Source: a virus. Taken from it: a stretch of DNA of 64,000 nucleotides. Numbering within the stretch: position 1 is the first letter of the stretch; every line of letters starts with the position of its first letter. The notes beneath the pieces were generated by a model that did not search any database, was not told the origin of the DNA, and was given only the letters and a program-made list of their open reading frames with translations. Below, piece after piece: positions 1-64,000 of the stretch. Where the stretch lies: the IMG/VR virus record IMGVR_UViG_3300042465_007039, positions 1-64,000 of that record; one strand, written 5' to 3'. Made by a program: the position numbers and the translations under genes.

Positions 1-1
1 A

Positions 2-196
2 GTCTATGACTGGGTGTGTGTGGAACACGGACGTTGGACTCGTGGCATAGACATCGAAGATGAAAATGGTAAAATTACTCTACGTCGAGTTGATCCCAAA
101 GACATCATGATGACTGCTGATCAAAAGCCAGACGATCTTACTTTCTCTGGAGCAATTCACGTGGAAGCCAAACCCAGTCACATGCAGCACAACTGA
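2..196 (+). CDS. C-terminal end of an unrecognised phage protein (5' partial)
   Basis: The frame is open from the window edge to a TGA at 194-196, leaving 64 residues of a protein whose start lies outside. A GTG at 14 could be a start, but upstream codons in the same frame (V-Y-D-W) are open, so truncation by the window edge is more likely. The fragment is acidic and has no motif I recognise. The next gene begins 1 nt after its stop, so the two are probably co-transcribed. Confidence 0.5.
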   Translation, partial: VYDWVCVEHGRWTRGIDIEDENGKITLRRVDPKDIMMTADQKPDDLTFSGAIHVEAKPSHMQHN

Positions 197-197
197 C

Positions 198-449
198 ATG
201 GGATTTCAAACACCCATGGACTACAAATCGTTGCATGATCAAATCTGCAAGAGTGGTGCTGAACTTTGCAGCCCTTACAATGACGGATACACCACATGGG
301 AAATCAAAAAAGACCTGTACCAGCTGAAATTTTTGCTGGACGAGATCTTGGCCAACTCTCCCACATATTCAGTGGAACCACAGTTTCTAGAGGAACAGTC
401 CAAAAAGAAAATGTGGAAAACTCTCACGCAACCACAAGGAAACACATGA
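198..449 (+). CDS. Small hypothetical protein (83 aa)
   Basis: An ATG at 198 follows the previous stop by one base. The product is a polar, helix-prone 83-residue protein with two cysteines (CKSGAELC). Its TGA is overlapped by the ATG of the next small gene in an ATGA arrangement, typical of real coupled phage genes. I do not recognise the family. A longer overlapping frame (296-616) is rejected in its first part because it lies over this gene. Confidence 0.55.
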   Translation: MGFQTPMDYKSLHDQICKSGAELCSPYNDGYTTWEIKKDLYQLKFLLDEILANSPTYSVEPQFLEEQSKKKMWKTLTQPQGNT

Positions 450-616
450 TAGATATTCAACCTAAAGACACCAGCCGCGGCCATTTTTATGTTAGCCTTG
501 CAAAGAGTGCTATTCGTATTGTGGCAGGCGGATGTTTGATCACAGGCAACTTGCTAATGGCAGGTGTTTGCTTGATTTTAGCCGAAGTGCTTGGCATTGT
601 TGAAGAATTAGTGTGA
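446..616 (+). CDS. Small membrane protein (56 aa)
   Basis: The start at 446 makes a 4-base ATGA overlap with the preceding stop and has an AAGGA ribosome site at about 435-439. The product has a short polar N-terminus and then a long hydrophobic stretch (about residues 20-53, rich in I, V, A, G, L) that would form one or two membrane segments. No family is recognised. Its size and place before the membrane desaturases suggest a small inner-membrane protein, but function is unknown. Confidence 0.55.
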   Translation: MIDIQPKDTSRGHFYVSLAKSAIRIVAGGCLITGNLLMAGVCLILAEVLGIVEELV

Positions 617-654
617 ATGTTGCATCAGTTGTTGTTACTGTTTAAAGTACACAC

Positions 655-661
655 ATAAATA
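655..661 (+). promoter_or_regulatory. T4-late-like promoter box upstream of the desaturase genes
   Basis: ATAAATA at 655-661 matches the core of T4 late promoters (TATAAATA). It lies 22 nt before the ATG at 684, in the only gap before the four-gene desaturase run, so transcription would start near 667 and leave a short leader. Inference from motif and position only. Confidence 0.4.
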
Positions 662-683
662 TGGTTATCCCCGGGGCCACATT

Positions 684-1442
684 ATGCACAAACCAACCCA
701 CAATCAGACTGTAAGGTCGTTGCAGATAACTAATCATCTGCTGAGTTTGGCTGGAATTTTTTATGTGGTTTATACATCACAATGGATTTGGTTATTGACA
801 GCATTGTTGACTTATTGGTTCATTGGAGTTTTTGGAATAAACATTGGACTTCACCGACTGTTGAGTCACAGAAGTTTTAAAACTTATTCCTGGTTTGAAA
901 AATTTGTAAGCGTAATTGGAGTCATCACAACTGTGGGATCTCCCTTGGCCTGGGTGGCTATTCATAGGCAGCATCATCGTGCTGCTGAAACTCCTGAAGA
1001 CCCCCATAGTCCGTATCAAATTGGTAACTTACGTGCCTGGTTTGGTATCTGGTCCCTGATTAAATTAGATACTAAACTAGTAAGAGACATGAGGCAAGAT
1101 CGTTTTCAGCGTTGGTTGCATCGCAACTATATCTGGGTAATTGCTGTCTATGCGTTGATATTATTGACGTTATGGGGGCCATTGGGCGTGATTTTTGGAT
1201 ATTGTTTGCCCGCCCTGTTGTGTTTACACTCAAGCAGTGCAATCATTGTGATTGCTCACAGGCATGGTTACAAGACACACAAATGTCGTGACGAAAGCCG
1301 TAACAGCTGGATTGCCAATATTATTACTCTGGGCGAAGGATGGCACAACAATCATCATGCCAAGCCATACGCCTGGAGTAACTGGGAAAAGTGGTGGGAA
1401 TGGGATGTTCCTGCAGTGATTATCTGGGCAATTAAAAAATGA
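684..1442 (+). CDS. Membrane fatty-acid desaturase 1 (acyl-CoA/acyl-lipid type)
   Basis: This 252-residue membrane protein belongs to the fatty-acid desaturase superfamily, di-iron enzymes that put a double bond into a fatty acyl chain. The three histidine boxes are visible in order: HRLLSH (HX4H), HRQHH and HNNHH within GEGWHNNHH. Hydrophobic segments flank the first box and lie between the second and third, as in the delta-9 stearoyl-CoA desaturase-like group. It is the first of four desaturases and overlaps the next by 4 nt (ATGA), so the set is translated as one unit. The acyl substrate and position cannot be told from sequence. Confidence 0.92.
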   Translation: MHKPTHNQTVRSLQITNHLLSLAGIFYVVYTSQWIWLLTALLTYWFIGVFGINIGLHRLLSHRSFKTYSWFEKFVSVIGVITTVGSPLAWVAIHRQHHRAAETPEDPHSPYQIGNLRAWFGIWSLIKLDTKLVRDMRQDRFQRWLHRNYIWVIAVYALILLTLWGPLGVIFGYCLPALLCLHSSSAIIVIAHRHGYKTHKCRDESRNSWIANIITLGEGWHNNHHAKPYAWSNWEKWWEWDVPAVIIWAIKK

Positions 1443-2155
1443 CATTTTATTATTTCTCAAGATTATTGCAAGTTATAACATTTGCATTTTCTCTGTATGT
1501 GTTTGATTGGCAGTATTTTATAATTGCAGTTGTTGTAGGCTGGGTGCTGGCTGGTTTCAGTATAAGTGTAATTTTGCATAGACAAATTTGCCACAATGCA
1601 TTCAAATTCAGAAATAAACTAGTAGAATTTTTGAGTTATACAATATTGGTTATTACTGGCCAAAGCTCACCGTTGTCCTGGGCTATAATACATCGACAAC
1701 ATCACTTGCATACTGACACAGAACTAGACCCACAGAGTCATCGAATTGTAGGGCATTGGCGCACATTGTTTTCTTGGTACAAGCCTAACAAAGTAAATCC
1801 TAGACAAGTAGTTGATCTATTGGCAAATACCAGAGTGATGTTTTTGCATCGGCACATAGATAAACTATTTTTAACTTATGCTGCAATTATGATAGCAGTT
1901 AGCCCAATACTATTTTTGTATGCTGTTGGTGTGGTCCCTGTCGTTGCCTATTTGTTTATTGGTATAATCAACACATTTGGACACCGTGATGAACAACGCA
2001 TACACGGCACCTATGCTGCTAATTTGCCATTTGCTGCAATGTTTTGGGGAGAGAGCTATCACAAAACACACCACTTGACTCCCAGGGCCCAGCAACTAGG
2101 TCAATACGATTTTGGTTTTTACATAATACAAATATTGAAAAAACAACATGAATAA
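1439..2155 (+). CDS. Membrane fatty-acid desaturase 2
   Basis: This 238-residue paralogue of its neighbours carries HRQICH (HX4H), HRQHH and HKTHH as its three iron-binding histidine boxes, with hydrophobic segments between them. The third box reads ESYHKTHH where the neighbours have a W-H-N-N-H-H form. This is the most divergent of the four and may have different regiochemistry. It starts inside the stop of desaturase 1 and overlaps desaturase 3 by 8 nt. All three boxes are complete, so I expect an active enzyme. Confidence 0.9.
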   Translation: MTFYYFSRLLQVITFAFSLYVFDWQYFIIAVVVGWVLAGFSISVILHRQICHNAFKFRNKLVEFLSYTILVITGQSSPLSWAIIHRQHHLHTDTELDPQSHRIVGHWRTLFSWYKPNKVNPRQVVDLLANTRVMFLHRHIDKLFLTYAAIMIAVSPILFLYAVGVVPVVAYLFIGIINTFGHRDEQRIHGTYAANLPFAAMFWGESYHKTHHLTPRAQQLGQYDFGFYIIQILKKQHE

Positions 2156-2906
2156 ACATGCAATGCTAGTTATTGTCCCATTCCATCTTTTGGCCGTGGT
2201 GGGGTTGTTTTTTGTTGACCAGTATTGGCCCTGGGCAATCGCGTTCTTTGTGCTTTTTGGAATCATTGGCAACGGGGTCGCTGGACACAGATATTTTGCG
2301 CACAGATCTTTTCAGGTGGCCAAGTGGTTGCATCCAGTATTGACCTACCTCAATGTTATGTCTGCATTTGCACCACCCACATACTGGGTGATACAACATG
2401 CACATCATCACAGAACATCAGACAAGAACGAAGATATTCATAGCCCTCGACGAGGACTTTGGCAATCTTGGTATGGGTGGTTGTTTGATCAGCCCTATGT
2501 AGAATTTATGTTGAGTAACAAAATGGCAGTGGCCAAGGCAGTGATCAAAAGCCGAGTACAGTGGGTTGAACGGCATTACTACAAAACATTATTTGTGTCT
2601 ATTGCTATAGTTGCTGTGATAAATTGGCAAGTTGCATTGATGTATTTTGTTGCGTATGCTGCTGAAATGTTTAGAATTGGTGCAGTAAACACAGTTTGTC
2701 ATAGTTGGGGTTATAGAAATCATGACACATCAGATCACAGCAAAAATAACATTTTGGTGGGCATTCTGGGCATGGGATTTGGTTGGCACAACAATCATCA
2801 TGCTAATCCTTCACGCTTGATACTTACCGAACGCTGGTGGGAGATCGACATAGAAGGATACATAGCCTGGCTATTGAGTAGAACACATCAAGGAAAAATT
2901 CAATGA
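2148..2906 (+). CDS. Membrane fatty-acid desaturase 3
   Basis: A 252-residue desaturase with boxes HRYFAH, HAHHH and HNNHH, the last in GFGWHNNHH as in desaturase 1. It opens with a strongly hydrophobic segment, followed by GNGVAGHRYFAHRSF, a classic first box. It overlaps desaturase 2 by 8 nt and desaturase 4 by 4 nt. Likely substrates are host acyl-CoA, acyl-ACP or membrane-lipid acyl chains; sequence does not decide between these. Confidence 0.92.
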   Translation: MNKHAMLVIVPFHLLAVVGLFFVDQYWPWAIAFFVLFGIIGNGVAGHRYFAHRSFQVAKWLHPVLTYLNVMSAFAPPTYWVIQHAHHHRTSDKNEDIHSPRRGLWQSWYGWLFDQPYVEFMLSNKMAVAKAVIKSRVQWVERHYYKTLFVSIAIVAVINWQVALMYFVAYAAEMFRIGAVNTVCHSWGYRNHDTSDHSKNNILVGILGMGFGWHNNHHANPSRLILTERWWEIDIEGYIAWLLSRTHQGKIQ

Positions 2907-3679
2907 CATATTATCGAAAACATTTTTTTGCAGTTATTTGTGTGCAGATGATGCTGGCAGGTGTAGCTGTTACAGATTTAGCTGTAAACGGCACAACGAT
3001 ATGGTTGTATGCAACATTTATCATGTGGTTCTTGATGTACGTGGTCGGAGAAGGCATTTTCCTACACAGATATTTTGCACACAAATCTTTTGAAACTCAT
3101 CCTGTACTAGCAAAAGTTTTTTCAGTATTTGCAGCACTTGGCGGATTTGGCGGCCCAATTGGTTATCGCGCAGCTCATATAGGATTACATCATGCGCACT
3201 CAGACAAACCTGGAGATTGCCACAGTCCTGTACAAAATGGATTCTGGTACGCAGCAGTGACCTGGCATTTGCATAACCATAAATTGCCCATGTTACTCTG
3301 CAAGTCGCTGCTGAGAGATCCATTTTACGTCTGGTTGGAAAATCATGTCATCAGCATTTGGTGGACCACACTTGTGGTATTTGCTTTTATTGACATGAGA
3401 TTAGCTGTGTATGGTCTAGGGTTAGCAGGATTTATAGGATTTGTATTTGTTGCAATTACAAATGCCGCGGCTCATACCTACGGCACACGCAGATTTCAAA
3501 CCGACGACAACAGCCGTAATATATCCATCCTGAGTTGGATAACTTGGCAGGGATCATCAGTACTGCAAAACAATCATCATGCACATCCTGGACGATTTCA
3601 CGACAGCTGGGCCTGGTATGAGTTCGACATTGGAAAATGGTTGATTCCACTGATAGCCACCCGAATAAATCAAAGATAG
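2903..3679 (+). CDS. Membrane fatty-acid desaturase 4
   Basis: A 258-residue desaturase, last of the run. Histidine boxes are HRYFAH, a second box reading H-I-G-L-H-H-A-H, and QNNHH-A-H. The second and third boxes depart from the strict HXXHH seen in the neighbours (GLHHAH; LQNNHH, with Q in place of the first H), so iron ligation may differ. The gene ends just before a sigma70-like promoter that opens the replication operon. Confidence 0.88.
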   Translation: MTYYRKHFFAVICVQMMLAGVAVTDLAVNGTTIWLYATFIMWFLMYVVGEGIFLHRYFAHKSFETHPVLAKVFSVFAALGGFGGPIGYRAAHIGLHHAHSDKPGDCHSPVQNGFWYAAVTWHLHNHKLPMLLCKSLLRDPFYVWLENHVISIWWTTLVVFAFIDMRLAVYGLGLAGFIGFVFVAITNAAAHTYGTRRFQTDDNSRNISILSWITWQGSSVLQNNHHAHPGRFHDSWAWYEFDIGKWLIPLIATRINQR

Positions 3680-3680
3680 C

Positions 3681-3709
3681 TTGACTTCCTGCACAATATG
3701 TAGTAAACT
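3681..3709 (+). promoter_or_regulatory. Sigma70-like promoter for the clamp-loader operon
   Basis: TTGACT (3681-3686), a 17-bp spacer and TAAACT (3704-3709) lie 34 nt before the clamp-loader ATG, which has an AAAGG ribosome site. Spacing and elements fit a host-type early/middle promoter. Confidence 0.6.
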
Positions 3710-3742
3710 ACCAGTAGTGTTACATTATTAAAAGGAAAAAGA

Positions 3743-4666
3743 ATGAAACAACTATGGGTAGAAAAATATCGTCCTAATACTGTGGACGGATATGTGTTTG
3801 TGGATCAAGCACAACGAGAACAAGTGGAGTCTTGGATTCGTGATGGATCAATTCCGCATCTAATGCTGAGTGGGTCAGCGGGCACAGGCAAAACTACACT
3901 GGCCAAACTGTTGATCAAACAACTGGGCGTGGACGAGTATGATGTGATGATGGCCAATGGATCCAAAGAAGCCCGCAAGGTAGAATGGGTTGATCGACTT
4001 ATCAGTTTCTGTCAGACCATGCCGTATGGCAAATTTAAAGTGGTGCTGATTGACGAAGCAGATTACATGAATATTAATTCAGTTCAGCCTGCACTGCGTA
4101 ACTTGATGGAAGACTACAGCCAGACCGTGCGGTTTATTTTGACCTGTAACTATCCTCATAAAATTATACCAGCAATACACAGTCGTTGCCAAGGATTTCA
4201 TATTGCCAAGACTGACCACACAGAATTCACAGCCCGTGCTGCCACAGTACTGGTGTCTGAAGGTGTGGAGTTTGATCTAGATGAACTTGACAGCTATGTC
4301 AAGGCCACATACCCTGATCTTCGCAAGTGTCTAAATTTGTTGCAGCCCAACTCACAATCAGGACAACTGCAGCCCCCCAGTGCCGCAGACAAAAGTGCAC
4401 GTGACTGGAAGCTGGAGTGTGTGGACCTGTTTAAAAAGGGTCGAGTTCGCGAGGCACGAACTCTGCTGTGTCAAAGTTCTACTCCTGAAGAAGCCGAAGA
4501 TATTTTCCGCTGGATGTACGACAACCTGGAACTATGGGGCTCGACTCCTGAGCAACAAGATCAAGCTATTGTGATTATTCGCAACGGACTTGTGAGCAAC
4601 AACGCTGTGGCTGACGTTGAGATCAATCTAAGTGCTACTCTGATTGAACTGGCAGGAATACAATGA
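3743..4666 (+). CDS. 44: Sliding-clamp loader ATPase subunit (T4 gp44-like)
   Basis: A 307-residue AAA+ clamp-loader subunit that uses ATP to load the sliding clamp onto primed DNA. Visible are Walker A at residues 44-51 (GSAGTGKT), Walker B ending in DEAD (104-107), and the SRC motif of the clamp-loader clade in HSRCQGFH, followed by a helical C-terminal collar region. Length is close to T4 gp44 (about 319 residues). It is preceded by its own sigma70-like promoter and coupled by ATGA to the next small gene. A T4 gp62-like partner would be expected next, but the following gene does not look like gp62. Confidence 0.93.
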   Translation: MKQLWVEKYRPNTVDGYVFVDQAQREQVESWIRDGSIPHLMLSGSAGTGKTTLAKLLIKQLGVDEYDVMMANGSKEARKVEWVDRLISFCQTMPYGKFKVVLIDEADYMNINSVQPALRNLMEDYSQTVRFILTCNYPHKIIPAIHSRCQGFHIAKTDHTEFTARAATVLVSEGVEFDLDELDSYVKATYPDLRKCLNLLQPNSQSGQLQPPSAADKSARDWKLECVDLFKKGRVREARTLLCQSSTPEEAEDIFRWMYDNLELWGSTPEQQDQAIVIIRNGLVSNNAVADVEINLSATLIELAGIQ

Positions 4667-4974
4667 GATATCTTACACTTACCTACTACACCAAACCCGA
4701 CGGCAAAATTGACGAAGCAATGGCCGTGAGCAAGAACATCAGGACACGGGACCTGCAGACGGCCAGTGTGATCCTGGACTTTAAAAAGCTCCAAGTGGTC
4801 AAGTGCAGCATGAACGGTGTACAGGTTCCCAAAGACTGGGACAGAATTGTGACCTACTATCATCAACACTATGCTGCCACCATTGAGCGATTGTTTGCAG
4901 AAAACGGCTGGGAAGTTGTTAAACCAGAAACTACAACCAAGGAACCTCATGAACCAACGCCTAATACTAACTGA
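4663..4974 (+). CDS. Small conserved protein following the clamp loader (103 aa)
   Basis: This gene occupies the place where T4 carries gene 62 (clamp-loader small subunit), starting in an ATGA overlap with the gp44-like gene. At 103 residues it is much shorter than T4 gp62 (187), and I cannot see the expected sequence. It reads as a small alpha/beta protein (LTLTYYTKPDGKIDEAMAVS...) with a proline/threonine-rich tail. It may be an unrelated conserved phage protein or a strongly reduced clamp-loader partner. It overlaps the next gene's start by 26 nt. Confidence 0.7.
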   Translation: MRYLTLTYYTKPDGKIDEAMAVSKNIRTRDLQTASVILDFKKLQVVKCSMNGVQVPKDWDRIVTYYHQHYAATIERLFAENGWEVVKPETTTKEPHEPTPNTN

Positions 4975-5560
4975 CGCAGACGGCGTGTTGCTGGACTGGG
5001 AATGGGCATTTTCAGTTTGGATGCAGGAGCGTGGGTACACACTCACCGCAGACAACAAGAAAAGCTATCTGCTGCATCATCACTACCGTGAACTGGAAGA
5101 AAAAGACGCCAAAAAGGTTGTAAAAACCTTCAACGAATCGGCTGCTGTGGGCTTCTTGCCTGCCTTGCGTGATGCCACCTACTATGTCAAACGCCTGTAT
5201 GAAGAACACGGCTATCAGTTTCGAGTGATCACCAGTCTGAGCCTGGACCGAAATGCTGCCAAGCTGAGAGAAATGAACCTGAACAAACTGTTTGGTAATG
5301 CAATTGAAAGTGTGATTTGCCTGGACACCGGCGCAGACAAAGATTCAGCACTAGAACCCTATCGTGGCAGCGGCATGTGGTGGATTGAGGACAAGCCCGA
5401 AAATGCTGATGTCGGCCATGCACTGGGGCTACGGAGTCTCTTAATAGAACACGGGCACAACATGCATCATGTGTGTCCGTATCCTGTTGTTAAAAATTGG
5501 AAAGAGATCTATTCTATAATTGCTCCTAGTGAGAATACAGTCTCAACACATCACCAATAA
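4949..5560 (+). CDS. HAD-like phosphatase/hydrolase
   Basis: With the start at the ATG at 4949 (AAGGA site at 4939-4943) the product is 203 residues. It opens with a strand followed by DADGVLLDW, the DxD motif I of haloacid-dehalogenase hydrolases, in which the first Asp is the nucleophile. A later IEDKPENAD segment fits the acidic motif IV, and ITSLS is a candidate motif II Ser. The family removes phosphate from nucleotides or sugars; the substrate is unknown, though position beside replication genes suggests a nucleotide. Its 3' end overlaps convergent phoH by 35 nt. Confidence 0.75.
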   Translation: MNQRLILTDADGVLLDWEWAFSVWMQERGYTLTADNKKSYLLHHHYRELEEKDAKKVVKTFNESAAVGFLPALRDATYYVKRLYEEHGYQFRVITSLSLDRNAAKLREMNLNKLFGNAIESVICLDTGADKDSALEPYRGSGMWWIEDKPENADVGHALGLRSLLIEHGHNMHHVCPYPVVKNWKEIYSIIAPSENTVSTHHQ

Positions 5561-6269
5561 TTTTATGGCGCTGCACATCTCGAGCTCCAAGTTCGCACAC
5601 AGCGATACCCGGAACTGAGTTTCCTTTCAATCGTTTACAAAGATCCATCAAGCCGTTGTCTCCGTGATTACGATCGGCTTGCTCCACATCTCCTGTGATA
5701 ACAATGCGTGAGTTTTGTCCAATACGTGTCATTAACATCTTGACCTGTGCTGGTGTTGCGTTTTGCATTTCATCCGCAATAATCCAGGCATTTTTGAAGG
5801 TGCGGCCGCGCATGTATGCCAGTGGCGCAATTTCCACAGTTTGATCTTCTATCATGGTCACAATGTCTTGGGCACGATAACATTCCCGCATGACGTCCAA
5901 CAACGGACGGGTCCACGGCTCCATTTTTTGATTAAGGTCTCCAGGTAGGAAACCATGTGATTCACCTTCTACACCCACTGCTGGGCGAGTCAGCACAATC
6001 CTCGAGCACTCTCCTGTTCTAAGAGCTTGAACTGCGGCCAACATAGCAAGGTAAGTTTTACCTGTACCTGCTGGACCCACAGTGACAACTATGTGTTGTG
6101 AAGAATCTTGCAAAGCCAATACCAATTGCTCTTGATTTCGTGTTCGAGGGATCAAGTCTATGCGTCTAGGAGCCGCCTTAGGTGCTTGCGAAAAGTTTAT
6201 GGTGTTTTCTACTGCCTGATTCATACGTTTGTTTTGTGCTTTTTGGGCGCGATTTCTACTCAAATGCAT
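5526..6269 (-). CDS. phoH: PhoH-like ATPase
   Basis: A 247-residue P-loop NTPase with Walker A GPAGTGKT (residues 65-72), Walker B in IIADEMQNAT, and the VITGDVEQ segment shared by PhoH proteins and superfamily 1 helicases. PhoH is common in marine and freshwater T4-like phages; its role (RNA metabolism or stress response) is unsettled. The basic N-terminus may bind nucleic acid. The start at 6269 has a strong AGGAGA site on the reverse strand. The gene runs against its neighbours, with its tail overlapping the HAD gene. Confidence 0.92.
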   Translation of the reverse strand: MHLSRNRAQKAQNKRMNQAVENTINFSQAPKAAPRRIDLIPRTRNQEQLVLALQDSSQHIVVTVGPAGTGKTYLAMLAAVQALRTGECSRIVLTRPAVGVEGESHGFLPGDLNQKMEPWTRPLLDVMRECYRAQDIVTMIEDQTVEIAPLAYMRGRTFKNAWIIADEMQNATPAQVKMLMTRIGQNSRIVITGDVEQADRNHGDNGLMDLCKRLKGNSVPGIAVCELGARDVQRHKIIGDVLRLYSH

Positions 6270-6300
6270 TTCTCCTGGTGTAAGTCCTCTTGGACACTAA

Positions 6301-6307
6301 TATTTAC
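6301..6307 (-). promoter_or_regulatory. Possible late promoter box for phoH
   Basis: On the reverse strand this reads GTAAATA, 31 nt before the phoH ATG. With the AGGAGA ribosome site in between it fits a T4-late-like promoter giving a short leader. Motif-only evidence. Confidence 0.3.
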
Positions 6308-6410
6308 AGTAACGTACTCAATGATAAGTGGGTGGTGATTTTTAATATCTGGATCATAAGTATTTGGCTTTGTTCCTGATATTCAAGATACAAGCTATCA
6401 TGTTCGGTGC

Positions 6411-6418
6411 CATAAATA
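6411..6418 (+). promoter_or_regulatory. Late promoter box directly before a start codon
   Basis: CATAAATA at 6411-6418 is followed by five bases and then the ATG at 6424. There is no Shine-Dalgarno sequence in the usual window. In T4 the late box occupies about -13 to -6, so transcription would begin at the ATG itself (a leaderless mRNA). Confidence 0.55.
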
Positions 6419-6423
6419 CTTTC

Positions 6424-7014
6424 ATGGACAAAGAACTCTTTAAGGACCACACGGATTACTGGCAAGTGGCCAACAACATCCGCGATATCTACATGTCAGA
6501 AGGCAGTATCGCCACGCTGTTGGATTTTGAGCGTGTGCTAGACGAAGTTGATCTGTATGCTTTCAAAAACTGGAGCATTGGAGAACTGGTAGCAGGCCCT
6601 GAAATTTCAAAGTATCGTGTGACCTGCACGTTTATGTGGCCGCTAAATCTCATGCCTGATCCACGTGGTGCACGTAGACTGCTGCCGTTTGATTGCGAAA
6701 TAGAGTATCAGAAAAAAGAAATCAAGATTCCGGTCAAAATCAACGACCCGTCGGACTATCGAGGCGGAACCATGAAAGCCAAGCTCATGACCAAACAGGT
6801 GTGGTTGGTGTCAATCACTATGCCCAAAAGTCTCATGAACGACATTCGTACAGGATCCATTGAAATGGAAGATCAAGACATTGATCTTGATGAACTAGAT
6901 CAAGCCTATGAGCAGGATCTAGACAAAGAAGCTGTCCAAAGCGACCAACAGGCACAAGATGCAGAACAATCACTACAACAATCCGTTCAACCCGGCCAAG
7001 CCCCTGCTGCTTGA
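6424..7014 (+). CDS. Conserved phage protein, probable virion-associated (196 aa)
   Basis: I place the start at 6424, directly after the late promoter box, rather than at an upstream codon at 6364. That removes an odd hydrophobic extension and leaves MDKELFKDHTDYW. The product is 196 residues, with a well-ordered first 150 residues and an acidic, Gln-rich tail (residues about 160-196). It resembles conserved proteins seen in T4-like phages of aquatic bacteria, but I know of no assigned function. The late-type promoter suggests a structural or assembly role. Confidence 0.75.
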   Translation: MDKELFKDHTDYWQVANNIRDIYMSEGSIATLLDFERVLDEVDLYAFKNWSIGELVAGPEISKYRVTCTFMWPLNLMPDPRGARRLLPFDCEIEYQKKEIKIPVKINDPSDYRGGTMKAKLMTKQVWLVSITMPKSLMNDIRTGSIEMEDQDIDLDELDQAYEQDLDKEAVQSDQQAQDAEQSLQQSVQPGQAPAA

Positions 7015-7534
7015 AGGTCTTGAATACAAAGACATGGAGGGCCTGATCAAGCCCACAATCTTTGTGGACGAATTTGCGGCCAAGATGGGCGACGATGATG
7101 ATATCATTGTGATTTCATTCTTTGTGCGTGACCTACAAGCAGCCAAGGACCTGATGGCCTGGTTTGAAAAAGGCTATGACTTTGTGCTGGATGCAGATCG
7201 CAGCCCCGGCGAAATCAAACCAGGACGATACCTGGTTTATGTGGAACTGCGTCGCAGAAGCACTGCACCAGTCAATGTCAATACACTGCTGGAAGACCTT
7301 GCCAGCCTAACAGAATTTGACACTGCAGACTGGCGCATGAGCTACAAAGGCAATGAGTCTGACTGGAGCGAAGAAGCATTTGCTGAACAAGTTCCACTCA
7401 CACCCGACGCATATCGCAAGCGTTATGAAGGCGACCTAAACGAAATGCGTGTGGCAGCAGGTATTGCTCCACGCCGCATACATGAACCTCGTGAAGATGT
7501 ACAAGCACTACAAAGCATGGCAGGACTACGATAA
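6959..7534 (+). CDS. Conserved phage protein, probable virion-associated (191 aa or shorter)
   Basis: The longest frame starts at 6959, overlapping the previous gene by 56 nt. An ATG at 7034 (MEGLIKPTIF..) leaves a 19-nt gap and is about as likely, because the compact conserved-looking part begins there; neither has a clear ribosome site. The protein is acidic, with DEFAAKMGDDDDIIVISFFV near its start and several aromatic strands. It is linked to the LysM gene by a TAATG junction. Function unknown; context suggests a late structural protein. Confidence 0.75.
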   Translation: MQNNHYNNPFNPAKPLLLEGLEYKDMEGLIKPTIFVDEFAAKMGDDDDIIVISFFVRDLQAAKDLMAWFEKGYDFVLDADRSPGEIKPGRYLVYVELRRRSTAPVNVNTLLEDLASLTEFDTADWRMSYKGNESDWSEEAFAEQVPLTPDAYRKRYEGDLNEMRVAAGIAPRRIHEPREDVQALQSMAGLR

Positions 7535-10005
7535 TGAGAATCACCGAACTAAACAAACGCACACGAATTGACGAATCCTTGCTGTTGCAAGATCCTGTTT
7601 ATCGCAGTTTCAAACAAGTGGGTCGCTACCTTGCTGAACGCCGCATGAGCGAAAAAGAAATTCTACAGGTGTTTGCTGACGCAGAAACAGGCATGACCAA
7701 CACAGCCACTGGCACCAATCGTACCATGCTGGGACGCGGCAAAGACAAGGCCACAGATCTTGCAGCCAGCATTAGAGATTCGGTCAACAAGGTGTTGAGC
7801 GGTGTACAGAATTCTGTGCCTGTGTCAGCAGTTGACACTGCTTACGATCAGGCCACTGATGCCCTGGCTGGCCTGGCCGGCGGACAAAAAGGTGCAGTAA
7901 TGCAGGCGATCAAGAAATATCGCATGCTGGTAAAGAAATATCCCAAGTCTGCTGGATTCGCCAAAGCAGCACTGGTGGCCGTCACAGGCCTGGCCACAGG
8001 CGGTGCAAGTCTTCCAGTCATTGCTGGCCTAACCTATGCGTTGGACGCAGCAATCAAAGGCGAAAAACTTTCCAGCGTGTTTGGCAAAGGTGCAGGTGCA
8101 GCAGCACTGGCCTGGGCAGGTCAATCTATTGCTGGTATGTTTGGGGCAGACCCAGCAGCTGGTGCAGCAGCCGCTGGTACTGATCCAGCTGCCGCGGCGT
8201 CTACATTTGTACCTGGTCCTGACTTGCCTACATACACTGTGCAAGCCGGCGACACACTGAGTCAGATTGCTCAAGCAAACGGTGTATCGGTACAAGAACT
8301 AGTTGGGCTAAATCCACAATTGGCAGCAGACGCTGGCGCTGTTGGTGGCCAGAATCTCAACCCTGACGTGATATTTCCCGGACAAGAAATTACATTGCCG
8401 CCTGCATCAGGAGCCGACGTTTATGCTGGTGGTGTAGGCACCAGTGCTGACACCATGGCAGACATTGCCAAAGGCAATGTGCCTGACAGTTCTATTTCGC
8501 AGACCGCAAGCCTGGAGCGCCTGGGAGGGGTTGACGCTGCTGATGTGAGTCAAGCTGCTGCTGATCCATCAAAATATTCTGCTCCTATTGATTACAGTCA
8601 ATCTGGACCAACCGGTACTGACTCACTGGGACAAAAATTAGAATACGGCATTCCTGTCAACGACAAGGGTAGTTTTATTCCACCAAACGCTGGTTTGCCC
8701 GCTGACGAATTGGCCAGACAAACAGCCGCATATGATGCCTGGAAAGCAGACTTTACCAAACGTTTTCCAAGTGCTGAACTACAGCCAGACGGATCTATGA
8801 AAGCGACCAAACCAGGCCTAGCGCCCATGTATCCATCAAACTACACACCCGGTGGTGCCAGCGGTTCAATAAGACCAAAAGGATTTACAGAATCTGTCAA
8901 GTTGATAAGATTACCGGTCAGTCAGTTGATTGACAAAAAAACAACCATCTTGAATTGGAAATTGAACGAAAGCACAGGACGCAAGAGCAAAACTGTGAAC
9001 TTAACCACTGCTGGCGCCTACACAGTGTTTGAAAACGTTGACCGATACCGCAAAGCCATCATGGAACTCAAGGGTGTGCCTGGAAGCACACGCCCGGCAT
9101 TGTATCGTCCCGACATGGCGGGTGCTCCAGTTGCACCTGCAGCCAAAAAACCCGGCCTATTGAGCCGTGGGCTCAGCAAAGTAGGTGGTGCACTGAGCAC
9201 ATTTGGTCGTCAATTTACCACCAACGTGACCAAAGAAAAACTCAAGATGAACTGGCATCAAAAGGGCAAACCCAGTGATTCAGATCAATTGGCTGCTTGG
9301 TTGGTCACACAAGGCGTGCCACAAGAAGTGGTAACTTCAGTTTACAGTAAAATGGGTCTACCAGTTGCTGCGGCTGCTACGGTAGCAGCACAACCAACAG
9401 CAGCACCAACAGCTCCTACCGCACCAACAACACCAACAACACCAACAGTAGCTACACCAACAGTAGCTACACCAACAACACCAACAACACCAACAGTAGC
9501 TACACCAACCGCCGCTACAACCAAGCCAACAGCAACCACAACAGCCGGTAAATTCCCAGGTGAAGATCCGCAAGGTGCTGGCTATATTGGTCGTAGAGAA
9601 GTTGCTCGTCGTCAGGCTGCACGTGATGCAGCGGCTGCCAAGAAACCAGTCACACCCAATTTTGGTCAACAGAATGCTGGTTACAAGAGTGTGAACTATG
9701 CACCCGCTATCAAAACTGGGGGTAGTTTGCCTAAATCAACTGCTGCACCAGCCGCAGCACCAACAAAGACACCAACTCAAGCAGAAAAGGATGCTTACAT
9801 CAAATCAATTGGCGCACCTGCCATGGCCGAAACCAGCAATGAAAAAATTGGTGGACGATACGAACCTGATGAGTTTGACGCCATGATGAGTAGACTCAAG
9901 AAACTGGCCGGGGCAGGACCGTTAAAAACTGTGTATGATCCTGCCCGACGTGTGTACAAGAATGTACCCACTGCTGCACAACCACTGACACAACCTAAAA
10001 AATGA
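7534..10005 (+). CDS. Large LysM-domain protein with low-complexity linkers; probable internal/structural protein
   Basis: 823 residues, starting at a TAATG junction. Residues about 1-110 are helical and charged. Residues about 140-220 hold Ala/Gly-rich hydrophobic stretches that could insert in a membrane. A LysM peptidoglycan-binding domain follows at about 232-290 ([13 protein letters not shown]...). After this come long linkers, including a Thr-Pro repeat tract (residues about 630-670) and a Lys-rich C-terminus. LysM binding plus possible membrane-active segments would suit a protein that helps DNA cross the envelope. The N-terminus ([15 protein letters not shown]) weakly resembles the capsid-targeting peptides of neighbouring proteins. 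No catalytic domain is visible. Confidence 0.85.
9424..9513 (+). repeat. In-frame short tandem repeat encoding a Thr-Pro/Val-Ala-Thr-Pro tract
   Basis: Units of ACACCAACA alternate with ACAGTAGCTACACCA within the LysM-protein gene, giving TPT and VATPT peptides. Near-identical codons in successive units show recent expansion by slippage or unequal recombination. The tract probably forms an extended flexible linker. Confidence 0.8.
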
Positions 10006-10109
10006 AAACATACAACTTCACAGTCAACGGCAAGACTTATACTATTGAAGCTGAAAACTTTCAGGTAGCTCGTGCTATTCTGGCTCAGCGTATTTCAGCT
10101 GGTGCCTAA
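10002..10109 (+). CDS. 35-residue protein, paralogue of the one at 11619
   Basis: The ATG overlaps the LysM gene's stop (ATGA) and the frame runs to a TAA at 10107-10109. The peptide [15 protein letters not shown]... is 35 residues and aligns along its whole length with a second 35-residue product at 11619-11726 (shared MKTY-FT, an Ile-x-Ala core and an A-x-x-I-x-x-x-R helix). Duplication of so small a product with conserved length supports both being real. It looks like a strand-turn-strand plus helix. Function unknown. Confidence 0.65.
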   Translation: MKTYNFTVNGKTYTIEAENFQVARAILAQRISAGA

Positions 10110-10110
10110 C

Positions 10111-10470
10111 ATGAGATACAGAGAAATTCTCGAAGCTTGTTGGACTGGTTACCGCCAGGCTGGCATGAAGAAAAAAGGCGATCGCATGGTGCCCAATTGT
10201 GTTCCTGTGAACGAAGCCGAACTGGAAGAAGATCTACGCAAGTGGTTCAAACAAAAATGGGTGCGGTTTGGACCTGATGGCAAGATCCGTGGTGACTGTG
10301 CCCGTGGTTCAGAATCTGAAGGCAAGCCCAAGTGTTTGCCACAGGCCAAGGCACATGCACTGGGCAAAAAAGGTCGTGCAAGTGCAGCAGCCAGAAAACG
10401 CCGCAAAGATCCTGATGCCAATCGTTCAGGCCCAGCAATAAATGTTAGTACCAAAGGAAAAAGCAAATGA
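10111..10470 (+). CDS. Cysteine-containing modular protein with capsid-targeting-like N-terminus
   Basis: 119 residues from the ATG at 10111. It begins MRYREILEAC; I-L-E followed by A fits a T4 gp21-type prohead protease site. The rest is two short basic modules: one with CWTGYRQAGMKKKG and NCVP, the other with DCARGSESEGKPKCLP followed by a very basic stretch (GKKGRASAAARKRRKDP). Four or five cysteines in short motifs could bind zinc or form cross-links. A packaged DNA-binding internal protein is a reasonable guess. It overlaps the next gene by 4 nt. Confidence 0.75.
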   Translation: MRYREILEACWTGYRQAGMKKKGDRMVPNCVPVNEAELEEDLRKWFKQKWVRFGPDGKIRGDCARGSESEGKPKCLPQAKAHALGKKGRASAAARKRRKDPDANRSGPAINVSTKGKSK

Positions 10471-11588
10471 TAATATCTGATCTACTGACTGAATCTGCTG
10501 GTCGTTGTCCTGAGTGCGGAGGCCCTGCTTTCTCAGATTTAATACTGGCCGAAAAGAAAGATGCCTGCTATCACAAGGTCAAGGCTAGTGCAAAAGTATG
10601 GCCCAGTGCTTATGCATCAGGTCGCCTGGTACAGTGTCGCAAAAAAGGTGCTGCCAACTATGGCAACAAGTCAGAAGGTGTGGCGGAGGACGAAGAGGTC
10701 TACCTCGGAGGAATGTCCAGGGCAGAAAGAGAAAGCCGCTTCAGACGTAGAAAACAAGATCTATTACAAGATTATGCTTTGTTGGGTAAGCTAACAACAG
10801 ACATGATTCGTGCAATTAATAACGAAGTGTTTTTGACAAAAGAACAAATAATTGATTTTTACAAGCAACAAATCGAAGATCCTGATTTAACAGCATTAGA
10901 ATATGCTCATGACAATAATATTCCAAGTAGCGGATTGTTAAAAGGTGTTTTACGCTACCTGGTCCAGCGCGGTTTTAGTATGCTTGACATTCGTAAGTTA
11001 ATGGGAAAAGCAGCTGAACAAAAAAAGAAAGATACGCTGGCATTGCCGCCACCTGGACCTGGTGAAGGTGTAGCGGAGGTCACAGGCGATGAAAAATTTA
11101 ACAAAGCAATGAGACGAACCACTGGCGACATCACTTCAGACGATGCTGCCGAAATGTGGCCAACACAAGAATTTGAACCAATTAATCTTGATTCATCATA
11201 CTTGCCAATGATGGAGAAATACAAGGCAAAATTATTTCCGTTAGCTTATGAATACTGGACTGACGGTGACAATGCAGATGAATTAAGAGCACTAGGTTGG
11301 GAGCCTGATTACGGCGACGACTATGTTATGGTGGTGCTGTCTGGCATTGGACATGATGGTCATATCCAATATGACAAATATGATTTTGATGCCGAAGGTG
11401 AAAATGTGACGGAAGCAGCAGACAACACTGCCTTTCGACAAGGCTACGAACGAGGCATACGATACTATCGTCGCGGCCCACAAAATCCCTACCAACCCAG
11501 AACTCTAGAGTTTACAGACTACAATGATGGCTATCAGATGGGCGAAGCTGACAGTTATGACAAATATGACACCTCAAGCATGGATTAA
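10467..11588 (+). CDS. Modular cysteine-rich protein with two internal GVAE sites
   Basis: 373 residues starting MIISDLLTES, another L-x-E-S end like a capsid-targeting peptide. Next come a small zinc-ribbon-like CPECGG and a basic module with CYHKVKASAKVWPSAYASG and C-R-K-K-G-A-A-N-Y-G. A GVAE motif at 71-74 separates these from a charged helical region (about 75-200). A second GVAE (201-204) precedes an acidic Tyr/Asp-rich C-terminal region. Base use in about 10740-11030 is more A+T-rich than its flanks, suggesting a separately acquired module. If GVAE is cut by the prohead protease, three products would result. Function unknown. Confidence 0.75.
   Translation: MIISDLLTESAGRCPECGGPAFSDLILAEKKDACYHKVKASAKVWPSAYASGRLVQCRKKGAANYGNKSEGVAEDEEVYLGGMSRAERESRFRRRKQDLLQDYALLGKLTTDMIRAINNEVFLTKEQIIDFYKQQIEDPDLTALEYAHDNNIPSSGLLKGVLRYLVQRGFSMLDIRKLMGKAAEQKKKDTLALPPPGPGEGVAEVTGDEKFNKAMRRTTGDITSDDAAEMWPTQEFEPINLDSSYLPMMEKYKAKLFPLAYEYWTDGDNADELRALGWEPDYGDDYVMVVLSGIGHDGHIQYDKYDFDAEGENVTEAADNTAFRQGYERGIRYYRRGPQNPYQPRTLEFTDYNDGYQMGEADSYDKYDTSSMD
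10677..10688 (+). repeat. Dispersed GVAE-coding repeat, copy 1
   Basis: GGTGTGGCGGAG in codon phase encodes G-V-A-E at residues 71-74 of the modular protein. It is one of four complete copies of GGTGTRGCGGAR in the window, all in phase and at apparent module borders, all preceded by AA. Confidence 0.6.
11067..11078 (+). repeat. Dispersed GVAE-coding repeat, copy 2
   Basis: GGTGTAGCGGAG encodes residues 201-204 of the same protein, after a proline-rich linker (LPPPGPGE) and before an acidic module. Confidence 0.6.
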
Positions 11589-11618
11589 AACTCCAGGTAA
11601 CCAAAAACGAATTAAGAA

Positions 11619-11726
11619 ATGAAAACTTATAGGTTTACCAACCGCGGCCAAGAATTCATAATACAAGCTGTGGATTTGACCGCAGCACTGGTCATTTATC
11701 GTGAGCGACTGCGTGATGCGAGCTAA
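11619..11726 (+). CDS. 35-residue protein, paralogue of the one at 10002
   Basis: ATG at 11619 to TAA at 11724-11726. MKTYRFTNRGQEFII... has the same length and pattern as the product at 10002-10109. Its last 11 nt overlap the ATG of the next gene, so it precedes an MRAKEF-type gene just as its paralogue precedes an MRYREI-type gene. The pair therefore looks like a duplicated two-gene unit. Function unknown. Confidence 0.6.
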   Translation: MKTYRFTNRGQEFIIQAVDLTAALVIYRERLRDAS

Positions 11727-12075
11727 AGAATTTGCACACTTGAAAGAAGATGCTGTGGAGGATCTTGAAAAAGATCTTGACAATCCCACGAGCTACAGTG
11801 CAATTGATCACATGATGCAGACCATTGCTAGAGATCACGGCATCACTGGCAAACAGTTGCACGATGCATTTGTGGCCAAACATGGTGTGATTCCAGACAA
11901 GTGGACACGCAAACAACTAAAAGAACTTAGCTTTTTGGGATCTGAATGTACCAAGGACTGCTCGGGGCATCGAGCTGGTTATGACTGGAGTGCCCGCAAA
12001 GGCAATCGCCCAGGCAACAGTCCCTACAGTCCCAGCTTCAACAAAGGCGCCAATCTCCGAGCCGCTGGCAAGTAA
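11716..12075 (+). CDS. Small basic protein with capsid-targeting-like N-terminus (MRAKEF)
   Basis: I choose the ATG at 11716 over a GTG at 11701 because it gives MRAKEFAHLKED, the N-terminus shared with proteins at 31811 and 33334. The 119-residue product has an acidic first helix (about 1-30), a middle that reads like a compact helical domain (GITGKQLHDAF..), and a basic Gly/Arg-rich tail with two cysteines (SECTKDC) and GYDWSARKGNRPGNSP. It is probably virion-associated by analogy with its relatives in the window. It ends one base before a convergent gene. Confidence 0.75.
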   Translation: MRAKEFAHLKEDAVEDLEKDLDNPTSYSAIDHMMQTIARDHGITGKQLHDAFVAKHGVIPDKWTRKQLKELSFLGSECTKDCSGHRAGYDWSARKGNRPGNSPYSPSFNKGANLRAAGK

Positions 12076-12804
12076 TCACAGCCGAGTATAAACAAAGTAC
12101 AAGCGTTCGTTGGCTTCACGCTTGAATGTGTCCAGCTTTAGATTGTACAGTTCAGCAAACTCATTTGCTATTTCAAACGTCCAAGGAAAGATTTCCACAT
12201 AAGGACCTGTCTTGTGCGGAATTCCCGGATTGGCTCGCAAAAAGAATTTGCCACCAGGCCGAAGCAAACTCACACAATGTGCAAATCGTACCTGAATATC
12301 TTCTCGGCTGTTGAAGTTGATGGATCCCAGTGCAATAATCACATCATGGCTTTCAGGTCGGACTCGGTAATCTAATATATCCACTTCGTAATCTGCGCAG
12401 TTATTGTAGGGGTCTATACCAATTAGGTTCTGGATGCGTCCTTTGAATGGATGATAGCCACAGCCCACATCCAGCACACTCACAGGATCGAGTTTGTTGA
12501 TTTGATCTGCCAACTCCCAGCCTGTGTGCTCGTAGTCGCCGGTGCGTGGTTTCCAGATTTCACTGAAGAAACGCAGGATATAGCGTTCACTTAGATCATC
12601 TACAATATCTCGCAGTGTGCCTTGATAGTCACAGGACAAGCTGAGTTCAGCTTCTACAGCGTCTTTGAACTTGGCGTATCTTGCTGGTGTCCACGGCAGT
12701 TGATCTACCGGTGTATCAGCATCAATAACAATTTTCTGATACTTGGGTAAATTAAACGCAGACTGAAGATTTTTTTGGATTAGAGTAAAAATTTTTGTGT
12801 TCAT
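12076..12804 (-). CDS. SAM-dependent methyltransferase (class I)
   Basis: 242 residues. Motif I is VLDVGCGYHPFKG at about residues 128-140, with an acidic strand end (GIDPYNN) and LLRPGGKFFLRAN as the late motif of class I Rossmann methyltransferases. The N-terminal 110 residues are helical and could bind the substrate. Substrate unknown: a glycan, lipid or small metabolite is more likely than DNA, since no DNA-methylase catalytic motif (N/D-PP-Y/F) is visible. It is transcribed opposite to its neighbours, its stop abutting the stop of the 11716 gene. Confidence 0.8.
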   Translation of the reverse strand: MNTKIFTLIQKNLQSAFNLPKYQKIVIDADTPVDQLPWTPARYAKFKDAVEAELSLSCDYQGTLRDIVDDLSERYILRFFSEIWKPRTGDYEHTGWELADQINKLDPVSVLDVGCGYHPFKGRIQNLIGIDPYNNCADYEVDILDYRVRPESHDVIIALGSINFNSREDIQVRFAHCVSLLRPGGKFFLRANPGIPHKTGPYVEIFPWTFEIANEFAELYNLKLDTFKREANERLYFVYTRL

Positions 12805-12816
12805 GAGAAAAATTTG

Positions 12817-12823
12817 GTAAATA
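12817..12823 (+). promoter_or_regulatory. Late promoter box for the TctC-like gene
   Basis: GTAAATA lies 33 nt before the ATG at 12857, which has a strong AAGGAG site at 12844-12849. Transcription would start near 12829, giving a normal short leader. Confidence 0.4.
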
Positions 12824-12856
12824 AATGTGATTCAAAGTTATTTAAGGAGTTTTACT

Positions 12857-13813
12857 ATGATCAAAAAATTATTACTGGTGTTGTTGGCCGTGCCTGTTAT
12901 GGCTGCTGCCTGGCAACCCACCAAACCTGTAACAGTTATCTACCCCAATGGCCCCGGTGCAGGCAACGAAATTTCATTTCGCATTGTGGCCGACATTGTG
13001 GAAAGAAAAACCGGTACAGTATTCCGAGCAGAGCACCGACCAGGCGCAGATGGTAACATTGCTATCAATCACTTTGCCACTGTACCAGCTGATGGATACA
13101 CTGTGGCCATGCCTGCTTGCAACTCCAATTGGGTTACAGCAGAAGTTTGGTACCCACAAACAGTCAAGTACAATATGTTTGATTTTGAACCAGTGGCCAA
13201 CATTGCCAAGAGTCCACTAGCATTTTGGGCAAACCCTGCTAGCAAAGTAAACACACCTGAAGATTTAATTCGTGAAATTCGAAGCAAGAGCCGGCCACTT
13301 AACTTTGCTATCGGCGGCGGCGGACACAAACTAGCAGTGGAATACCTAACAGATGCACTAGCTGTGCCGGGCGGTGATCGAGTACAAACTGCCATGTACA
13401 AAGGTCCAGCGCAAGCATTGTTGGATGTCATAGGTGGCCATGTGGAATTTGCAGTTACTCCAGTGGGAGTAGGTTATCCCCATGTCAAGGCTGGCAAACT
13501 CAAGCTGATTGGTTTGGCCAGCGAAGTTCCGCTCAAAGGTCTAGAGTCTGCTGAATTAATGAGCAAGTATGCTCCAGGACTCAACTTGTATGGTTGCTGG
13601 AACTTGATTCTGCCCAAGGGCACACCACAAGATGTACAGCAATGGTATCATGACAATTTTGTGCCGGCTATCCGTAGCGCAGAAGCACAAAAGAAGTTTG
13701 ATGATAATTTGATGTTTATCACTCGGAAAGAACACACCCCGGCTGGTGTGCATGCGGCCATGGTTAGACTCAAGTCAGACTGGACTCCGATTGCTAGAAA
13801 GGTTGCGCCTTGA
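12857..13813 (+). CDS. Periplasmic tripartite tricarboxylate transporter receptor (TctC/Bug family)
   Basis: 318 residues. The ATG at 12857, with AAGGAG 8 nt upstream, gives a clean Sec signal peptide (MIKKLLLVLLAVPVMAAA) removed before WQPTKPVTVIYPNGPGAG. The family hallmarks are present: P-x-G-x-G-N near the N-terminus, G-A-D-G-N-I-A (the G-x-x-G-x-x-A segment), the D-G-Y-T motif and a GGHV-E-F block. These proteins capture carboxylates such as citrate or other small organic acids in the periplasm for the TctAB permease. No permease genes are in the window, so a phage copy would have to work with the host TctAB. Length is normal for the family. Confidence 0.9.
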   Translation: MIKKLLLVLLAVPVMAAAWQPTKPVTVIYPNGPGAGNEISFRIVADIVERKTGTVFRAEHRPGADGNIAINHFATVPADGYTVAMPACNSNWVTAEVWYPQTVKYNMFDFEPVANIAKSPLAFWANPASKVNTPEDLIREIRSKSRPLNFAIGGGGHKLAVEYLTDALAVPGGDRVQTAMYKGPAQALLDVIGGHVEFAVTPVGVGYPHVKAGKLKLIGLASEVPLKGLESAELMSKYAPGLNLYGCWNLILPKGTPQDVQQWYHDNFVPAIRSAEAQKKFDDNLMFITRKEHTPAGVHAAMVRLKSDWTPIARKVAP

Positions 13814-13866
13814 AATACCCAGCATAAAAATATCAAATACACAACATTATCTTGATAAATTAATGC

Positions 13867-14727
13867 ATGACACAATCTAAACGTATACTAATCATGGGCT
13901 TGCCTGGCTCGGGCAAAACCTACTTTGCCGAAAAGCTAAAGAAATACCTGGAGGACAATTCTAATACACAGACCATGCCAGTTGAGCGTATGCTGCACTT
14001 AGAATTGCCGCCCATTTACTATACCAGCAAGGTGGACTGGTTCAATGCAGATGATGTGCGCAAACGATTCAACGACTGGGATTTCAGCCGTGAAGGGCGC
14101 ATTCGTCAAAGTATCAGAATGTTTGATTTTGCTGTGAGCTGCACTGAAGACTTTGTGATCTGTGACTTTGTGGCACCTTTGGTGGAGATGAGAAACAACT
14201 TCAAAGCAGATTGGACCATCTGGATGGACACCATTGATGCAGGCCGCTACGAAGATACCAACCGAGCGTTTGTTCCACCCGAGCAGTATGACTTTAGAGT
14301 CACAGAACAAAATGCTGAAAAATGGGCAGAGTTTGTGGGTGACCATATTTTGTATAATCGTCGGCGTCCAAGATTTGATTGGCAACGAGAAACAGTGCAA
14401 ATGTTGGGTCGTTGGCAACCTTGGCATGCAGGACATCGGGCCTTGTTTGATCGACTTATTGCTCGTACTGGGCAAGTTGTCATACAGATTCGTGATGTGC
14501 AAGGTTGGCAAGGTTCAAATCCTTTTGCAGTACAACAAGTAAAAGACTTTATTCGTCGAGATCTAGACCCATTGTATCAGGGACAATACGAAATACAAGT
14601 GGTGCCCAACATTGTACACATTGGGTGGGGGCGCGGGGTAGGATACACGTCAGGTGAAGAAACATTTGACGAAACCATTACAAACATTTCTGCCACCAAA
14701 ATCCGAAAAGAATTAGGGTTAAAATAA
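13867..14727 (+). CDS. Bifunctional APS-kinase-like / nucleotidyltransferase fusion
   Basis: 286 residues. The N-terminal half is a P-loop kinase resembling adenylylsulfate kinase: GLPGSGKT (residues 11-18), then WFNADDVRKRF and a later CDFVAP strand. From about residue 175 a second domain begins with GRWQPWHAGHRALFDRL, the HxGH motif of the nucleotidyltransferase superfamily, ending with ISATKIRKEL (the KMSKS-like site). The pair recalls PAPS synthetases (APS kinase plus ATP sulfurylase) or NadR-type kinase-adenylyltransferases, but is smaller than either. A sulfotransferase gene lies about 1 kb downstream, which favours a PAPS role. Confidence 0.8.
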   Translation: MTQSKRILIMGLPGSGKTYFAEKLKKYLEDNSNTQTMPVERMLHLELPPIYYTSKVDWFNADDVRKRFNDWDFSREGRIRQSIRMFDFAVSCTEDFVICDFVAPLVEMRNNFKADWTIWMDTIDAGRYEDTNRAFVPPEQYDFRVTEQNAEKWAEFVGDHILYNRRRPRFDWQRETVQMLGRWQPWHAGHRALFDRLIARTGQVVIQIRDVQGWQGSNPFAVQQVKDFIRRDLDPLYQGQYEIQVVPNIVHIGWGRGVGYTSGEETFDETITNISATKIRKELGLK

Positions 14728-14774
14728 AATGTTCAACTGTGTGAAATGTAATGTATTATTAGAAAGAACTTATT

Positions 14775-14942
14775 ATGTCAGAAAACAAACCAACTTTTAT
14801 ACAAGCAATCAAAGCAGCACAGGCGCTCAAAACCAAAATTTCGCCTGAGACGGCGGCAACAATACAACAAACAAAGAAAACACCTAGGTCGCAGGTCACC
14901 ACCAACAAGCCCACCACACGAACCACTGGCCGCGGTAGATAA
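14775..14942 (+). CDS. Small basic protein (55 aa)
   Basis: Starts MSENKPTFIQAIKAAQ after an AGAAAGA sequence and stops at 14940-14942, one base before the next ATG. The first 30 residues are a likely amphipathic helix; the rest is Thr/Lys/Arg-rich and ends in TTGRGR. It has no cysteine and no membrane segment. It may bind nucleic acid, judging only from charge. An overlapping 39-residue frame from 14729 is less likely. Confidence 0.5.
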   Translation: MSENKPTFIQAIKAAQALKTKISPETAATIQQTKKTPRSQVTTNKPTTRTTGRGR

Positions 14943-15809
14943 ATGATATTGTCTGATTTATTTCAACTTTTTAGAATCAATCAACATTGGGGCACGTCAG
15001 GAATAGATTCTATTAAGCGATGTTTGAACAAACAACATTTTTTAAACTATCCGCACAAGGTTGAATATCAGTACAACAGTCGAGGATTTAGAGATGCCGA
15101 ATGGCCTGAGACTATACAGGAGTTACAGAACGCTATTTGGTGTGTTGGAGACAGTTTTACTGTGGGTATTGGCAGTCCTTATGAATTCACGTGGCCGCAA
15201 GTTCTAGCCAAAGCCACTGGTCGCCGATGTATCAATGTCAGCATGGACGGTGCTAGCAATACCTGGATTAGTCGCCGTGCCAGACAAATTATTCATGAAA
15301 TCAACCCAACTCACATGGTAGTGTTATGGTCGTACATTCATCGTAGAGAATTGCCTAACGTTGATATCCCTGACGAAACTAGAATGATGCATTTTGACAA
15401 ATCCCAGTCAGAATTAGACGATCTTAAGAATTTTATCAATTGCTACACCAATTTAAAAAATTGTACAGCAAGTGTCAATATATTTAACGGAATTATACCA
15501 CGTTCGGGAGTGAATGGTGTTTGTGATCATATGATCCAAAGCTGGCACAACATAAAAGATCCTTCATGGTCTGAATTTCCCCCAACTACACAGGTTGAAT
15601 TTGACCAATTACCTGCCCATATAAAACAAGAAACTACTGATATATTTTCCAATGACCAGTTAGAAATTTGGTTTATTAAAAACAATTTTTGTAATATAAA
15701 TCAACTGACTGCATTGTCCATGTTAGACTATGCTAGAGATTACCATCATTTTGACTGTATCACTAGCGAGTTTTTTGTTAAACAGATTCTCAAGAACTTT
15801 GATGATTAA
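14943..15809 (+). CDS. SGNH/GDSL-family hydrolase-like protein (1 of 4)
   Basis: 288 residues. After an N-terminal 75-residue region comes WCVGDSFTVGIGSPYEFTWPQVLAKATG, block I of SGNH hydrolases with the candidate nucleophile Ser in GDS. NVSMDGASNTWISRRARQI follows as the Gly block, and MVVLWSY matches the strand before block III. Family members remove acetyl groups from sugars or cleave esters. Blocks typical of the C-terminal D-x-x-H pair are not certain here. The frame overlaps the convergent sulfotransferase by 20 nt. Confidence 0.7.
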   Translation: MILSDLFQLFRINQHWGTSGIDSIKRCLNKQHFLNYPHKVEYQYNSRGFRDAEWPETIQELQNAIWCVGDSFTVGIGSPYEFTWPQVLAKATGRRCINVSMDGASNTWISRRARQIIHEINPTHMVVLWSYIHRRELPNVDIPDETRMMHFDKSQSELDDLKNFINCYTNLKNCTASVNIFNGIIPRSGVNGVCDHMIQSWHNIKDPSWSEFPPTTQVEFDQLPAHIKQETTDIFSNDQLEIWFIKNNFCNINQLTALSMLDYARDYHHFDCITSEFFVKQILKNFDD

Positions 15810-17019
15810 CTAAATCTGTTGTAGATTTGTGCCAGAATTGATTTTCTTGCCGGACCTGATTTAAAACATCTTCAGCAGCAATTGGTTTTGCAATGCTCGA
15901 ATTGTTGATTGCCCAATGGTTGTATATTTCAGTCAATTGATCGAAATTTTTTACTATCTTTGTTTTTTCGGCCAGGGTTTGTTTTTTGATTGGTGGCCCA
16001 TTCTTCAAAATTCCTAATTTGACCATTTGATCAATAGTCTTTTGTGCTTCTACATAGCCTTGTTTTGCAAAAGACAATTCAGATTGTCGATCTTGTGGCA
16101 ACAAAGAAAATATGCCCTCTTGACGAACATAGTCACGTGTAAATTGTGTTTTGATTGACACGGGCAGTTGATTAATATCTTGCGGTGTAGTTATTGCTGG
16201 CCAATCTATTGGCGATTTTTGCTGATAGTAAGACACTGACTCAGGAAGGTCTAATATCAATTGGTCAATTTTGTTGTTTGAGTCAAACATTAAACTACTC
16301 AAATCACTGCGAGCATAGTGCATCTTGTTCCAGGTGTTGAATGTAATTCCAAAGTTTTTTTCCCAGGTTACCAATTCAGGCTGACTGCTAAACACTGGAA
16401 GGCCAAGAATAAACTGTTCAAGTCTTGGCACATCTTGTTCGTAGTTAAAATATGAACTTACGTTGAAATACTGATTGCTCCAGTTGATATAATCACGGTA
16501 CGCATTGAGCTGATACTCAAAAGCCTGCGAATCAAGTTGTATTCCTGATTGATAAATGTCATAAAATGTATCTATTTTTTCAGTGGCTGAATATACATTT
16601 AATTTTTTAGTTACTTTGTTGAGTGTCATACTCAAAGCATGCTCGAACACATTGGCTCTGCGACACGCAATTATGTAAAAGTTTTTGTTAAGGTACTGAT
16701 AAAAAGGCACCTGTTGAGCAACAGTATCGTTGCGATGACGTATATGATAATGCGCAAGTCTGGAAGTTTTATAATGATCTACACTGCCGAGTAGTTCAAC
16801 CACTTGTTCCAGCGACTGATAATACCCCCAGTTTTTGATTGCATGTTTGCTTACAAGTTCCTGGTTGAATTCAGGACTGTAATACTTGGCCAGGCCATTG
16901 GTTAATTCGTGCAGGTTAATCACCGGACGGCCGAACTGATGAAACTGCATGTATATGGTCAGCATGCGTTGCAACAAAGTGCTGCCCACAGCGTCGGGCG
17001 TCAGAATTAATACATTCAT
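15790..17019 (-). CDS. Sulfotransferase-like protein
   Basis: 409 residues. The N-terminus MNVLILTPDAVGSTLLQRMLT matches the P-loop-like 5'-phosphosulfate-binding element of PAPS-dependent sulfotransferases. FYIIACRRANVFEHALS matches their 3'-phosphate-binding Arg...Ser region. The C-terminal 150 residues are variable and helical. It would transfer sulfate to a glycan or lipid. Catalytic details are uncertain because the family is divergent. The kinase-adenylyltransferase fusion 1 kb away could help supply PAPS. The gene is more A+T-rich than the replication genes and runs antisense, consistent with independent acquisition. Confidence 0.65.
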   Translation of the reverse strand: MNVLILTPDAVGSTLLQRMLTIYMQFHQFGRPVINLHELTNGLAKYYSPEFNQELVSKHAIKNWGYYQSLEQVVELLGSVDHYKTSRLAHYHIRHRNDTVAQQVPFYQYLNKNFYIIACRRANVFEHALSMTLNKVTKKLNVYSATEKIDTFYDIYQSGIQLDSQAFEYQLNAYRDYINWSNQYFNVSSYFNYEQDVPRLEQFILGLPVFSSQPELVTWEKNFGITFNTWNKMHYARSDLSSLMFDSNNKIDQLILDLPESVSYYQQKSPIDWPAITTPQDINQLPVSIKTQFTRDYVRQEGIFSLLPQDRQSELSFAKQGYVEAQKTIDQMVKLGILKNGPPIKKQTLAEKTKIVKNFDQLTEIYNHWAINNSSIAKPIAAEDVLNQVRQENQFWHKSTTDLVNHQSS

Positions 17020-17085
17020 ATAGCAATACTTATGATGTAAAAATTATGTGCCCAGTTAATCACGACGTGAATCACGCCAGAATGG

Positions 17086-17093
17086 GATAAATA
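17086..17093 (+). promoter_or_regulatory. Late promoter box before the lysis cassette
   Basis: GATAAATA at 17086-17093 lies upstream of the endolysin (ATG 17230) and 26 nt before the short remnant ORF at 17120. It is the only box found between the divergent sulfotransferase and the lysis genes, so it probably drives endolysin, spanins and holin late in infection. Confidence 0.45.
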
Positions 17094-17119
17094 TTCTTAT
17101 ATAACAAGGTATCAACACT

Positions 17120-17176
17120 ATGCAAATTAGCACTGCACAACTGCAACAAATCATACCCGGTAATCCCTATGTTTAG
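17120..17176 (+). pseudogene. 18-codon remnant duplicating the endolysin N-terminus
   Basis: ATG at 17120 begins MQISTAQLQQIIPGNPYV and then stops. This aligns with the start of the intact endolysin (LTLSQLEEMVPGNPHI): L-x-x-(I/M)-(I/V)-P-G-N-P is shared. The order (box, short start, stop, then full gene) suggests a leftover from a tandem duplication or gene replacement. It could alternatively act as a leader peptide affecting translation of the endolysin. Confidence 0.55.
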
Positions 17177-17229
17177 CATGGCTGCTAACACACAGGGTGG
17201 TCAGTCTAAAATTAATGGAGCACACTAAA

Positions 17230-17856
17230 ATGTCAAACAATTTTGGGTTAACATTGTCACAACTGGAAGAAATGGTTCCGGGAAATCCTCATATTGATAG
17301 TTGGTACGAAGCACTGGAGCAGATACTGCCAGACTACGATATCAACACTCCGCAGAGAATTGCAGCATTTGTTGCTCAATGCGCTCATGAAAGCGGTGGA
17401 TTCAAATTTATCAAAGAAAATTTAAATTATAGGGCAGTCAGTCTGCGCAAGACTTTTGCCAAGTATTTTCCCACAGATGAATTGGCACAGCAGTATGCAG
17501 GCAAAGGCGAAATGATTGCCAATAGAGTTTATGCCAATCGCATGGGCAACGGCAATGAAGCCAGTGGCGATGGTTATCGTTATTGTGGTCGAGGCCTTAT
17601 TCAGTTGACTGGCAAAGACAACTACACTCGCTATGCCGAAAGCACAGAACAGTCAGTGGAAGAAGCCAGCGAACATTTATTAACCTTCGAAGGCTGTGTA
17701 CAAAGTGCTGCATGGTTCTGGGAAGCCAACAACTTGAATCAATGGGCCGACAAGGGTGACATTGTCACCTTGACCAAACGAATCAATGGCGGCACCATTG
17801 GGCTCGAAGATCGTATCAAACACTATAATCATGCTTTACATGTGCTAGGATTATAA
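17230..17856 (+). CDS. Endolysin, glycoside hydrolase family 19 (chitinase/lysozyme-like)
   Basis: 208 residues from the ATG at 17230 (GGAG upstream). The GH19 pattern is clear: RIAAFVAQCAHESGGF carries the catalytic Glu, followed by YCGRGLIQLTGKDNYTRYAE, the hallmark G-R-G-x-I-Q-L-T-G, and a C-terminal W-F-W-E and R-I-N-G-G. Phage GH19 endolysins cut the peptidoglycan glycan strand. There is no signal peptide, so release needs the holin encoded 0.8 kb downstream. It leads a cassette of endolysin, inner spanin, outer spanin and holin. Confidence 0.93.
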   Translation: MSNNFGLTLSQLEEMVPGNPHIDSWYEALEQILPDYDINTPQRIAAFVAQCAHESGGFKFIKENLNYRAVSLRKTFAKYFPTDELAQQYAGKGEMIANRVYANRMGNGNEASGDGYRYCGRGLIQLTGKDNYTRYAESTEQSVEEASEHLLTFEGCVQSAAWFWEANNLNQWADKGDIVTLTKRINGGTIGLEDRIKHYNHALHVLGL

Positions 17857-17857
17857 T

Positions 17858-18340
17858 ATGTGGTTACTGCATTTCTTTTCGGACAGTTTTTTACAGTTTA
17901 TAGTCAATGCAGTATTGATAACTGGCGTAGTCGGCACTGTTTTATTCTGTTTCTTTCTCAATAAGATTTTACAATTTTTTCCGCCACTGGCACCGTACTA
18001 CAAAGCATTGCAAATTGGCAGCATAGTTGTACTGTTGGCTGGCGTGTACTTTAAAGGCGGCTACGCTACTGAAATGATTTGGCGTGACAAGGTAAAAGAA
18101 GTAGAAGCCAAGTTGGCCGCAGCTGAAGCTGAAAGCAAAAAAGAAACTGTAAAAATTGTAGAACGGGTTGTCAAGAAGACCGAAGTTATTCAGCGGCGTG
18201 GGCAAGATGTTGTTCAATATATTGATCGAGAAGTTGTCAAATACGATACAAAATTTTTACCTGGTGGCGTGTGTGAAATACCAAAAGAATTTGTCAAAGC
18301 ACACAATGACGCTGCTACTCCAGTTGAGGCTAAGAAATGA
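17858..18340 (+). CDS. Inner-membrane spanin-like protein (i-spanin)
   Basis: 160 residues with one or two N-terminal hydrophobic segments (about residues 10-35 and 45-65). A long charged coiled coil follows (KVKEVEAKLAAAEAESKKETVKIVERVVKK...) and then a short C-terminal domain with one Cys. Topology and the overlap of its end with a small lipoprotein gene are those of two-component spanins, which fuse inner and outer membranes in the last step of lysis. Identity rests on topology and context, since spanins are poorly conserved in sequence. Confidence 0.75.
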   Translation: MWLLHFFSDSFLQFIVNAVLITGVVGTVLFCFFLNKILQFFPPLAPYYKALQIGSIVVLLAGVYFKGGYATEMIWRDKVKEVEAKLAAAEAESKKETVKIVERVVKKTEVIQRRGQDVVQYIDREVVKYDTKFLPGGVCEIPKEFVKAHNDAATPVEAKK

Positions 18341-18606
18341 AATATCTATTATTACTGTCAGTAGTGTTGTTACAAGCCTGTGGCACAACAGTACCAGTCT
18401 CTGCAAAATTTCCCGACAGTCCAGGCGCAATTGCAACACAAACATGCCCCGCATTGCAGCAACTATCACAGGATCCCAAACTAAGCGAAGTATCTAAAAC
18501 AATCACCATCAACTATACCACCTACTATGAATGTGCAATCAAAGTTGATGCCTGGAATGATTGGTACAAAATACAAAAAAATATTTTTGAAAAGGCAGCA
18601 AAATGA
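18337..18606 (+). CDS. Outer-membrane lipoprotein spanin-like protein (o-spanin)
   Basis: 89 residues with a lipoprotein signal ending in LLQAC (lipobox, Cys about residue 15); a mature chain of about 75 residues would be anchored to the outer membrane. It starts in an ATGA overlap with the i-spanin candidate. Mature length, pairing and location between endolysin and holin support an o-spanin. Two further cysteines could form disulphides. Confidence 0.75.
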   Translation: MKYLLLLSVVLLQACGTTVPVSAKFPDSPGAIATQTCPALQQLSQDPKLSEVSKTITINYTTYYECAIKVDAWNDWYKIQKNIFEKAAK

Positions 18607-19100
18607 GTAAAGAAACAAAAAAAGAAGACTGGATGAATTCAAAATGGCGTCCAGCCATGGGTTGGATGTACATGGTTGTCTGTATGATGGACATGGTGAT
18701 ATTTCCCATACTATGGAGTCTACTACAGACCGTAACTCACACACCTATCACTCAGTGGAATCCGTTGACACTGCAAGGCGCTGGACTATTTCACCTGGCC
18801 ATGGGTGCAGTGTTAGGTGTTGCTGCGTATGGTCGTACGCAAGAAAAACTTGGCGGAGCCAACAATGGCGGAATACAAACACCAACAACAGGATTCTCCA
18901 GCGGGCCTTCAACATTTAGCCAACCGTCGGCAGGAGGCTTCGGTTCTCCAGCACCAAGTAGCTTTGCTGGTAGTTCAGGATTTGGAACGGCAACGCCTGC
19001 ATCAAGTTTTACCCCAGCACCAAGTTGGGGGACAACCCCAACAGCAACAACAGCCAGCGGTAAGAAAGTTGTACCAGAGTTTAATCAGCCAGAAATTTAA
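18603..19100 (+). CDS. Holin (3-TM type) with long low-complexity tail
   Basis: 165 residues. The first 80 carry KWRPAMGWMYMVVCMMDMVIFPILW, a second hydrophobic stretch and GAGLFHLAMGAVLGVAAYGRTQEK, the pattern of three-TM phage holins. The holin makes the membrane lesions that free the endolysin. Residues about 85-165 are an unusual Gly/Ser/Pro/Thr/Phe-rich tail, absent from typical holins, that would lie in the cytoplasm or periplasm. It overlaps the o-spanin by 4 nt. Confidence 0.82.
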   Translation: MSKETKKEDWMNSKWRPAMGWMYMVVCMMDMVIFPILWSLLQTVTHTPITQWNPLTLQGAGLFHLAMGAVLGVAAYGRTQEKLGGANNGGIQTPTTGFSSGPSTFSQPSAGGFGSPAPSSFAGSSGFGTATPASSFTPAPSWGTTPTATTASGKKVVPEFNQPEI

Positions 19101-19113
19101 AAAGGAGTATAAA

Positions 19114-19329
19114 ATGAAATTATTATTAGCACTAGCAACAAGTTTGATATTAGTTGGCACAGCACATGCCGCTGCTGAAATTAAAGAAATTTGCTCACCA
19201 AAAATGGACTCCTCTGGCAAACCAGTCATGGATAAGAAAACTGGTAAACAAGTTCAAATTTGTAAGAAAATCAAAGTCCATAAAAAAGTAGAAGGTACCA
19301 CTGTCCCTGACAAAAATGCTAAAAAGTAA
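19114..19329 (+). CDS. Small secreted or periplasmic protein (71 aa)
   Basis: AAGGAG at 19101-19106 sets the start at 19114. A Sec signal peptide (MKLLLALATSLILVGTAHA) is followed by a mature chain of about 52 residues with two cysteines and many Lys (KMDSSGKPVMDKKTGKQVQICKKIKVHKK). It lies right after the holin and before a terminator, so it is the last gene of the lysis operon. It could influence lysis or protect the envelope; no family is recognised. Confidence 0.75.
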   Translation: MKLLLALATSLILVGTAHAAAEIKEICSPKMDSSGKPVMDKKTGKQVQICKKIKVHKKVEGTTVPDKNAKK

Positions 19330-19339
19330 CGACTAACTC

Positions 19340-19375
19340 AGCAGTCAGCATAACTATTGTGTTGACTGCTTTTTT
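19340..19375 (+). terminator. Rho-independent terminator after the lysis operon
   Basis: AGCAGTCA (19340-19347) pairs with TGACTGCT (19363-19370), followed by further T residues to 19375. The stem is 8 bp and sits 11 nt after the stop of the small secreted protein, closing the lysis operon before dnaJ. Confidence 0.8.
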
Positions 19376-19386
19376 ACGACTCAAAT

Positions 19387-20154
19387 ATGGATCACTACAA
19401 AACACTTGATGTTGCTCGTACTGCCACTCCGGACGAAATAAAAAAAGCCTATCGCAAGCTGGCTTCTCAACATCATCCTGACAAAGGCGGCAACACTGTC
19501 AAGTTTCAAGAACTGCAAACTGCATACGATACCCTGAGCGATCCTGCCCAGCGAGCTGAATACGACAACCCTAGACCGCAGTTTTCAGGATTCCCCGGCG
19601 GTGGATTCAACATGCACGACATCTTTGGACAGATGTTTGGTCAGCAGTCCGGACAAACATCTCGCAGAAATCATGTGCGTATGACTGTGTGGATCACCTT
19701 GCTGGATGTGGCGCAAGGCGGCAGTCGCACTGTGAATGTAGGCACATCAACAGGGTCCAGCACCGTGCAAATTGAAATCCCAAAAGGCATCAACGATGGA
19801 GACAATGTTCAATACAGTGGCGTGGGCCCAGGTGGTGTAGACCTGATTGTGCAATTTCGAGTCCGCCCAGATGCCAGATGGCGCCGAGAAGACCTCAATC
19901 TCTACTGCGAGCATCGTGTGCCAATCTGGGACCTGATTCTAGGAGTCGAGACCGAAGTGATCAATATACTAGGACACCAATTGGTTGTGGGTGTGCCGCA
20001 AGGCACTCAACCGGGCACCACCATGCGACTGAAAGGACATGGCCTGCAGGATCGTCACGGCCAAACAGGAGATCTAATGTTACGTGTTCAAGGCGAAATA
20101 CCCAAAACAATTGCCCCAGAAATTGTGGCGGCCATACAACAATACCAAAAATAA
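19387..20154 (+). CDS. DnaJ/CbpA-type J-domain co-chaperone
   Basis: 255 residues. Residues 1-65 are a J domain with the invariant HPD (30-32), the contact that stimulates DnaK ATPase. A short Gly/Phe region (GFPGGGFNMHDIFGQMFG) follows, then two DnaJ C-terminal peptide-binding lobes (about 95-250). The cysteine zinc-finger of class I DnaJ is absent, so it is a class II protein like CbpA. It would act with host DnaK. Next to it, under a separate promoter, is a ClpA-like unfoldase, suggesting a joint role in protein remodelling. No ribosome site precedes the ATG. Confidence 0.93.
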   Translation: MDHYKTLDVARTATPDEIKKAYRKLASQHHPDKGGNTVKFQELQTAYDTLSDPAQRAEYDNPRPQFSGFPGGGFNMHDIFGQMFGQQSGQTSRRNHVRMTVWITLLDVAQGGSRTVNVGTSTGSSTVQIEIPKGINDGDNVQYSGVGPGGVDLIVQFRVRPDARWRREDLNLYCEHRVPIWDLILGVETEVINILGHQLVVGVPQGTQPGTTMRLKGHGLQDRHGQTGDLMLRVQGEIPKTIAPEIVAAIQQYQK

Positions 20155-20156
20155 AC

Positions 20157-20185
20157 TTGCATTGCAGTTGGCATTGCGTTATAAT
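20157..20185 (+). promoter_or_regulatory. Sigma70-like promoter for the clpA-like gene
   Basis: TTGCAT (20157-20162), 17-bp spacer, TATAAT (20180-20185), located between the dnaJ stop and the ATG at 20210. A perfect -10 makes this one of the stronger promoters in the window. Confidence 0.65.
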
Positions 20186-20209
20186 AAACAAAACAACTCA
20201 AGGATTCCA

Positions 20210-22468
20210 ATGACCCCTACTCCCGAAATTGAACACATTGTTGATCAGGCTGTGAAAATTGCACAGGAGCGGCAGCACGAATATGTGACCTCTGAACACC
20301 TGCTGTTGAGCATGATTCGATATGCACCTTTTAGAAAAACTGTGGCCAATTTTGGTGTGGACACTGACCACATGGACCAGGAAATTGATGTATATCTAAA
20401 AAGCCTTGTGAGCCTGGTCAACCCCGACGTTGATGTGCCTAAAAAGACACAGGCCCTGGAACGCATTTTTAACCGTGCCAACGTACAGGTCATGTTTACC
20501 GGTCGTCGCAACCTTACCGTGATTGATCTGTATCTTTCAATCATGAGCGAAGGCAATAGTCACGCACAATATTTCATGTTGAAATTTGGCATGAAGAAAT
20601 CAGAGTTTGTGGAGTTCTGGCAAAAGAATTATCGACCCACTGATGTCAAACTCAGTAGCAGCCAGGCCGACAGCATTCTAAACGAATACTGCACTAGTCT
20701 TACTGCTTGTGCTGAAAAAGATCAGTTAGAACCCATGATTGGTCGAAGCAAAGAACTGGAAGAAATGATCACCGTGCTGGCTCGACGCTTCAAGGCCAAT
20801 GTGCTCATGGTTGGCGATCCTGGTGTGGGCAAAACACACATTGTGGATGGCCTGGCACAGGAAATCATTGCCGGACGTGTGCCCGAGTTCCTAAAAGGGC
20901 ATGAAGTCTGGAGTCTTGAAATTGGCAGCCTGCTGGCAGGTTCTAAATATCGCGGCGAGTTTGAAGAAAAATTTAAAGCAGTTATTTCTGCTCTGGAATC
21001 CAAGAAAAACTGTATCCTGTTTGTGGACGAAGCGCACACCATGAAAGGTGCGGGTGCAGGGTCAACTGCAGGGCTGGACTTTGCCAACATGCTGAAGCCG
21101 GCTATTACCAAAGGCAACCTCAAGGTTGTGGCGTCAACCACCTGGGAAGAGTACTACGAAAGCTTTGAAAAAGATCGTGCACTCATGCGTAGATTCTATC
21201 GACTCAGCATTGACGAGCCCGATGCAGAAACCACGGAAAAGATCCTGATTGGCCTCAGTCCGCGCCTGGAACAGTTTCACAATGTGTTGATTGACACAGA
21301 AGCCATGATCACTGCAGTGGAACTGGCTGCTCGTTACATTCATGACCGCAAGAATCCTGACAAAAGTATTGACATCATTGATGCTGCTTGTGCTCGAGAG
21401 CGTGTGAAAGATCAAGGCACAGTCACCGTCACTCGAGACATGATTGAACAGCAGGTGGCTCGCATGACTGGCGTGCCCACGGACAAACTGCAAAACGAGC
21501 GATCAGCCAAGATTGTGGAACTGGAATCAAACATCAAGCAAAAACTGTATGGGCAAGACTCAGCTGTGGACGCTGTGCTGGATCGAGTGTACATCAGCTT
21601 TGCTGGCATCAGCAACGAAAAACGACCCATGGCCAGTTTCTTGTTCTTGGGTCCAACCGGTACAGGCAAAACTGAACTGGCACGATTGTTGAGCCAAAAT
21701 CTTGACATGCATCTACTCAAGTATGACATGAGCGAGTTTCAAGAGCGGCACAGTGTGAGCGGCTTGATCGGTGCTCCCCCAGGCTATGTGGGTTTTGAAG
21801 ATGGCAACGTGGGCGGCGGCAAACTGATTTCTGACATCAGTAAGAATCCGTTCAGCATCATCTTGTTTGACGAAATTGAAAAAGCACATCCTGACGTCAG
21901 TAACATCTTGCTACAGATGCTGGACGAAGGTGTGATTACCAGCAGTGGTGGCAAACGAGTCAACGTCAAGAACTGTATCATTATCTTGACATCCAACCTG
22001 GGTGCTGCTGCCAGTGAAGTCAACAACATTGGCTTTGGTTCGCAGGAAAAAAGCGGAGAAGATGAGCGAGCACTCAAGGAGTTTTTCAAACCTGAAATGC
22101 GTAACCGTATTGATCAGATTGTGAAGTTCTCCAAGCTGGACACCCTGGCTATCAAGAAAGTGGTTGTGAAGTTTGCCGAAGAACTCAAGACCAGCTTGCT
22201 GGCCAAGAACATTCGACTCAACATGACCGAAGCTGTGATTGACATGCTGGCTGACAAAGGATATGACTCCAAGATGGGTGCACGACCCCTGAGTCGCAAG
22301 ATTGACCAGTTGATTCGAGTGCCACTCAGCAAGCGAATCTTGTTTGATCGGCTGGCAGACTGCGACATCACTGCGGACATGAATGGTGATGATGTGGTGT
22401 TTGATGCAGTGGCTCACGAAATTCCTGTGGTAGGCGATGACGGAATTATTCGATTTCCCACTCCATGA
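20210..22468 (+). CDS. ClpA-like AAA+ protein unfoldase
   Basis: I start at 20210 (AAGGA at 20199-20203, promoter just upstream) rather than 20084, which would overlap dnaJ; this gives 752 residues, almost exactly ClpA size. Order: Clp N-terminal repeat domain (about 1-145), AAA1 with GDPGVGKT (202-209) and ILFVDEAHT, then AAA2 with GPTGTGKT (481-488) and IILFDEIEKAH. There is no ClpB-type middle domain. In AAA2 an IGF tripeptide (607-609) sits where ClpA has its IGL ClpP-docking loop, so it may feed host ClpP. It would unfold host or phage proteins using ATP, perhaps with the neighbouring DnaJ. Confidence 0.93.
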   Translation: MTPTPEIEHIVDQAVKIAQERQHEYVTSEHLLLSMIRYAPFRKTVANFGVDTDHMDQEIDVYLKSLVSLVNPDVDVPKKTQALERIFNRANVQVMFTGRRNLTVIDLYLSIMSEGNSHAQYFMLKFGMKKSEFVEFWQKNYRPTDVKLSSSQADSILNEYCTSLTACAEKDQLEPMIGRSKELEEMITVLARRFKANVLMVGDPGVGKTHIVDGLAQEIIAGRVPEFLKGHEVWSLEIGSLLAGSKYRGEFEEKFKAVISALESKKNCILFVDEAHTMKGAGAGSTAGLDFANMLKPAITKGNLKVVASTTWEEYYESFEKDRALMRRFYRLSIDEPDAETTEKILIGLSPRLEQFHNVLIDTEAMITAVELAARYIHDRKNPDKSIDIIDAACARERVKDQGTVTVTRDMIEQQVARMTGVPTDKLQNERSAKIVELESNIKQKLYGQDSAVDAVLDRVYISFAGISNEKRPMASFLFLGPTGTGKTELARLLSQNLDMHLLKYDMSEFQERHSVSGLIGAPPGYVGFEDGNVGGGKLISDISKNPFSIILFDEIEKAHPDVSNILLQMLDEGVITSSGGKRVNVKNCIIILTSNLGAAASEVNNIGFGSQEKSGEDERALKEFFKPEMRNRIDQIVKFSKLDTLAIKKVVVKFAEELKTSLLAKNIRLNMTEAVIDMLADKGYDSKMGARPLSRKIDQLIRVPLSKRILFDRLADCDITADMNGDDVVFDAVAHEIPVVGDDGIIRFPTP

Positions 22469-23130
22469 CAGCCACAAGAAACGTTGCCACTTCACAGTTG
22501 TATTTTGGCCAGTATCAGTACTGTCTCAGCTTTGGCATGCTGTACTCAGCACAGATGCGCAAGCTAGATCCTGAACGGATCCTGACCAACATACGCTGGA
22601 AAAACTCCAGAGTTGTGGGATATATCAGCCGAGGAAATATGTTTGTAGACCAACAAGAACTGGTTGCCGCTGAACTGGCCTGTCTGGAACTAGCTGCTGA
22701 ATTACAGTCAGCTGCGGAACCGTTTAGGCGTGTGTGCCAGTGGGAATCACAGGCTATTTACAGCAACGATCATGCCTGGCTGTTGCGCTTGGCCAAGTTT
22801 CCGGGCCTAGACAATCAGCTAATTTCCACTGCTGTGGTCAGTCGTCCACACAATCAGATACAGTTGAAACAAAGTGACTGGGCATGGCGCAGCTACTTTC
22901 GGGAACAACGTCTGGATCAACCGGCGGCTGCTCGCCTGCGTGATTTTTTTCACAGTCGTGGCAACTATTTCAGACTCACTGACTCTTTTCGGCATCGTTT
23001 GGCACAGCCTGCATTCTACATGCAGCGTTGGCAGTTTGTGGATCATCACACGGAAGCAGACGTTACCATGCTGACCATGTTCATGCCCGGGCTGGTAAGA
23101 AAGACCGTACCCATCACTGTGACTAAATAA
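22465..23130 (+). CDS. Uncharacterised protein coupled to the clpA-like gene (221 aa)
   Basis: Starts in an ATGA overlap with the unfoldase stop. The 221-residue product is soluble and rich in Arg, Trp, Tyr and His, with several basic helices (RSYFREQRLDQPAAARLRDFFHSRG). No motif is recognised. Tight coupling to a ClpA-like protein suggests an adaptor, substrate or regulator, which is inference from position only. Confidence 0.7.
   Translation: MTATRNVATSQLYFGQYQYCLSFGMLYSAQMRKLDPERILTNIRWKNSRVVGYISRGNMFVDQQELVAAELACLELAAELQSAAEPFRRVCQWESQAIYSNDHAWLLRLAKFPGLDNQLISTAVVSRPHNQIQLKQSDWAWRSYFREQRLDQPAAARLRDFFHSRGNYFRLTDSFRHRLAQPAFYMQRWQFVDHHTEADVTMLTMFMPGLVRKTVPITVTK
23123..23129 (+). promoter_or_regulatory. 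Late promoter box directly before a start codon
   Basis: CTAAATA overlaps the stop region of the previous gene and ends 7 nt before the ATG at 23137. No Shine-Dalgarno is present. Confidence 0.5.
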
Positions 23131-23136
23131 TACACT

Positions 23137-23304
23137 ATGGCAAAAATCATCGAACACGTTCTGGTAATAAAATTCAGTAAAATTGCAAAAGACTCAGAAT
23201 CTGAATCTGCAGCAATTGTCAGTGCCGACATTCAACAAGCACTGGAACAAGTGGCCCAGGAACTGGTGGGCAGCAGTATTGTGGTGGAAATTGGACCAGC
23301 ATGA
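23137..23304 (+). CDS. Small protein (55 aa), first gene of a late structural-type group
   Basis: MAKIIEHVLVIKFSKIAK... is a 55-residue product with an N-terminal strand and a long helix, ending at 23302-23304, where it overlaps the next ATG (ATGA). Directly preceded by a CTAAATA box. Small proteins of this shape near tail genes often act as chaperones or minor structural parts; nothing here proves that. Confidence 0.6.
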   Translation: MAKIIEHVLVIKFSKIAKDSESESAAIVSADIQQALEQVAQELVGSSIVVEIGPA

Positions 23305-23663
23305 TCACCACTGAAACACTGCTGACTGCTGTGATTCACGGAACTCCGTCAGGCAACTACGACGGGTCCAGTCAGGACTGGTTCAGTGACGCAGTCAAAG
23401 CTGCTGACTACTATCGTGGTCGCGGCGGTGTACAAACCATTGGATTTAGTGTTACTGGATTTCAGGGCGAAATTATAATAGAAGCCACACTAGACACAGA
23501 TCCTGATTCGGCTGCTTGGTTTGTCACACTGACCTACGGCGACGCCAGCAGTGTGATCACACAAACGCTGTCTGAATCTGTTGTGGGCAATTTCACTTGG
23601 CTGCGGGCCAGGATTGAGGCATTTGAATCCGGCACCATCAACACAGTGACTGCAACCTACTGA
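23301..23663 (+). CDS. Conserved small phage protein, possible tail/baseplate component (120 aa)
   Basis: 120 residues, mostly beta-strand by pattern, with GFSVTGFQGEIIIEATLDTDPDSAAW, a jelly-roll-like segment I associate with small structural proteins of T4-like aquatic phages. It has no cysteine and no signal peptide. It lies between two other short genes of similar character, with a 4-nt overlap upstream and a 1-nt gap downstream. Function unassigned. Confidence 0.65.
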   Translation: MITTETLLTAVIHGTPSGNYDGSSQDWFSDAVKAADYYRGRGGVQTIGFSVTGFQGEIIIEATLDTDPDSAAWFVTLTYGDASSVITQTLSESVVGNFTWLRARIEAFESGTINTVTATY

Positions 23664-23664
23664 A

Positions 23665-24099
23665 ATGGACACTTCTAGAATTTCATTTGAGATCTCTCCT
23701 TCGGATCAGGCTTGTCCACTAGGTGTGGAAGTTTGGCTAGATCAACAACAAATTTTCAACACCGAACATCTTGCTGACACAGTTAATGTATCACATGATA
23801 TTGACGAAAACAATGCCGAACACGTACTGCGTGTTGTACTCAAGCACAAAAAAACCGAGCATACCACAGTAGATGCTGATGGCAACATCACACAAGACGC
23901 TGTGATCAATGTTGGCTCATTTAAATTTGAAGAAATTGATATCAATCAAACGGTTCAGGATCTGGCCATTTACACCCACGATTTTAACGGTTCAGGCAAC
24001 ACAACACAAAGCAAGTTTTTTGGCAGCATGGGCTGCAACGGCACCCTGAGTCTAAAGTTTACCACTCCTGTTTATCTCTGGTTGCTGGAACACATGTAG
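23665..24099 (+). CDS. Conserved small phage protein, possible structural (144 aa)
   Basis: 144 residues, acidic, beta-rich (ISFEISPSDQACPLGVEVWLDQQQIF...), ending with a hydrophobic YLWLLEHM. It directly follows the 23301 gene with which it probably forms a pair. No known domain is visible. Late promoter upstream and neighbours suggest a virion component. Confidence 0.65.
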   Translation: MDTSRISFEISPSDQACPLGVEVWLDQQQIFNTEHLADTVNVSHDIDENNAEHVLRVVLKHKKTEHTTVDADGNITQDAVINVGSFKFEEIDINQTVQDLAIYTHDFNGSGNTTQSKFFGSMGCNGTLSLKFTTPVYLWLLEHM

Positions 24100-24101
24100 G
24101 G

Positions 24102-24108
24102 CTAAATA
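24102..24108 (+). promoter_or_regulatory. Late promoter box directly before a start codon
   Basis: CTAAATA ends 6 nt before the ATG at 24115, immediately after the preceding stop. No Shine-Dalgarno is present in the spacer. Confidence 0.5.
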
Positions 24109-24114
24109 CCTGGT

Positions 24115-26412
24115 ATGAAACAATTAGTCATCATGCCTGGCGGATTTCACCCTTTTCACGCAGGCCATCTAGCACTTTATCAATCTGCTGTTCAGGCTTT
24201 TCCTGGCGCTGATGTCAAAGTAGCTGCTACCAACGACACATCAACTCGTCCATTCCCTTTTGCACTCAAAGAAAAACTAGCACAACTGGCAGGAGTCGCC
24301 CCGGGCAACTTTTATCAAGTCAAAAGTCCATTTCGTGCTGAAGAGATTACCAAGAGTTACAATCCTGCTACCACACAGTTGATCTTTGTTCGCAGTGAAA
24401 AAGATGCCAACAAACTACCGCAAGCAGGAGGGGTCAAACGTGATGGCGCACCTGCATATCTGCAGCCCATCAGTGATCAACTGGCACCAATGACTCAGCA
24501 TGCCTACATGGTGTACTTGCCCACAGTGGAGTTTGGTCCAGGCATGACCAGTGCCACAGAAATACGCTCTGCCTGGCCCACACTCACAGATCGCCGCAAA
24601 ACAGCCTTGGTCATGAGCTTGTACCCCAAAACACAACGCAACCCCAAACTGGCTGCTGTTGTGGTCAAAATGCTGGATACTGCCATTGGCACACAAGAAG
24701 TAGATGAAAGATCGCTGAAAGAATTTGCTCCCGGGTCAGGCGGTGATGACGACATCGGCGATGATCCCTACAAGTATCCCAAGCCAGAGCGGTACCGTCG
24801 CAGTGCGGATTACTTTGGCCAATTTGAAGCAGATCATTTTGATCGTGAAGCCTTTGATGATGCCACTGGTGAGTTCAAAGGCTACTGGGGGCGTACACCA
24901 ATTGCTTATTTCAAGTTTGACAACCCAGCACGAACTGGCAGCGATGATCCGGGCCGAGGCTGGTACTACGAACCACAGTCAAACAACAGCGGTGACGACA
25001 CCAGTGCCGAACCTGCTGATGATAACGCTGAGCAACGCAAGCAACAAGAGTTGGGCATGATCCGTCAGTTTTTGAAATCTGGCAATCGACCAAATCCAGA
25101 CAGTCAAATTGGTCGATTGATGAAAAAACATGGCATAGAGGAAGATCTAAGCCGCAGAGGATTCTTACGAGGCCTAGGCGCTGCGGCTGCTGGTGCGGTC
25201 GGTGTTGGCGCTGCTGGTCCGGCTCAAGCACGATCAACTGATGCGTCACGAAAAGAAGATGCTGAGGCCTTGGCATTACTGGCCAAAGGTATGACTCCTG
25301 AACAAGTTGCTAAAAAATTAGGAGTTGCTGGACCAAATCACGGGCAGACCCATCATATGGGTGGTCGGTGGGCTTCAATCAATCGGGCAGCAGCACAGCT
25401 CCGACGACAACGAGGCCTAAACGAATTTGCAATGGGCGGCGGTGACGATGACGGCAACGATGGCTTCAGTGATGACACACTTAAACAGCTGGCAGCACAG
25501 TGGTACAATGGCGACGAAGATCCCAGAGTAGAACAAACACTGGCAGCAGCAGGTTGGGAAATTGGTCAAGATGAAGGCTATGATGATACACCGGGTGTGT
25601 TTGTGGTGCAGGCCGGAGACATCAACGGCAACAGCTATATCAGTTGGCCTGCCCACGAACTAGAAGGCCTGGCCGAAGCAAGCAAGCAAGGTGTGGCGGA
25701 AAACTTTGCTGATGGTAAAAACCCACAAGACAAAGGTGATGCCAAGCGTCACGGTATCAACACCAAGGCCAGTGTAAGCAGTCTACGCAAAACTGCCAAG
25801 CAAGGTGGACGCAAAGGACAACTGGCACACTGGTTGGCCAACATGAAAGCTGGCCGAGCCAAGAACGAGGACATAACAGAAGATAATGACTGCCCTCCGG
25901 CTACACAGGATATCTCACTCAATCTCAAGAACAGACAAAAAGCCATCAACGAATACGGTTACGGTCCGCTCAACCCAGACTTGCCCAACACCAAGTTCTG
26001 GATGAAAAAGGTTGATGAGTGGAATCTAGACAGCATGGAAGAAGCACAAAGCAGCTTGTGCGGTAATTGTGCAGCATTTGACATACGACAAGAAACTCTA
26101 GACTGTATTGCACAAGGTATTGATAGTGATAGTCCCGAAGACGCCGAAGGTGTGATTGATGCTGGCGACTTGGGCTATTGCAAGTTCCTAAAGTTCAAGT
26201 GTGCAAGCCGCAGAACATGTGATGCTTGGGTAACCGGTGGACCACTAGAGGACAAACCAGTTGACGAAAATCAAGGTTGGGCAGCAACATACCAAGAAGC
26301 AGACTCTGACTATATTGAAGAAAAGTGGAGCGCAAAATACAAGAGCAGTATCAATTGTGCCAATCCCAAAGGATTTAGTCAAAAAGCTCACTGCGCTGGT
26401 CGTAAAAAATAG
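24115..26412 (+). CDS. Modular protein: nucleotidyltransferase domain, twin-arginine-like segment, cysteine-rich modules
   Basis: 765 residues. Residues 1-200 are a cytidylyltransferase-like nucleotidyltransferase opening with MPGGFHPFHAGHLALYQ (HxGH site). An acidic linker follows. At 346-372 is a twin-arginine-like leader (SRRGFLRGLG, Ala/Gly hydrophobic run, ending AQA). A GVAE site stands at 526-529. After that come a basic module (KRHGINTKASVSSLRKTAKQ...), a cysteine module with SLCGNCAAFDIR and CKFLKFKCASRRTCDAW, and a final KWSAKYKSSINC...AHCAGRKK module. It reads as a chain of independent parts joined at cleavable borders. Probably packaged or virion-associated; the nucleotidyl substrate is unknown. 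Confidence 0.85.
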   Translation: MKQLVIMPGGFHPFHAGHLALYQSAVQAFPGADVKVAATNDTSTRPFPFALKEKLAQLAGVAPGNFYQVKSPFRAEEITKSYNPATTQLIFVRSEKDANKLPQAGGVKRDGAPAYLQPISDQLAPMTQHAYMVYLPTVEFGPGMTSATEIRSAWPTLTDRRKTALVMSLYPKTQRNPKLAAVVVKMLDTAIGTQEVDERSLKEFAPGSGGDDDIGDDPYKYPKPERYRRSADYFGQFEADHFDREAFDDATGEFKGYWGRTPIAYFKFDNPARTGSDDPGRGWYYEPQSNNSGDDTSAEPADDNAEQRKQQELGMIRQFLKSGNRPNPDSQIGRLMKKHGIEEDLSRRGFLRGLGAAAAGAVGVGAAGPAQARSTDASRKEDAEALALLAKGMTPEQVAKKLGVAGPNHGQTHHMGGRWASINRAAAQLRRQRGLNEFAMGGGDDDGNDGFSDDTLKQLAAQWYNGDEDPRVEQTLAAAGWEIGQDEGYDDTPGVFVVQAGDINGNSYISWPAHELEGLAEASKQGVAENFADGKNPQDKGDAKRHGINTKASVSSLRKTAKQGGRKGQLAHWLANMKAGRAKNEDITEDNDCPPATQDISLNLKNRQKAINEYGYGPLNPDLPNTKFWMKKVDEWNLDSMEEAQSSLCGNCAAFDIRQETLDCIAQGIDSDSPEDAEGVIDAGDLGYCKFLKFKCASRRTCDAWVTGGPLEDKPVDENQGWAATYQEADSDYIEEKWSAKYKSSINCANPKGFSQKAHCAGRKK
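25690..25701 (+). repeat. Dispersed GVAE-coding repeat, copy 3
   Basis: GGTGTGGCGGAA encodes residues 526-529 in the context SKQGVAE-N, between an acidic region and a basic module. The SKQGVAE heptapeptide recurs at 32870. Confidence 0.65.
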
Positions 26413-26422
26413 TCAGCTCTGC

Positions 26423-26447
26423 TATACTCTGTAAATAGTTATATACT
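26423..26447 (+). promoter_or_regulatory. Composite promoter region before the glycosyltransferase gene
   Basis: The 50-nt gap holds TATACT (26423-26428), GTAAATA (26431-26437) and a second TATACT (26442-26447), followed by an ACGGAGA ribosome site. No good -35 element is seen for the TATACT boxes, so a late promoter at GTAAATA is the better guess. Confidence 0.35.
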
Positions 26448-26462
26448 TTTACGGAGAACCCA

Positions 26463-27347
26463 ATGGCCGACGCCTTACCAACTACTACACCCCCAACTGA
26501 TCCTGCTGCAACAACTCAGCAAAATATCCAGGTAAATTTGGATTACTTGCGTACCACACGAGTTCACATGTGCATGCCCTGCTATGGCGGACAACTGACT
26601 GAAAGCACATTCATGAGCTACATCAAGTGGGCCAACATGGCACGCCAATTGGGCATTGAGTGGACAGTAGAAACCATGACCAATGAGAGCTTGATCAGTC
26701 GAGCACGTAACACACTCACTGCCAAGTTTTTGGCCACCGAAGGCTCAACGCACTTGATGTTTATTGACGCTGATATTGGTTGGGAACCCTGGCATTTACT
26801 GGTCATGATGGATGCACAAAAAGATGTCATCGGCGGCCTGTACCCAATGAAAAGCCTGCCTATCAAATGGTGCGTGAATGGCATTCCGGGGGTAGACGAA
26901 GACCCCAATAGCAACTTGATTGAAGTGTCCAAAACTGGCACGGGTTTTATGTTGATCAAGCGTGATGTGTTTGAAAAATTAAACGCACATCCTGCTACCA
27001 AGCCCTTTGCCAACGACATTGGACTTGACCCTAGCTTGAATCAGTACATGAAAACCTACTTTGACACTGCGGTACGTGAAGGTCGCTACTATTCGGAAGA
27101 CTGGACATTCTGCGAAAACTGGCGTGATTTGGGTGGACAAGTCTGGGTGGACAAGCGAGTGCTGTTGCGACACACAGGCACTTACACATTTGATGCGGCC
27201 ACGCAAGACAAACTGTACAACGACCTGCATGCCATGGTGCTGGCCAAGCAAGCACCCACACAGCCCTTGCACAATATAGCACCGGAGGTGCTTGCAGCAG
27301 AATCCAACGCCGAAGTCATAGCCTCAAACAGCAGCAACGCTGAATAA
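26463..27347 (+). CDS. GT-A-fold glycosyltransferase
   Basis: 294 residues. After a Thr/Pro-rich N-terminal 20 residues comes a nucleotide-sugar transferase core: VHMCMPCYGG, SRARNTL, then HLMFIDADIGW with the DxD metal/nucleotide-sugar site, and GTGFMLIKRDVFEKL. A late YSEDWTFCENWRDLGG element with acidic residues fits the catalytic-base region. Such enzymes in large phages decorate virion proteins or host glycans; no acceptor can be inferred. An Ala/Asn/Ser-rich tail ends the protein. The gene stands alone between its promoter region and a strong terminator. Confidence 0.85.
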   Translation: MADALPTTTPPTDPAATTQQNIQVNLDYLRTTRVHMCMPCYGGQLTESTFMSYIKWANMARQLGIEWTVETMTNESLISRARNTLTAKFLATEGSTHLMFIDADIGWEPWHLLVMMDAQKDVIGGLYPMKSLPIKWCVNGIPGVDEDPNSNLIEVSKTGTGFMLIKRDVFEKLNAHPATKPFANDIGLDPSLNQYMKTYFDTAVREGRYYSEDWTFCENWRDLGGQVWVDKRVLLRHTGTYTFDAATQDKLYNDLHAMVLAKQAPTQPLHNIAPEVLAAESNAEVIASNSSNAE

Positions 27348-27350
27348 AAC

Positions 27351-27371
27351 GGCCCCGAAAGGGGCTTTTTT
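27351..27371 (+). terminator. Rho-independent terminator
   Basis: GCCCC (27352-27356), GAAA tetraloop, GGGGC (27361-27365) and six T residues follow the glycosyltransferase stop by 4 nt. A compact GC stem with a GNRA-type loop and U-tract is textbook. Confidence 0.88.
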
Positions 27372-27396
27372 GCGCAGGTGGCTTTGGCAGTGCGCA

Positions 27397-27403
27397 ATAA
27401 ATA
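27397..27403 (+). promoter_or_regulatory. Late promoter box directly before the giant gene
   Basis: ATAAATA ends 4 nt before the ATG at 27408, just downstream of a terminator, so this gene has its own start of transcription. The 4-12 nt upstream of the ATG contain no purine-rich ribosome site. Confidence 0.55.
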
Positions 27404-27407
27404 CACT

Positions 27408-30400
27408 ATGAACATCGAAGAACTAGACGCCTACAATCTTGACGACGCAGTGAAATTTCACGACCACTTGAATCCCCGACTCTGGGACTCTCGTGAGCAG
27501 TTGCGTCCCGAAGTGCGTGTCAAGTTGTTAGAAATAGCAGCTGACTTTGAAGAATTCCTGGGACTCAACGATGTGTCTGTGCAAGACATCACCATTTCAG
27601 GTTCCAATGCTGCCTACAGCTACACCAATCACTCAGACATTGATCTGCACCTGGTTGTGGCCATGCCCCAGGGTTCCAGTGCTGATGTTTATCGTGAACT
27701 GTTTGACGCCAAGAAATATCAATACAACAACCTGCACAACATTCGCATAGGCGCTGCTGATGTGGAACTGTATGTGCAGGACGCAGATCAACCGCATCAC
27801 TCACAGGGCATCTACAGTGTAAGAAACAACCAGTGGATCAGTGTGCCGCGTCGTAGATCAGCTGATGTCAACGACTCTGCTGTACAACGCAAGTACCAAG
27901 ATCTAGGCACTCGTATTGAAAACATTCTAAGCAGCAGTGATCATGAACAGTTGGCTCGCATGATGACCAAGATCAAGACCATGCGAGCCGCAGGACTAGA
28001 GCGTGAAGGTGAGTTTGGTGTGGACAACATTGTGTTCAAACTGTTGCGCAACAATGGCCTGATCAAACGCTTGGTTGATGCTCGCAGTGCTGCACGTGAT
28101 GCTGAACTCAGCCTCAATGAACGCAAACGAAAGAAAAAGTCCAGCCGTGTGCGATATGGCTACGGTGGCTACTGGACTCCAGGCTACAACTTTGGTGGCA
28201 CAGAACTAGGCGGAGACTCTGGTGGCGGAGATGGTGGAGGTGGCGAAAGTGTGCGTGAAGCTTCTACTCCCGACGGGGTCAGCGCCAGTACCAAGATGTT
28301 CCTGGAACAAGACTCTGTCAGCACCACAGACATTGTGCAAGATTTTGTGAGCTTTTGTGTGGGCGAACTTGGTATCCAGCAGCAGCCTCAACTGCGACTG
28401 CGTCGTGACCCTGCCTGGAGCCAACGCAATCACAGCTTTGGACAGTTTGATCCTGCCTCCAACAAACTCAATGTCAGCATGGCCAACCGTCATGTGATGG
28501 ATATCCTGCGCACAGTGGCACACGAGATGGTACACTACCACCAACAAGAACAACAAGACTTGCCGCCCAACGCAGGCGCTACTGGCAGCAAATACGAAAA
28601 CGAAGCCAATGCCAGAGCTGGCGAACTCATGAGAAACTACGGGCAACAGCATCCTGAACTGTTTGAACCAGGTGCTGTGGCCGAAGGATGGCGTAAACAA
28701 CAGCAGAACGAAAGCTCGGGCTATATTCCCACCAAGAAAGAACGCAACGATCCCAGATTCAGCATGGCTCTAAGCCCCGATGTGCAGCCAGGTGCCACAG
28801 GCAAAAATGCTAACAAACTGGCATTGAAAACCAATACACAAGGTCAGCCAGGCCTGCTGATGAAAACTGTTAACCTGCGTGAGTCCACGAAAACTAACTT
28901 GTCAGAAATTGATCGCAGAGGTGTGCTCAAGGCCATTGGTGCAGGTGCAGTGGCCACAGCGGTGCCAGGGGTAGCACAAGCAGGACCATTTGTGGATGTT
29001 GCTGCGTTAGGAAAATCCAATCCCGAGCAGGCTCAAAAAGTATGGACGCCCAGGTACCAAGAACTCACCACACGATGCCAAAACATCATGCGCCGATTGA
29101 TTGCAGCAGCAGGGCCTAAATGGGCGCCACTGTTGAAAGGCACCACCATTCGTGTGGTCTCAAGTGACAATTATGCACAGGCCAGTGCAATTTCGCGAAT
29201 GATTGCTATTGATCTTTCGGTGTTCTGGGATGCTCCGGACGCTGCCTTGGCATTTACCATAGCACATGAGCTGGGACATATTGCCCTGGAACATGGTGCC
29301 GGCACTGATGACGAGTCAGCAGACTACAAAACTCAATTGCGAGTGGCTGCACTGTATCGCCAAGGCGAACTGGATGCAGACGAGTTTGCGGTGCGCATCT
29401 GCAAGACACTGGGCTACAACAAGGCCGAAGTGTTCAAATTCATTGCCCAGAACGAAGCAGAATTGCAAATGTTTGATCTACTGACACAATCACCCACCAG
29501 CACTCACCCCAGCCAAAAGACTCGTATTGACCGAGCTAGAATGAATGGGTTTCAGTTGAGTCGTGGCGGTATTGAACAAATGAATGTGTTGAAGCAACAC
29601 CTGGCTGAGCATGACACAGTACACAGTGATCTGATTGAAAATCTACAACAAGAATTTGCACTGTTTGAAGAACAGGACCTGTTTGAAATCAACATGAGTC
29701 CCACAAATCTAAAAAAACTAGCAGCACAAACAGGCGCCAGGGCCGGCATGGAATTTGAGATGATTGTACCCGGTATCGAAGGTGGGGAAGACGCTGAACA
29801 AGAACCTGACTACGACGCCGACGAAAATGTCATGAGCATTGAGGATGCAGCGCAGTTCTTTTTTGACGGTGACTTCAACGGTCGAAGAGACATTCAACGC
29901 CTGCGTGAAAGCATGAGCGAAGATTATCAGACTTGGCTGGGTGACGCCTGGATGGAGCATTTTGAAACCTACAAAACTACCATTGTGTTTAGATTCGGCA
30001 AAGAAAATTGGGAAGAAGCACAAATTGCCGAAATCATGGGCCTGGACGAAGCTGAAACCGAAGCATTAGAAACTCGCGGTGCGACTCCCGAAGATTACAT
30101 GGACGCTGCTGAAAAAGTCATTGCTGATGGATTAGATCCCTGGCTGAATGATGCGCAGGAAGATGCACAAGAAGAATATTACGATGAAGATCACGAAGAT
30201 GATTGGTTGGCCAGTGAAGGTATTCGTTCAATGAGCGATGTTTCAAGTCAGTACAATATCATGTGGCCATATTGGAGCAGTGGTAGCAATGAAGGTGCTG
30301 GTATTGAATCCGTTGCTGATGAATTCCGTGAGGCCATTGGTCGCAAAGTAAACTGGTCTGATAGTTACCATGGTGGCAAACGAGAGCCCAACACTTATGT

Positions 30401-31811
30401 GGTCGAGCCAGACGGCAGCCTGATTCCCAGTGACAGCGATGACGCAGGCCTGGAGTTTGTGAGCCCTCCCTTGCCCATTGACGAAATGATCAGTGATCTA
30501 AACAAGGTCAAGGCCTGGGCTGATCAACGAGGCTGCTATACCAGTAAAGCTGCCAAAACAGGCCTACACATCAATGTGAGTGTGCCAGGCTTTGACAATG
30601 ACAAACTGGACTATGTCAAGCTGGCGCTGTTGCTGGGCGACGAGTATGTGCTGAATCAATTTGGTCGACTTGGCAACAGCTATGCAAACAGCGCCATGGG
30701 CATAATCAAAGAGCGAATTGCTCAACGGCCCGAAGATGCTGCTGCCATGTTGCAAAAAATGAAAACAGGTCTGGGTGAGCTGGCCAGCAAAGTTGTACAC
30801 AGCGGCACAACCAGTAAATTTACCAGTATCAACACCAAGGATGGATATATTGAATTTCGTAGTCCCGGTGGTGATTGGTTGGGTGACAATTTTGACAAGA
30901 TTGAAACCACTCTGATGAGATTTGTGGTGGCACTGGATGCTGCCATGGATCCTGCAAAGTATCGTGATGAGTACTTGAAGAAACTGTACACTGTGCTCAA
31001 GCCCAAAGATCAGAATGATACCTTGAGTTATTTTGCTAAATTTGCTGCCGGTGAATTGCCCAAGGCTGCACTAAAGAGTTTTATCAAACAAGCACAACTG
31101 GAGCGCAAAGGCAAAAAGAGCAGTGGTGACTCTGCATATACTGCAATCCCCAGCAGTGGAAATCAGAAATACGAAATACAACGCACAGCCAATAATGAAA
31201 TTGTGGGCACATTCAACGCAGACAGCGATACTGATGCCAATGCAGTTGCTCGCCAATGGATGGCAGACAATGGACTACAGCGAGTTGATTTTAGATTAAA
31301 TCGTGCAACAGGACAAGAACGAGCCGAACAGCGAGCCGGAGTCAGCAACTACAAAATCTATCAAATTTCTGATGGTAGAACAGTGGGCACATTCTATGCT
31401 GCCGATCAGGCTCAAGCTGACTCTGAATTCACTGACTGGTTGATGAGTCCCGAAGCCGGTGGCAGAGACGACTTTAGATACGCACCAATTGACACCCCAA
31501 TTCAAGGTCTTGCCGCCAGCACCCCGCGACCGCGGTCTGACATCATTGACATCGAGCCAGATGTAGAGCAGAACTTTGTGCCTGGATCGACCCTGGATCT
31601 GCAACGACAACGACAAGCAGCACAGCAATCTGCTGCTGGAACATTTAGAGGCACCTGGGCAATCAAGGACAGTCAAGGCAACACACTACACACCTTCGGC
31701 GGAATCGGCAATGCACAAGCAGATGCCAACAGAGTTGCAGCAGGTTGGCTGGCCCGTGCAGGATATCAAGACGGCCTTGAAGTTGCGGTTGTTCCTGTGA
31801 TGGAGCCGTAA
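27408..31811 (+). CDS. Giant multidomain protein: nucleotidyltransferase, two metallopeptidases, twin-arginine-like leader, amidoligase, triple C-terminal repeat
   Basis: 1467 residues from the ATG at 27408. (1) Pol-beta-type nucleotidyltransferase, about 40-240, with SGSNAAYSYTNHSDIDLHL. (2) Gly-rich linker. (3) Zincin, about 305-430, with HEMVH (372-376) and a later N-E-A-N-A. (4) Twin-arginine-like DRRGVLKAIG (502-511) with an Ala-rich run ending AQA. (5) M48-like peptidase with HELGH (620-624) and ELDADEFA. (6) Amidoligase-like region, about 770-1225: MEFEM, GLEFVSPPLP, GLHINVSV, EFRSPGGDW. (7) Three copies of a roughly 45-residue domain, from about 1255. FEPGAVAE after domain 3 resembles the GVAE sites. 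I infer a polyprotein-like packaged cargo; its maturation is untested. Confidence 0.88.
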   Translation: MNIEELDAYNLDDAVKFHDHLNPRLWDSREQLRPEVRVKLLEIAADFEEFLGLNDVSVQDITISGSNAAYSYTNHSDIDLHLVVAMPQGSSADVYRELFDAKKYQYNNLHNIRIGAADVELYVQDADQPHHSQGIYSVRNNQWISVPRRRSADVNDSAVQRKYQDLGTRIENILSSSDHEQLARMMTKIKTMRAAGLEREGEFGVDNIVFKLLRNNGLIKRLVDARSAARDAELSLNERKRKKKSSRVRYGYGGYWTPGYNFGGTELGGDSGGGDGGGGESVREASTPDGVSASTKMFLEQDSVSTTDIVQDFVSFCVGELGIQQQPQLRLRRDPAWSQRNHSFGQFDPASNKLNVSMANRHVMDILRTVAHEMVHYHQQEQQDLPPNAGATGSKYENEANARAGELMRNYGQQHPELFEPGAVAEGWRKQQQNESSGYIPTKKERNDPRFSMALSPDVQPGATGKNANKLALKTNTQGQPGLLMKTVNLRESTKTNLSEIDRRGVLKAIGAGAVATAVPGVAQAGPFVDVAALGKSNPEQAQKVWTPRYQELTTRCQNIMRRLIAAAGPKWAPLLKGTTIRVVSSDNYAQASAISRMIAIDLSVFWDAPDAALAFTIAHELGHIALEHGAGTDDESADYKTQLRVAALYRQGELDADEFAVRICKTLGYNKAEVFKFIAQNEAELQMFDLLTQSPTSTHPSQKTRIDRARMNGFQLSRGGIEQMNVLKQHLAEHDTVHSDLIENLQQEFALFEEQDLFEINMSPTNLKKLAAQTGARAGMEFEMIVPGIEGGEDAEQEPDYDADENVMSIEDAAQFFFDGDFNGRRDIQRLRESMSEDYQTWLGDAWMEHFETYKTTIVFRFGKENWEEAQIAEIMGLDEAETEALETRGATPEDYMDAAEKVIADGLDPWLNDAQEDAQEEYYDEDHEDDWLASEGIRSMSDVSSQYNIMWPYWSSGSNEGAGIESVADEFREAIGRKVNWSDSYHGGKREPNTYVVEPDGSLIPSDSDDAGLEFVSPPLPIDEMISDLNKVKAWADQRGCYTSKAAKTGLHINVSVPGFDNDKLDYVKLALLLGDEYVLNQFGRLGNSYANSAMGIIKERIAQRPEDAAAMLQKMKTGLGELASKVVHSGTTSKFTSINTKDGYIEFRSPGGDWLGDNFDKIETTLMRFVVALDAAMDPAKYRDEYLKKLYTVLKPKDQNDTLSYFAKFAAGELPKAALKSFIKQAQLERKGKKSSGDSAYTAIPSSGNQKYEIQRTANNEIVGTFNADSDTDANAVARQWMADNGLQRVDFRLNRATGQERAEQRAGVSNYKIYQISDGRTVGTFYAADQAQADSEFTDWLMSPEAGGRDDFRYAPIDTPIQGLAASTPRPRSDIIDIEPDVEQNFVPGSTLDLQRQRQAAQQSAAGTFRGTWAIKDSQGNTLHTFGGIGNAQADANRVAAGWLARAGYQDGLEVAVVPVMEP

Positions 31812-33337
31812 TGAGAGCAAAAGAATTCATCATTGTCGAATACAGAGATAGACTGTTGCAATATGTAAAGAGTTTGTTACCTAACTACCCAGAGTATGTT
31901 CTTAAAGATTGGTTAGTACCCAACAAAGGCAACTTTAGCAATTTGCCAGACACAGAACTCAAAAATGGCATAATGGAAAAATTAAAAGGGGCAGGACTTA
32001 CTCCTAACACCAAATGGCAACTTGTTCCTGACATGAAGTTTACTATGGATATGTTTGAGCCAATGACCACTAAACGATTGATAGGTCGTGCTGGTGGAAA
32101 CAGTGATATGGGCTTAGATGTACCACGAGACAAAGAAAGACACGCAACTCAAGCAGCATTAGCACAACAACAAGGTGGTGTGCGTAAAGAACCAGTGCTA
32201 TTAATAAAAACAGACAAGGGCTACGAATTGTTAGAAGGGTGGCATAGAACTATACAACACTTTGCCAAGTATCCAGATGGCTATACAGGTCCTGCTTATG
32301 TGGCAGTGGCTCAAGGTCAGCTGAGTCTAGCAGAAGGTGCAACAGTAACACGAATTGATTCTAAACCTATCACAGATTTTTCGTCTAGTCTCAAAGCATA
32401 CAAGCATACAGATGATTGGAGTCAGAGTGGTTTAGATACAGGTGACGATAGTTATTGGAAAAATAAAAATCTCAAAACTAACACTACCAAAGGATTGTTT
32501 GCTGGTGATCCACGTAGAACAGCACTATACGCCACAGGCAATGCACATGAAACACGCTATGTAGAGTTTACGCAAAACGGCCAACCTATTGTTTATTTTG
32601 ACCAAAAAGATTTGCCAGCAATGCGTAGTCGTAAAACTTACTTGACTGTGTTTGATGCTAGCGATTTCAGACAATTACCAACAGGTGAATGGTTTAGTGA
32701 AAATCCTAGTAAACCTATCAAGCAGGTGCCCATTGGCGATCCATTCAAATATATTGCTAGTCAAGGGTGGATAGTCCGTGTTACTGATGATTTAGACAAA
32801 GTATTCAAACAAGTAAAAAACATGCACAAAGCAGGTAAAATTGCTCAATATGGTGCAGAGGGTATGAATGAAAGTAAACAAGGTGTAGCGGAAGACCTAA
32901 CTGAAGTAGTCGATCTTGACACAGCATTTCCACTGAAGTGGGATCAACAGTTTGCGGCACAGGGCGAGATTCATGCAGCAGCAACAGATGCTGACGGCAG
33001 AGAAATTGGCATATCGTTTACCCCAGCAGGCAACGGTGAAATAACCGATGTGGCATTTACTCGTGGCGGCACACATGAGATGACTGGCCGGGGAGATGCA
33101 GGTCGAGTAATGGCCACTGTGATCAATGCCATCAACCTCTATACAAAAAAATATAAACCACCATATCTAGCGTTCAGTGCCAAGTCAGGTGGTGGTAGAT
33201 CCGGTGCATACACAGCAATGATTCGGCGCCATGCACAAGGATATGAACTGTTGCCCACCGATAAATACCCAGCTGCCTTGAACAACTATCTTGAGTTCAT
33301 TGGCACAGATCAACCATTTGTATTGGCCCGAACATGA
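31811..33337 (+). CDS. Modular protein with MRAKEF N-terminus, GWHR (ParB/Srx-like) region and GVAE site
   Basis: 508 residues beginning MRAKEFIIVEY, very like T4 internal-protein targeting peptides (cut expected after I-V-E). Residues about 95-165 contain EPVLLIKTDKGYELLEGWHRT, a ParB/sulfiredoxin-like GxHR motif. About 175-345 is an unrecognised domain (GLFAGDPRRTALYATG). NESKQGVAE at 353-361 leads to a C-terminal domain with SAKSGGGRSGAYTAMIRRHA. Base composition of the first 1 kb is more A+T-rich than the C-terminal part, which suggests modules of different origin. Starts at a TAATG junction with the giant gene. Probably packaged with it; biochemical role unknown. Confidence 0.82.
   Translation: MRAKEFIIVEYRDRLLQYVKSLLPNYPEYVLKDWLVPNKGNFSNLPDTELKNGIMEKLKGAGLTPNTKWQLVPDMKFTMDMFEPMTTKRLIGRAGGNSDMGLDVPRDKERHATQAALAQQQGGVRKEPVLLIKTDKGYELLEGWHRTIQHFAKYPDGYTGPAYVAVAQGQLSLAEGATVTRIDSKPITDFSSSLKAYKHTDDWSQSGLDTGDDSYWKNKNLKTNTTKGLFAGDPRRTALYATGNAHETRYVEFTQNGQPIVYFDQKDLPAMRSRKTYLTVFDASDFRQLPTGEWFSENPSKPIKQVPIGDPFKYIASQGWIVRVTDDLDKVFKQVKNMHKAGKIAQYGAEGMNESKQGVAEDLTEVVDLDTAFPLKWDQQFAAQGEIHAAATDADGREIGISFTPAGNGEITDVAFTRGGTHEMTGRGDAGRVMATVINAINLYTKKYKPPYLAFSAKSGGGRSGAYTAMIRRHAQGYELLPTDKYPAALNNYLEFIGTDQPFVLART
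32882..32893 (+). repeat. Dispersed GVAE-coding repeat, copy 4
   Basis: GGTGTAGCGGAA encodes residues 358-361 within NESKQGVAED. The seven residues SKQGVAE match copy 3, although the surrounding proteins are otherwise unrelated. Confidence 0.65.
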
Positions 33338-33537
33338 GAGCACATGAGTTTTTACTAAAAGAAGGTGTGGCGCCGGGATTTGATGTGTACATGGCCCGGG
33401 TCAAGGTCAAAAATCCCATGTACTCTAGCAGCATTGACGTTGCTGTTTTTGCCAAATCGCCTGCCATGGCCAGACTTTTGTTGCAGGGTCAGTATGGCAC
33501 AGACAGTGTGGTCAGCAACGTAACTAAAATTTCTTGA
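33334..33537 (+). CDS. Small protein with MRAHEF capsid-targeting-like N-terminus (67 aa)
   Basis: ATGA overlap with the preceding stop. Begins MRAHEFLLKEGVAPGF: the L-x-K-E-G end is a candidate prohead-protease site, and the GGTGTGGCG repeat (33364-33372) lies right after it, here reading GVAP. The remaining 50 residues form a small alpha/beta fold (VYMARVKVKNPMYSSSIDVAVFAKSPAMARLLLQGQYG). It may be a minimal one-module member of the same family. Function unknown. Confidence 0.75.
   Translation: MRAHEFLLKEGVAPGFDVYMARVKVKNPMYSSSIDVAVFAKSPAMARLLLQGQYGTDSVVSNVTKIS
33364..33375 (+). repeat. Partial GVAE-type repeat, copy 5
   Basis: GGTGTGGCGCCG encodes G-V-A-P at residues 11-14 of the 67-residue protein. 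It keeps the first nine bases of the repeat and lies where the targeting peptide meets the mature protein. Confidence 0.45.
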
Positions 33538-33563
33538 CATTTGTAGGTCTGATACATACACAC

Positions 33564-34406
33564 ATGATTGATGTTATCACTGTGGTATTTAGAGACGAGT
33601 TGAAGATTCTGCAGGCACAAGCAGAAAGTGTTGCACGTTATTGCAAGCAACTGGACATAGGCAACATCTACGTTGTGGTCAACGACGAAGACAATATCAC
33701 CCAGTTGATCAACGGAAGTTGGTGGGGAGAATTGCACGATCGTGTGATTGTTACTCCTAGGTCTGTTTTTTCCACTCAATGGCACAGCAATGGATGGGTC
33801 AGTCAACAAGCACTCAAGCTAATGACTGCCAGCATCAGCTATGGTCATTACAGCATGATTCTAGATGCTAAAACTATATTTGTTCGAGAACTCACACTAG
33901 ACAAATTGTTCAATCAATCAGCACAGTTGCAAATAGGACAACTAGATGTGTCTCCTGTGTTTGAACCCAGTCGAAAAATAGTCAACCAGCTCTGGAACAT
34001 TGACTTGCAAAAACAAGCAGGTCCAGGTGGTGTGCCATTCTTTGTAAGCAACGACGTTGTACGTGCCATGATTGCAGATGTGTATGCATACACCCATCAA
34101 AATTTTCCCACCTGGTTTCAAAGTCAAGGCATGGTAACAGAATTCATATTGTATTCGGGCTACATTGTGAAAGGTGCAGGCAGTCTTGACGTATTATACA
34201 GCCAACACAACCACATAGGTGGCATAGTCAATGTGTGTCATTCAGAAATTGCTGCCTGGGATCGCAAGTTTGCTGAAATGAAAAATCCCAACACTCTTAC
34301 TGTGAGTGTGCATCGTGGTGCCTGGGTAAAGATGACTTCTGAGCAACAGCAACAATATCAAATGTTCTTGATTGATCACGGAGTAACACAAGCATGGCAA
34401 ATATAA
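33564..34406 (+). CDS. DUF6492-like putative glycosyltransferase
   Basis: 280 residues from the ATG at 33564; an upstream TTG at 33534 only adds residues overlapping a TTGACA sequence. MIDVITVVFRDELKILQAQAESV and IYVVVNDEDN, then WVSQQALKLMTAS and YSMILDAKTIFVRE, form a GT-A-like core in which DAK stands in the DxD position. I associate the pattern with DUF6492 proteins, tentatively. It begins a four-gene forward group (this, a deacetylase, an SGNH protein) facing a reverse-strand glycan cassette. Acceptor unknown. Confidence 0.7.
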   Translation: MIDVITVVFRDELKILQAQAESVARYCKQLDIGNIYVVVNDEDNITQLINGSWWGELHDRVIVTPRSVFSTQWHSNGWVSQQALKLMTASISYGHYSMILDAKTIFVRELTLDKLFNQSAQLQIGQLDVSPVFEPSRKIVNQLWNIDLQKQAGPGGVPFFVSNDVVRAMIADVYAYTHQNFPTWFQSQGMVTEFILYSGYIVKGAGSLDVLYSQHNHIGGIVNVCHSEIAAWDRKFAEMKNPNTLTVSVHRGAWVKMTSEQQQQYQMFLIDHGVTQAWQI

Positions 34407-34933
34407 AAGCTCTGTGCATGGTAGCTCATCCTGATGACTGTGTGATCTTTGCCTACAGCTATATCCATGCTCATATTGAAATGGACTGGACCATTGGATA
34501 TCTAACCTACACACCACAAGATCCACGTGGTGCAGAACTTGCTGCATTTTGGCACCGGCGTGGTATTGAATGTGTGTTTTTGGGCTTTGAAGATCACTGG
34601 CATGACAATGAACAAAATCAACTCACACGTTGGAATAAGGCAGAGGCACAACATGCATGTTGGGAACTAGCACGTGACTATAACCTAGTGCTCACACACG
34701 ACAAACATGGTGACTACGGACACATACATCATAAGCTGGTGCATGACGCTGTAACACATCATCACAATGTGATCACGTTTGCTCCGCACAATCAAGGCAC
34801 AGTCACATTGTCAATACCTGCAGAAACATACAGTCTAACTGAATTACCACTGCATGGTGAAATCATTTCCAGCTTTCATCTGACTCAGCACAAAAATAGT
34901 TATACAGAACCACACAAGGAAATAGCCCCATGA
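34394..34933 (+). CDS. PIG-L/LmbE-family deacetylase
   Basis: 179 residues. MVAHPDDCVIFAYSYI carries the AHPDD metal-binding motif near the N-terminus, and HGDYGHIHH carries the second histidine cluster (H-x-x-H), as in zinc-dependent N-acetylglucosamine deacetylases such as PIG-L and LmbE. It would remove acetyl from an amino sugar in a glycan or a small-molecule conjugate. Somewhat shorter than usual (about 220 or more) but with both metal sites intact. It overlaps the genes on both sides. Confidence 0.88.
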   Translation: MANIKALCMVAHPDDCVIFAYSYIHAHIEMDWTIGYLTYTPQDPRGAELAAFWHRRGIECVFLGFEDHWHDNEQNQLTRWNKAEAQHACWELARDYNLVLTHDKHGDYGHIHHKLVHDAVTHHHNVITFAPHNQGTVTLSIPAETYSLTELPLHGEIISSFHLTQHKNSYTEPHKEIAP

Positions 34934-35742
34934 AACTAATGGTAGCAGGGTGCAGTTATTCTGCAACAAGCCAACGCCTGCCAGGCACCAGCTGGAGTGA
35001 ATTATTGGCCAATCAGCTGGGCTGGGACCTGACAAATCTAGCACGGCAAGGCTGCAGCAACGGAGGAGTGCGTGTGCAGATTGACGAAATACTTAGACAA
35101 CAGCCAGACTTTGCCATTGTCACGCCCACGTTCTGGGACAGAATGGAAATACCAGCCACTGCTGCTCCGTTTGATTGGAAAAAAAGCACCAGTGGCTGGA
35201 ACCCTGACGTGCAGCGACACTTGCAGGACCGAACTCTCAAGAACGGCTATGATCGTGCAGCTGGTATCAACAATGTCAACTACGGCAACAACAACTACAA
35301 CATGATCTGTGAGACTATCTATACCTTGGCCGAAAACTTTGATCATCCTTATAGATCTGGTCTCATATCCAAAACAGCACAGACTGCCATACGTCACTGG
35401 GTTGATGGTATCTATGACTCAGAGTGGAAAAAGCAACAAGACGAGTGGATCATCAAGTCAGGTATATTTGAACTGTATCATGCAGGCATCAACTTCTTGT
35501 TTGTGCCTGTGCTGCTGTGGCCGTTTGATCCTGACCTAGGCGAAAAACAGTGGCAACAGGTGATTTCCACCGCTGTGCCTGATCGCAACGTGATGTCAAA
35601 CGAACCTGAAAGTGTGCTGCCCATATGTGGCAACAATCCGTTTGATGGTGAAGATCCAGGTTATCATTCAGGCACACGTGGCCAAGAAATCATTGCCGAC
35701 AATTACTATCAACGAATCAGTCGAGACTTTGGTCTTGTGTAA
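34930..35742 (+). CDS. SGNH/GDSL-hydrolase-like protein (2 of 4)
   Basis: 270 residues. MVAGCSYSATSQRLPGTSWSELLANQLG provides block I with the candidate catalytic Ser in G-C-S, followed by NLARQGCSNGGVRVQI (Gly block) and AIVTPTFWDRMEI. A C-terminal D-x-x-x-x-G-Y-H-S element (DGEDPGYHSGTRGQ) may hold the D-x-x-H dyad. Related in shape to the proteins at 14943, 57182 and 59803. Starts in an ATGA overlap with the deacetylase and ends overlapping the convergent glycosyltransferase by 26 nt. Confidence 0.72.
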   Translation: MKLMVAGCSYSATSQRLPGTSWSELLANQLGWDLTNLARQGCSNGGVRVQIDEILRQQPDFAIVTPTFWDRMEIPATAAPFDWKKSTSGWNPDVQRHLQDRTLKNGYDRAAGINNVNYGNNNYNMICETIYTLAENFDHPYRSGLISKTAQTAIRHWVDGIYDSEWKKQQDEWIIKSGIFELYHAGINFLFVPVLLWPFDPDLGEKQWQQVISTAVPDRNVMSNEPESVLPICGNNPFDGEDPGYHSGTRGQEIIADNYYQRISRDFGLV

Positions 35743-36820
35743 TGCACTGTGTGGGAATGTGCCGAGTCAGTAGTGCGTTGACCGCAGCACGAGCACGTGA
35801 TTCTGTCTGCAGCAAGTGGCCATGATTGTGTTGCAACACTGGCTTTAGTTTTGCATATACCTCTGCAGGATCAATATTTTGCAATTTGATCAACTGGTCA
35901 AATGCAAGACTCCATCTTTCATGATTGTTGTCCACAGTATCGTAGGTTTCGTCAATCACACTGTCAAACGTTTGATACCCCAGGTGTCTGAGTTGAGTCA
36001 AAAAGCCCTTGATACCAAATACCAAAAACGGTCTCTGAGCAAACATGGGCTTGCTGATCTTTTCGGCCATGAAGAATATTGACCCGTCACACACTGACTC
36101 AGCTGCCACAGAGTACCAAGAATTTTTATAAATGTTCCAGGGCACATGCTGACTCACACTGCTGGTCATGTGTGTTGCAACTTCCCATTCAGGCTGTAGG
36201 TTCTCACCAACATAAGGCCATTGCAACTGCACATTGGGAAACAGTGATTTCACCTGATGGCTGCGATCATCTACTACACTGCCGGCAAATACATCTCGAT
36301 AGGTCACTAGGTTAGCGTCCAGCAGCTGATGTTGCTGCAGACTCAGCATCACAAAATCTCGGTTGGGGCGGCGACTGCCCAACAACACATCAAACACAAG
36401 AGGTCTTGGTGTGTTGGCGTCCAATGGTTGCCAGGTATTGTACTTGATGTCTCTGTGATAAATCCACCAGGGACGGTATGCACACCTAGTACTGTCCATT
36501 GGCTGTTGGGTGTCATATCCACCCTGCAGCAGTGCCCAATTTTGTATGCGGTTTTCTTGTATCCATTGATCAATCCATTCTCGTGGGCGATACTCGATGT
36601 CACTCAACAGCACAAGATCAAATTGACTCAGGTCAACACAGTCAGCCTCGGGCGTGTAGGCAAAATCATTGGGCCTGTTGAACATCACGGGCACAGCAGC
36701 CACACGAAATGACTGGGACAACACTGTGCTAACATCAGCACAGTCCTGTGGGTCAATGAACCAGTCCTGTGCACAGTTGACCGCATGTTGCCAGGCCCAT
36801 ATTTTAATGTTGAATTTCAC
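35717..36820 (-). CDS. Putative glycosyltransferase of the reverse-strand cassette
   Basis: 367 residues. The C-terminal half has FFMAEKISKPMFAQRPFLVFGIKGFL, close to the E-K-(I/F)-x-K-(P/A) nucleotide-sugar-binding segment of fucosyltransferase/exostosin-type GT-B enzymes. The N-terminal half has VFDVLLGSRRPNRDFVML. It would transfer a sugar to a glycan; donor and acceptor are unknown. It is the last gene of a four-gene run transcribed right to left and overlaps the DUF6492-like gene by 17 nt. Confidence 0.68.
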   Translation of the reverse strand: MKFNIKIWAWQHAVNCAQDWFIDPQDCADVSTVLSQSFRVAAVPVMFNRPNDFAYTPEADCVDLSQFDLVLLSDIEYRPREWIDQWIQENRIQNWALLQGGYDTQQPMDSTRCAYRPWWIYHRDIKYNTWQPLDANTPRPLVFDVLLGSRRPNRDFVMLSLQQHQLLDANLVTYRDVFAGSVVDDRSHQVKSLFPNVQLQWPYVGENLQPEWEVATHMTSSVSQHVPWNIYKNSWYSVAAESVCDGSIFFMAEKISKPMFAQRPFLVFGIKGFLTQLRHLGYQTFDSVIDETYDTVDNNHERWSLAFDQLIKLQNIDPAEVYAKLKPVLQHNHGHLLQTESRARAAVNALLTRHIPTQCITQDQSLD

Positions 36821-37682
36821 ACAGTCTTTCTAGTACAATATTTTTGTAGTGATCAAAATTGGGAATATCCAAGGTGTCCCAGTTGATCTGCATGCTGAGA
36901 CTCAAATCAGGCACTGCATCGCACACAGCATTGTGTACCGCATCAAAGTCAGCAATTTTTTCCAGGCTGTCGTATTCAAATCTTCGTTGCGGTTGCAACA
37001 CCACATGGCCACACACAGTGGCCCAATTGCCCAGCAATTCATATTCTGAAAACCACTTGATGATGTTGCCTGTGCCCCAAGGCAGTACCGTGGGCATGCC
37101 AGGCACAGTATCAATCACAGCATCCAACCATTTTTTGTTGGGCCAACATGCCTCGAGATGTTGTTTTAGCAACACAAAATCTTGTTTACGCACAGCACAC
37201 AGTTCTGTCACAAAGCAGTGCGGGCTTGGATGAGCAATGCCAGTAATGGCTTCAAACACTCCGTTGTAGCTGCCTTGCTGAGTGTTCATGATGGCCAGCA
37301 TGTTGAGTTGGCCATTGACCACAGGTGAATAATCTTGGATCATAAACGTGTCAGCGTCTTGCATGAGCATGACATCTGCGTCCAGAAGATCCAGGTAAGC
37401 CAGTTTGATAGCCTGCTGGCGCAGCCACCAGCCTCGATAGTCATCAGGAAACACCCAATGGTTGACTTCGGGATACTGATCATAGATTACTTGATCATTG
37501 ACGTATACAAACTTTGAACTGTCAATGCCATACCTTGCCCACACAGGTTCTAGTTCATCACGAGTCATGGGTGTGGCAATCACTGTGTGATCTATGTCTT
37601 TGAGATAATGATCAAACTGCATGGCAAACGCTGCATGCGGAACTCGATATCGTGCCAGAAACAAAACTCTAACAATTTTCAT
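36804..37682 (-). CDS. DUF6492-like putative glycosyltransferase
   Basis: 292 residues. VRVLFLARYRVPHAAFAMQFDHYL opens a Rossmann-like half. WWLRQQAIKLAYLDLLDADVMLMQDADTFMI contains a DxD (DAD) in the expected place, and LPWGTGNIIKWFSEYELLG fits an acceptor-site helix. It has the same order of motifs as the 33564 protein, so the two are probably distant paralogues. Coupled by ATGA to the methyltransferase upstream on this strand. Confidence 0.68.
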   Translation of the reverse strand: MKIVRVLFLARYRVPHAAFAMQFDHYLKDIDHTVIATPMTRDELEPVWARYGIDSSKFVYVNDQVIYDQYPEVNHWVFPDDYRGWWLRQQAIKLAYLDLLDADVMLMQDADTFMIQDYSPVVNGQLNMLAIMNTQQGSYNGVFEAITGIAHPSPHCFVTELCAVRKQDFVLLKQHLEACWPNKKWLDAVIDTVPGMPTVLPWGTGNIIKWFSEYELLGNWATVCGHVVLQPQRRFEYDSLEKIADFDAVHNAVCDAVPDLSLSMQINWDTLDIPNFDHYKNIVLERLCEIQH

Positions 37683-38290
37683 ATCAAGTCTTTTATTTGA
37701 TCTCTATGCCACAGTGCTAGGCAGCGACCTTGGCCTGATTCAAATTCAAAAATTTGATTCACTGGCTCGGGAAAATTCCAGGGAGCAATGCACCAGTTGA
37801 TCTCCGATGCTGGAAAATTATTGTTATATGTCACATCAGTGTTTTGAGAAATATACGGACTTTGTGTAATTAGTAACCAGGGCACTGCACTGTTAATCCA
37901 ATTTTTTATAACCAAATGTCTATCCTGATTGTTTAAATGCAGTGTTACATCTCTAACAAACAACACATCAACCCCAGGAATAGGGTCAGTAGTTATATCG
38001 TGCAGTATCACATTCAGGTGCGGAGATCTTGTCCAGGCTTGGGATACCATCGACAGGCTGATGTCTCCACCTTGGTACTCAAATTCTGGAAAATGAAATG
38101 TTCGAATCCATTCGCAATTGTTACATCCAGCATCAAACATTTTTTTTATATTGTGTTTTTTAAACAGAATCAACAACTCATCTCGAATTTTTCTGGTACC
38201 ATCAATGCTGCTGGCACCAGTGGAATTATCTCTACTGGTATCCAATGCATTGTAGAAATTTGAAAAAAGTTTTTGTAGATATAAATTCAT
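37679..38290 (-). CDS. SAM-dependent methyltransferase of the reverse-strand cassette
   Basis: 203 residues with the start at 38290, which overlaps the radical-SAM stop as ATGA; an M four codons upstream is possible. KMFDAGCNNCEWIRTF is a motif I variant (D-A-G-C), followed by YQGGDIS (the acidic end of strand 2) and PGVDVLFVRDVTLHL, where many class I enzymes have D-x-V. Two Cys in motif I are unusual. Substrate unknown; it probably acts on the same molecule as the radical SAM enzyme and transferases next to it. Confidence 0.75.
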   Translation of the reverse strand: MNLYLQKLFSNFYNALDTSRDNSTGASSIDGTRKIRDELLILFKKHNIKKMFDAGCNNCEWIRTFHFPEFEYQGGDISLSMVSQAWTRSPHLNVILHDITTDPIPGVDVLFVRDVTLHLNNQDRHLVIKNWINSAVPWLLITQSPYISQNTDVTYNNNFPASEINWCIAPWNFPEPVNQIFEFESGQGRCLALWHRDQIKDLI

Positions 38291-39318
38291 GATTGCCCAC
38301 AACTGTTGACGCAGGTATACAGTCTTCCGGCCGCAATGGACTCTTTGGCCCAGGATTGTTCCACCTGATCAAACCAGGTCAAGCAGTGCTCAAGATCATG
38401 TTCAAGAGCATTGTTTTGGTGTATCATTGGCCGGGTCTGATCGTTACCTGGGTGTTTCATTGTGTCAGGATAAAATCCAAGATAGCAACAAGGATACACT
38501 GCGCCATCCGCAGCAATATAAATTTCTCTATTCATCTTGTGAATGCAGCGTAGGTTCAAGGGAGTGACGTCTTTGGCACTGTGTACGGTTCGAGCATCAA
38601 ACCAGGTGATATGACTGTGCACCATGTCTTGAATGTTGGGAATGGCTGCAGCGGGGATTGAGTCTGGGCCTATCTGATGACTGTACTCTCCGGTGCGAGT
38701 AAACACTGGGGTTGAATCACGACCGTCATGAATATTTTCAAAGTTTGAGAATCCAAGTTTTTTTGCCAATGCACGGCAGTCTGCTTCTTGATGCTGATTG
38801 TGAGCAAAAGGAACAAATCTCCATACAGCTTGCCCACCTGCTGCAATAAGTGCTTGAGCATTGTTGATAATTTTGTTCCAACTGGTATCTTGTCGATACA
38901 GACTATGAGTGTCCTCTAAGCCATCTAGTGCAAAACCAACAGTCACTCGAGGGTGTGCAAGTTGTGCCCACCAAGCAGTGTTTCTTAAACTACCATTGGT
39001 GTTGACGTGCACGTTTACATTTTGATCTGTCAAGTATTTTACAATTTCAACAGCATCCCGAGCACTGGCAAAATCCCCAAGATTGCCGTTGAAACTAACT
39101 CCTTGGAACCCGTAACTGAACAAATCTAAAGGTCTCATGATCATGGCCAGCACAGCAGGTGTAAGTATGTGCTTGAATTGTTCAAGGCTTAGTTCACAAT
39201 CTGGATAACCTGAATTGTATTCAAATCCTCGATAGTTCCGCATGCACATGGGGCAGCGAGCGTTACAGCGTGTGGTCAGTTCCACATGGATTCTACGTAC
39301 TTGATCTAGAGTGAGCAT
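38287..39318 (-). CDS. Radical SAM enzyme with SPASM-like C-terminal cysteines
   Basis: I start at 39318 (MLTLDQVRRIHVELTTRC), just behind a TATAAATA box; longer starts would overlap that box. The 343-residue product has CNARCPMC (CX3CX2C) for the SAM-binding [4Fe-4S] cluster, a G-F-x-G-V-S-F-N-G-N-L-G core, and C-terminal cysteines (IYIAADGAVYPCCYLG, RCIHK, CVNSCG) typical of SPASM-type auxiliary clusters. Relatives modify peptides, glycosides or act as anaerobic maturases. Grouping with a methyltransferase and sugar transferases favours a glycan or natural-product-like substrate. Confidence 0.87.
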   Translation of the reverse strand: MLTLDQVRRIHVELTTRCNARCPMCMRNYRGFEYNSGYPDCELSLEQFKHILTPAVLAMIMRPLDLFSYGFQGVSFNGNLGDFASARDAVEIVKYLTDQNVNVHVNTNGSLRNTAWWAQLAHPRVTVGFALDGLEDTHSLYRQDTSWNKIINNAQALIAAGGQAVWRFVPFAHNQHQEADCRALAKKLGFSNFENIHDGRDSTPVFTRTGEYSHQIGPDSIPAAAIPNIQDMVHSHITWFDARTVHSAKDVTPLNLRCIHKMNREIYIAADGAVYPCCYLGFYPDTMKHPGNDQTRPMIHQNNALEHDLEHCLTWFDQVEQSWAKESIAAGRLYTCVNSCGQS

Positions 39319-39322
39319 GGAA

Positions 39323-39330
39323 TATTTATA
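39323..39330 (-). promoter_or_regulatory. T4-consensus late promoter box for the reverse-strand cassette
   Basis: Reads TATAAATA on the reverse strand, identical to the T4 late consensus, and ends 4 nt before the ATG at 39318. It drives radical SAM, methyltransferase and both transferase genes. Confidence 0.65.
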
Positions 39331-39343
39331 GGCGTACATTTTG

Positions 39344-39350
39344 CTAAATA
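39344..39350 (+). promoter_or_regulatory. Late promoter box directly before a start codon (divergent)
   Basis: CTAAATA ends 5 nt before the ATG at 39356, back to back with the TATAAATA of the reverse cassette inside a 37-bp intergenic segment. No Shine-Dalgarno is available. Confidence 0.58.
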
Positions 39351-39355
39351 TTCTT

Positions 39356-39667
39356 ATGCAAAAAGAATTTGTTATTGCCAAGTGCGATGTTTACTGCCGA
39401 TGGACTGGTCCTTATCCCAGGTACCGTTGCTATATAAATGACGAGTTGTTTTCAGAACGCACCTGGATCTGGCACGATGTGTACCTGGAAGAAAGCCTGC
39501 AGATTCTGGCAGAACCAGGCAAGTACACTGTGCGAGTCGAGCTACTAGATACCGAACATGCCACAATCAAGGTACGTAATCTGCGTGTGGACACAGGTCC
39601 CGGCGTTATGGCCCCCGACGGTCGAGTGCACATTTATATTCCGGAGAAGCCCAATGCGAGCACATGA
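39356..39667 (+). CDS. Conserved small phage protein (103 aa), possible structural
   Basis: Start at 39356 after the late box. The product is 103 residues with a beta-rich pattern (FVIAKCDVYCRWTGPYPRYRCYINDELFSERTWIWHDVYLEESLQIL...), reminiscent of a small jelly-roll or fibronectin-like fold, with three cysteines near the N-terminus. I do not recognise the family. It overlaps the next gene by 14 nt. Confidence 0.65.
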   Translation: MQKEFVIAKCDVYCRWTGPYPRYRCYINDELFSERTWIWHDVYLEESLQILAEPGKYTVRVELLDTEHATIKVRNLRVDTGPGVMAPDGRVHIYIPEKPNAST

Positions 39668-39878
39668 AATAATGGAAACAGCATCAGGTGGTGCGTCAGC
39701 AGGCGCCACCTCCGCAGGATCAATTGCAGTGGCGGTGCAACCCATGGGCATGATCTCAAGAAATGGCGGAAGCTTGCTGTCAGGTAAATATACTGACGAC
39801 CCTACGCCTAACACGCCCAAGGAATACAAAAGGAATAAAAATGCTCGCGGACAGTTTAAAAATACTCCTAGCAACTGA
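39654..39878 (+). CDS. Small Gly/Ala/Ser-rich protein with MRAHEI capsid-targeting-like N-terminus (74 aa)
   Basis: The ATG at 39654 gives MRAHEIMETASGGASAGATSAGSI, in which I-M-E before T matches a (L/I)-x-E prohead-protease site. The rest is low-complexity, then a Lys/Arg/Asn-rich tail (KEYKRNKNARGQFKNT). A small internal head protein is the most natural reading. Its 3' end overlaps the dps start by 38 nt. Confidence 0.65.
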   Translation: MRAHEIMETASGGASAGATSAGSIAVAVQPMGMISRNGGSLLSGKYTDDPTPNTPKEYKRNKNARGQFKNTPSN

Positions 39879-40281
39879 ATACGCTTTCGTGATCAAAGCG
39901 CAACAGTTTCACTGGAATGTAGAAGGCCCAGATTTTGTGCAACTGCATGAGTTCTTTGGCAACATCTACGAAGATGTCTACGGTGCAATTGACCCCACTG
40001 CTGAATACATAAGAACACTAGACGAGTATACTCCGGGCAGCTTTGAACGTTATGTAGAATTGAGTATTATTTCTGGACAAACAAAAATTCCACGTGCTAG
40101 ACTCATGATTGAAGAATTGCTGGCCAACAACGGTCAAATGATAGAACTCTTGGATCAGTGCTTTGCTGAAGCAGAGCAAGAAAATCAACAAGGCATTGCT
40201 GACTTTGTGGCTGGTCGTTTGACCGCACACGGCAAGCATGGCTGGATGCTAAAGAGTTTATTGAAAGATCAGCGAGCATGA
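39841..40281 (+). CDS. Dps/ferritin-like protein
   Basis: 146 residues from the ATG at 39841 (AAAAGGA upstream); the longer frame from 39763 is out of character. The Dps signature is visible: AQQFHWNVEGPDFVQLHEFFGNIYEDVYGAID, with the conserved H...H...D/E ferroxidase-type ligands at the subunit interface, then a four-helix bundle of normal length. Dps stores iron and protects DNA from oxidants; a phage copy could guard replicating or packaged DNA. The basic N-terminal DNA-binding tail of some Dps proteins is absent. Coupled to the following gene by ATGA. Confidence 0.85.
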   Translation: MLADSLKILLATEYAFVIKAQQFHWNVEGPDFVQLHEFFGNIYEDVYGAIDPTAEYIRTLDEYTPGSFERYVELSIISGQTKIPRARLMIEELLANNGQMIELLDQCFAEAEQENQQGIADFVAGRLTAHGKHGWMLKSLLKDQRA

Positions 40282-40958
40282 GCAACGACATCAAAATGAT
40301 TCTGGACCGATTGGCGCTAGTAGAAGCCAAAATATCGCCTGCCATGCCCAAGATGCCAGGACTAAATTCACAACAAAAGTCTGTGGGACAATTGCCTGCA
40401 CTATTCAAACCCAAAAGTGCGTCTCCTGTATTGGGCAGCCGAACTGACCCAAAAAATCCCTTTCGTGGTAAATTGGTAGGAGACAGCCGTGAACCTCGTG
40501 CAACCAGTCTTGCTGAAACCATGCAAGAGATTGAAGAAGACATGCTGGGCAAGGTCAAACGTGACTTTGTGGATTATCTAGAGAGTTTAGAAGATCGCAA
40601 CAAGATTGACAAGGACTTGGTAAGCAAGGCCAAAAAAGAACTTGGCATGATCAGCAAGGCTGACGAAGATGTAGCAAATCCAGATTCGTTTCAGGACACT
40701 GAACTGGCACACGACATTGATCAAACTGCTGCCAGTCAAGCCGTGGCAGCAGAACAACCGGTCAAAACAGTGGCCATGGAAGACGGTGCTGTGTTGGAAA
40801 TCTACGGCGACCAGGGTCGAGGATTTGAAATACGGCACAGCGGTCGTAGTATGGCCACTCGTTTTCCCAATATTGATCATGCTGACCTGGCAGTGAAACT
40901 GTTCCAGCAACGTCGACGTAAACAAGATCTTTCTCGAGACTATGTTGACGAGGCCTAA
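40278..40958 (+). CDS. Conserved phage protein (226 aa), possible virion-associated
   Basis: 226 residues. The first 90 are Pro/Lys-rich and probably disordered (PAMPKMPGLNSQQK...SPVLGSRTDPKNPFRG). Next come an acidic coiled-coil stretch (MQEIEEDMLGKVKRDFVDYLESLEDRNKIDKDL) and a C-terminal beta region (VAMEDGAVLEIYGDQGRGFEIRHSGRSMATRF). I recall similar tripartite proteins in T4-like phages but no assigned role. It starts inside the dps stop. Confidence 0.72.
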   Translation: MSNDIKMILDRLALVEAKISPAMPKMPGLNSQQKSVGQLPALFKPKSASPVLGSRTDPKNPFRGKLVGDSREPRATSLAETMQEIEEDMLGKVKRDFVDYLESLEDRNKIDKDLVSKAKKELGMISKADEDVANPDSFQDTELAHDIDQTAASQAVAAEQPVKTVAMEDGAVLEIYGDQGRGFEIRHSGRSMATRFPNIDHADLAVKLFQQRRRKQDLSRDYVDEA

Positions 40959-40959
40959 C

Positions 40960-41031
40960 ATGTTGTTTAATAATCTTTTTGAATCTGCCATACACATGCC
41001 AGCAGCATCTGCTGCTCCTCGGACACATTGA
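40960..41031 (+). CDS. Possible 23-residue peptide with targeting-like N-terminus
   Basis: ATG at 40960, one base after the preceding stop, encodes MLFNNLFESAIHMPAASAAP and three more residues. L-F-E before S fits the protease site seen in neighbours, which would leave a 15-residue peptide. Small size and lack of a ribosome site keep this tentative. The rest of the gap to 41124 (including a weak GC hairpin near 41070) shows no gene. Confidence 0.3.
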   Translation: MLFNNLFESAIHMPAASAAPRTH

Positions 41032-41124
41032 ACATCCTTAGGACCGCACTAGTTGCGTGATGTAGGCGGCTTCTGCCTTGGAGAAACAATTCGCTACTGC
41101 GTATCCAGAAAGAGCAATAATACT

Positions 41125-41153
41125 TTGACATCTCCTACTGTATCAGTTATACT
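41125..41153 (+). promoter_or_regulatory. Consensus sigma70 promoter for dsbA and gp43
   Basis: TTGACA (41125-41130), 17-bp spacer, TATACT (41148-41153). A perfect -35 and near-perfect -10, 25 nt before the dsbA-like ATG, which has an AGGAGA site. Confidence 0.78.
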
Positions 41154-41177
41154 AGCTGAATACTTTAGGAGATTTCT

Positions 41178-41441
41178 ATGGACCAACCAAAAACATTCAA
41201 CGGCGATCAAAAGATCAAACTGATTCAAATTATCAATGAGGGCATGCAAGTGACTCAAGAAATTGAAACACTCACGGGTGGACTCAATGACACCATCAAG
41301 GCCATTGCAGAAGAACTTGAAATCAAGCCGGGTGTGTTGAAAAAAGCCATCCGGCTGGCACACAAAGCCGAATTTGGTAAAGCCAAACAGGATCACGAAT
41401 TGCTAGAAACAATTCTTGAGACTGTGGGCAAAACACTATAA
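41178..41441 (+). CDS. DsbA-like double-stranded-DNA-binding protein
   Basis: 87 residues, acidic N-terminal half and a helical C-terminal half (DTIKAIAEELEIKPGVLKKAIRLAHKAEFGK). The latter matches the form of DsbA from T4-like phages, a small protein that binds DNA and, in T4, stimulates late transcription. It lies immediately upstream of gp43 under a consensus sigma70 promoter, so would be made early. Identification rests on size, pattern and neighbourhood. Confidence 0.72.
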   Translation: MDQPKTFNGDQKIKLIQIINEGMQVTQEIETLTGGLNDTIKAIAEELEIKPGVLKKAIRLAHKAEFGKAKQDHELLETILETVGKTL

Positions 41442-41508
41442 GTATTGCAGCAATACCGAGTCGCTCACGTTACGAGCATGAATCACGGCCCACCGGCCAT
41501 AAACGGAG
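41442..41508 (+). promoter_or_regulatory. Structured leader of the DNA polymerase gene (candidate translational operator)
   Basis: Three inverted repeats fill the 71-nt gap: GTATTG-CAG-CAATAC (41442-41456), a GCTC...GAGC pair (about 41462-41476), and GGCC-CACC-GGCC just before the CGGAGA ribosome site. In T4 and RB69, gp43 represses its own translation by binding a hairpin in this same position. The analogy is positional; pairing has not been computed. Confidence 0.45.
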
Positions 41509-41512
41509 ATAC

Positions 41513-44176
41513 ATGAGTTATATTGACAGTCTTTTTGATCGTGCCCACGATCGCATTCACGTGGTAGAACGCCGCAATGGTACCCGAGTCTACAGAGAAT
41601 ATCCAGCAAACTTTGTGTTCTACTATGATGACCCCAGAGGCAAACATCGTAGCATATATGACACACCAGTGTCAAGATTCAGTACCAAAAACAACAAAGA
41701 GTTTCGCAAAGAAGTCAGCATGCATTCCAGCAAGCAATTGTATGAAAGCGACATCAATCCAATCTTTCGTTGTTTAGAAGACAACTACAAAGGACAAGAT
41801 GCTCCGGACTTGCACACAGCATTTTTTGACATCGAAGTAGACTTCAACAAGGATCGCGGATTCTCACCTGTGGACGATCCGTTCAATCCCATCACTGCCA
41901 TATCAGTGTACCTGAACTGGCTGGATCAAATGATCACCATGGCTGTGCCACCCAAGCACATGAGCATGGAGACCGCACAAGAACTGGTTGCTGACTTTGA
42001 CAACACATTCTTGTTTGAAGACGAGCGTGACATGATCAAGATGTTTCTGGACTTGATTGACGACGCAGATGTCTTGAGTGGCTGGAACTCAGAAGGCTAC
42101 GATATCCCCTACACCATCAACAGAACCATCCGAGTTCTCAGCAAGGATGATACTCGCAAGTTCTGTCTCTGGGGCCAACATCCCAAGAAACGCATGTTCG
42201 AACGCTTTGGTGCTGAACAAGAAACCTATGACCTGGTGGGACGAGTGCATATGGACTATATGCAATTGTATCGCAAGTATACCTATGAAGAACGTCACAG
42301 TTATAGTCTGGATGCCATTGCTGAATACGAACTGGGCGAGCACAAGACACAGTTTGAAGGCACTCTGGATCAGTTATACAATCAACACTTCAAGAAGTTT
42401 ATTGAATACAACCGCCAAGATACTGCACTCTTGGACAAACTGGACAAGAAACTGCGCTTCCTAGAACTGGCCAATGAACTGGCACATGCCAACACTGTGC
42501 TACTGCAGACCACAATGGGTGCTGTGGCAGTGACTGAGCAGGCTATTATTGTGGAAGCACATGAACGTGGCATGGTTGTGCCCAACCGCAAGCAACGCAA
42601 CGATACAGAAGACAATCAAGCAGCCGGTGCCTATGTTGCGTATCCCAAAAAAGGTCTGCATGAATGGGTGGGATCAGTTGACATCAACAGCTTGTATCCT
42701 TCAGCCATTCGGGCACAGAACATGGGGCCGGAAACTATCGTGGGACAGTTGCGCCAGACCATGACTGATCATTACATTCGAGAAAAGATGGCCAAGAACG
42801 GGGGCAAGTTTGCAGATGCCTGGGAGAACTTGTTTGGCAGTCTTGAATACACCGCTGTGATGAATACAGAGGTTGGCACAGAGATCACTATTGACTGGCA
42901 AGACGGCTCAGAAAGCACACATTCAGCAGCAGAGATCTGGAAACTGATCTTTGACAGCCACCAGCCCTGGATACTCACTGCCAATGGCACTATTATCACC
43001 TACGAGAAAAAAGGTATTATTCCCGGATTGCTGGAACGTTGGTATTCAGAACGCAAGGACATGCAGGCCAAGAAAAAAGCAGCAACAGATCCCAAGGACA
43101 TTGCGTTCTGGGACAAGCGACAACTGGTCAAGAAGATCAACTTGAACAGCTTGTATGGTGCTATCTTGAATCCTGGCTGTAGATTTTTTGACAAACGCAT
43201 TGGACAATCAACCACACTCACAGGTCGTGCAATTGCTCGACACATGGATGCATACATCAACGAGTGTATCACTGGCAAATATGATCACGTGGGTGAAGCA
43301 GTTATCTATGGAGACACAGACTCGTGCTATTTTAGTGCATGGTCTGTGTTGAAAAACGAAGTAGAACAAGGTCGCATGACCTGGAGCAAGGAAACTTGCA
43401 TTGCCTTGTATGATTCAATTGCAGATCAGGTGAATGATTCGTTCCCAGGCTTTATGGAGCAGGCATTTCATTGTCCGCGAGACATGGGCGAGCTGATCAA
43501 GTGTGGTCGTGAGATGGTTGCAGATCGCAGCCTGTTTATTACCAAGAAGCGTTATGCTGTGAACATCATTGACCTCGAAGGCAAGCGGCTGGATGTCGAC
43601 GGCAAGATTGGCAAGACCAAGGCCACTGGCCTGGATCTAAAACGCAGTGACACTCCCAAGGTCATTCAAGAGTTCTTGTTGGAAATTCTAAACAAGATCT
43701 TGAGTGGTACACAACGTGACGATGTGATTGAACATATTCGCAAGTTCAAGTATGAGTTCATGGAGCGGCCAGGTTGGGAGAAAGGTTCACCCAAGCGTGT
43801 GAACAACTTGACCAAGTATGGTGCTGCGGAAGCAGCGCAAGGTCGAGCCAACATGCCAGGTCATGTGCGAGCTGCCTTAAACTGGAACAACATGCGAAAG
43901 ATGAACGGCGACAACTACAGCATGCAGATTGTGGATGGCATGAAAACCATTGTGTGCAAGCTCAAGTCAAATGCGCTGGGCTGGACTTCAATTGGATATC
44001 CCACAGATGAACAACGCTTGCCCACCTGGTTTACAGAACTGCCATTTGACAACAGTCTAATGGAAGCCACAGTTGTGGATCAAAAGATTGACAACCTGCT
44101 GGGCGTACTGGAATGGGATCTGGCGTCTGTGACCAACACTGACAACACATTTACAAATTTATTTTCTTTTGAATGA
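41513..44176 (+). CDS. 43: Family B DNA polymerase (T4 gp43-like)
   Basis: 887 residues, close to T4 gp43 (898), so the whole enzyme is present without split or intein. The 3'-5' exonuclease shows Exo I FFDIEVDF (D106, E108), Exo II in GWNSEGYDIPY and Exo III in YNRQDTALLD. The polymerase palm shows motif A DINSLYPS (from D390), motif B KKINLNSLYG and motif C YGDTDS (D601, D603). This is the phage replicase working with gp44 and gp45 encoded in the same window. It has a structured leader and overlaps the next gene by 4 nt. Confidence 0.97.
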   Translation: MSYIDSLFDRAHDRIHVVERRNGTRVYREYPANFVFYYDDPRGKHRSIYDTPVSRFSTKNNKEFRKEVSMHSSKQLYESDINPIFRCLEDNYKGQDAPDLHTAFFDIEVDFNKDRGFSPVDDPFNPITAISVYLNWLDQMITMAVPPKHMSMETAQELVADFDNTFLFEDERDMIKMFLDLIDDADVLSGWNSEGYDIPYTINRTIRVLSKDDTRKFCLWGQHPKKRMFERFGAEQETYDLVGRVHMDYMQLYRKYTYEERHSYSLDAIAEYELGEHKTQFEGTLDQLYNQHFKKFIEYNRQDTALLDKLDKKLRFLELANELAHANTVLLQTTMGAVAVTEQAIIVEAHERGMVVPNRKQRNDTEDNQAAGAYVAYPKKGLHEWVGSVDINSLYPSAIRAQNMGPETIVGQLRQTMTDHYIREKMAKNGGKFADAWENLFGSLEYTAVMNTEVGTEITIDWQDGSESTHSAAEIWKLIFDSHQPWILTANGTIITYEKKGIIPGLLERWYSERKDMQAKKKAATDPKDIAFWDKRQLVKKINLNSLYGAILNPGCRFFDKRIGQSTTLTGRAIARHMDAYINECITGKYDHVGEAVIYGDTDSCYFSAWSVLKNEVEQGRMTWSKETCIALYDSIADQVNDSFPGFMEQAFHCPRDMGELIKCGREMVADRSLFITKKRYAVNIIDLEGKRLDVDGKIGKTKATGLDLKRSDTPKVIQEFLLEILNKILSGTQRDDVIEHIRKFKYEFMERPGWEKGSPKRVNNLTKYGAAEAAQGRANMPGHVRAALNWNNMRKMNGDNYSMQIVDGMKTIVCKLKSNALGWTSIGYPTDEQRLPTWFTELPFDNSLMEATVVDQKIDNLLGVLEWDLASVTNTDNTFTNLFSFE

Positions 44177-45117
44177 AACTAAGCGAAATAGTAGCATATT
44201 TGAATCTGCTGGAATCTCTGCAGGTGCATGAAGAGGCCAGCGAAGCCACACGTAAACTGGCCGCTGTGTTGCATGTGGTAGCAAATCATGCAGTGCAGGT
44301 CAACACTTGCAGTCAAGATCTTGAACAAGACTTTGACGCAGTAAAGACTGCTCTTGATAGTTTTGATACCACACTGACTCAAATAAAACAACGGCTAACT
44401 CAGATGCTGCATGAACAAGAGCCTGCGTACTTAACTGAAAGTTTTAGACTGTTTGATCAAGAGATGCGACACGACAGCGTAACATACACATTGAGTCGTC
44501 GTCTTGCAATTGATGCAGAATCTAACATTGTGTTGAGATTTCGATTGAAAAATTTAACCGACTGGCGCTGGCCTGGCATGATTATCGGCCCGGGTACAGA
44601 AACTTTTATTGAAGACCTAGTGCCATTGGATCCGTTGTATGTTGTGGACCAGCATGCAGATCTAATGTTGCCATCGGTGCAGAAGTTTACGGTGGAGTAT
44701 CAGCGAAGATTGCGTCAGTATGTGGTACATGATCATGTACCACAGCCAATCTTGAACGAGTTGCCCAATGGCCAATTTGGTTTGATATTTGCCTACAACT
44801 ACTTTAACTATCGCCCTATGGAAGTGATTCGACGATATCTGCAAGAGATTGCTGTCAAACTCAGACCAGGCGGCACGTTTATTATGACCTACAACAACTG
44901 CGATCGTGCACATGGTATTGGTCTTGCTGAACGATCCTGGATGTGCTACACTCCAAAAAGACTGATAGTTGCTGTCGCTGAATCACATGGGCTTGAACTA
45001 GTGAATAGCCATGACGCTTCTGGAGATGTCAGCTGGCTGGAATTTGTTCGGCCAGGCGAACTAGAAACCTTACGAGGCGGCCAAAGCCTTGCCAAAATAA
45101 TTGCTATCTCGCAATAA
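44173..45117 (+). CDS. Methyltransferase-like protein between polymerase and clamp
   Basis: 314 residues. Residues 1-100 form a long coiled coil. The rest resembles a class I methyltransferase: an acidic VVDQHADLML segment, a central GLIFAYNYFNY, and LRPGGTFIMTYNNCDRAHGIG, the usual post-motif-III region. The Gly-rich motif I is degenerate, so SAM binding is uncertain. Sandwiched between gp43 and gp45 and ending over the gp45 promoter. It may be a structural or regulatory derivative of a methyltransferase. Confidence 0.62.
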   Translation: MKLSEIVAYLNLLESLQVHEEASEATRKLAAVLHVVANHAVQVNTCSQDLEQDFDAVKTALDSFDTTLTQIKQRLTQMLHEQEPAYLTESFRLFDQEMRHDSVTYTLSRRLAIDAESNIVLRFRLKNLTDWRWPGMIIGPGTETFIEDLVPLDPLYVVDQHADLMLPSVQKFTVEYQRRLRQYVVHDHVPQPILNELPNGQFGLIFAYNYFNYRPMEVIRRYLQEIAVKLRPGGTFIMTYNNCDRAHGIGLAERSWMCYTPKRLIVAVAESHGLELVNSHDASGDVSWLEFVRPGELETLRGGQSLAKIIAISQ

Positions 45118-45129
45118 ATCCTATATACT
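45101..45129 (+). promoter_or_regulatory. Sigma70-like promoter for the sliding clamp
   Basis: TTGCTA (45101-45106), 17-bp spacer, TATACT (45124-45129), partly inside the end of the preceding gene, 20 nt before the clamp ATG. Confidence 0.6.
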
Positions 45130-45148
45130 AACACACAAGGAGAATTTT

Positions 45149-45871
45149 ATGAAAGACTGTCTTAAAGACTTGGTAGAACACACATTTGATCTAGGCTGCA
45201 TTGACCTGGTCAAGATCACTGGCACGGATGCCGACACTGAGATTTCGGCCTTGGCCGAAGACCTAAGTGTTGTGGTGCAAGCAAAGTTTCACAACCCTGT
45301 GGCTGACTTTGTGGGCACATTTGGCATGCCTAATCTGGGCAAACTCAAGACCCTGCTGAACTTGCAGGAGTATCGTGAAGATGCCAAACTCAGCATCACT
45401 CGCAGAGTCGGTGGCGAACTAGATGGCATCAACTTTGAAAACAAAGCAGGTGATTTCAAGAACAACTATCGTTTCATGGCCGAGGGCATTGTAAATGAAA
45501 AGCTCAAGACTGCTAAATTTCGTGGAGCCAATTGGCACATTGAGTTTGAACCAACCAATGCTGCCATTCAACGACTCAAATGGCAAATGAGTGCCAACGC
45601 AGAAGAACCCAATTTCCAGGCCAAGACCGAAAACGGCGATCTCAAATTCTTCTTTGGTGACCACAGTACCCATGCTGGTAACTTTGTGTTCCAGGCAGGA
45701 GTAACTGGTCAACTCAAGCGTTCCTGGTCATGGCCTGCCCGGCAGTTTGCTAGTATCATGGATTTAACTGGCGACAAAGTTGTTCGCATCAGCGACGACG
45801 GTGCAGCACAGATCACTGTGGATTCTGGCATGGCAGTGTACAACTACATTCTGCCTGCACAGAGCAAGTGA
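45149..45871 (+). CDS. 45: Sliding clamp, DNA polymerase processivity factor (T4 gp45-like)
   Basis: 240 residues from 45149 (AAGGAG 9 nt upstream); the frame is open further upstream but that part covers the promoter. DLVKITGTDADTEISALAEDLSVVVQAKFHNPVADFVGTFGMPNLGKLKTLLNL matches gp45 of T4-like phages, and a long beta-rich body follows. Trimeric gp45 encircles DNA, tethers gp43 and in T4 also activates late promoters together with gp33 and gp55, relevant to the TAAATA boxes here. Size agrees with T4 (228). Confidence 0.93.
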   Translation: MKDCLKDLVEHTFDLGCIDLVKITGTDADTEISALAEDLSVVVQAKFHNPVADFVGTFGMPNLGKLKTLLNLQEYREDAKLSITRRVGGELDGINFENKAGDFKNNYRFMAEGIVNEKLKTAKFRGANWHIEFEPTNAAIQRLKWQMSANAEEPNFQAKTENGDLKFFFGDHSTHAGNFVFQAGVTGQLKRSWSWPARQFASIMDLTGDKVVRISDDGAAQITVDSGMAVYNYILPAQSK

Positions 45872-46080
45872 TGGAAACCAAAAAAAGAACCATAGTCAGA
45901 ATGCTGACTTATAGATTAACTGCTTGGTCATTTACTATACTATGGACTTATATGTTTACAGGCAACATTGCCAATGCCACGGGATTTGCTACTGCACTAC
46001 ACATTCTTTTAAGCGTTGACTATTACATTCATGAACGAATTTGGCTCAAAATCAAATGGGGTCAAGTTGACTCAAGATAA
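45871..46080 (+). CDS. DUF2061-family small membrane protein
   Basis: 69 residues beginning at a TGATG junction with the clamp. KRTIVRMLTYRLTAWSFTILWTYMFTGNIANATGFATALHILLSVDYYIHERIW is the DUF2061 pattern: basic N-terminus, two membrane helices and Y-Y-x-H-E-R-x-W at the end. Role unknown; found in bacteria and phages. An unusual neighbour for replication genes. Confidence 0.85.
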   Translation: METKKRTIVRMLTYRLTAWSFTILWTYMFTGNIANATGFATALHILLSVDYYIHERIWLKIKWGQVDSR

Positions 46081-46267
46081 TCTTATTGATCCGCTAACCA
46101 GGTACCGGGTATTACAAGAAGAAATAAGTATTCTTCAAGAACGTGTGCGCCCAACTGACACTGGGCACATACGTACTACAATTAGTCAATTGAGAGAACG
46201 TTGTGAAGAAATTGAAAATCAGCTTTCTCCTGATATAAAAACCTGGGTGTTATTAAATAAAAAATGA
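46031..46267 (+). CDS. Small coiled-coil protein (78 aa)
   Basis: The ATG at 46031 overlaps the DUF2061 gene by 50 nt in another frame. The product has a clear heptad region (LTRYRVLQEEISILQERVRPTDTGHIRTTISQLRERCEEIENQL), which argues that the frame is genuine. It ends in an ATGA overlap with dpdA. Function unknown; it could dimerise or associate with DpdA by coupling. Confidence 0.6.
   Translation: MNEFGSKSNGVKLTQDNLIDPLTRYRVLQEEISILQERVRPTDTGHIRTTISQLRERCEEIENQLSPDIKTWVLLNKK
46253..46259 (+). promoter_or_regulatory. Possible late promoter box before dpdA
   Basis: TTAAATA lies inside the end of the coiled-coil gene, 4 nt before the dpdA ATG, with no Shine-Dalgarno. DpdA may also be translated by coupling to the overlapping gene. 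Confidence 0.4.
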
Positions 46268-47958
46268 CCAAACAAGATAATCTCACTGCCAAGCAGAACG
46301 ACTATGCTGTGTTTCTGCCAGCCATTTCCGGTTTCTATGCCACCTTTGTGGGCAAACAACGCAACGAGCCGTATGTAGATCCTGCAAGATTTCCACAGGG
46401 ATTGACAGACATGGAACAGCTGAACTGGCTCAACAGTCAGAAGGCATTGTTTCCATATCAATGGAGTTTGTATTCAGCAGGACATGCCAACTTGGATTTG
46501 ACCAAACAAGATTGGTCTGAGGACATGGTTCGTAATCGCGAACCAGGCACGTTCATGCTGGGTGACTCTGGTGGATTCCAAATTGCCAAAGGTTTGTGGG
46601 AAGGTGAATGGCGTGATCCAACCAGTCAAGCAGTACAAGACAAAATGGCTGCATTGATTGCACAAGGTCCAACTGAGGTGATCAATGCCAAAGGTAAAAA
46701 AATCAAAAAAGACCCAGCAGCTGACTATCAAAAGTTGTTGGATGCTGCTCAGAAAAAACGTGACACAGTGTTGCGTTGGTTAGACAGCATTGCGGACTAT
46801 GGAATGATTCTTGATATTCCTACCTGGGTCATACACGATAAAAAATCCAGCCAGGCCTGTGGTATTAGCACACTAGATGAAGCTGTTGCAGCAACCAAAT
46901 ACAACAACTTGTATTTTATGGCACACCGTCGAGGTGCCAAAGAAGGTGGAGCCCGGTTCTTGAATGTGTTGCAAGGCGATGGTCATGCCAGTGCCGAAGA
47001 CTGGTATCAGGAAATGAAAGAATTTTGTGATCCTGCTGTGTATCCCAGCACACACTTTGACGGCTGGGCCATGGGCGGACAAAACATGTGCGATGTTCAA
47101 CTGATACTGACTCGACTGGTTGCACTTCGTTATGACAATCTGTTACAGCAAGGAGTGCATGATTGGATGCACTTCTTGGGAACATCAAAGTTGGAATGGG
47201 CTGTGCTACTCACCGTGATTCAAAGGGCTGTTAGAAAATACGTTAATCCGAGTTTTACTATATCCTTTGATTGTGCCAGCCCATTCCTCGCCACAGCCAA
47301 TGGTCAGGTGTATTATGAGAATGTGTTCGAACATGATTCAAAATGGTCATATCGCATGGCACCTGTGTTGGATGACAAAAAGTATTCACAAGATACTCGC
47401 AAGTGGAGTGCGGGATTGTTGGCTGATCTGCCGAGCACAAGTAATATCAAAAACTGGCAAGACAGTCCCATCAGTGACATGCTCAAGATGAAAGATATTT
47501 GCATCTACGGACCAGGTGATCTAAATAAAAATGGCAAAGAAGGCAAAACATCGTGGGACAGTTTTAGTTATGCGCTGCTCATGGGTCACAATGTTTGGAT
47601 GCACTTGACTGCTGTGCAGGAAGCCAACAGACGTTTTGATGCAGGAGAACACCCTGCTATGATGCAACGTGACGGCGGCGATTACGAGTATTTTGAAAAC
47701 ATTGTAGAAGAAATTTTTTCAGCACCAGACAGAGCCAGTGCTATGGCTGTTATTGAACGGCCTGCTTACACAGGCAAGACTGGTTACTGGAATCAGATTG
47801 TTGGCACCCGTGGATTCAAGGGCAAAAACACCACCAACTCTCATAGCCAATTTAATGCGCTGTTTGATTTAGAGCAAACCGATATTGACGATAATGCAGA
47901 CGATAGTGTACAATTGAATGAAGCAGCACTAACACAACTAGAACAGGATCAGACATGA
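46264..47958 (+). CDS. dpdA: DpdA-type 7-deazaguanine DNA transglycosylase
   Basis: 564 residues related to tRNA-guanine transglycosylases. MLGDSGGFQIAKG (D101 to Q106) is the base-binding D-S-G-G-F-Q. Then come LNVLQGDG (in place of the TGT G-x-V-Q-G-G), FDGWAMGG (A-I-G-G position), MHFLGTSK, and SFDCASPF with D336 as the likely nucleophile. No zinc site of tRNA enzymes is evident. In phages this branch swaps guanine in DNA for a 7-deazaguanine, protecting against restriction. FolE, QueD and QueE in the same window make the substrate, supporting DpdA over a tRNA enzyme. Confidence 0.88.
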   Translation: MTKQDNLTAKQNDYAVFLPAISGFYATFVGKQRNEPYVDPARFPQGLTDMEQLNWLNSQKALFPYQWSLYSAGHANLDLTKQDWSEDMVRNREPGTFMLGDSGGFQIAKGLWEGEWRDPTSQAVQDKMAALIAQGPTEVINAKGKKIKKDPAADYQKLLDAAQKKRDTVLRWLDSIADYGMILDIPTWVIHDKKSSQACGISTLDEAVAATKYNNLYFMAHRRGAKEGGARFLNVLQGDGHASAEDWYQEMKEFCDPAVYPSTHFDGWAMGGQNMCDVQLILTRLVALRYDNLLQQGVHDWMHFLGTSKLEWAVLLTVIQRAVRKYVNPSFTISFDCASPFLATANGQVYYENVFEHDSKWSYRMAPVLDDKKYSQDTRKWSAGLLADLPSTSNIKNWQDSPISDMLKMKDICIYGPGDLNKNGKEGKTSWDSFSYALLMGHNVWMHLTAVQEANRRFDAGEHPAMMQRDGGDYEYFENIVEEIFSAPDRASAMAVIERPAYTGKTGYWNQIVGTRGFKGKNTTNSHSQFNALFDLEQTDIDDNADDSVQLNEAALTQLEQDQT

Positions 47959-48452
47959 AGCGTGAAGGACATCAGGACGTCAAGTTGTTTCGTGGTATTG
48001 AAGTAGAAAAAACTCCTGCATACGGCAAGAAGACGCTGTTTGTGGTAGGTGTTCAGCCCACTGATCACATAGCTTCAAATTTGGAAAATTGTGAGCACAT
48101 CTTTTTTGGTGCCAATCACAGTTTTGATCCTCAAGATAATCTGGACTGGGCACGTTGGGAAGGCATGATTGGACATTTTCTTGCCAAAGGATATTTGTGC
48201 AGTCTTGATATCCCAATGAGCGCTGTGGAAGAATTTCACGAAAACGGTTTGTGTGAGTACCGAAACTTTATTCCGCAGATCAGGGTAAGCGTTCCATACA
48301 CCAAGTTGTGGAACTATAACACAATGATCAAGATTGACGACAACGACTTTGACGCTACCAATCCTGGTGTTTGGTGTCATAGTTTGCACAGCTTGATGAG
48401 CAGAGAAACATTCACTGACTGGGATCAGTACAACAAGGACCAAACCATATGA
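47955..48452 (+). CDS. Uncharacterised protein coupled to dpdA (165 aa)
   Basis: ATGA overlap with the dpdA stop. Soluble protein with LFVVGVQPTDHI and EHIFFGANHSFDPQDNLDWARWEGMIGHFLAKGYLCSLDIP, an alpha/beta pattern with conserved-looking Asp, His and Cys. I do not recognise a catalytic family. Tight linkage suggests a partner in DNA modification, for example base recognition or a finishing step. Ends overlapping the next gene by 4 nt. Confidence 0.7.
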   Translation: MKREGHQDVKLFRGIEVEKTPAYGKKTLFVVGVQPTDHIASNLENCEHIFFGANHSFDPQDNLDWARWEGMIGHFLAKGYLCSLDIPMSAVEEFHENGLCEYRNFIPQIRVSVPYTKLWNYNTMIKIDDNDFDATNPGVWCHSLHSLMSRETFTDWDQYNKDQTI

Positions 48453-48892
48453 ACCAACAACAAAGATCAACTGTAGATAGAATTATGTCGGCCGCTGAAC
48501 GAAAAATTTGGGTAACTTTCTCTAAAGAAGGCATCCATTGCTATCCTGCTGCTGCAACTGATCCTGCCTTGGCCACTGGCAATGAGTACGATGTCAGCTT
48601 TTTGGCCAATCCTCATCGCCATATATTTCACTTTAGAGTCTGGATTGATGTTGTACACAACGATCGAGACATCGAATTCATTCAGTTCAAACGTTGGTTG
48701 GAAAATCTCTACAGAGATGGCACACTACAACTAGACTATAAATCTTGCGAAATGATGTCAGATGATCTGTACATTCAAATTGCAGCAAAGTATCCTGATC
48801 GTGCGGTCTGGATTGAGGTATCCGAAGATGGTGAAAACGGAGCTTTAATAAAATATCAAACTCACCGCCCTGTGCAATCTCTTGCAATTTAA
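48449..48892 (+). CDS. T-fold (QueD/QueF-like) candidate protein in the dpdA operon
   Basis: 147 residues, third gene of the coupled dpdA run. NPHRHIFHFRVWIDVVHNDRDIEFIQFKRWLENLYRDGTLQ recalls the H-x-H-x-(F/Y) strand and the (D/E)F-x-x-(L/F)K helix of tunnelling-fold enzymes such as QueD. ISVSEDGE-like EVSEDGENGALIKY near the end resembles their last strand. Catalytic Cys is not in the usual place. It may act on the deazaguanine after QueE or on DNA. The family assignment is a pattern guess. Confidence 0.55.
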   Translation: MNQQQRSTVDRIMSAAERKIWVTFSKEGIHCYPAAATDPALATGNEYDVSFLANPHRHIFHFRVWIDVVHNDRDIEFIQFKRWLENLYRDGTLQLDYKSCEMMSDDLYIQIAAKYPDRAVWIEVSEDGENGALIKYQTHRPVQSLAI

Positions 48893-48902
48893 GGAAAAAC
48901 AA

Positions 48903-49130
48903 ATGGCCAAGCCGCTTATCAAACCCAATCAACGTCTTACAGAAATCTTTGAGGATCTCGAACAATATCTGGAGTTCTGTCAGGACTACGGATACCGCTA
49001 CAACGAAGCGGATCTCTACAACTTCAAGAGTTATGCCTGGCAACAGTTCAGCAAACATGCTCAAGGCAAGAATGCCAAAAACATGTGGTGGGAAGACGCT
49101 CGTCGACTTGCAGGATTTCGTCCAGCATGA
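48903..49130 (+). CDS. Small conserved protein (75 aa)
   Basis: AAGGAAAAAC before the ATG at 48903 sets the start, 10 nt after the previous stop. Charged, aromatic-rich helical protein (IKPNQRLTEIFEDLEQYLEFCQDYGYRYNEADLYNFKSYAWQQFSKHAQGKNAKNMWWEDARRL). Similar short proteins are common in T4-like cyanophage genomes but have no role assigned. It ends in an ATGA overlap. Confidence 0.7.
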   Translation: MAKPLIKPNQRLTEIFEDLEQYLEFCQDYGYRYNEADLYNFKSYAWQQFSKHAQGKNAKNMWWEDARRLAGFRPA

Positions 49131-49516
49131 GTGCCGCTCGTGAAAAAGATCAAGCAGACTTTGATCTCGAGCGATTTGTTGACATGTTCGACGAAGCCAT
49201 GACCAGTCAGGATCCGCGTGTGATGGATTCATTACGCAGTCTCATGATGATTGTGACACTGACTCGTCCTGAAACCAAAACAGCACACAGTCGCAATCAC
49301 GGGCCTCTAAGAAGATTGTTCGAAGATATGAACCATCTAAATAGACGTATGCATGACATGGAAGACAAAGTCAATGCTATGAGTCGATCTGGTGATTCAG
49401 CTGAAAAATATGCATACACACAATACCCCAACGAAAAGTATGTCATGACTGCTACACAAGCTATGGCAGCGCAAATTGATCGAGATGTATTGAACCGAGT
49501 ACAAGGACTAAAATGA
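49127..49516 (+). CDS. Conserved phage protein (129 aa)
   Basis: Start at 49127 overlapping the previous stop as ATGA. 129 residues, highly helical and charged, with a Met-rich middle (DSLRSLMMIVTLTRPETKTAH) and a coiled coil (LFEDMNHLNRRMHDMEDKVNAM). No enzyme motif. It is coupled to the glycosyltransferase that follows. Function unknown. Confidence 0.7.
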   Translation: MSAAREKDQADFDLERFVDMFDEAMTSQDPRVMDSLRSLMMIVTLTRPETKTAHSRNHGPLRRLFEDMNHLNRRMHDMEDKVNAMSRSGDSAEKYAYTQYPNEKYVMTATQAMAAQIDRDVLNRVQGLK

Positions 49517-50715
49517 GAAAACTATTTTATTGTGGTTTGGAGTCGTATGAAGCAAGGTACACTCTACAACTCACCGAATGGAACCGTAGAGTATTTGACC
49601 GTAGAGGGTTGGATGTAGTCTATGTGCCTGGCGAAACCCTAGACAACAGCAAGAGCATTGTGGTGGGTCAGGTGCTGGACGCACATGGTCGCAGTTATTT
49701 TGGCATGAGCCAAATGATGAATCTGGTTCGAATGATGCGCGAAGGCGAAGTCACCAGTGAAGATGTGATCTACTTTGAAGACATGTTCCAACCAGGCATT
49801 GAGAGTTTGCCATACATCATGGACCAAATTCCCGCTAACATGCGACCACGTGTGTATGTACGTTGTTTGGCACAGGCAATTGATCCTGATGACTTTGTTC
49901 ATGTATGGGGCATGGAAAAGTGGATGGGCTTGTATGAAAAAATGGTCAATGAGTTTGTGACCGGTGTGCTTGCTACCAACGAAGAAATGGTTGCTCACAT
50001 GCGTATTGCAGGTTGGACTGCTCCTATCTACAACATCTCAGGACTAGCATTTGGCAAGGCTGAAGTTCTGGAACGCATTGGTGGTGCAGAAAAAGTCCGA
50101 CCATTTGAAGAACGCAAGCGGCGTGTGGGTTTTGCAGCTAGGTTTGATCAAGAAAAGCAGCCGGGCTTCTTCATGGATCTGATTGAGATGTATGGTGAAC
50201 TTACTAACGAGCCTTGTGAGTTTGCTATCTACTCCGGCGGTACATTGCGCAGCAACAATCCTGAATTTGTGACCCGTGCTAGACGAATGGAAGCAGCCGG
50301 TAAATTAAAAATCTACGACAACATCACAAAAAATGATTACTACTCTCACCTTAATGATACTCGTGTGCTGTTTAATTGCGCCCTGCAAGATTGGGTTTCC
50401 AACACAGTCAGTGAAGCAGATACTCTTGGCTGTAATGTTCTATACCCTGCTTATAGGTCTTTCCCTGAAACTTTTTCTAATGACCCTAACAGGCTCTATG
50501 TTCCTTGGAGCATAGATGATGCTTATCACAAGATGCAGAACTTGTTGCGTGAACCACATCACAACATGGGCTTGATCAGTAACTGGAACAACGGCACAGT
50601 TGATCGCGTAATCGATATCATTGAAGGCAAGGGCGAACAATGGAATCGTGCTGGCAATCGATATCGTGATCATGTGGCACAAGACAAATATCATGTGAGA
50701 AAGATTGAATCATGA
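49513..50715 (+). CDS. GT-B-fold glycosyltransferase
   Basis: 400 residues. The second half is typical of GT4-like transferases: RRVGFAARFDQEKQPGFFMDLIEMYGEL, then FAIYSGGTLR, KIYDNITKNDYYSHLNDTRVLFNCALQDWVSNTVSEADTLGCNVLYPAYRSFPE. The last contains the E-A-x-x-x-G nucleotide-sugar loop. It could act on lipopolysaccharide, virion protein or modified DNA bases, as T4 alpha-glucosyltransferase does. It lies between the dpdA operon and galE, so either setting is possible. Confidence 0.82.
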   Translation: MRKLFYCGLESYEARYTLQLTEWNRRVFDRRGLDVVYVPGETLDNSKSIVVGQVLDAHGRSYFGMSQMMNLVRMMREGEVTSEDVIYFEDMFQPGIESLPYIMDQIPANMRPRVYVRCLAQAIDPDDFVHVWGMEKWMGLYEKMVNEFVTGVLATNEEMVAHMRIAGWTAPIYNISGLAFGKAEVLERIGGAEKVRPFEERKRRVGFAARFDQEKQPGFFMDLIEMYGELTNEPCEFAIYSGGTLRSNNPEFVTRARRMEAAGKLKIYDNITKNDYYSHLNDTRVLFNCALQDWVSNTVSEADTLGCNVLYPAYRSFPETFSNDPNRLYVPWSIDDAYHKMQNLLREPHHNMGLISNWNNGTVDRVIDIIEGKGEQWNRAGNRYRDHVAQDKYHVRKIES

Positions 50716-51659
50716 GCACTGTTGTAGTCACTGGCGCCGCTGGCTACATTGGCGGGCAAATTGCCTTACAGCTCAAGGATGCAGGGCACGCCATAACAGG
50801 GATTGATCGTAGACCCCTGCCAACGCATCTTACAGGTGTTATGGATTTTGTGCAAGCAGACTTTGACTGTAATGAATCCTTCAGGAAACTGCTTGATGTC
50901 AGGCCAGATGCTGTTGTACACTGTGCTGGTTCCAGCCTGGTTGGCCCCAGCATGAAAACTCCCAGCGACTACTATCACAACAACATGGCCAGAACCATGC
51001 ACCTGTTGGACTTTGTGTTGGCAGCCATGCCACAGACTAGAATTATTTTTAGTTCAAGCGCCGCGGTGTACGGTGAGCCAGTTATGGCTAATTGTCACGA
51101 AGTTGATCCCAAAGAACCTATCAGTCCTTATGGCGAAAGCAAGCTGATGATTGACTGGATGCTGGAAGCATACCGACGTGCGTATGGTCTTGATTATGTC
51201 AGCTTTCGTTATTTCAATGCGTGTGGAGCTGATGCTCAAAAGCGACATGGTCAAGAACCTGGTGCTACTCACATTATTGCGCGAGTTTTAGAATGTTTGC
51301 GTGATGACGCTGAGTTCACACTGAATGGCACCAACTATCCCACGCCGGATGGCACCTGCATTCGCGACTATGTACATGTGGAAGACATTGCTCGAGCTCA
51401 TGCTCTTGCTCTAGATCGTGCTGTGCCAGCTGGAGTATATAATCTAGGTTCTGGTACAGGCATCAGCAACCGAGAAATCATTGCTGCGGCAGAACGCATC
51501 ACTGGCAAAGAACTAAAAATTATATCCGGTAAACAACGTGACGGTGATCCTCCGTTGTTAACCGCCAGTGCAGGCAAGTTTAATTCAGTAGCAGATCAGT
51601 GGCAACAACATGATCTTGACGCCATGATCGGTCATGCCTGGGCTTGGTATGTTCGATAA
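50712..51659 (+). CDS. galE: UDP-glucose 4-epimerase-like NAD-dependent sugar epimerase/dehydratase
   Basis: 315 residues of the extended short-chain dehydrogenase group. VVVTGAAGYIGGQIALQL is the Gly-rich NAD site, FSSSAAVYG provides the catalytic Ser/Thr, and SPYGESKLMID the Y-x-x-x-K pair. FRYFNACGAD and CIRDYVHVEDIARAHALAL are hallmarks of GalE. It probably interconverts UDP-hexoses for the transferases nearby. Start overlaps the glycosyltransferase stop as ATGA. Confidence 0.9.
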   Translation: MSTVVVTGAAGYIGGQIALQLKDAGHAITGIDRRPLPTHLTGVMDFVQADFDCNESFRKLLDVRPDAVVHCAGSSLVGPSMKTPSDYYHNNMARTMHLLDFVLAAMPQTRIIFSSSAAVYGEPVMANCHEVDPKEPISPYGESKLMIDWMLEAYRRAYGLDYVSFRYFNACGADAQKRHGQEPGATHIIARVLECLRDDAEFTLNGTNYPTPDGTCIRDYVHVEDIARAHALALDRAVPAGVYNLGSGTGISNREIIAAAERITGKELKIISGKQRDGDPPLLTASAGKFNSVADQWQQHDLDAMIGHAWAWYVR

Positions 51660-52236
51660 GATTCTAAAGTTTGAACATGCGCTGGCAGAGTTCACTGGCG
51701 CACCTTATGTGATCATGACTGATTGCTGCACACATGCCATTGAACTTTGTCTACGCCATGATCGAGTACGAAGCTGTAGCTTTACTGCATTTACCTATCT
51801 GAGTGTGGCCATGACCATGCACAAGCTGGGCATCAAATACAGCTTGGAAAATGAAGACTGGACTGGTGAGTATCACATTCATGACACTCGAATCTGGGAC
51901 AGCGCTCGACGACTGGAAAAGAACATGTATCGACCTGGCGCTATGCAGTGTCTGAGTTTTGGCCACGGCAAACCTCTGCACATTGGCCGAGGTGGTGCTA
52001 TCTTGCTGGATGACCCAGCCGCATACAAGACCATGATCCGTCAACGATATGATGGTCGCGACCTCGATATCACACCCTGGCAAGCACAACACACATTTCA
52101 AGTTGGTTATCACTACAAGCCCACACCCGAAGAAGCTGTTCAAGGCCTGGCCATGTTAGAAGGTATCAAAGAACAGGGCTGTGTGCCTGTGCCTGTCGCT
52201 TACCCAGATTTAAGAAACATTACCATAGTAGATTGA
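51649..52236 (+). CDS. DegT/DnrJ/EryC1-like aminotransferase, short form
   Basis: 195 residues from 51649 (a second ATG at 51634 would add five). FEHALAEFTGAPYVIMTDCCTHAIELCL matches the N-terminal cofactor-binding region of sugar aminotransferases, and LSFGHGKPLHIGRGGAILLDD holds the S-F-x-x-x-K, with Lys as the PLP-binding candidate. The usual protein is about 370 residues; the C-terminal half is missing. It may be a reduced enzyme, or a remnant. It ends before the folE promoter. Confidence 0.78.
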   Translation: MFDKILKFEHALAEFTGAPYVIMTDCCTHAIELCLRHDRVRSCSFTAFTYLSVAMTMHKLGIKYSLENEDWTGEYHIHDTRIWDSARRLEKNMYRPGAMQCLSFGHGKPLHIGRGGAILLDDPAAYKTMIRQRYDGRDLDITPWQAQHTFQVGYHYKPTPEEAVQGLAMLEGIKEQGCVPVPVAYPDLRNITIVD

Positions 52237-52261
52237 CTTTGCGGTCTAAATACTATACAAT
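52233..52261 (+). promoter_or_regulatory. Sigma70-like promoter with overlapping late box, before folE
   Basis: TTGACT (52233-52238), 17-bp spacer, TACAAT (52256-52261). A CTAAATA late-type box lies within the spacer at 52246-52252. The overlap would allow both early and late transcription of folE. Confidence 0.6.
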
Positions 52262-52302
52262 TAACAAAACGCAATCCACTGCGTCAACATCGGAGAACAT
52301 AA

Positions 52303-53142
52303 TTGACAAAAGAATTTGTACCAGAAAAAATATTACGCAACACAGCTGAATTTGCGCCAGATCAACTACTACATCCTGTAGCCGAATCAAAAACACATAA
52401 CAATATCATTGCAGGTGCAGAGCAACAAGGCGATGACGATAAAGATTATAAAGAAGCATACCTAGGTGATCATCTTCGCTTCAAGATGAAACGTGAAGGC
52501 AAACGTTTCTGGGCAGGCGATAACATCAGCGAATATGTCACAGAAGAAAATAAAGAACGCTTGATCGACGAAGCAGCCGAAGCATTTGAAACAGTGCTGG
52601 ATCGACTGCTTATTGATCGAGAAACAGATCCCAACTCAAAAGGCACAGCAAGGCGCCTGGCCAAAATGTATTTTAAGGAGATCATGGAAGGTAGATATGA
52701 ACCAGCACCAGACGCAACAGCGTTCCCAAATGATAGTGAAGACCGTTATGAAGGTATGCTTGTTGTTCGAAGCGAGCTTCGTTCTATGTGTAGCCATCAT
52801 CATCAACCCGTTAGCGGCGTTGCTTACATTGGTATTATTGCTGCTAATAAACTTATTGGTCTGTCTAAGTATACTCGCATTGCTCAGTGGTGTGCTCGCC
52901 GGGGCACACTTCAAGAAGAACTGTGTAATGACATTGCCCGAGAAATCTCCAAAGCTACCGACAGTGAAAACGTAGCAGTGTATATTCAGGCCACACATGG
53001 CTGCTGTGAGAATCGCGGCATCATGGCACATTCAAGTCTAACACAGACCACAGTGCTCAAAGGTGCATTCAAGATGGACCAAGGTGTCAAGAAAGAATTC
53101 TTTGACAATATCAAACTACAACAGGACTTTGCACCACGATGA
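52303..53142 (+). CDS. folE: GTP cyclohydrolase I (FolE)
   Basis: 279 residues, initiating at TTG with CGGAGA 7 nt upstream, so translation may be tuned low. The enzyme turns GTP into dihydroneopterin triphosphate, first step toward 7-deazaguanines. Zinc and catalytic residues are present: C163-S-H-H-H with QPVSG, and H232-G-C-C-E-N-R-G. An extra N-terminal 80 residues precede the core, more than in E. coli FolE (222 residues). ATGA overlap with the HIT gene. Together with queD and queE it feeds DpdA. Confidence 0.95.
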   Translation: MTKEFVPEKILRNTAEFAPDQLLHPVAESKTHNNIIAGAEQQGDDDKDYKEAYLGDHLRFKMKREGKRFWAGDNISEYVTEENKERLIDEAAEAFETVLDRLLIDRETDPNSKGTARRLAKMYFKEIMEGRYEPAPDATAFPNDSEDRYEGMLVVRSELRSMCSHHHQPVSGVAYIGIIAANKLIGLSKYTRIAQWCARRGTLQEELCNDIAREISKATDSENVAVYIQATHGCCENRGIMAHSSLTQTTVLKGAFKMDQGVKKEFFDNIKLQQDFAPR

Positions 53143-53534
53143 CTGATTTAGAACAAGCAATGCAGGACAAAATTGCTCCCTGGAACTTGGAAGTCTCTGA
53201 GTTAACAGATTTTCATGTGGCTGTGTTTCAGGATCGATATCCGGTGACTCATGGTCACTTGTTGTTTGTACCCAAATACAATACTGCGGGAGTGATCCAG
53301 GATTGTTTTGAATCTGCCATGGCCGAAGGCAACCGAATGGTCGCAGCCGGCGAATGCGATGCATTCAACGTGGGTATGAACTCGGGTGCTGCTGCTGGAC
53401 AAACAGTGATGTATCCGCATATACATCTGATTCCCAGGCGTACAGGCGACTGCACAGATCCTGTGGGCGGTGTGCGTGGTGTTATTGCAGGCCAGGCCAA
53501 CTACAAACAACCCGGCTATCAACAGCCGTCATAA
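53139..53534 (+). CDS. HIT-family nucleotide hydrolase/transferase
   Basis: 131 residues. HGHLLFVPKYN and the C-terminal QTVMYPHIHLIPRR match the HIT fold. The normal H-x-H-x-H triad is Y-P-H-I-H-L here, so the first His is replaced while the catalytic middle and last His remain. HIT proteins split nucleotide phosphoanhydrides or phosphoramidates. Its place between folE and queD hints at a role with a nucleotide intermediate or at clearing a by-product. This is inference. Confidence 0.87.
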   Translation: MTDLEQAMQDKIAPWNLEVSELTDFHVAVFQDRYPVTHGHLLFVPKYNTAGVIQDCFESAMAEGNRMVAAGECDAFNVGMNSGAAAGQTVMYPHIHLIPRRTGDCTDPVGGVRGVIAGQANYKQPGYQQPS

Positions 53535-53567
53535 GTAATGATCAAGCGGTCTTGGTGTCATTCCCGC

Positions 53568-53596
53568 TTTACAAACTCTGCCACCTATGCTATAAT
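53568..53596 (+). promoter_or_regulatory. Sigma70-like promoter for queD
   Basis: TTTACA (53568-53573), 17-bp spacer, TATAAT (53591-53596), then a TAGGAGA ribosome site and the ATG at 53614. A strong -10. Confidence 0.68.
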
Positions 53597-53613
53597 CACA
53601 TAGGAGAAAAAAC

Positions 53614-54165
53614 ATGGCAAACTCATCAGTCGACTTAATCCGTCATTTAGAAGAAAACTTACAAAACACTAGACCAGTGAACTATAGGTACACCAGCACC
53701 AAAGAGTATCACGACTCTTTTCCCTGCGCTTATAGACAATGGCGGGCTGATAGTCACTGTAATCTAATACACGGCTACAGCTTCAACATGAAGTTTTACT
53801 TTGGTACCAATGATCTGGATGCTCGCAACTGGGCTGCTGACTATGGCGGGCTTAAAGAACTCAAGGCTGTACTAGAAAGTCAATTTGATCACACTCTGCT
53901 GGTGGCCGAAGACGATCCTGAACTGGCATTTTACAAAGAAATGGAACAGCGCAAGTTGGCCAAACTGACAATTCTGCCTAAGCTGGGTTGTGAAGGTCTG
54001 GCAGATCAGCTGTACAAGTATGTGAATGGTGTTTACATTCCTGACATGTGGGGCCAAGCCGAGTCCAATCGCTTGTGGTGCTATCGTGTGGAAGTTCGCG
54101 AAACACAAGCCAACATGGCGTTCCGCGAAGGACATCGTGAGTGGAATGAAGATTTATTTGCGTGA
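53614..54165 (+). CDS. queD: 6-carboxy-5,6,7,8-tetrahydropterin synthase-like (QueD)
   Basis: 183 residues of the 6-pyruvoyl-tetrahydropterin synthase family. H33 plus H48-C49-x-x-x-H53-G-Y-S provide the zinc histidines and the catalytic Cys region, and FDHTLLVAEDDP is the D-H-x-x-L motif with the second catalytic His. The enzyme converts dihydroneopterin triphosphate to 6-carboxytetrahydropterin. It is longer than E. coli QueD (121), with an N-terminal extension of about 30 residues. It has its own promoter. Confidence 0.92.
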   Translation: MANSSVDLIRHLEENLQNTRPVNYRYTSTKEYHDSFPCAYRQWRADSHCNLIHGYSFNMKFYFGTNDLDARNWAADYGGLKELKAVLESQFDHTLLVAEDDPELAFYKEMEQRKLAKLTILPKLGCEGLADQLYKYVNGVYIPDMWGQAESNRLWCYRVEVRETQANMAFREGHREWNEDLFA

Positions 54166-54383
54166 GAAAACTAGCAACAGGTGCTGAAGTTCCTGATCTG
54201 GACAAGGCTGTGACACTCACAATCAAAACCAAGTGTCCTGCCAAGTGGATGCTGGTTGACATGGAAACTAGCGAAATGTATTCTCCATACGATACTCCTG
54301 GAAAACTGCAATGGAAAAAAATTGATCAAGATCAACATCCAGTGCTGAAACTTTTAAAGATTTATCCAAATGAAAAAATATAA
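54162..54383 (+). CDS. Small hypothetical protein (73 aa)
   Basis: Begins at a GTG overlapping the queD stop (GTGA). MRKLATGAEVPDLDKAVTLTIKTKCPAKWMLVDMETSEMYSPYDTP... is a short beta-rich product. Coupling by overlap both upstream and downstream (14 nt) supports translation. No family is recognised. Confidence 0.65.
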   Translation: MRKLATGAEVPDLDKAVTLTIKTKCPAKWMLVDMETSEMYSPYDTPGKLQWKKIDQDQHPVLKLLKIYPNEKI

Positions 54384-55224
54384 CATAGCAATTTTGCTGC
54401 CTACTCGTGGCAGAACACATGCGTTGGATCGCAGTGTACGTACCTTGATCGACAACGCACATGACATAAAGAATGTACAGATCATGTTTGGATTTGATCG
54501 CGACGACACAGTGGGACTTGATTATTTTCGCACCAGTCTCCAACCCAAACTGGATCAACAGGGTGTGGATTATGTGGCTGTGCAGTTTAATCCCCTGGGC
54601 TATATCAACATCAACCGATATGGCAATATCTTGGCCGAACATGCTGACGCAGACTGGTACATGTTCTGGAACGACGATGCTATTATGGAGACAGCTGAGT
54701 GGGACAGAATGATCGGCGAACGCACTGGTGAGTTTCGACTGTTGGCGGTGCACACTCACAATGATCACCCTTACAGCATTTTTCCCATTGTGCCTGCAGA
54801 GTGGATGGACATTCTTGGCCACTTGAGTCCGCATCAAATGATTGACGCTTGGTTGAGTCAACAGGCCTACATGTTGGACATCATGGACCGACTAGAAATC
54901 TATGTCACCCACGATCGTCATGATCTCACTGGCAACAATGCTGACGCCACGTTCAAAGGACGTATAGCACTGGAAGGCCGTCCTCATGATCCTGTAGACT
55001 TCCATCATATCTCCAACACTAAACGTCGCATGGCAGAATGTGAAAAACTTGCAGTTTACATGCGATCTCTAGGCACGGATACTGCCTGGTGGGATAGCGT
55101 CAAAGCTGGTACACAAGATCCCTGGGTCAAACTCAAAGATTTTGATACCAATCATCAGATGGTACAGTTCAACATGAAAGTTGATCCTGCCAGTGGCCAA
55201 GTAAATTATACTCCTGACCAATGA
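54370..55224 (+). CDS. GT2-like glycosyltransferase
   Basis: 284 residues. IAILLPTRGRTHALDRSVRTLIDNA is the N-terminal nucleotide-sugar strand-helix of GT-A family 2, FGFDRDD and WYMFWNDDAIM give the acidic metal site, and a later DPVDFHHISN may position the acceptor. A cytoplasmic enzyme with no membrane segment. Part of the glycan gene island between queD and queE. Confidence 0.82.
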   Translation: MKKYNIAILLPTRGRTHALDRSVRTLIDNAHDIKNVQIMFGFDRDDTVGLDYFRTSLQPKLDQQGVDYVAVQFNPLGYININRYGNILAEHADADWYMFWNDDAIMETAEWDRMIGERTGEFRLLAVHTHNDHPYSIFPIVPAEWMDILGHLSPHQMIDAWLSQQAYMLDIMDRLEIYVTHDRHDLTGNNADATFKGRIALEGRPHDPVDFHHISNTKRRMAECEKLAVYMRSLGTDTAWWDSVKAGTQDPWVKLKDFDTNHQMVQFNMKVDPASGQVNYTPDQ

Positions 55225-55631
55225 CCCAGAAAATCCACAGTCGATCCCAACCAGACACTTTGTTAGCGTGTGTGATGTCAGCAGCTGACGCTGCAGGTCG
55301 CACGGACGCAGCAGATGCAGAAGAAATTTTACAAGCCAGTATTTTGCGATTGCCCACTGGCAAAACTATTGCTCCGCACTGTCATCTGCCACAGGTGCGA
55401 ACTACTACAGGCACCTGTGAAGCCTGGGTTGTGGTGTCGGGTCGTGTGGTAGCACAGGTGTTTGATCTTGACCAGTCACTGGTCGCAACTGTGGGATTGA
55501 CTGCAGGCGACTGTATGATCTTGTATCGCGGTGGGCACAACTTCACAGTGGTATCTGTAGATGCTGTGATATACGAAATCAAAAACGGTCCCTACAACGG
55601 ACCCAAAGCTGACTCGGAAAAAATTCAATGA
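55221..55631 (+). CDS. Cupin-fold protein (WbuC/WxcM-like)
   Basis: 136 residues. TIAPHCHLPQVRTTTGTCEAWVVVSGRVVAQVFDLDQ and GDCMILYRGGHNFTVVS are the two cupin motifs with metal-binding His. WbuC-type cupins occur in O-antigen clusters. The neighbours (transferase, SDR, gmd) suggest a role in sugar-nucleotide processing. ATGA overlaps on both sides. Confidence 0.78.
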   Translation: MTQKIHSRSQPDTLLACVMSAADAAGRTDAADAEEILQASILRLPTGKTIAPHCHLPQVRTTTGTCEAWVVVSGRVVAQVFDLDQSLVATVGLTAGDCMILYRGGHNFTVVSVDAVIYEIKNGPYNGPKADSEKIQ

Positions 55632-56200
55632 AAACACTGGTATTTGGATCCACAGGAGGTATTGGTTCCTGTGTGAGTGATCAATTGACTCAACAAGGAC
55701 ATCAAGTTGTAACTGTCACTCGTGCTGAGTTAGAATGCAGCAATGACTTTTTAGAACAACAGATCTCTGATATCATTGCCCGAACGGAACCAGACTGGAT
55801 ATTCAACTGTATTGGTACGTTGGGCACCAATCAAAGCAGGTACCGAGAAGTATTTGATGCCAACTTTGGTAGTGCCTGGGCCATTGTGCGACACTATATC
55901 GACCACCCTGATCAAGCAGTCAAAATTGTACTGACCGGAAGTGCTGTACACAATCAACCTCGTCGCAATCTGGTGCTGTATGCTGCCAGCAAATCGGCAC
56001 TGCACAACATGTGGCAAAGCACTGAAGACATATTTGCCGGAACCAATGTACACATTGCCTTGATACATCCTCCCAGAGTCAACACACCAATGTTGAATGG
56101 TAGACCAGGTGCCAGTTTGGAGCCAGAATACATGGCTCAGGTCATGATAGATTTGACACGCACAATGAAAAGTCGTACACTACTAGAACTAGGAACTTAA
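55628..56200 (+). CDS. Short-chain dehydrogenase/reductase
   Basis: 190 residues. TLVFGSTGGIGSCVSDQL is the NAD(P)-binding T-G-x-x-x-G-I-G form, FNCIGTLG the N-A-G-like strand, LTGSAVHN the catalytic Ser, and YAASKSALHNM the Y-x-x-x-K. Shorter than the usual 250 residues but with all catalytic elements. Likely acts on a sugar or lipid precursor in this island. Confidence 0.85.
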   Translation: MKTLVFGSTGGIGSCVSDQLTQQGHQVVTVTRAELECSNDFLEQQISDIIARTEPDWIFNCIGTLGTNQSRYREVFDANFGSAWAIVRHYIDHPDQAVKIVLTGSAVHNQPRRNLVLYAASKSALHNMWQSTEDIFAGTNVHIALIHPPRVNTPMLNGRPGASLEPEYMAQVMIDLTRTMKSRTLLELGT

Positions 56201-56202
56201 CA

Positions 56203-57180
56203 ATGAAAACAGCATTTATTACAGGCATTGCAGGACAAGACGGCAGTTATTTGGCCGAACACCTGCTGGAACAGGGCTATAGAGTCACTGGCATCATTCG
56301 ACGCAATTCAACTGTGGAGCATCAAAAGGATCGCATTGGCAATCTACCAGTGGAAGTGGAATACGGTGACCTAACTGATCAAAGCAGTCTGGAACGTGCA
56401 CTGCGACTGTATCAACCCAATGAAATCTACAACCTGGGTGCACAAAGTCATGTGCGTATCAGTAGCGACATTCCACAGTTTACCACACAGGTCAATGCCT
56501 TGGGTGTGATCAACATGTTGGAGGCCTATCGCACTGTGGTTCCCGAAGCTAGATTTTATCAAGCTAGCAGCAGCGAGATGTTTGGATCCAGTGTGGATGC
56601 TGACAATTATCAGCGTGAGACCACTCCCATGCGACCGGTGAGCCCATATGGTTGTACCAAGGTGTTTGCCTACAACATGGTACATCACTATCGCAAGGCC
56701 TACCGGTTGCATGCGTCAAACGGTATATTGTTCAACCATGAGAGCCCGCGCCGTGGCTCAAATTTTGTGACCAACAAAGTGGTCAAAGGTGCTGTGGAGA
56801 TTGCTCTGGGCTTGAGTAACCAGTTGGAGATGGGCAATATGGACAGTTATCGTGACTGGGGTCACAGCTATGATTATGTGCGAGCCATGCACCTGATTAC
56901 ACAACAAGACCAACCTGACGACTTTGTGGTGTCCACTGGCATTACTAGATCTGTGCGAGACATGTGTGAATATGTATTTGGACAACTGGGATTGAATTAT
57001 CAAGACCATGTGATTCAGAATCCTAAATACCTTCGCCCAGAAGAACTGCCTTACTTGCGTGGAGACAACACCAAGATTGTCAAGCAACTGGGATGGCAAC
57101 TCACATACACATTTGAAGCACTCATGGACGAAATGATTGAGCACTGGCAACACATTTACAGCCGACAACGCAACGATTAA
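56203..57180 (+). CDS. gmd: GDP-mannose 4,6-dehydratase
   Basis: 325 residues. AFITGIAGQDGSYLAEHLLEQGYRVTGIIRR is the NADP site characteristic of Gmd. ASSSEMFGSS, SPYGCTKVFAYNM (Y-x-x-x-K) and GILFNHESPRRGSNFVT are nearly diagnostic for the family. It makes GDP-4-keto-6-deoxymannose, precursor of GDP-fucose, GDP-rhamnose or perosamine. It is the best-defined sugar enzyme here and implies a deoxysugar for phage or host glycan. Start is 2 nt after the SDR stop. Confidence 0.95.
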   Translation: MKTAFITGIAGQDGSYLAEHLLEQGYRVTGIIRRNSTVEHQKDRIGNLPVEVEYGDLTDQSSLERALRLYQPNEIYNLGAQSHVRISSDIPQFTTQVNALGVINMLEAYRTVVPEARFYQASSSEMFGSSVDADNYQRETTPMRPVSPYGCTKVFAYNMVHHYRKAYRLHASNGILFNHESPRRGSNFVTNKVVKGAVEIALGLSNQLEMGNMDSYRDWGHSYDYVRAMHLITQQDQPDDFVVSTGITRSVRDMCEYVFGQLGLNYQDHVIQNPKYLRPEELPYLRGDNTKIVKQLGWQLTYTFEALMDEMIEHWQHIYSRQRND

Positions 57181-57181
57181 C

Positions 57182-57889
57182 ATGAAAAAACTATTTACAT
57201 TCGGATGTAGTTTTACCAACTATCGCTGGAGTACGTGGGCTAATTGTTTGGCCCCAGAATTTGATTATTTTGAAAATTGGGGGCAAGCCGGCGGCGGCAA
57301 TCATTATATTTTTAATTCAGTAATGGAAGCGGATCAACGGTATTCATTTGGACCTGACGATACTGTAGTAGTTTGTTGGACCAGCATTGATCGAGAAGAC
57401 CGGTACATACAAGACAGATGGCACACACCGGGTAATGCATATTTTGCCAAGACAGTGTATCATCCAGACTATCTTCGATCTCACATTGATGAGCGAGGAT
57501 TTTTAATTCGCGATCTGGCATACATCAAAGCTGTAAAAACTTTGTTAGAAAACCGGCCGGGCATAAACTGGAAATTTTTAAGCATGGTAGAACTAATGGC
57601 TCGACCTGTTGCCGACGACAATGTCAGTGTTTATAGAGATGTTATGAGACTGTATTCAGATGTGCTAGATACTATTTTGCCTGGATACGACAAAACTGTT
57701 TTTTTAAACAACTGGCCTAAACCAGGAGATGATCCACATCCCAGTCCCGAAGAACATTTGGCTTATCTAGATGTAGTGTTGCCAGGTTGGGTGACAAAAG
57801 AATCAACTCGTGTTAAAATGCATGAGGAAAGTATTAATTTAACAAAAACCCCTGCACGTTCAGGAATAGCAAAGGTAAAAAGATTATGA
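57182..57889 (+). CDS. SGNH-hydrolase-like protein (3 of 4)
   Basis: 235 residues. MKKLFTFGCSFTNYRWSTWANCLA begins with block I (G-C-S), followed by NWGQAGGGNHYIFNSVM as the Gly block and VVCWTSIDREDRYI. A late DDPHPSPEEHLAYLD supplies the D-x-x-H dyad (DPH and EEH candidates). All four SGNH-like proteins have G-(C/D)-S in place of GDSL. Probable O-deacetylase or esterase of glycans. It ends in an ATGA overlap with queE. Confidence 0.72.
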   Translation: MKKLFTFGCSFTNYRWSTWANCLAPEFDYFENWGQAGGGNHYIFNSVMEADQRYSFGPDDTVVVCWTSIDREDRYIQDRWHTPGNAYFAKTVYHPDYLRSHIDERGFLIRDLAYIKAVKTLLENRPGINWKFLSMVELMARPVADDNVSVYRDVMRLYSDVLDTILPGYDKTVFLNNWPKPGDDPHPSPEEHLAYLDVVLPGWVTKESTRVKMHEESINLTKTPARSGIAKVKRL

Positions 57890-58731
57890 AACTCAAAGTA
57901 AGTGAACTATTTTATTCAGCACAAGGCGAAGGTCGCTATGTAGGCGTTCCTTCAGTATTTCTACGCACGTTTGGTTGCAACTTTACCTGTTCAGGATTTG
58001 GCTGCAAGCCTGGAGAAAAATCCACAGAAGCAGACAAAGTGGCCAAGAAAGTTGAACTGTACAAGACTTTTGAAGAACTACCCTTGGTCACAACTGGCTG
58101 CGACAGCTATGCGTCATGGCACCCAGACTTCAAACATCTCAGTCCCACATACACTGCACAAGAACTGGCAGACCGCATGACTGAACTGTTGCCCAATGGT
58201 GTGTGGCAACAGCCCAACGGCAATCCCGTGCACTTGGTAATCACTGGCGGCGAGCCCTTGCTGGGCTGGCAACGTGCTTATCCAGAACTGTTGGATATTC
58301 TAGCCGAACGTGGTCTGCGGCATATCACATTTGAAACCAATGGTACCCAAGAACTCACTCGAGATTTCAAACAGTATCTGGCCAACTGGTTTGGTGAGAT
58401 CACTTTCAGCGTCAGCCCCAAGCTGAGTGTGAGTGGCGAAGCTTGGGCAGATGCTATACGGCCTGATGTGGTCTGGGATTATGAATCCTACGGTGTGACC
58501 TATCTCAAGTTTGTGGTAGAAAAGCCTGCGGACTTTGACGAACTGGATCGTGCTGTGGCCGAATATCGCAGTCGTGAATTTGCAGGCCCTGTGTTTGTGA
58601 TGCCTGTTGGCGGCGTGGTGTCAGTGTATAACGGCAACAGAATTAACGTGGCCGACGAAGCACTTAAACGTGGCTACTGGTACAGTCCACGATTGCATGT
58701 GGATATCTGGGGCAATGGCTGGGGAAAATAA
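57886..58731 (+). CDS. queE: 7-carboxy-7-deazaguanine synthase (QueE), radical SAM
   Basis: 281 residues. YSAQGEGRYVGVPSVFLRTFGCNFTC is the start of QueE, with ligands C31 and C35 and a third Cys at C40 (spacing CX3CX4C, where many family members have CX3CX2C). HLVITGGEPLLGW is the G-G-E-P SAM-binding motif, and ITFETNGTQ and FSVSPKLS are further QueE blocks. Larger than bacterial QueE (about 225) because of an insert at 41-95. Converts carboxytetrahydropterin to CDG. No queC is seen in this window. Confidence 0.95.
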   Translation: MKLKVSELFYSAQGEGRYVGVPSVFLRTFGCNFTCSGFGCKPGEKSTEADKVAKKVELYKTFEELPLVTTGCDSYASWHPDFKHLSPTYTAQELADRMTELLPNGVWQQPNGNPVHLVITGGEPLLGWQRAYPELLDILAERGLRHITFETNGTQELTRDFKQYLANWFGEITFSVSPKLSVSGEAWADAIRPDVVWDYESYGVTYLKFVVEKPADFDELDRAVAEYRSREFAGPVFVMPVGGVVSVYNGNRINVADEALKRGYWYSPRLHVDIWGNGWGK

Positions 58732-59148
58732 ATGTTCAACAAAATCAAAAAGTGGCTTGGCAATGACCGGCCTGCAGCAGGTGGCCTAGTGCCCCCAAAG
58801 CCTGAACCCAGGGCACCAAAAGCCAAGCCTCCGGTCAAGAGTGAGAAAGAGCTTGCAACTGAAAAAGGCGAGCCTTATGTTGCTATCTTGCGCATGGACG
58901 TTGACCCCGAAAACTTGCACCAAGGTGCGTTTGAACTAGACTGGAACGAAATCTTTATTGCTCGACTGGTCAAAGCTGGCTACATGATCAAAAAAGACGA
59001 CACTGACACAGAAATTATGGATCGCTGGTTTCAGAACGTGTGCCGCCATGTGGTGATGGAAACTTGGGAACAAGAGCAGGCCATAAACAAATCAGGCATC
59101 TGGGTACGCAGCACTGACATTGGCAACGGTCGCAGCGAGGTATCATAA
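58732..59148 (+). CDS. Conserved phage protein (138 aa)
   Basis: Starts directly after the queE stop. N-terminal 50 residues are Pro/Lys-rich and disordered; the rest (YVAILRMDVDPENLHQGAFELDWNEIFIARLVKAGYMIKKDDTDTEIMDRWFQNVCRHVVMETWEQE) is compact and of a type often seen in T4-like cyanophages without assigned role. The ATG has GGGGA upstream. Confidence 0.72.
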   Translation: MFNKIKKWLGNDRPAAGGLVPPKPEPRAPKAKPPVKSEKELATEKGEPYVAILRMDVDPENLHQGAFELDWNEIFIARLVKAGYMIKKDDTDTEIMDRWFQNVCRHVVMETWEQEQAINKSGIWVRSTDIGNGRSEVS

Positions 59149-59150
59149 AC

Positions 59151-59333
59151 ATGTACAACGTCGAAGAGCGCATGCAAGAATTGGCACTACCCATAGAAAA
59201 ACAAATCCTAATGTGCGACAATCGCGAAGAACTGCTGATGATGGCTTGTGTTATGATGCAACGTACTCGAGAAATTTTTGATCAAGAAATTGGTGAGGCA
59301 GGCAGAAAATTAATGTTTAAAGATTTAGTATGA
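59151..59333 (+). CDS. Small helical protein (60 aa)
   Basis: Two nt after the previous stop; an acidic, Met-rich helical product (MYNVEERMQELALPIEKQILMCDNREELLMMACVMMQRTREIFDQEIG...). Its TGA overlaps the next start (ATGA). Conserved-looking but unassigned. Confidence 0.7.
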   Translation: MYNVEERMQELALPIEKQILMCDNREELLMMACVMMQRTREIFDQEIGEAGRKLMFKDLV

Positions 59334-59806
59334 TATTTAATCACATCAAACAACTCAAACAAGACGGAAAGAAAATTGGCATCACTTTCTCAACCTTTGA
59401 CATGCTGCATGCTGGCCACATTGCCATGCTGTCAGAAGCCAAGAACCACTGCGATTATTTGATATGCGGCCTGCAAACTGATCCCACAATTGACAGACCT
59501 GATACCAAAAACAAACCTATACAAAGCATTGTGGAACGACAGATACAATTGGCTGCTTGCCGTTATGTGGACGAAGTTGTGGTGTATCAAACTGAACAAG
59601 ATCTCATTGACCTGTTGTTGATTCTGCCACTTGATGTGCGTGTGCTGGGTGTAGAATACAAGCATCAGGATTTTAGTGGTCGGTCCGAAGGTGCCCTGCG
59701 AGGAATTGAACTGGTATTCAACGGACGAGACCATAGTTTCTCCAGCAGTAGTCTACGCAAGCGTGTGGTTGCTGCCGAAAGTCACAAGGCACTGTCACAC
59801 AAATGA
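59330..59806 (+). CDS. Cytidylyltransferase (TagD/HldE-C-like)
   Basis: 158 residues. KIGITFSTFDMLHAGHIAMLSEAKNHCDYLICGLQTDP is the T/HxGH nucleotidyltransferase core, VERQIQLAACRYVDEVVVY is typical of the glycerol-3-phosphate/ADP-heptose group, and SSSSLRKRV the C-terminal phosphate-binding site. It activates an alcohol or sugar phosphate with CTP or ATP. Product unknown; fits the glycan island. Confidence 0.87.
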   Translation: MIFNHIKQLKQDGKKIGITFSTFDMLHAGHIAMLSEAKNHCDYLICGLQTDPTIDRPDTKNKPIQSIVERQIQLAACRYVDEVVVYQTEQDLIDLLLILPLDVRVLGVEYKHQDFSGRSEGALRGIELVFNGRDHSFSSSSLRKRVVAAESHKALSHK

Positions 59807-60540
59807 TCTTGTACGTTAATGGTTGTAGCCATAGTGCAGCCGCTGAGGCGTTGGTCAAATACGCCTGGTCATGTGATGACGGTGATCTATGGGGAACTGG
59901 AGCTGAGCCGCATCCTGCTAACCTGGCAGTTAGTTACGGCAAAAGAATAGCAGACGCCATGGGCATGGACTTGATATGTCAGGCCAGTTCGGGCGGCAGC
60001 AACGATCGTGTTATTAGAACCACCACAGAATGGATCAATCACAATCAAGAACAATTGGCAAATACGTTTGTAATTTTGCAATGGACCACTTGGGAACGAG
60101 AAGAATGGTTGCATAATGGCACATGGTATCAAGTAAATGCTAGCGGAATAGACACTGTGCCATCTGAACTACAAGAACGCTACAAAAACTATGTGGTAAA
60201 TGTAGATTGGCCCAGTAAAACTCTTGATGCACATGATAAAATTTGGGCAATGCATTTGTACCTCAAACAGCTAGGCGTGCGACATTTGTTCTTTAGTGGC
60301 CACAGTACATTTAGTGATATCCAGGATCAACTCGACTGGGGCAAATACTACATGTATCCGTATGTTCGGGAAGAATCCTATCATAATTGGCTAATAAACA
60401 ACGGTGGCACCTATGCCAATGCCAAAAGTTATCATTTTGATGCCAAAAGTCATAGACTTTGGGCTGAACGTGTGCTACAATACATTAAAGATAACCAACT
60501 ACTAGGCACCAATGAAATACCTGCTAATCGACACGTCTAA
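59803..60540 (+). CDS. SGNH-hydrolase-like protein (4 of 4)
   Basis: 245 residues. MILYVNGCSHSAAAEALVKYAW gives block I (G-C-S), CQASSGGSNDRVIRTTTEWI the Gly block, and FVILQWTTWEREEWL the third. AKSYHFDAKSHRLWAERVLQYI supplies a terminal D-x-x-x-H. Similar in size and motif order to the 57182 protein. Esterase/O-deacetylase is likely. It overlaps the RNase H gene by 29 nt. Confidence 0.75.
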   Translation: MILYVNGCSHSAAAEALVKYAWSCDDGDLWGTGAEPHPANLAVSYGKRIADAMGMDLICQASSGGSNDRVIRTTTEWINHNQEQLANTFVILQWTTWEREEWLHNGTWYQVNASGIDTVPSELQERYKNYVVNVDWPSKTLDAHDKIWAMHLYLKQLGVRHLFFSGHSTFSDIQDQLDWGKYYMYPYVREESYHNWLINNGGTYANAKSYHFDAKSHRLWAERVLQYIKDNQLLGTNEIPANRHV

Positions 60541-61546
60541 CATGTTCTTTCGTGCCAGGCATCAAGCACATCGTGCCAGTGACACATGGACCAAGCTGGG
60601 TTTTGCCCTGCACCTGACTTTTATGAGTGCCAACAAGGTTGCTCGTGATCTTGGAGCAGACCACGTGGTGTTTGCACTGGAAGGTCGCTCGTGGCGCAAA
60701 GACGTGTACAAACCCTACAAGGCCAACCGTGCTGTGGCACGTGGTGCCATGACTGAGACTGAATCCGAAGAAGACAAGATGTTTTGGGAGACTTATGATT
60801 TGATGACCCAGTATCTCTCAGCCAAGACCAATTGCAGTGTGATACGCTGTGCCACTGCCGAAGCAGACGATGTGATTGCTCGCTGGATCGCACTGCATCC
60901 ACAAGACGAACATGTGATTGTGAGTTCAGACTCAGATTTTGTGCAAATGATTGCACCCAATGTCAAACTCTACAACGGCATCAATGAACACTTGTTTGCT
61001 GTGGACGGTGTCACAGACAATCGTGGTCGCCGCCTGGCATTCACTGTTGAAAGCAACAGTAAAATCAAAGTAGGCAAGCCTGACCCCAAGTTTGAAATAC
61101 CTGCAGACTATCAGCATTGGGCATTGTTCATGAAATGTATGCGTGGCGACCCAGGTGACAATGTGTTTTCGGCCTATCCTGGTGTGCGAGTAAAAGGCAC
61201 CAAGAATCAGGTGGGCTTGACTGAAGCTTTCAAAGACCGTGATCGCCGTGGTTATGCCTGGAACAATCTCATGCTTCAGAGATGGTCTGACCACGAGCAA
61301 GCAGAACACCGAGTGCTAGACGACTACGAACGCAACCGTACCTTGATCGATCTCACAGCACAGCCCGATGATGTCAAGGCCGCGGTAGATGCTGCCATTC
61401 GCGAACAAGTCAGTCACAAAGATGTGGGCATGGTAGGTGCACACTTTTTGAAATTCTGTGGCAAGTACGATCTTGTCAAACTCAGCGACCATGCAGATGC
61501 CATGGGTCGTTGGCTGAACACAACATACCAAGGAGTATTAAAATGA
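60512..61546 (+). CDS. rnh: RNase H / 5'-3' flap exonuclease (T4 Rnh-like)
   Basis: 344 residues, related to T4 RNase H (305) and FEN-1. LLIDTSNMFFRARHQ supplies the first Asp, DHVVFALEGRSWRKDVYKPYKANR the second acidic and Arg/Lys elements, ATAEADDVIARWI the central E-A-D-D, VIVSSDSDFVQMI the D-S-D, and MRGDPGDNVFSAYPGVRVKGT the H3TH-type G-D-x-x-D-N. It removes Okazaki primers during phage replication, in company with gp43, 44 and 45. Confidence 0.92.
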   Translation: MKYLLIDTSNMFFRARHQAHRASDTWTKLGFALHLTFMSANKVARDLGADHVVFALEGRSWRKDVYKPYKANRAVARGAMTETESEEDKMFWETYDLMTQYLSAKTNCSVIRCATAEADDVIARWIALHPQDEHVIVSSDSDFVQMIAPNVKLYNGINEHLFAVDGVTDNRGRRLAFTVESNSKIKVGKPDPKFEIPADYQHWALFMKCMRGDPGDNVFSAYPGVRVKGTKNQVGLTEAFKDRDRRGYAWNNLMLQRWSDHEQAEHRVLDDYERNRTLIDLTAQPDDVKAAVDAAIREQVSHKDVGMVGAHFLKFCGKYDLVKLSDHADAMGRWLNTTYQGVLK

Positions 61547-61986
61547 TCGAAGCAAAACCAGTTATTCCCGACAGATACTGGATCCTCAAACAGGACAACC
61601 GCAAGGTTGGGCAAATCGAAGCAGATGAATCTGGAGTCACTGTAAAGATACAGAACCGTGTGGCCGGCTACAAAACCATCCGGATGGCTGGTCGCGAGGC
61701 CAATATTGAATTTACCAAGTTATCCAGTGTCAAGCCAGTCACCAACCAGGTGCATGGGTTTGAAGTCACCGGACGTGTGTACAATCCTGTATGGGATGTG
61801 AAACACCGATTGCCGTTGTTCACCCGCGACACCAAAAGCAAAAGCTGGTATGCTGCTGGATGGTACCGAGTCAAACAACATCGTGACTGGAAGACTGTGC
61901 AGAATCCCAAGTTGATTGCACTACAACGATATGACTATCAAGGCCCTTTTCACACCAAGGAACAAGCAAATGACAAATCCGTTTAG
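61543..61986 (+). CDS. Conserved phage protein (147 aa)
   Basis: AAGGAG at 61530-61535 and an ATGA overlap fix the start at 61543. A basic, beta-rich protein (VIPDRYWILKQDNRKVGQIEADESGVTVKIQNRVAGYKTIRM...GWYRVKQHRDWKTVQNPKLIALQRYDYQGPF). Similar sequences occur near replication genes in T4-like cyanophages without a known role. The basic surface suggests nucleic acid binding. Confidence 0.78.
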   Translation: MIEAKPVIPDRYWILKQDNRKVGQIEADESGVTVKIQNRVAGYKTIRMAGREANIEFTKLSSVKPVTNQVHGFEVTGRVYNPVWDVKHRLPLFTRDTKSKSWYAAGWYRVKQHRDWKTVQNPKLIALQRYDYQGPFHTKEQANDKSV

Positions 61987-62338
61987 AGATCAAGAGAAAT
62001 TTATGCGAGCATGTGATCAGAAAACTGATGCGTATGCAATTTCTCAGTACAAGATGTATCTGAATCTAATTGACGAAGAACATGCTGAACTCAAACAAGC
62101 AGTGGCAGACGACGACATGACTGAACAGTTGGACGCCTTGATTGACATCCTGGTGGTCACCATTGGTGCTATACATAGTGCTGGATTCAACGGCGAAGGT
62201 GCCTGGAAAGAAGTTATGAACACAAACTTTGCCAAGATTGATCGAGACACCGGCAAGGTGCGCAAGCGTGAAGATGGCAAGGTACTCAAGCCCATGGGCT
62301 GGAAAGCACCTGAGCTTACGCCGTTCTTGAAGAAATAA
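61970..62338 (+). CDS. MazG-like nucleoside triphosphate pyrophosphohydrolase
   Basis: 122 residues from the ATG at 61970. LNLIDEEHAELKQAV and EQLDALIDILVVTIGAI form the E-E-x-x-E ... E-x-x-D magnesium motif of the all-alpha MazG/dUTPase-like superfamily. A C-terminal KVRKREDGKVLKPMGWKAPEL is typical of the phage type. It would hydrolyse (d)NTPs or alarmone-like nucleotides and so adjust nucleotide pools. It overlaps the preceding gene by 17 nt. Confidence 0.85.
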   Translation: MTNPFRDQEKFMRACDQKTDAYAISQYKMYLNLIDEEHAELKQAVADDDMTEQLDALIDILVVTIGAIHSAGFNGEGAWKEVMNTNFAKIDRDTGKVRKREDGKVLKPMGWKAPELTPFLKK

Positions 62339-62363
62339 TATACAGACTCAACGGAGAAATACC

Positions 62364-62504
62364 ATGCGACTAATCAATGATGAATACGACGATTGCTGGG
62401 TCTGGGTCGAAGATCACAATGAAGATCTAGAACTCAGTCCGCATTTTGACTACGAAGAAGACGCAATTCAATGGCGTGATCAAATGCAACAGGAGATCAA
62501 ATAA
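62364..62504 (+). CDS. Small acidic protein (46 aa)
   Basis: ACGGAG precedes the ATG at 62364; the frame ends at a TAATG junction with the next gene. MRLINDEYDDCWVWVEDHNEDLELSPHFDYEEDAIQW... is very acidic and aromatic. Such small acidic proteins may mimic DNA or bind a host protein. No family is recognised. Confidence 0.68.
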   Translation: MRLINDEYDDCWVWVEDHNEDLELSPHFDYEEDAIQWRDQMQQEIK

Positions 62505-62722
62505 TGAGTTTACACATCAATCGCTTTGTTGACAGCATCAAAGCACACGAAAGTCGTGGTCAAAAAGACTTTGTCATGAGCATGCGAGACGCCAAGGACT
62601 TGCACAGCGACATTACCAAGTTGTTGTTGACGCTGGAACAGTTGCATAACAAAGCACCTGGTGCCCAAAAAGACGAAGTAATTACCGTAGAACTCACTGG
62701 TGGTGGTTTTAAAAGTACATAG
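62504..62722 (+). CDS. Small helical protein (72 aa)
   Basis: TAATG start, AGGAGA upstream. HINRFVDSIKAHESRGQKDFVMSMRDAKDLHSDITKLLLTLEQLHNKAP is helical, with a short C-terminal strand (EVITVELTGGGF). Similar short proteins occur in T4-like phages; unassigned. Confidence 0.72.
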   Translation: MSLHINRFVDSIKAHESRGQKDFVMSMRDAKDLHSDITKLLLTLEQLHNKAPGAQKDEVITVELTGGGFKST

Positions 62723-62730
62723 TTTATGTG

Positions 62731-62737
62731 ATAAATA
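62731..62737 (+). promoter_or_regulatory. Late promoter box directly before a start codon
   Basis: ATAAATA ends 5 nt before the ATG at 62743. No Shine-Dalgarno between box and ATG. Confidence 0.5.
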
Positions 62738-62742
62738 AATGT

Positions 62743-63039
62743 ATGAGTAGACCCAAACCTCAAGTGTTGATTGAGAACACAAACAAGAAGACTTACAAAA
62801 CTGAGCAGGTGCTGGCCAGCGAAGGCGTATGGGCAGTGTTTTATGAGTCAAAGCCTATCAATTTAAAAACTTCAAACATGCTGACTCAGTATCCTGGACC
62901 CAAGTACAAAAAAGTATCTTTTTCAAATCCAGGACATGCTATCAATCTAGCTCGCAAACTCAACACACAATTCAAAACAGACAAGTTCTCTGTGGTGGTG
63001 TTGACACAGGGAACCCAAGTGTTCCCCAATGCTGTCTAA
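62743..63039 (+). CDS. Small basic protein (98 aa)
   Basis: Start at 62743 (MSRPKPQVLIENTNKKTYKTEQVL...) after the late box; an upstream GTG would overlap the box. Basic alpha/beta protein with a segment YDGKP-like YESKPINLKTSNMLTQYPGPKYKKVSFSNPGHAINLARKLNTQF. Function unknown; perhaps DNA-binding by charge. It overlaps the next gene by 11 nt. Confidence 0.7.
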   Translation: MSRPKPQVLIENTNKKTYKTEQVLASEGVWAVFYESKPINLKTSNMLTQYPGPKYKKVSFSNPGHAINLARKLNTQFKTDKFSVVVLTQGTQVFPNAV

Positions 63040-63394
63040 ACTAGATTATACCAGGCACATGCTGTCGCTGTTGCCCAGCGATCACGGTTTGAGTTTGGAA
63101 ATAGCTTTAAAAGATTGGTGGCAAGATATTCGTCCCGACGGCGGCCTACGTTTGAGTTGCGAAGGATATCAAGTGTTCAAACAGCTGGGTATCGAAAGCT
63201 ACGAATTTGATGTTCCTGTAGGTACACCAGCTAACCCGGGGCAGTTGGTTGCACTGAACAAACACTTGACTCATCCATACTTTATACAACTAGGCAAAAA
63301 GCCTCGCTTGGTATTTTTTGATGGTCGAGAAGCCAGTGCGTTTGCACTGTATGGGGACATTGTTAAATTTACCCGGGGCCTAAATAGAGGTTGA
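63029..63394 (+). CDS. Conserved phage protein (121 aa)
   Basis: MLSKLDYTRHMLSLLPSDHGLSLEIALKDWWQDIRPDGGLRLSCEGYQVFKQLGIESYEFDVP is a compact pattern that I associate with conserved proteins of T4-like aquatic phages. The second half ends RLVFFDGREASAFALYGDIVKFTRGL. No catalytic motif. Its stop overlaps a sigma70-like promoter. Confidence 0.75.
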   Translation: MLSKLDYTRHMLSLLPSDHGLSLEIALKDWWQDIRPDGGLRLSCEGYQVFKQLGIESYEFDVPVGTPANPGQLVALNKHLTHPYFIQLGKKPRLVFFDGREASAFALYGDIVKFTRGLNRG

Positions 63395-63419
63395 CCAAAA
63401 ACCCCAGATCGCTTATACT
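63391..63419 (+). promoter_or_regulatory. Sigma70-like promoter, first of a near-identical pair
   Basis: TTGACC (63391-63396), 17-bp spacer, TATACT (63414-63419). The spacer holds AAAAAC then AGATCG, the same as in the promoter at 63715. A CTAAATA box (63380-63386) lies just upstream and might serve late. Confidence 0.75.
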
Positions 63420-63460
63420 GTAATTGTAGTAGTTAGTGACCCAAGTGAAAGGAGCTCAAA

Positions 63461-63649
63461 ATGGCAGAAGTCAAACTTTCCACACTGTACAAAGTCACAG
63501 TGACAGAATACGACTGTGGTGTGCAACGAGTTGACCCCGACGACATCCGGTATTTTACCACCCTGGAAGAAGCAGAAGCCTACAAATATCGCCAAGATTG
63601 TGGCGGCCCAGAATGCTACTGGCGTGCTAGCATTGAAAAAGTTGCATAA
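63461..63649 (+). CDS. Small protein (62 aa)
   Basis: AAAGGAG before the ATG and a consensus promoter upstream indicate strong early expression. VKLSTLYKVTVTEYDCGVQRVDPDDIRYFTTLEEAEAYKYRQDCGGPECYWRASIEKVA is a small alpha/beta protein with three Cys in the last third (DCGGPEC). Early, strongly expressed small phage proteins often act on host targets; its role is unknown. Confidence 0.75.
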   Translation: MAEVKLSTLYKVTVTEYDCGVQRVDPDDIRYFTTLEEAEAYKYRQDCGGPECYWRASIEKVA

Positions 63650-63656
63650 AAACAAC

Positions 63657-63676
63657 ACTTTTTAACCCCAAAAAGT
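63657..63676 (+). terminator. Weak A/T stem-loop, possible terminator
   Basis: ACTTTTT (63657-63663), loop AACCCC, AAAAAGT (63670-63676). The stem has one G-C pair and no T-tract, so termination is doubtful; it sits 8 nt after the preceding stop. Confidence 0.25.
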
Positions 63677-63714
63677 AGTAATTTTGTAGTAATACTTTTC
63701 ATGTGCAAAAACGG

Positions 63715-63743
63715 TTGACCAAAAACGCAAGATCGGTTATAAT
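63715..63743 (+). promoter_or_regulatory. Sigma70-like promoter, second of a near-identical pair
   Basis: TTGACC (63715-63720), 17-bp spacer with AAAAAC and AGATCG as in the 63391 promoter, TATAAT (63738-63743). The ATG of the last gene is 7 nt from the -10, so its transcript would be leaderless or nearly so. Confidence 0.8.
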
Positions 63744-63749
63744 ATACAC

Positions 63750-64000
63750 ATGAACACAAAAACACTAGCCCGTAAAAAGCGCACCGATCGTACTCATGTG
63801 ATCTACATGATTGAGTCTGGCGCTGATTTTTACATTGGTGTTACTGCCAAGACCGAAAGCACTGTGAAGAAATCAGTGATCACTCGTTGCCGCAAGCACT
63901 TTTATCGCATGCGTTCTGAAGACAAGAGCTGGATGCTGTACGAGACCATGCGAGCTCGTGGCGTTGGCAAATTCACTGTGCGTGTGATGGCTGTGGTGCG
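63750..64000 (+). CDS. GIY-YIG-type nuclease-like protein, N-terminal part (truncated by window)
   Basis: The open frame from ATG 63750 continues past the edge; 83 residues are visible. THVIYMIESGADFYIGVTAKTESTVKKSVITRCRKHFYRM has the shape of a GIY-YIG core (I-Y-M-I ... F-Y-I-G-V-T followed by a basic R-x-x-x-H helix). GIY-YIG proteins in phages are homing endonucleases or repair nucleases. The basic N-terminus (LARKKRTDR) fits DNA contact. The catalytic Glu lies beyond the window. Confidence 0.72.
   Translation, partial: MNTKTLARKKRTDRTHVIYMIESGADFYIGVTAKTESTVKKSVITRCRKHFYRMRSEDKSWMLYETMRARGVGKFTVRVMAVV

Follow-up and report, generated by a model that had tools for sequence, protein, structure and literature searches.

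We identified, in a stretch of viral DNA (64,000 nt out of the 71,947 bases of an IMG/VR virus record, in the following called the window), a modular protein of 765 amino acids, P0001, whose mid-chain segment reads as a genuine Tat leader placed directly behind a putative G-I-E-E cutting site. The signal, the site, their coupling, the modularity of the proteins, the bias of their payloads and the protease family found in relatives form the sequence-based support for a reading to which we assign a probability of about two in three: P0001 and its kin would be polyproteins packaged in the virion, whose maturation exposes an export signal, the injected cargo then being re-exported to the envelope. 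Cleavage, packaging, ejection and Tat transport are what we infer from this support. Our preferred explanation is an address in two steps on one chain, capsid first and envelope second, the second presumably exposed by prohead proteolysis.

A twin-arginine leader inside P0001

P0001 (24115–26412) and its features given below all lie on the plus strand. The sequence SRRGFLRGLGAAAAGAVGVGAAGPAQA occupies exactly residues 346–372 (25150–25230) and has a twin arginine, an uncharged h-region and an A-x-A motif. Counted from behind the putative site, the leader DLSRRGFLRGLGAAAAGAVGVGAAGPAQA spans residues 344–372 (25144–25230) and ends in A-Q-A (residues 370–372; 25222–25230), a predicted signal-peptidase site at which relatives keep A-x-A. 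Upstream, GIEED forms residues 340–344, with I341-E342-E343 (25135–25143) as an [I/L/V]-x-E triplet. Bacterial Tat substrates such as CueO and SufI are built from S/D-RR-x-F-L, an A/G-rich h-region and A-x-A. As in these substrates, the S/D-RR-x-F-L motif stands a few residues from a predicted mature N-terminus; it differs in lying inside the precursor (residue 346), where phage proteolysis at the predicted IEE site would be needed to make it N-terminal.

The first-pass annotation had proposed an internal Tat-like leader from the stretch SRRGFLRGLG with its Ala/Gly run and AQA, and this proposal holds. The NCBIfam model TIGR01409 scored whole P0001 at 17.3 bits, above the curated cut-off of 16.7 (20.0 bits for the fragment alone), and the pattern of RR-x-phi-phi, an uncharged 16-mer and A-x-A occurred in 0 of 20,000 shuffles of P0001. 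The Pfam model TAT_signal (PF10518) gave 15.9 bits on the leader, under its gathering score of 22.7. Across the 64 kb, the leaders of P0001 and of a sister protein, P0002, have the sole A/G-rich uncharged run with A-x-A after RR among the six-frame matches listed. The leader is conserved in relatives, and changes between close copies fall mainly at synonymous codons (8:2, 7:1 and 7:1). In AlphaFold models its pLDDT is below 50 in both P0001 and P0002, the P0001 model being poor overall (mean 50).

Modular architecture and module borders

We delineated P0001 from its open reading frame and translation and from module-by-module sharing with relatives. These are encoded by 72 viral contigs and mostly share one stretch each, in varied orders and companies (residues 1–197, 201–434, 434–525, 524–590, 590–715 and 734–765). 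The chain begins with a nucleotidyltransferase-like module (residues 1–198, MPGGFHPFHAGH; 24115–24708; Pfam CTP_transf_like, E 0.001, just under the cut-off). Similar modules stand behind starts that resemble the T4 capsid-targeting sequence (CTS) in other phages (L260, L272, L274 and others), for example as MFIADLFE followed by SRIQKIVVVMPGGFHPFH in L260. Next comes L-K-E (201–203; 24715–24723), a predicted protease site and module border at which relatives' matches begin (residues 199–201), and then the module of residues 204–343 (24724–25143) that ends in G-I-E-E.

Behind the leader lies the payload (373–437; 25231–25425), which has weak HTH similarity (HTH_23, 7e-4, below the gathering score) and ends in L-N-E. 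This 65-residue module was seen solely behind the Tat leader in the fetched loci; an HTH-like payload would be odd for a periplasmic protein. Further predicted sites follow at L-A-E (519–521) and V-A-E (527–529; together 25669–25701), a module border where relatives' matches start or end at 519–529, and at I-T-E (587–589; 25873–25881), with match borders at 589–593. The Cys-rich module (590–718; 25882–26268) is 52% identical to a DSL-LC01 protein adjoining capsid maturation protease genes; relatives are annotated as “high potential iron-sulfur protein”, a name without Pfam support, since the module had no Pfam match. The chain closes with IEE and a short basic Cys module (KWSAKYK..NPKGFSQKAHCAGRKK, 734–765; 26314–26412) known as tails in cultured cyanophages. 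This basic tail, KWSAKYKSSINCANPKGFSQKAHCAGRKK, is a detachable C-terminal module, 63–82% identical in many of them (S-SM2 gp108 and others). In the same cultured cyanophage, gp109 (L106, 4105–6231; T4-GC 119), beside gp17, shares several of these modules and resembles such a polyprotein.

Module borders defined at ≥75% identity lay ≤5 amino acids from an [ILVM]xE motif in 63% of cases versus 18% expected, an enrichment that is sharp at this identity and only two-fold with loose matches. For proteins chosen for lacking GVAE the values were 56% versus 19%, and the control motifs [ILVM]xD, [ILVM]xK and [ADGST]xE occurred near borders about as often as expected. P0001 has such [L/I]-x-E processing sites at IEE 341–343 and at other borders. 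In one alignment (A5), seven proteins share the module ending in G-[I/L/M]-x-E, in which the G and E of GxxE are invariant. What comes after the glutamate varies: the Tat leader seen in P0001, a Tat leader of another kind in L117, and unrelated modules in L011 and L037. The shared GxxE with its variable followers argues that the leader is a removable cassette starting right after the conserved glutamate. The first-pass annotation would have given up the leader if the segment were not conserved in homologues or belonged to a folded domain core; it is missing in L011 and L037, but as a GxxE-bordered removable cassette, and it is unstructured in the models.

Another joint, QGVAEG, keeps its nucleotide sequence (CAAGGTGTGGCGGAAGGC) between unrelated flanks (L023, L103, L112; ~114 contexts in the fetched loci). 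Its Ala codon is GCG in 63 of 69 instances versus a background of 7.7%. The joint was also scanned in IMG/VR as exact 17 bases, among the matches listed. It looks as though the DNA coding for the protease site had a second role, as a joint at which modules recombine and are shuffled.

Coupling of Tat leaders to the predicted site

A possible (I)-x-E cleavage site ahead of the leader had also been suggested, and both the border analysis and the following scan favour this motif. The scan pattern, RRGFL[KR]G[LM]G, covers only residues downstream of the twin arginines and makes no use of those upstream. It returned 19 loci representing 15 distinct contexts, and in 12 of the 15 an [ILVM]xE motif stands with its E 3–5 residues before RR (IDE, LEE, IEE, VDE, IAE or LDE). 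Under independence at the background rate this corresponds to ~4e-13; because the cassette spreads as a unit, the contexts are not phylogenetically independent and the true significance is lower. The varied spelling of the site argues for selection on the motif. The remaining cases comprise an ordinary Tat gene with its leader at the N-terminus (L304), L296, and L303/L305, which have TKE; in L296 and L303 the Tat segment lacks a canonical site. Earlier Tat scans were discarded for this question, as their patterns already demanded E at −3/−4 before RR and were therefore unable to test the link.

Export signals appear to be rare in this class of polyproteins. A Tat leader was found in 0 of 76 further polyproteins fetched by the GVAEG DNA joint. 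Other hydrophobic segments after the site numbered 8 of 43 against 2.3 expected in a pool not chosen by Tat, a modest enrichment, and 2 of 20 against 2.9 in the joint-selected set. An initial count of 31 of 45 was rejected, being inflated by loci picked via Tat patterns. A Sec-type signal lies ahead of a LysM domain (1e-10), and mid-chain lipobox-Cys signals occupy an equivalent position, immediately following IEE, LEE or IDE (L064, residue 429; L075, residue 467; L123, residue 727). A relative of P0002 has a lipoprotein-type signal, LEE followed by GIRDKLATAALAACVAGSPGC. Searches of cultured phages by tblastn with the 35-residue leader and with L103 gave no match; the low-complexity filter may mask such Ala-rich queries.

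Payloads behind the leaders

The sister protein P0002 (1477 amino acids; 27378–31811, plus strand, as are its features) repeats the arrangement. Its predicted protease site L-S-E (508–510; 28899–28907) is followed by the leader IDRRGVLKAIGAGAVATAVPGVAQA (511–535; 28908–28982; TIGR01409 16.2 bits as a fragment, 13.5 for the whole protein), which lies directly ahead of an M48 metallopeptidase (HELGH; 28983–29597; Pfam 7e-10). The M48 domain, with its HExxH, scored 39.4 bits against a Pfam gathering score of 20.3. In the AlphaFold model the leader is unstructured and the M48 fold begins just after AQA; Foldseek gave partial matches including Escherichia coli BepA (probability 1.0 but E 0.037), and an M48 alignment scan of bacterial genomes returned remote zincins only. 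The first reading of the DNA had noted the same mid-chain element in this giant protein and ranked it below that of P0001; both points are borne out, the whole-protein TIGR01409 scores being 13.5 versus 17.3 bits, and the element extends to many phages.

It had further called for a search for homologues with the leader at the N-terminus, and homologues with it near the N-terminus exist. L298 starts with MRASEFIAE, followed by DLSRRGFLRGLGAAGATVATGGALA (its leader reads DLSRRGFLRG..) and by LysM (4e-8) and SLT transglycosylase (3e-6) domains, a stand-alone gene of CTS, Tat leader and payload. L162–L164 have MRANEFISE, then AISRRDLLKGVAGAAALGATGLAKA (AISRRDLLKG.. in L162) and an M48 protease (2e-8). 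Other payloads behind a Tat leader are GH19 (3.6e-16), TonB_2 (1.3e-18), M48 on a 524-kb contig (L295), and LysM with SLT ending a 1067-residue chain that has deaminase and ParB-type modules further upstream (L303). In L165/L166, M48 follows directly after the CTS without a Tat leader. The payloads with a clear Pfam domain are of envelope type: M48, GH19, LysM with SLT, LysM and the TonB C-terminus.

This bias bears on the possibility that the leader is a fragment captured from a host that persists as a neutral linker or hydrophobic spacer, without ever being exposed or used. Free swapping of modules among the polyproteins and the lack of an obvious periplasmic role for the P0001 payload would fit such a fragment. 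The predominantly synonymous substitutions between close copies, the retention of RR, h-region, A-x-A and site-to-RR spacing across very different contexts, the envelope-type payloads and the complete CTS–Tat–enzyme genes (L162, L298) speak against it, and we regard it as unlikely.

Links to the capsid and the prohead protease

A Peptidase_S77 gene is present in eight related records. In one of these, G001, the Tat module and P0002 also have close copies. In seven S77 relatives the major capsid protein keeps LKE/N, LTE/T or IME/S (slash at the cut), located by eye at what we take to be the cleavage position of T4 gp23; the capsid protein of one relative is 62–64% identical to those of cultured T4-like giants such as GAP32, CBB and PA5oct. 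The S77 gene is absent from the 71,947-bp source record, a genome fragment. It was likewise not found in G013 and G014 (342 and 209 kb, with Tat polyproteins), nor was a recognisable major capsid protein, which suggests that these records lack that region or diverge there. The T4 protease of this type, gp21, cuts after L/I-x-E as part of prohead maturation (PMC9026906), a rule that I-E-E 341–343 of P0001 follows.

In T4, the ten-residue CTS (the first ten residues of IPIII) is enough to package a foreign protein, and the internal proteins are ejected into the cytoplasm (PMC9026906). CTS-like N-termini such as MRASEFITE, MRATEFIAE or MKTNEFLTE were found in 36 of 64 GVAE-type polyproteins versus 75 of 506 others. 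Besides L298 and L162, such starts are present in two genes of the window, both on the plus strand, encoding proteins of 508 (31811–33337; MRAKEFIIVE) and 373 amino acids (10467–11588; MIISDLLTE). P0002 has no CTS-like start, nor has P0001, which begins with MKQLVIMPGG and is therefore classed not as a CTS internal protein of the T4 type but only as working like one.

Residues 28–246 of P0002 (27459–28115) are homologous to ORF156 of S-CREM2 (35% identity, pairwise E 3e-42), which mass spectrometry found, along with the cytidylyltransferase ORF154, in virions purified with CsCl, in a study whose authors warn of possible contamination (PMC10665884, Table 3). By this homology, proteins of the window may be present in the virion. 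The motif F[FILM]xE within the first 12 residues, tightened after looking at the data, separates S-CREM2 virion proteins (5 of 6 matches, p 0.003), and broader CTS patterns gave no clear separation of these proteins. CTS-like leaders such as MKDFDSFLEE, MKDLHSFLTE and MKNFSSFLTE are found in S-CREM2 ORF6, 12, 13, 14, 136 and 154 and in L154–L157; these virion-associated proteins are of unknown role or non-structural and include a Cas9-like nuclease and a SAM hydrolase.

The link to the head also weighs on the idea that the signal acts in the producing cell, some of the precursor being cut before packaging and the enzyme then exported at a late stage to assist lysis or weaken the envelope. That several payloads are peptidoglycan hydrolases or proteases would suit this idea. 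However, cleavage of the gp21 type belongs to prohead maturation (PMC9026906), the CTS-like starts point to the head, and a TonB C-terminus is no lysis enzyme. The window contains probable lysis genes of its own, a GH19-like protein and a holin with three transmembrane segments (17197–17856 and 18603–19100), which makes the cargo enzymes unlikely as the lysis system. We give late export little credence. Insertion of the hydrophobic leader into the inner membrane during ejection, aiding entry of genome or proteins without Tat transport, seems still more doubtful, as a bare membrane anchor needs no twin arginines, A-x-A or enzymatic payloads, all of which are conserved here. An internal translation start that directly yields a separate Tat protein is highly improbable: P0001 has an ATG 11 codons before RR, and the GTG within GVAE could initiate in some relatives, but that ATG has no purine-rich ribosome site ahead of it, the relative L047 has no Met there, and L295 and L301 have no start codon within 45 codons upstream.

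Discussion

The preferred reading, a virion-packaged polyprotein with a maturation-exposed export signal, can be put as a sequence of steps. P0001 would be modular cargo of a large T4-type phage, its modules strung together via [I/L/V]-x-E sites, and a gp21-type (S77) prohead protease would cut after these glutamates at head maturation. The cut after G-I-E-E would release a fragment beginning with DLSRRGFLRGLG..., whose new N-terminus is a Tat signal peptide. With ejection of the head contents into the next cell, the fragment would reach the cytoplasm, where host TatABC would recognise the exposed signal and move the folded payload to the periplasm, signal peptidase then cutting there after AQA. 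The signal would thus be silent as long as the precursor is intact and inside the cell that makes it, and virion maturation would switch it on. P0002 would deliver its M48 protease in the same way, and other phages GH19, LysM-transglycosylase or TonB C-terminal payloads; the same use, though less frequent, seems to be made of Sec and lipoprotein signals.

Among known systems, P0001 may be seen as a variation on the T4 internal proteins (IPI–IPIII, Alt) with a maturation-exposed export signal added. Shared with these are the L/I-x-E sites, the S77 protease in relatives, the CTS-like N-termini of many sister proteins and a cargo expected to enter the host cytoplasm. In contrast, the T4 proteins are described as single proteins, whereas here many modules are strung together, some of which start with a Tat, Sec or lipoprotein signal after a predicted cut. 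The ejection proteins of phiKZ and SPN3US similarly belong to large heads and are packaged and cut after Glu by a gp21 relative, but we found no export signals reported for their fragments in the literature searched. The virion-associated non-structural proteins of S-CREM2 (ORF6, 12, 14 and 154–156) include a homologue of the N-terminal module of P0002, and several have CTS-like F[FILM]xE leaders; they do not form long multi-module chains containing a Tat leader, and no Tat leader was found in S-CREM2. The open literature searched, which has few of the subscription journals, gave no previous description of export signals in phage proteins that are ejected.

To our knowledge, injected phage proteins are usually thought to act in the cytoplasm or to form entry channels. 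We lean, by a small measure, towards the wider view that large T4-type phages package polyproteins in the virion whose cleavage at head maturation yields pieces with a Tat, Sec or lipoprotein signal at the N-terminus; the host's own machinery would then re-export the ejected enzymes, which would begin to remodel the envelope in the first minutes of an infection. If true, proteases, wall hydrolases or TonB mimics would reach the periplasm ahead of all phage gene expression; blocking of superinfection, removal of receptors or repair of the entry wound are possible, speculative uses. The finding would also assign a function to modular proteins of large phages that are otherwise unreadable, and it suggests how to parse them: make cuts at [I/L/V]-x-E and read each piece from its new N-terminus.

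Follow-up and report, generated by a model that had tools for sequence, protein, structure and literature searches.

The 1467-residue protein encoded in the window (the whole 64,000-nucleotide stretch of DNA analyzed) is, judged from its sequence, probably a polyvalent polyprotein that is packaged into the phage head, cut by the prohead protease, and injected into the host; most likely it does not act as a single protein. The open reading frame at 27408–31811 is genuine, as originally predicted: its translation has no internal stop, and the ATG at 27408 matches the MNIxELDxYNL start that is conserved across about 40 relatives. The domains named in the original prediction are present, namely a Pol-beta nucleotidyltransferase (NTase), a zincin, a twin-arginine (Tat)-like leader with an M48 peptidase, an amidoligase, and C-terminal repeats (Table 1). 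Together they give the chain the several disparate enzymatic domains by which polyvalent proteins are recognized. Their combination, described at that stage as not known, is recurrent in jumbo T4-type phage contigs and is not a singleton: the order NTase–zincin–(cargo)–GYIP peptide–(cargo)–amidoligase is common to about 40 distinct phage proteins. A unique chimaera or assembly artefact was rejected because independent contigs carry this architecture as well. The modules of the chain are also found separate or shuffled in other phage contigs.

Table 1. Coordinates of the polyprotein gene, its modules and predicted cleavage sites, and neighboring genes in the window (CTS-like, resembling a capsid-targeting sequence)
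Feature	Positions	Strand	Basis
Genes with CTS-like starts at 10111 (MRYREILE), 10467 (MIISDLLTE), and 11716 (MRAKEFAHLKE)	10111..12075	+	
Upstream 765-aa modular protein, cytidylyltransferase-like domain first	24115..26412	+	
Putative polyprotein gene, 1467 aa	27408..31811	+	Stop-free translation; start conserved in relatives
Pol-beta NTase module, residues 1–238, end ELSLNE, predicted cut after E238	27408..28121	+	phrog_36119, catalytic residues
Disordered basic spacer, residues 239–300, candidate sites VRE284 and FLE300	28122..28307	+	pLDDT <50
Minigluzincin-like zinc peptidase module, residues 301–426, HEMVH 372–376, E397	28308..28685	+	Motif, model, fold match
GYIP mini-module, residues 436–492, flanked by NE435 and LRE492	28713..28883	+	53 loci
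Predicted prohead-protease site LSE, residues 498–500, immediately 5' of the Tat signal	28899..28907	+	
Twin-arginine signal IDRRGVLKAIGAGAVATAVPGVAQA, residues about 501–527	28908..28988	+	Pfam; LxE-Tat coupling family-wide
M48 peptidase module to residue 734, HELGH 620–624, GELDAD	28989..29609	+	Pfam; L004 relative
Predicted prohead-protease site LFE, residues 758–760, ahead of INMSP	29679..29687	+	Conserved P1/P3
Amidoligase, glutamine synthetase/glutamate–cysteine ligase-like fold, residues 761–1234	29688..31109	+	Pfam, model
Three C-terminal beta-beta-alpha-beta repeats, residues about 1259–1467	31182..31808	+	Structure model
Downstream two-module protein, CTS-like start MRAKEFIIVE, second module after LTE365	31811..33337	+	
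Small gene, CTS-like start MRAHEFLLKE	33334..33537	+	
Small gene, CTS-like start MRAHEIME	39654..39878	+	

The NTase module matched phrog_36119 (4e-43), and Pfam NTP_transf_2 was matched in 6/32 of its relatives. The features of a Pol-beta NTase (GS, DxD, a third acidic residue, and the NTase fold) were all found; G65, S66, D77, D79, and E120 are invariant among the aligned relatives, and the module was modeled with a pLDDT of about 80–94. At its end, L236 is conserved in 32/34 and E238 in 31/34 aligned relatives, and column 300 at the end of the spacer is E in 26/31. The zincin module has the HExxH motif, the downstream Glu, and the zincin fold. Its predicted metal site (H372/E373/H376) is intact and, together with E397, invariant across 36 sequences, and the structure model supports the fold by its resemblance to two minigluzincins, jannalysin and selecase (Foldseek probability 0.94–0.99). 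Candidate sites LFE420 and VAE426 are located at the C-terminal end of this module. Ahead of the GYIP mini-module, E sits three to four residues upstream in 35/35 sequences, and [LIVM]xE is found in 27/35 versus 8% in the control.

The predicted amidoligase-like domain was confirmed both by the Pfam profile Amidoligase_2 (PF12224; 3.4e-7, 30.8 bits, cut-off 22) and by the predicted fold, in which acidic, His, and Arg residues are conserved. Residues 745–1467 were modeled with a pLDDT of 80, and the top 50 fold matches of this model were glutamine synthetases, glutamate–cysteine ligase, and YbdK-type ligases, with a best E-value of only 8e-3. Searches of PDB sequences with the NTase, M48, and amidoligase profiles gave no significant match. 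The proposed triple C-terminal repeat appears in the model as three beta-beta-alpha-beta units, versus two repeats in the relatives L004 and L007. Elsewhere, the amidoligase also has a gene of its own, whose product begins with a T4-style capsid-targeting N-terminus (e.g., MRALEFLNE).

The start of the amidoligase is marked by a strongly conserved site. Across all sequences, P3 is L/I in 55/55 and P1 is E in 54/55; in clusters of <70% identity, both are fixed (30/30 each), and P2 is variable. The model shows disorder before LFE760 and a folded domain after it. In the whole chain, 10 of the 21 [LIV]xE sites fall in linkers, which make up about 11% of its length (p 4e-5), and a chance origin of the LxE sites was rejected. 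GVAE linkers were observed seven times in G004 and the window (shuffle mean 2, maximum 7), an enrichment that is only suggestive. The L/I-X-E found at the chain junctions is the rule at the processing borders of T4-type internal head proteins, and its conservation at domain borders points to a polyprotein rather than a chain acting as one protein. Related contigs of 235–525 kb carry genes for both a gp21-type protease and a capsid protein of the gp23 type; the pair is present in eight related large contigs, one being a 340-kb relative, and the capsid protein has LxE at the homologous site in 8/8. The gp21-type protease gene is absent from the window's own 72-kb record and is known only from the relatives. 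The chain might instead be packaged and injected intact, its domains cooperating or, inside the host, being cut apart by the zincin or M48 peptidase of the chain itself. The polyvalent-protein survey (Iyer et al., 2017) proposes processing by zincin-like peptidases, and the chain has two zinc peptidase modules. We consider this improbable, since separate amidoligases, which have no peptidase in the chain, still keep L/I-X-E before INMSP, and the sites agree in rule and position with the gp21 rule of T4 and with the site in the capsid protein.

Here, we propose a pathway for the polyprotein. It would enter the prohead of a jumbo T4-type phage as concatenated internal head proteins, and a gp21-type prohead protease would cut it after L/I-X-E. 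The products would be the NTase, the zincin, the small GYIP peptide, a Tat-tagged M48 peptidase, and the amidoligase with its repeats. These pieces would be kept with the DNA in the head and then injected, after which the NTase, zincin, and amidoligase may act on cytoplasmic host targets. In the boldest step, the M48 piece, with the N-terminus IDRRGVLKAIGAGAV...AQA after the cut at LSE500, would leave via the host Tat system to the periplasm. On this proposal, a puzzling fusion becomes a polyprotein whose predicted cut sites are named and open to testing.

The original prediction also held that a packaged protein could deliver several host-directed activities at once. Packaged delivery is supported by intact catalytic motifs, by capsid-targeting-like N-termini on relatives, and by an NTase homologue in a virion proteome, whereas action as one chain gives way to the more likely polyprotein. 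The homologue, the standalone gp156, was detected in S-CREM2 virions by mass spectrometry; the authors stated that co-purification cannot be excluded (PMC10665884). The chain's own start, MNIEELD, is without a clear cleavable leader; separate relatives and neighbors have CTS-like leaders. The second module of the downstream two-module protein is a separate gene elsewhere. In the upstream 765-aa protein, the first domain is followed by a module after LKE203 and then by IEE343 with a Tat signal (25144–25230), and its C-terminal part consists of a GVAE529 linker, a HiPIP-like module, and a Cys module at IEE736. When a loose CTS regex was run over all Met codons, hits near gene starts (22/757) did not stand out usefully from internal ones (47/1944); the CTS argument therefore rests on the conserved positions and on a test against the S-CREM2 mass spectrometry. 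There, a CTS-like start was found in 6/15 detected nonstructural versus 3/166 undetected proteins (p 8e-6; p 5e-4 without two proteins seen beforehand), which suggests that the first dozen residues can partly predict which proteins of T4-type phages are packaged.

These observations bear on two further explanations. The domains could act unpackaged in the producing cell, with LxE being structural or due to chance and Tat serving ordinary export of a new protein. E is indeed frequent in linkers, but this explanation is very unlikely in view of the virion-detected NTase homologue, the CTS-like starts on relatives, the fixed P1 and P3 beside a varying P2, and the position of the Tat signal 500 residues into the chain, which is unusual for ordinary export. 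Hardly credible is a structural role in the tail or baseplate for a protein in which enzymes are embedded, even though cyanophage virions carry enzymes such as endolysins (PMC10665884): profile searches matched no tail or baseplate family significantly, relatives have head-targeting-like starts, and the confidently identified modules are enzymatic. With their active sites conserved, the purely structural tail protein that the original prediction had named as its refutation is not supported.

The putative packaged polyprotein resembles several known systems in part. Like the polyvalent proteins (Iyer et al., 2017; PMC5512222), it is a large multidomain chain of disparate enzymes, including zincins and a Pol-beta NTase, with predicted injection; it differs in the T4-type L/I-X-E at its borders. 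The words amidoligase, twin-arginine, signal peptide, and periplasm do not occur in the main text of that survey, which assigns Pol-beta NTases to polyvalent proteins of conjugative elements only (PMC5512222). T4 IPI–IPIII and Alt (PMC9026906) have the L/I-X-E rule in common with the chain and a short M[KR]xxEFxxE-type leader in common with its separate relatives and neighbors, and contigs related to the window share the gp21-type protease and gp23-type capsid protein with T4. However, the T4 internal head proteins are single and small, whereas the window chain joins several modules and has a Tat signal after a site. S-CREM2 gp6, gp14, and gp154, also detected in virions, begin with T4-like CTS sequences, MKNFSSFLTE being one example (PMC10665884), but the virion enzymes of this phage are separate genes, and no Tat cargo was seen among its detected nonstructural virion proteins. 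P1 DarB is a large packaged antirestriction protein with an N-terminal capsid targeting signal; DarA and DarB belong to another phage and head lineage with other cargo, and the accessible part of the source describes neither polyprotein cutting nor a Tat signal (PMC9024508). Phage proteins of GH19, SLT, LysM, and TonB type from the same contig families (L054, L207, L236, and L283) share the LxE-Tat unit and carry cargoes different from the window chain; no descriptions of these Tat-bearing proteins were among the papers found.

The predicted twin-arginine-like leader is borne out by its motifs. DRRGVLKAIGAGAVATAVPGVAQA contains a [STD]RRxFLK-like motif, a hydrophobic stretch (h-region), and AxA, as in Tat substrates. 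Against Pfam TAT_signal, residues 501–527 of this chain stay under the curated cut-off (E 0.019), whereas the relative L106 passes it (3e-7). The signal is internal in the translated chain and would become N-terminal solely if LSE500 is cut. The M48-like peptidase following it was likewise upheld by Pfam PF01435 (7e-10, 39.4 bits, cut-off 20.3) and by intact motifs (H620, E621, and H624 of HExxH, with GELDAD as the Glu ligand). Because only two sequences cover this region, the AlphaFold model was unusable for M48, and the identity rests on profile and motifs, not on a fold confirmed by the model. The module is 86% identical in L004 and restricted to the window and its closest relatives; no bacterial relatives of the Tat-M48 module were found in genome contigs.

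A scan of viral contigs with a pattern that did not include E returned 64 distinct Tat contexts, with E three to five residues before RR in 58/64 and AxA after the h-region in 53/64; as these contexts share descent in part, p-values overstate their independence. Most of the recognized cargoes act on the envelope (transglycosylase, lysozyme, LysM, TonB C-terminus, and M48). The E-RR coupling and these cargoes suggest that capsid maturation unmasks Tat signals, so that injected proteins could reach the periplasm. Tat exports folded, already finished proteins, and is a plausible choice because an injected protein is already folded and finished. On balance, we favor a reading in which head maturation in jumbo T4-type phages would expose Tat signals after L/I/V-X-E of a capsid-targeting sequence or linker, and the injected cargo would be exported to the periplasm. 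The coupling could also reflect one mobile cassette copied often, its hydrophobic segment being an anchor or inert and no export taking place. SLEEIDRRGFLKGLGAAA is common to many Tat contexts, and E is missing from internal Tat-like motifs of four other polyvalent proteins (L227, L230, L250, and L309), but the stretch separating E from RR varies in length and sequence (ID, DLS, AIS, ADMN, and IS), the window version LSEIDRRGVLKAIGAGAV is divergent, and the conserved AxA and envelope-acting cargoes also make a mere cassette rather unlikely.

Among the open-access papers searched, nothing relevant on Tat signals of packaged phage proteins was found. If export occurs, injected cargo would follow a two-address route, into the capsid and then out of the cytoplasm, serving peptidoglycan hydrolases and LysM, TonB-like, and protease effectors early in infection. 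This would explain ready-made phage enzymes in the periplasm, arriving from inside as infection begins, with possible uses in wall remodelling or in blocking later phages. Capsid leader, L/I-X-E, and Tat would form a simple sequence code with which many phages could be searched for effectors of this kind. L228 and L229 are similar to the E-less Tat-like motifs of the four polyvalent proteins mentioned above.

The reading frame at 27408–31811 (+) is open throughout and encodes 1467 residues; the virus record to which it belongs spans 71,947 bases. Pfam matched M48 (7e-10) and Amidoligase_2 (3e-7) in the product, with a weak match to TAT_signal (0.019), and residues 10–234 matched phrog_36119 in PHROGs (4e-43). 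In alignments of 32–36 relatives, G65, S66, D77, D79, and E120 of the nucleotidyltransferase (NTase) and H372, E373, H376, and E397 of the zincin are invariant. AlphaFold modeled both domains confidently within residues 1–740, with disordered linkers between the modules (236–301 and most of 428–535), and the M48 portion was poor because just two sequences cover it. The fold neighbors found with Foldseek, at modest E-values, were CD-NTases, aminoglycoside adenylyltransferases, and MNT for the NTase and the minigluzincins jannalysin and selecase for the zincin. In the model of residues 745–1467 (pLDDT 80), the initial 17 residues are disordered, and the folded part begins immediately after E760. 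The best 50 matches of the amidoligase fold were glutamine synthetases, glutamate–cysteine ligase, and YbdK-type ligases (top E-value, 8e-3).

In T4, the gp21 protease cleaves after L/I-X-E, and the short leader of the internal proteins, a capsid targeting sequence (CTS), ends in such a site (PMC9026906). Immediately upstream of the amidoligase, P3 is Leu or Ile in 55/55 and P1 is Glu in 54/55 distinct sequences; after clustering at <70% identity, both hold in 30/30, and P2 varies. Stand-alone amidoligases start, for example, with MRALEFLNE/TQVLDE/IDMSP and MKYREILEQVITE/INMSP (slashes, predicted cuts). Ahead of the small GYIP peptide module, a Glu is located 3–4 residues away in all 35 sequences, and [LIVM]xE is found in 27/35 compared with 8% of random windows. 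The NTase ends in ELSLxE (L in 32/34, E in 31/34), and an FLxE-type site lies upstream of the zincin (E in 26/31). In the window protein, 10 of the 21 [LIV]xE sites fall in linkers, which make up ~11% of the chain (p 4e-5); no clear cleavable leader was found at its own start. At one locus (L122), the NTase–zincin spacer SPDGVNPTTKMFLE is duplicated in tandem with an FLE site closing each copy, as if spacers multiply as units.

A similar site accompanies the internal twin-arginine (Tat) signals. In the first set of loci, xxE immediately precedes every true internal Tat motif. Viral contigs were then scanned with a DNA pattern for RRGFLxGxGAA, from which the Glu was left out, giving 64 distinct contexts, partly related by descent. 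Glu is present 3–5 residues ahead of RR in 58 of them, with Leu, Ile, or Val at P3 in 54/58; the background frequency of Glu farther upstream is ~5% per position. Of the contexts without Glu, two are ordinary gene-start Tat signals, and four belong to other proteins of polyvalent type. In several genes, there is nothing but leader, site, Tat, and cargo (e.g., MRASEFIAE/DLSRRGFLRG and MRAQEFVNE/DLTRRGFLRG). Pfam TAT_signal was matched by 36/57 cargo segments. The recognized cargoes are TonB/TolA C-terminal (4), LysM (4), transglycosylase SLT (3), phage tail lysozyme (3), M48 (2), and GH19 (1), and a few other kinds of domain were matched weakly; one additional Tat-bearing protein has a zeta-toxin-like domain farther downstream. 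The four polyvalent-type exceptions (loci L227, L230, L250, and L309) and the similar L228 and L229 are large proteins containing internal Tat-like motifs with no LxE ahead, which may reflect another protease or another purpose. The zincin–GYIP slot of L004 has LEE followed by IRDKLATAALAACVAGSPGCA, resembling a lipoprotein signal with an LAAC lipobox; cutting there may unmask a second kind of export signal too.

Judged by its relatives' sequences, the 1467-residue architecture is not unique. Single-module scans of viral contigs located 80 amidoligase and 53 GYIP loci, and in ~40 distinct long proteins the modules are arranged as NTase–zincin–variable slot–GYIP–variable slot–amidoligase. The amidoligase is a stand-alone gene in ~48 cases; in L007, it has a gene of its own. 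In L006 and in contig G004, a stand-alone gene encodes the second module of the downstream gene (31811); in G004, the Tat module of the upstream 765-residue protein occurs inside a different, 1466-residue protein. Since modules are placed in different proteins or as their own genes across contigs, they have been shuffled among proteins. A 1067-residue chain at L207:3830–7030 has QGVAEG linkers repeated between acetyltransferase-like, zinc-ribbon-like, and Tat–TonB C-terminal modules.

The gp21 and gp23 genes are absent from the window fragment. Both were found near each other in a 340-kb contig with a 71% identical homologue, and both are present in seven more large contigs carrying the fusion, a separate amidoligase, or the LxE–Tat unit. 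In 8/8 contigs, the capsid protein has L/I-X-E ahead of a conserved Ala/Gly/Ser/Thr-rich stretch, at the position that corresponds to the gp23 cleavage site of T4.

Virion evidence comes from Synechococcus phage S-CREM2, whose gp156 is a stand-alone NTase homologue. It was detected in virions by mass spectrometry (6 unique peptides), as were its neighbors gp154 (cytidylyltransferase) and gp155, and the authors cautioned that co-purification is possible (PMC10665884). The N termini are MKNFSSFLTE/A (gp154) and MKKLISE/L (gp156). CTS-like starts occur in 6/15 detected nonstructural versus 3/166 undetected proteins (Fisher p 8e-6; p 5e-4 when the two proteins already known at the time the rule was set are left out). 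The Cas9-like virion protein gp12 (L169) has a CTS-like FASFMAE/A ~20 residues from its annotated start, which suggests either that this protein is packaged or that its start is misannotated.

The most economical reading is that the chain is a polyprotein packaged in the head, with maturation by the prohead protease. Cutting would produce fragments and give the M48 fragment an N-terminal Tat signal. The fragments would be injected and then separate: the NTase, zincin, and amidoligase would remain inside the host, and the M48 peptidase would be exported. Judging from minimal Pol-beta NTases and amidoligases, host proteins or wall precursors could plausibly be modified by nucleotide transfer and by peptide-type ligation. 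The earlier survey of polyvalent proteins (Iyer et al. 2017, PMC5512222) places Pol-beta NTases in polyvalent proteins of conjugative elements only, and the terms amidoligase, twin-arginine, signal peptide, and periplasm do not occur in its main text. Our search for Tat signals on packaged phage proteins found no report in the open-access literature.

Features of neighboring genes in the window
Feature	Position	Remarks
HiPIP-like module	25891–26256	residues 593–714 of the 765-residue protein; several cysteines
TctC/Bug-type solute-binding protein with signal peptide, candidate	12827–13813	resemblance by eye
Short Cys-containing basic modules	26323–26409	also in genes of L006, L013, L106, and L222

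The HiPIP-like module resembles phage genes annotated as high potential iron–sulfur protein (52% identity, Actinomycetia phage DSL-LC01). The solute-binding-like gene, recognized by eye, may hint at a betaproteobacterial host. The Cys modules, recurrent in many genes, are of the types SINCxxPKGFSQxAHCAGxKK and DCARGxExEGKPKCLPxxKAHALGKKGRASAAARKRR, and the former shows 75–78% identity in marine cyanophages.

What the first reader, a model, noticed from the sequence alone, without database searches (positions are those of the whole stretch)
28908..29700. Internal twin-arginine-like leader directly before an M48-like peptidase
Residues 502-525 of the giant protein read DRRGVLKAIG, then an Ala/Gly/Val run ending in AQA: an R-R-x-x-(L)-K leader with a signal-peptidase-like end. 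It lies in mid-protein, just before the HELGH peptidase. A leader there is useless unless the chain is cut before it. If the prohead protease cuts upstream (for example near ESTKTNLSE), the ejected fragment would start with a leader that could send the peptidase to the periplasm through Tat.
Basis: partly seen in the sequence, partly recalled or inferred. Interest (0 to 1): 0.8.

Follow-up and report, generated by a model that had tools for sequence, protein, structure and literature searches.

The report
Export leader hidden in phage polyprotein
A large, uncultured bacterial virus appears to hide a protein-export tag inside a giant packaged protein, just behind a spot where its capsid protease should cut, so that an enzyme injected into the new host could be shipped out again to the cell envelope; related viruses repeat the arrangement in front of different enzymes.

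Summary
It is the best TAT_signal match in the record (E 3.3e-5) and directly follows NLSE-510, which fits the T4 gp21 prohead-protease motif L/I-x-E. Relatives show a recurring composite, phi-x-E three or four residues before the twin arginine, in front of M48, GH19, LysM and unknown modules, fused or standalone. One DNA pattern has phi-x-E in 11 of 21 distinct viral leaders but 2 of 101 cellular ones. Standalone M48 homologues end at HLA where the giant reads HLAE-744, so both module ends match protease sites. GH19 modules carry this leader or a Sec-like one, again after phi-x-E. T4-type prohead protease is found in 13 of 16 searched records above 225 kb. Best explanation: protease cutting in the head unmasks the leader, and after ejection the module is re-exported by Tat. 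Cleavage, ejection and export are inferred, not shown. No cultured phage with the M48 module was found, and no paper describing the arrangement in our searches.

The parts
27378..31811 (+). giant multidomain ORF (1477 aa from GTG; likely true start ATG 27408)
   Evidence: Pfam M48 and Amidoligase_2; PHROG 36119 over residues 18-244
28521..28535 (+). HEMVH, SprT-like zinc-peptidase motif upstream of the cassette (weak)
   Evidence: position; Pfam SprT-like E 0.076
28707..28889 (+). conserved junction cassette (SGYIP..DPRFSMAL..LLMKTVNLREST) after which modules differ between phages
   Evidence: 7-row alignment A1, 62-75% identity; relatives
28875..28883 (+). LRE-502, possible prohead-protease site
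   Evidence: [LI]xE list
28896..28907 (+). NLSE-510, predicted prohead-protease site (T4 motif L/I-x-E), two residues before the twin arginine
   Evidence: phi-x-E conserved in relatives
28908..28982 (+). internal twin-arginine leader, residues 511-535, ending A-Q-A
   Evidence: low confidence, unfolded in the model
28908..29609 (+). predicted excised module, leader plus M48 peptidase, residues 511-744
   Evidence: no [LI]xE between 510 and 744; standalone homologues end at HLA
29265..29279 (+). HELGH zinc-binding and catalytic motif (630-634)
   Evidence: invariant in 10 of 10
29364..29384 (+). GELDADE, third zinc ligand region (663-669)
29595..29609 (+). QHLAE-744, predicted downstream protease site, at the C-terminus of standalone homologues
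30300..30866 (+). amidoligase-like domain (residues 975-1163)
   Evidence: Pfam Amidoligase_2 E 3.4e-7
24115..26412 (+). second ORF with an internal leader (cytidylyltransferase-like N-terminus, then IEE-343 and leader)
25132..25230 (+). GIEE-343 followed by DLSRRGFLRGLGAAAAGAVGVGAAGPAQA
31811..33337 (+). next gene, starts MRAKEFIIVE, like the short starts that precede standalone leaders
   Evidence: translation; resemblance only

Best explanation
The giant protein is a packaged, polyvalent-type polyprotein of a T4-type (probably jumbo) phage. In the prohead the phage's gp21-type protease cuts after NLSE-510 and after a site such as HLAE-744, releasing a 234-residue module whose new N-terminus is a complete twin-arginine leader. 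The module is ejected with the DNA into the new host's cytoplasm and, once folded, is exported by the host Tat system; signal peptidase removes the leader at AQA and a BepA-like M48 peptidase acts in the periplasm, most likely on envelope proteins. Keeping the leader internal hides it in the producing cell, so that the enzyme is packaged and not exported there. Shown by sequence: leader, site, boundaries, recurrence, selection. Inferred: cleavage, packaging, ejection, export, target.
For: 1) The leader is the top TAT_signal match of the record. 2) phi-x-E directly before the leader: 15 of 15 leaders (14 without one near-copy) found in ORFs of 200 aa or more by a rule blind to what precedes the arginines; the 3 further hits, without it, are two Clp-ATPase-like stretches and one antisense ORF. 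HMM search of 20 records: 10 of 11 full-length matches. Collection-wide DNA pattern: 11 of 21 viral against 2 of 101 cellular leaders, Fisher 1.6e-8. 3) Fused and standalone M48s share leader and site but not what lies upstream: standalone L006 FISE|AISRR, fused L029 ELAE|AISRR, fused L032 KVSE|AINRR, giant L358 HLNE|ADRR; no start codon lies at the junction in L029 or L032. 4) C-terminal boundary: the six standalone M48s and fused L029 end at HLA, where the three giants read HLAE. 5) GH19 modules: 16 of 18 classed Tat and 27 of 32 classed Sec-like have phi-x-E just upstream (background 3.1% and 10.4%); 5 of 55 have no leader. 6) Prohead protease PF03420 over cut-off in 13 of 26 distinct records searched, 13 of the 16 above 225 kb; Gp23 in 14 of those 16. 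7) gp21 motif L/I-x-E and ejection of internal proteins: PMC9026906, passages. 8) The model leaves the leader unfolded; nearest fold BepA, weak.
Against: No experiment. Own leader scores below the Pfam and NCBIfam cut-offs, with V for F in the motif. The own 72-kb record has no protease or capsid gene. Many sites in relatives are V-x-E and the like: strict L/I-x-E in 7 of 18 GH19 Tat cases. Homologous modules are not independent events, so the statistics overstate. Three standalone M48 relatives (L009, L010, L368) have no leader. Standalone leaders are already near the N-terminus, so unmasking is not needed there. The BepA match is weak (E 0.009, TM 0.39-0.44). Host unknown.
Confidence: 0.56

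Rival explanations
1. Relict: the M48 gene was captured from a standalone gene with an N-terminal leader; inside the fusion the leader is a harmless remnant.
For: Standalone homologues with an N-terminal leader exist (L006, L361). Three relatives do without a leader.
Against: Leader codons under purifying selection; phi-x-E kept while the sequence before it differs; the same arrangement in many different fusions and with two leader classes.
Confidence: 0.1
2. The leader works in the producing cell: some chains are cut early and exported late in infection, for example to weaken the envelope before lysis; packaging is not involved.
For: In standalone forms the leader lies 10-20 residues from the start and could work at once. 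GH19 and lysozyme modules fit a lysis role.
Against: In most fused Tat forms the leader core lies at residues 208-616. The phage has a separate leaderless GH19 next to a membrane-protein ORF. phi-x-E is not needed for this.
Confidence: 0.13
3. The stretch is not a Tat leader in function but a hydrophobic helix that anchors or inserts the ejected module in the membrane during DNA entry.
For: Sec-like GW[KR]D and Ala-rich stretches hold the same place in other GH19 modules.
Against: Twin arginines, L-K and A-x-A are invariant in the four aligned M48 leaders; several relatives reach Pfam's TAT cut-off; lipobox versions exist.
Confidence: 0.12
4. The zinc peptidases (SprT-like at 382, M48 at 630) cut the polyprotein themselves, as proposed for metallopeptidases of polyvalent proteins; leader and phi-x-E are incidental.
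For: Proposal in PMC5512222 (passages).
Against: GH19 and other modules without M48 have the same leader and site; M48 also exists alone.
Confidence: 0.05
5. Internal translation start at Met-495 (MKTVNLRE) makes a separate protein with an N-terminal leader.
For: MKTVNLRE resembles the short starts of standalone relatives; the ATG is conserved.
Against: No conserved ribosome-binding site before it in 7 loci; the Met is there whatever module follows; fused L029 and L032 have no start at the junction.
Confidence: 0.04

Closest known systems
T4 internal proteins and Alt (capsid targeting sequence, gp21 cut after L/I-x-E, ejected)
   Same: short N-terminal stretch ending in phi-x-E in standalone relatives, e.g. 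MRANEFISE, MRAVEFIAE, MRAREFITE; gp21-type protease in relatives; PMC9026906, passages
   Different: T4 proteins are described as entering the host cytoplasm; here the cut would expose an export leader, often deep inside a polyprotein
Polyvalent proteins of phages and conjugative elements (PMC5512222, passages read)
   Same: many domains in one delivered chain, zinc peptidases, lysozymes, thought to be split into units with different targets
   Different: no hit there for twin-arginine, signal peptide or periplasm; processing is ascribed to the metallopeptidase, lysozymes to breaching the wall on entry
Tat signal peptides of bacteria
   Same: RR-x-h-L-K, uncharged hydrophobic core, A-x-A
   Different: not at the N-terminus of the primary product; phi-x-E right before it, seen in 2 of 101 cellular leaders of the same DNA pattern
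BepA and other M48 peptidases
   Same: HExxH plus downstream Glu ligand, Pfam M48 over cut-off, BepA first Foldseek match
   Different: no sequence match in the PDB; Foldseek E 0.009 only; fused inside a phage polyprotein
Proteolytic maturation of phiKZ and SPN3US head proteins
   Same: prohead protease cuts many packaged proteins after Glu (PMC5694885 and PMC9026906, passages)
   Different: motif there S/A-x-E or A-x-E; no export leader in the passages that I read

Membership tests
Tat signal peptide | twin arginine in S/T-RR-x-F-L-K context | tested here: met
   D-RR-G-V-L-K; RR and L-K invariant in 4 of 4 aligned leaders. F is V and S/T is D here; consensus from the abstract of PMC3383694 in a listing
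Tat signal peptide | uncharged hydrophobic core and A-x-A | tested here: met
Tat signal peptide | Pfam TAT_signal curated cut-off | tested here: not met
   15.4 bits and 21.4 bits against 22.7; met in relatives L104, L052, L125, L141, L154 and in G022 and G020
Tat signal peptide | position at the N-terminus of the precursor | tested here: not met
   residue 511 of the primary product; met only if cut after 510
Tat signal peptide | export that needs TatC | not testable with these tools
   needs a reporter assay
T4-type packaged and ejected internal protein | L/I-x-E prohead-protease site | tested here: met
   LSE-510, LAE-744 and others; use of the site not shown
T4-type packaged and ejected internal protein | gp21-type protease in the same phage | tested here: inconclusive
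   not in the own 72-kb fragment; present in the nearest relative G002
T4-type packaged and ejected internal protein | found in virions, enters the cell | not testable with these tools
   needs virion proteomics
Polyvalent protein | two or more effector-type domains in one phage protein | tested here: met
   M48, amidoligase-like, weak SprT-like, N-terminal PHROG 36119
M48 peptidase | HExxH and downstream Glu ligand | tested here: met
   invariant in 10 of 10; Pfam M48 39.4 bits over 20.3

The most novel reading that the evidence does not exclude
A general two-step address system in large T4-type phages: capsid proteases unmask export leaders (Tat, Sec-like and lipoprotein-like) inside packaged polyproteins, so that a virion delivers its enzymes into the cytoplasm and the host's own secretion machinery then sends each module on to the periplasm or envelope. 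The leader class can be swapped in front of the same enzyme.
Probability: 0.5. Interest if true: 0.92.

Novelty: new variant of a known kind. Interest (0 to 1): 0.82.

Why it matters
If right, ejected phage proteins are not confined to the cytoplasm: the virion would carry effectors with a second address that is hidden until the capsid matures. It would explain why muralytic and peptidase modules sit inside such polyproteins, gives a sequence rule (phi-x-E plus leader) for predicting module boundaries in proteins mostly annotated as hypothetical, and makes envelope take-over early in infection directly testable. Tat, which moves folded proteins after synthesis, would be a natural route for a protein that arrives ready-made.

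Tried and rejected
Internal start at Met-495: no conserved ribosome-binding site. Chance motif: rejected. Cultured phage carrying the device: no M48 homologue in 50,697 phage records, none for L125 or for a 35-residue leader peptide (perhaps masked as low complexity); L104 matched 35 phage records, and in 13 of the 15 rows listed only its last 86-94 residues, beyond the leader (the two others are joined pieces whose leader part I did not check, except that TAT_signal has no match in DSL-LC02). GH19 of Synechococcus phages S-CREM2 and S-B68 lie among baseplate and hub genes, another context; TAT_signal found 0 matches in these two, in Motura and in DSL-LC02. PDB sequence search: none. Gp23 in 13 small contigs: 0 of 13, uninformative as they are fragments. 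Papers: searches showed none that describes a leader behind a prohead-protease site; apart from the four papers cited with passages they were seen as listings only, and subscription papers are not held. One rule-based class (L306) is a wrong RR; its real stretch is Sec-like.

Full report
Observation. The giant ORF is 27378-31811 on the + strand, 1477 aa from its GTG. The stretch described is real, at residues 511-535, not 502-525: NLSE ends at 510, then IDRRGVLKAIGAGAVATAVPGVAQA, with HELGH at 630-634. Pfam finds M48 (39.4 bits), Amidoligase_2 (30.8 bits) and, below its cut-off, TAT_signal at 510-530. In a six-frame search of the whole 71,947-base record TAT_signal has two matches with E up to 1: this leader (E 3.3e-5) and one in the ORF 24115-26412 (E 0.0098), also internal.

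Relatives of the M48 module. Scans of IMG/VR gave three kinds: giants with an internal leader (window, L003-L005, L358/L359); fusions to another upstream domain (L029, L032); and standalone genes, with a leader (L006 and its near-copies, L361) or without (L009, L010, L368). In all with a leader a phi-x-E precedes it: NLSE|ID, DLSE|VD, HLNE|AD, ELAE|AIS, KVSE|AIN, FISE|AIS, FITE|IG. Codons show that L029 and L032 have no start codon at the junction, while L006 and L024 start with a GTG nine codons before the cut. The standalone copies end at HLA; the three giants continue HLAE. In the window protein no [LI]xE lies between 510 and 744, although 16 lie in the whole chain. So both module ends coincide with predicted protease sites. 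Leader codons show pN/pS well below 1, and the arginines are kept with different codons.

Recurrence and controls. A rule for RR plus an uncharged hydrophobic stretch, blind to what lies before, was run on 4,811 distinct ORFs of 60 aa or more from 113 loci and the window. In ORFs of 200 aa or more there were 18 hits: 15 (14 without the near-copy L023) look like leaders and all have phi-x-E with E three or four residues before the first R; the other 3 (two Clp-like, one antisense) do not. The 25 hits in shorter ORFs, nearly all on the minus strand of the loci, were not counted. A DNA pattern for RRGF[LF]xGx[GA]3 over all viral contigs gave 31 matches; 24 have 10 or more uncharged residues, 21 distinct, 11 with phi-x-E. 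The same pattern in cellular genomes (scan stopped at 120 loci, so a sample) gave 121 matches, 105 with the stretch, 101 distinct, 2 with phi-x-E; Fisher p 1.6e-8. With the Pfam HMM over 16 phage contigs and 4 cultured phages: 13 matches in 8 of 20 records; 2 are eight-residue scraps, and of the other 11, 10 have phi-x-E, the exception being LND-DISRR. A 524-kb contig has the leader at residue 398 of a 687-aa ORF, before an HECGH peptidase and followed by GLAE and a form of the junction cassette.

What follows the leader. Pfam shows GH19 (L053 internal; L062, L143, L146 standalone; L136 with LysM), LysM with phage lysozyme (L124, internal), M48 (window, L029), DUF6321 (L104) and several unknown domains. 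From a GH19 alignment the best 80 of 550 viral loci were kept; at 90% identity 55 remain. The script classed 18 as Tat (16 with phi-x-E; of the 2 without, L320 reads IAD and L306 is a wrong RR), 32 as Sec-like hydrophobic (27 with phi-x-E within six residues) and 5 as without leader. Background at random positions of the same chains is 3.1% and 10.4%. Only 7 of the 18 Tat sites and 19 of the 32 others are strict L/I-x-E. Internal Sec-like and lipobox-bearing leaders behind phi-x-E also occur elsewhere, e.g. L014, L092, L093, L098: 32 of 59 distinct internal candidates have phi-x-E within 12 residues, against 19.4% at random; many of the rest look like membrane or tape-measure segments. So one enzyme, GH19, carries either of two leader classes in the same place, which is hard to explain unless export matters. 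The window phage's own GH19 at 17197-17856 has no leader and lies beside a membrane-protein ORF, as expected of a lysis gene.

Protease. T4 gp21 cuts after L/I-x-E and its internal proteins are ejected (PMC9026906, passages). PF03420 was over cut-off in 3 of 15 records, those of 340, 344 and 347 kb, and in 10 of 12 large contigs (G007 is in both sets); Gp23 in the same 3 of 15 and in 11 of 12. Of the 16 records above 225 kb, 13 have the protease; G007 (343 kb) and G009 (225 kb) have neither gene, and G016 lacks the protease but its record ends inside the Gp23 match (353941-354096 of 354098). Not all 16 have a Tat leader: TAT_signal had no match in G012, G013, G016, G017, G019, G021, G024 and G025, which were taken up for the cassette or for Sec-like leaders. 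The nearest relative G002 has portal-like, protease, a further ORF and the major capsid protein in T4 order, and the capsid protein carries ILE and LKE before its conserved region (portal and scaffold names recalled). The window record is a fragment without these genes.

Structure. A model of residues 511-744 has mean pLDDT 73.9; residues 1-28 (leader) are below 50 and most of the rest folds. Foldseek puts E. coli BepA first (E 0.009, TM 0.39-0.44), then 3c37. That BepA is periplasmic is recalled. This is weak.

Mechanism. I think that the leader is masked while the polyprotein is made, that the prohead protease unmasks it in the head, and that after ejection the folded module leaves the cytoplasm by Tat. 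The peptidase may attack envelope proteins, for instance receptors or their assembly, which would limit superinfection; this last step is a guess. Standalone copies do not need unmasking, which is the main weakness of the masking idea; there the site may serve only to shed the targeting stretch.

Literature. The papers on polyvalent proteins (PMC5512222) and jumbo phages (PMC7824862) were searched by term: neither has a hit for twin-arginine, signal peptide or periplasm. Searches list no paper that I recognise as describing this arrangement; listings only.

Noticed in passing
window 24115-26412: Second polyprotein-like ORF of the same phage with its own internal twin-arginine leader after IEE-343; the homologous ORF in G002 is 1480 aa.
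   Followed up: yes
L014, L052, L092, L093, L098, L003 (internal), GH19 loci L280-L354: Sec-like and lipobox-bearing hydrophobic leaders directly behind phi-x-E inside large ORFs.
   Followed up: partly
L138 residue 409 of an open 1481-aa ORF; L148 residue 129 of 352: Internal twin-arginine leaders without phi-x-E in large ORFs of other viruses; perhaps another processing route.
   Followed up: no
window 17197-18340: Leaderless GH19 followed by a membrane-protein ORF, probably the lysis genes.
   Followed up: no
window 12827-13813: Looks like a Bug/TctC-type periplasmic binding protein with a signal peptide (family recalled, not searched), a hint at a betaproteobacterial host.
   Followed up: no
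window 19387-22468: DnaJ-like ORF (recalled) next to a Clp-type ATPase (PHROG 4871, ATP-dependent protease).
   Followed up: no
G015, G016, G017, G019: Extra short ORFs (about 117-139 aa) that match parts of the Gp23 capsid model, several its N-terminal end.
   Followed up: no
window 28707-28889 and L034-L113: The SGYIP...LLMKTVNLRE cassette is a common junction after which different modules are attached in different phages.
   Followed up: partly
L052, L397: Repeated GVAEG linkers, each fitting phi-x-E, between short stretches of one chain.
   Followed up: no
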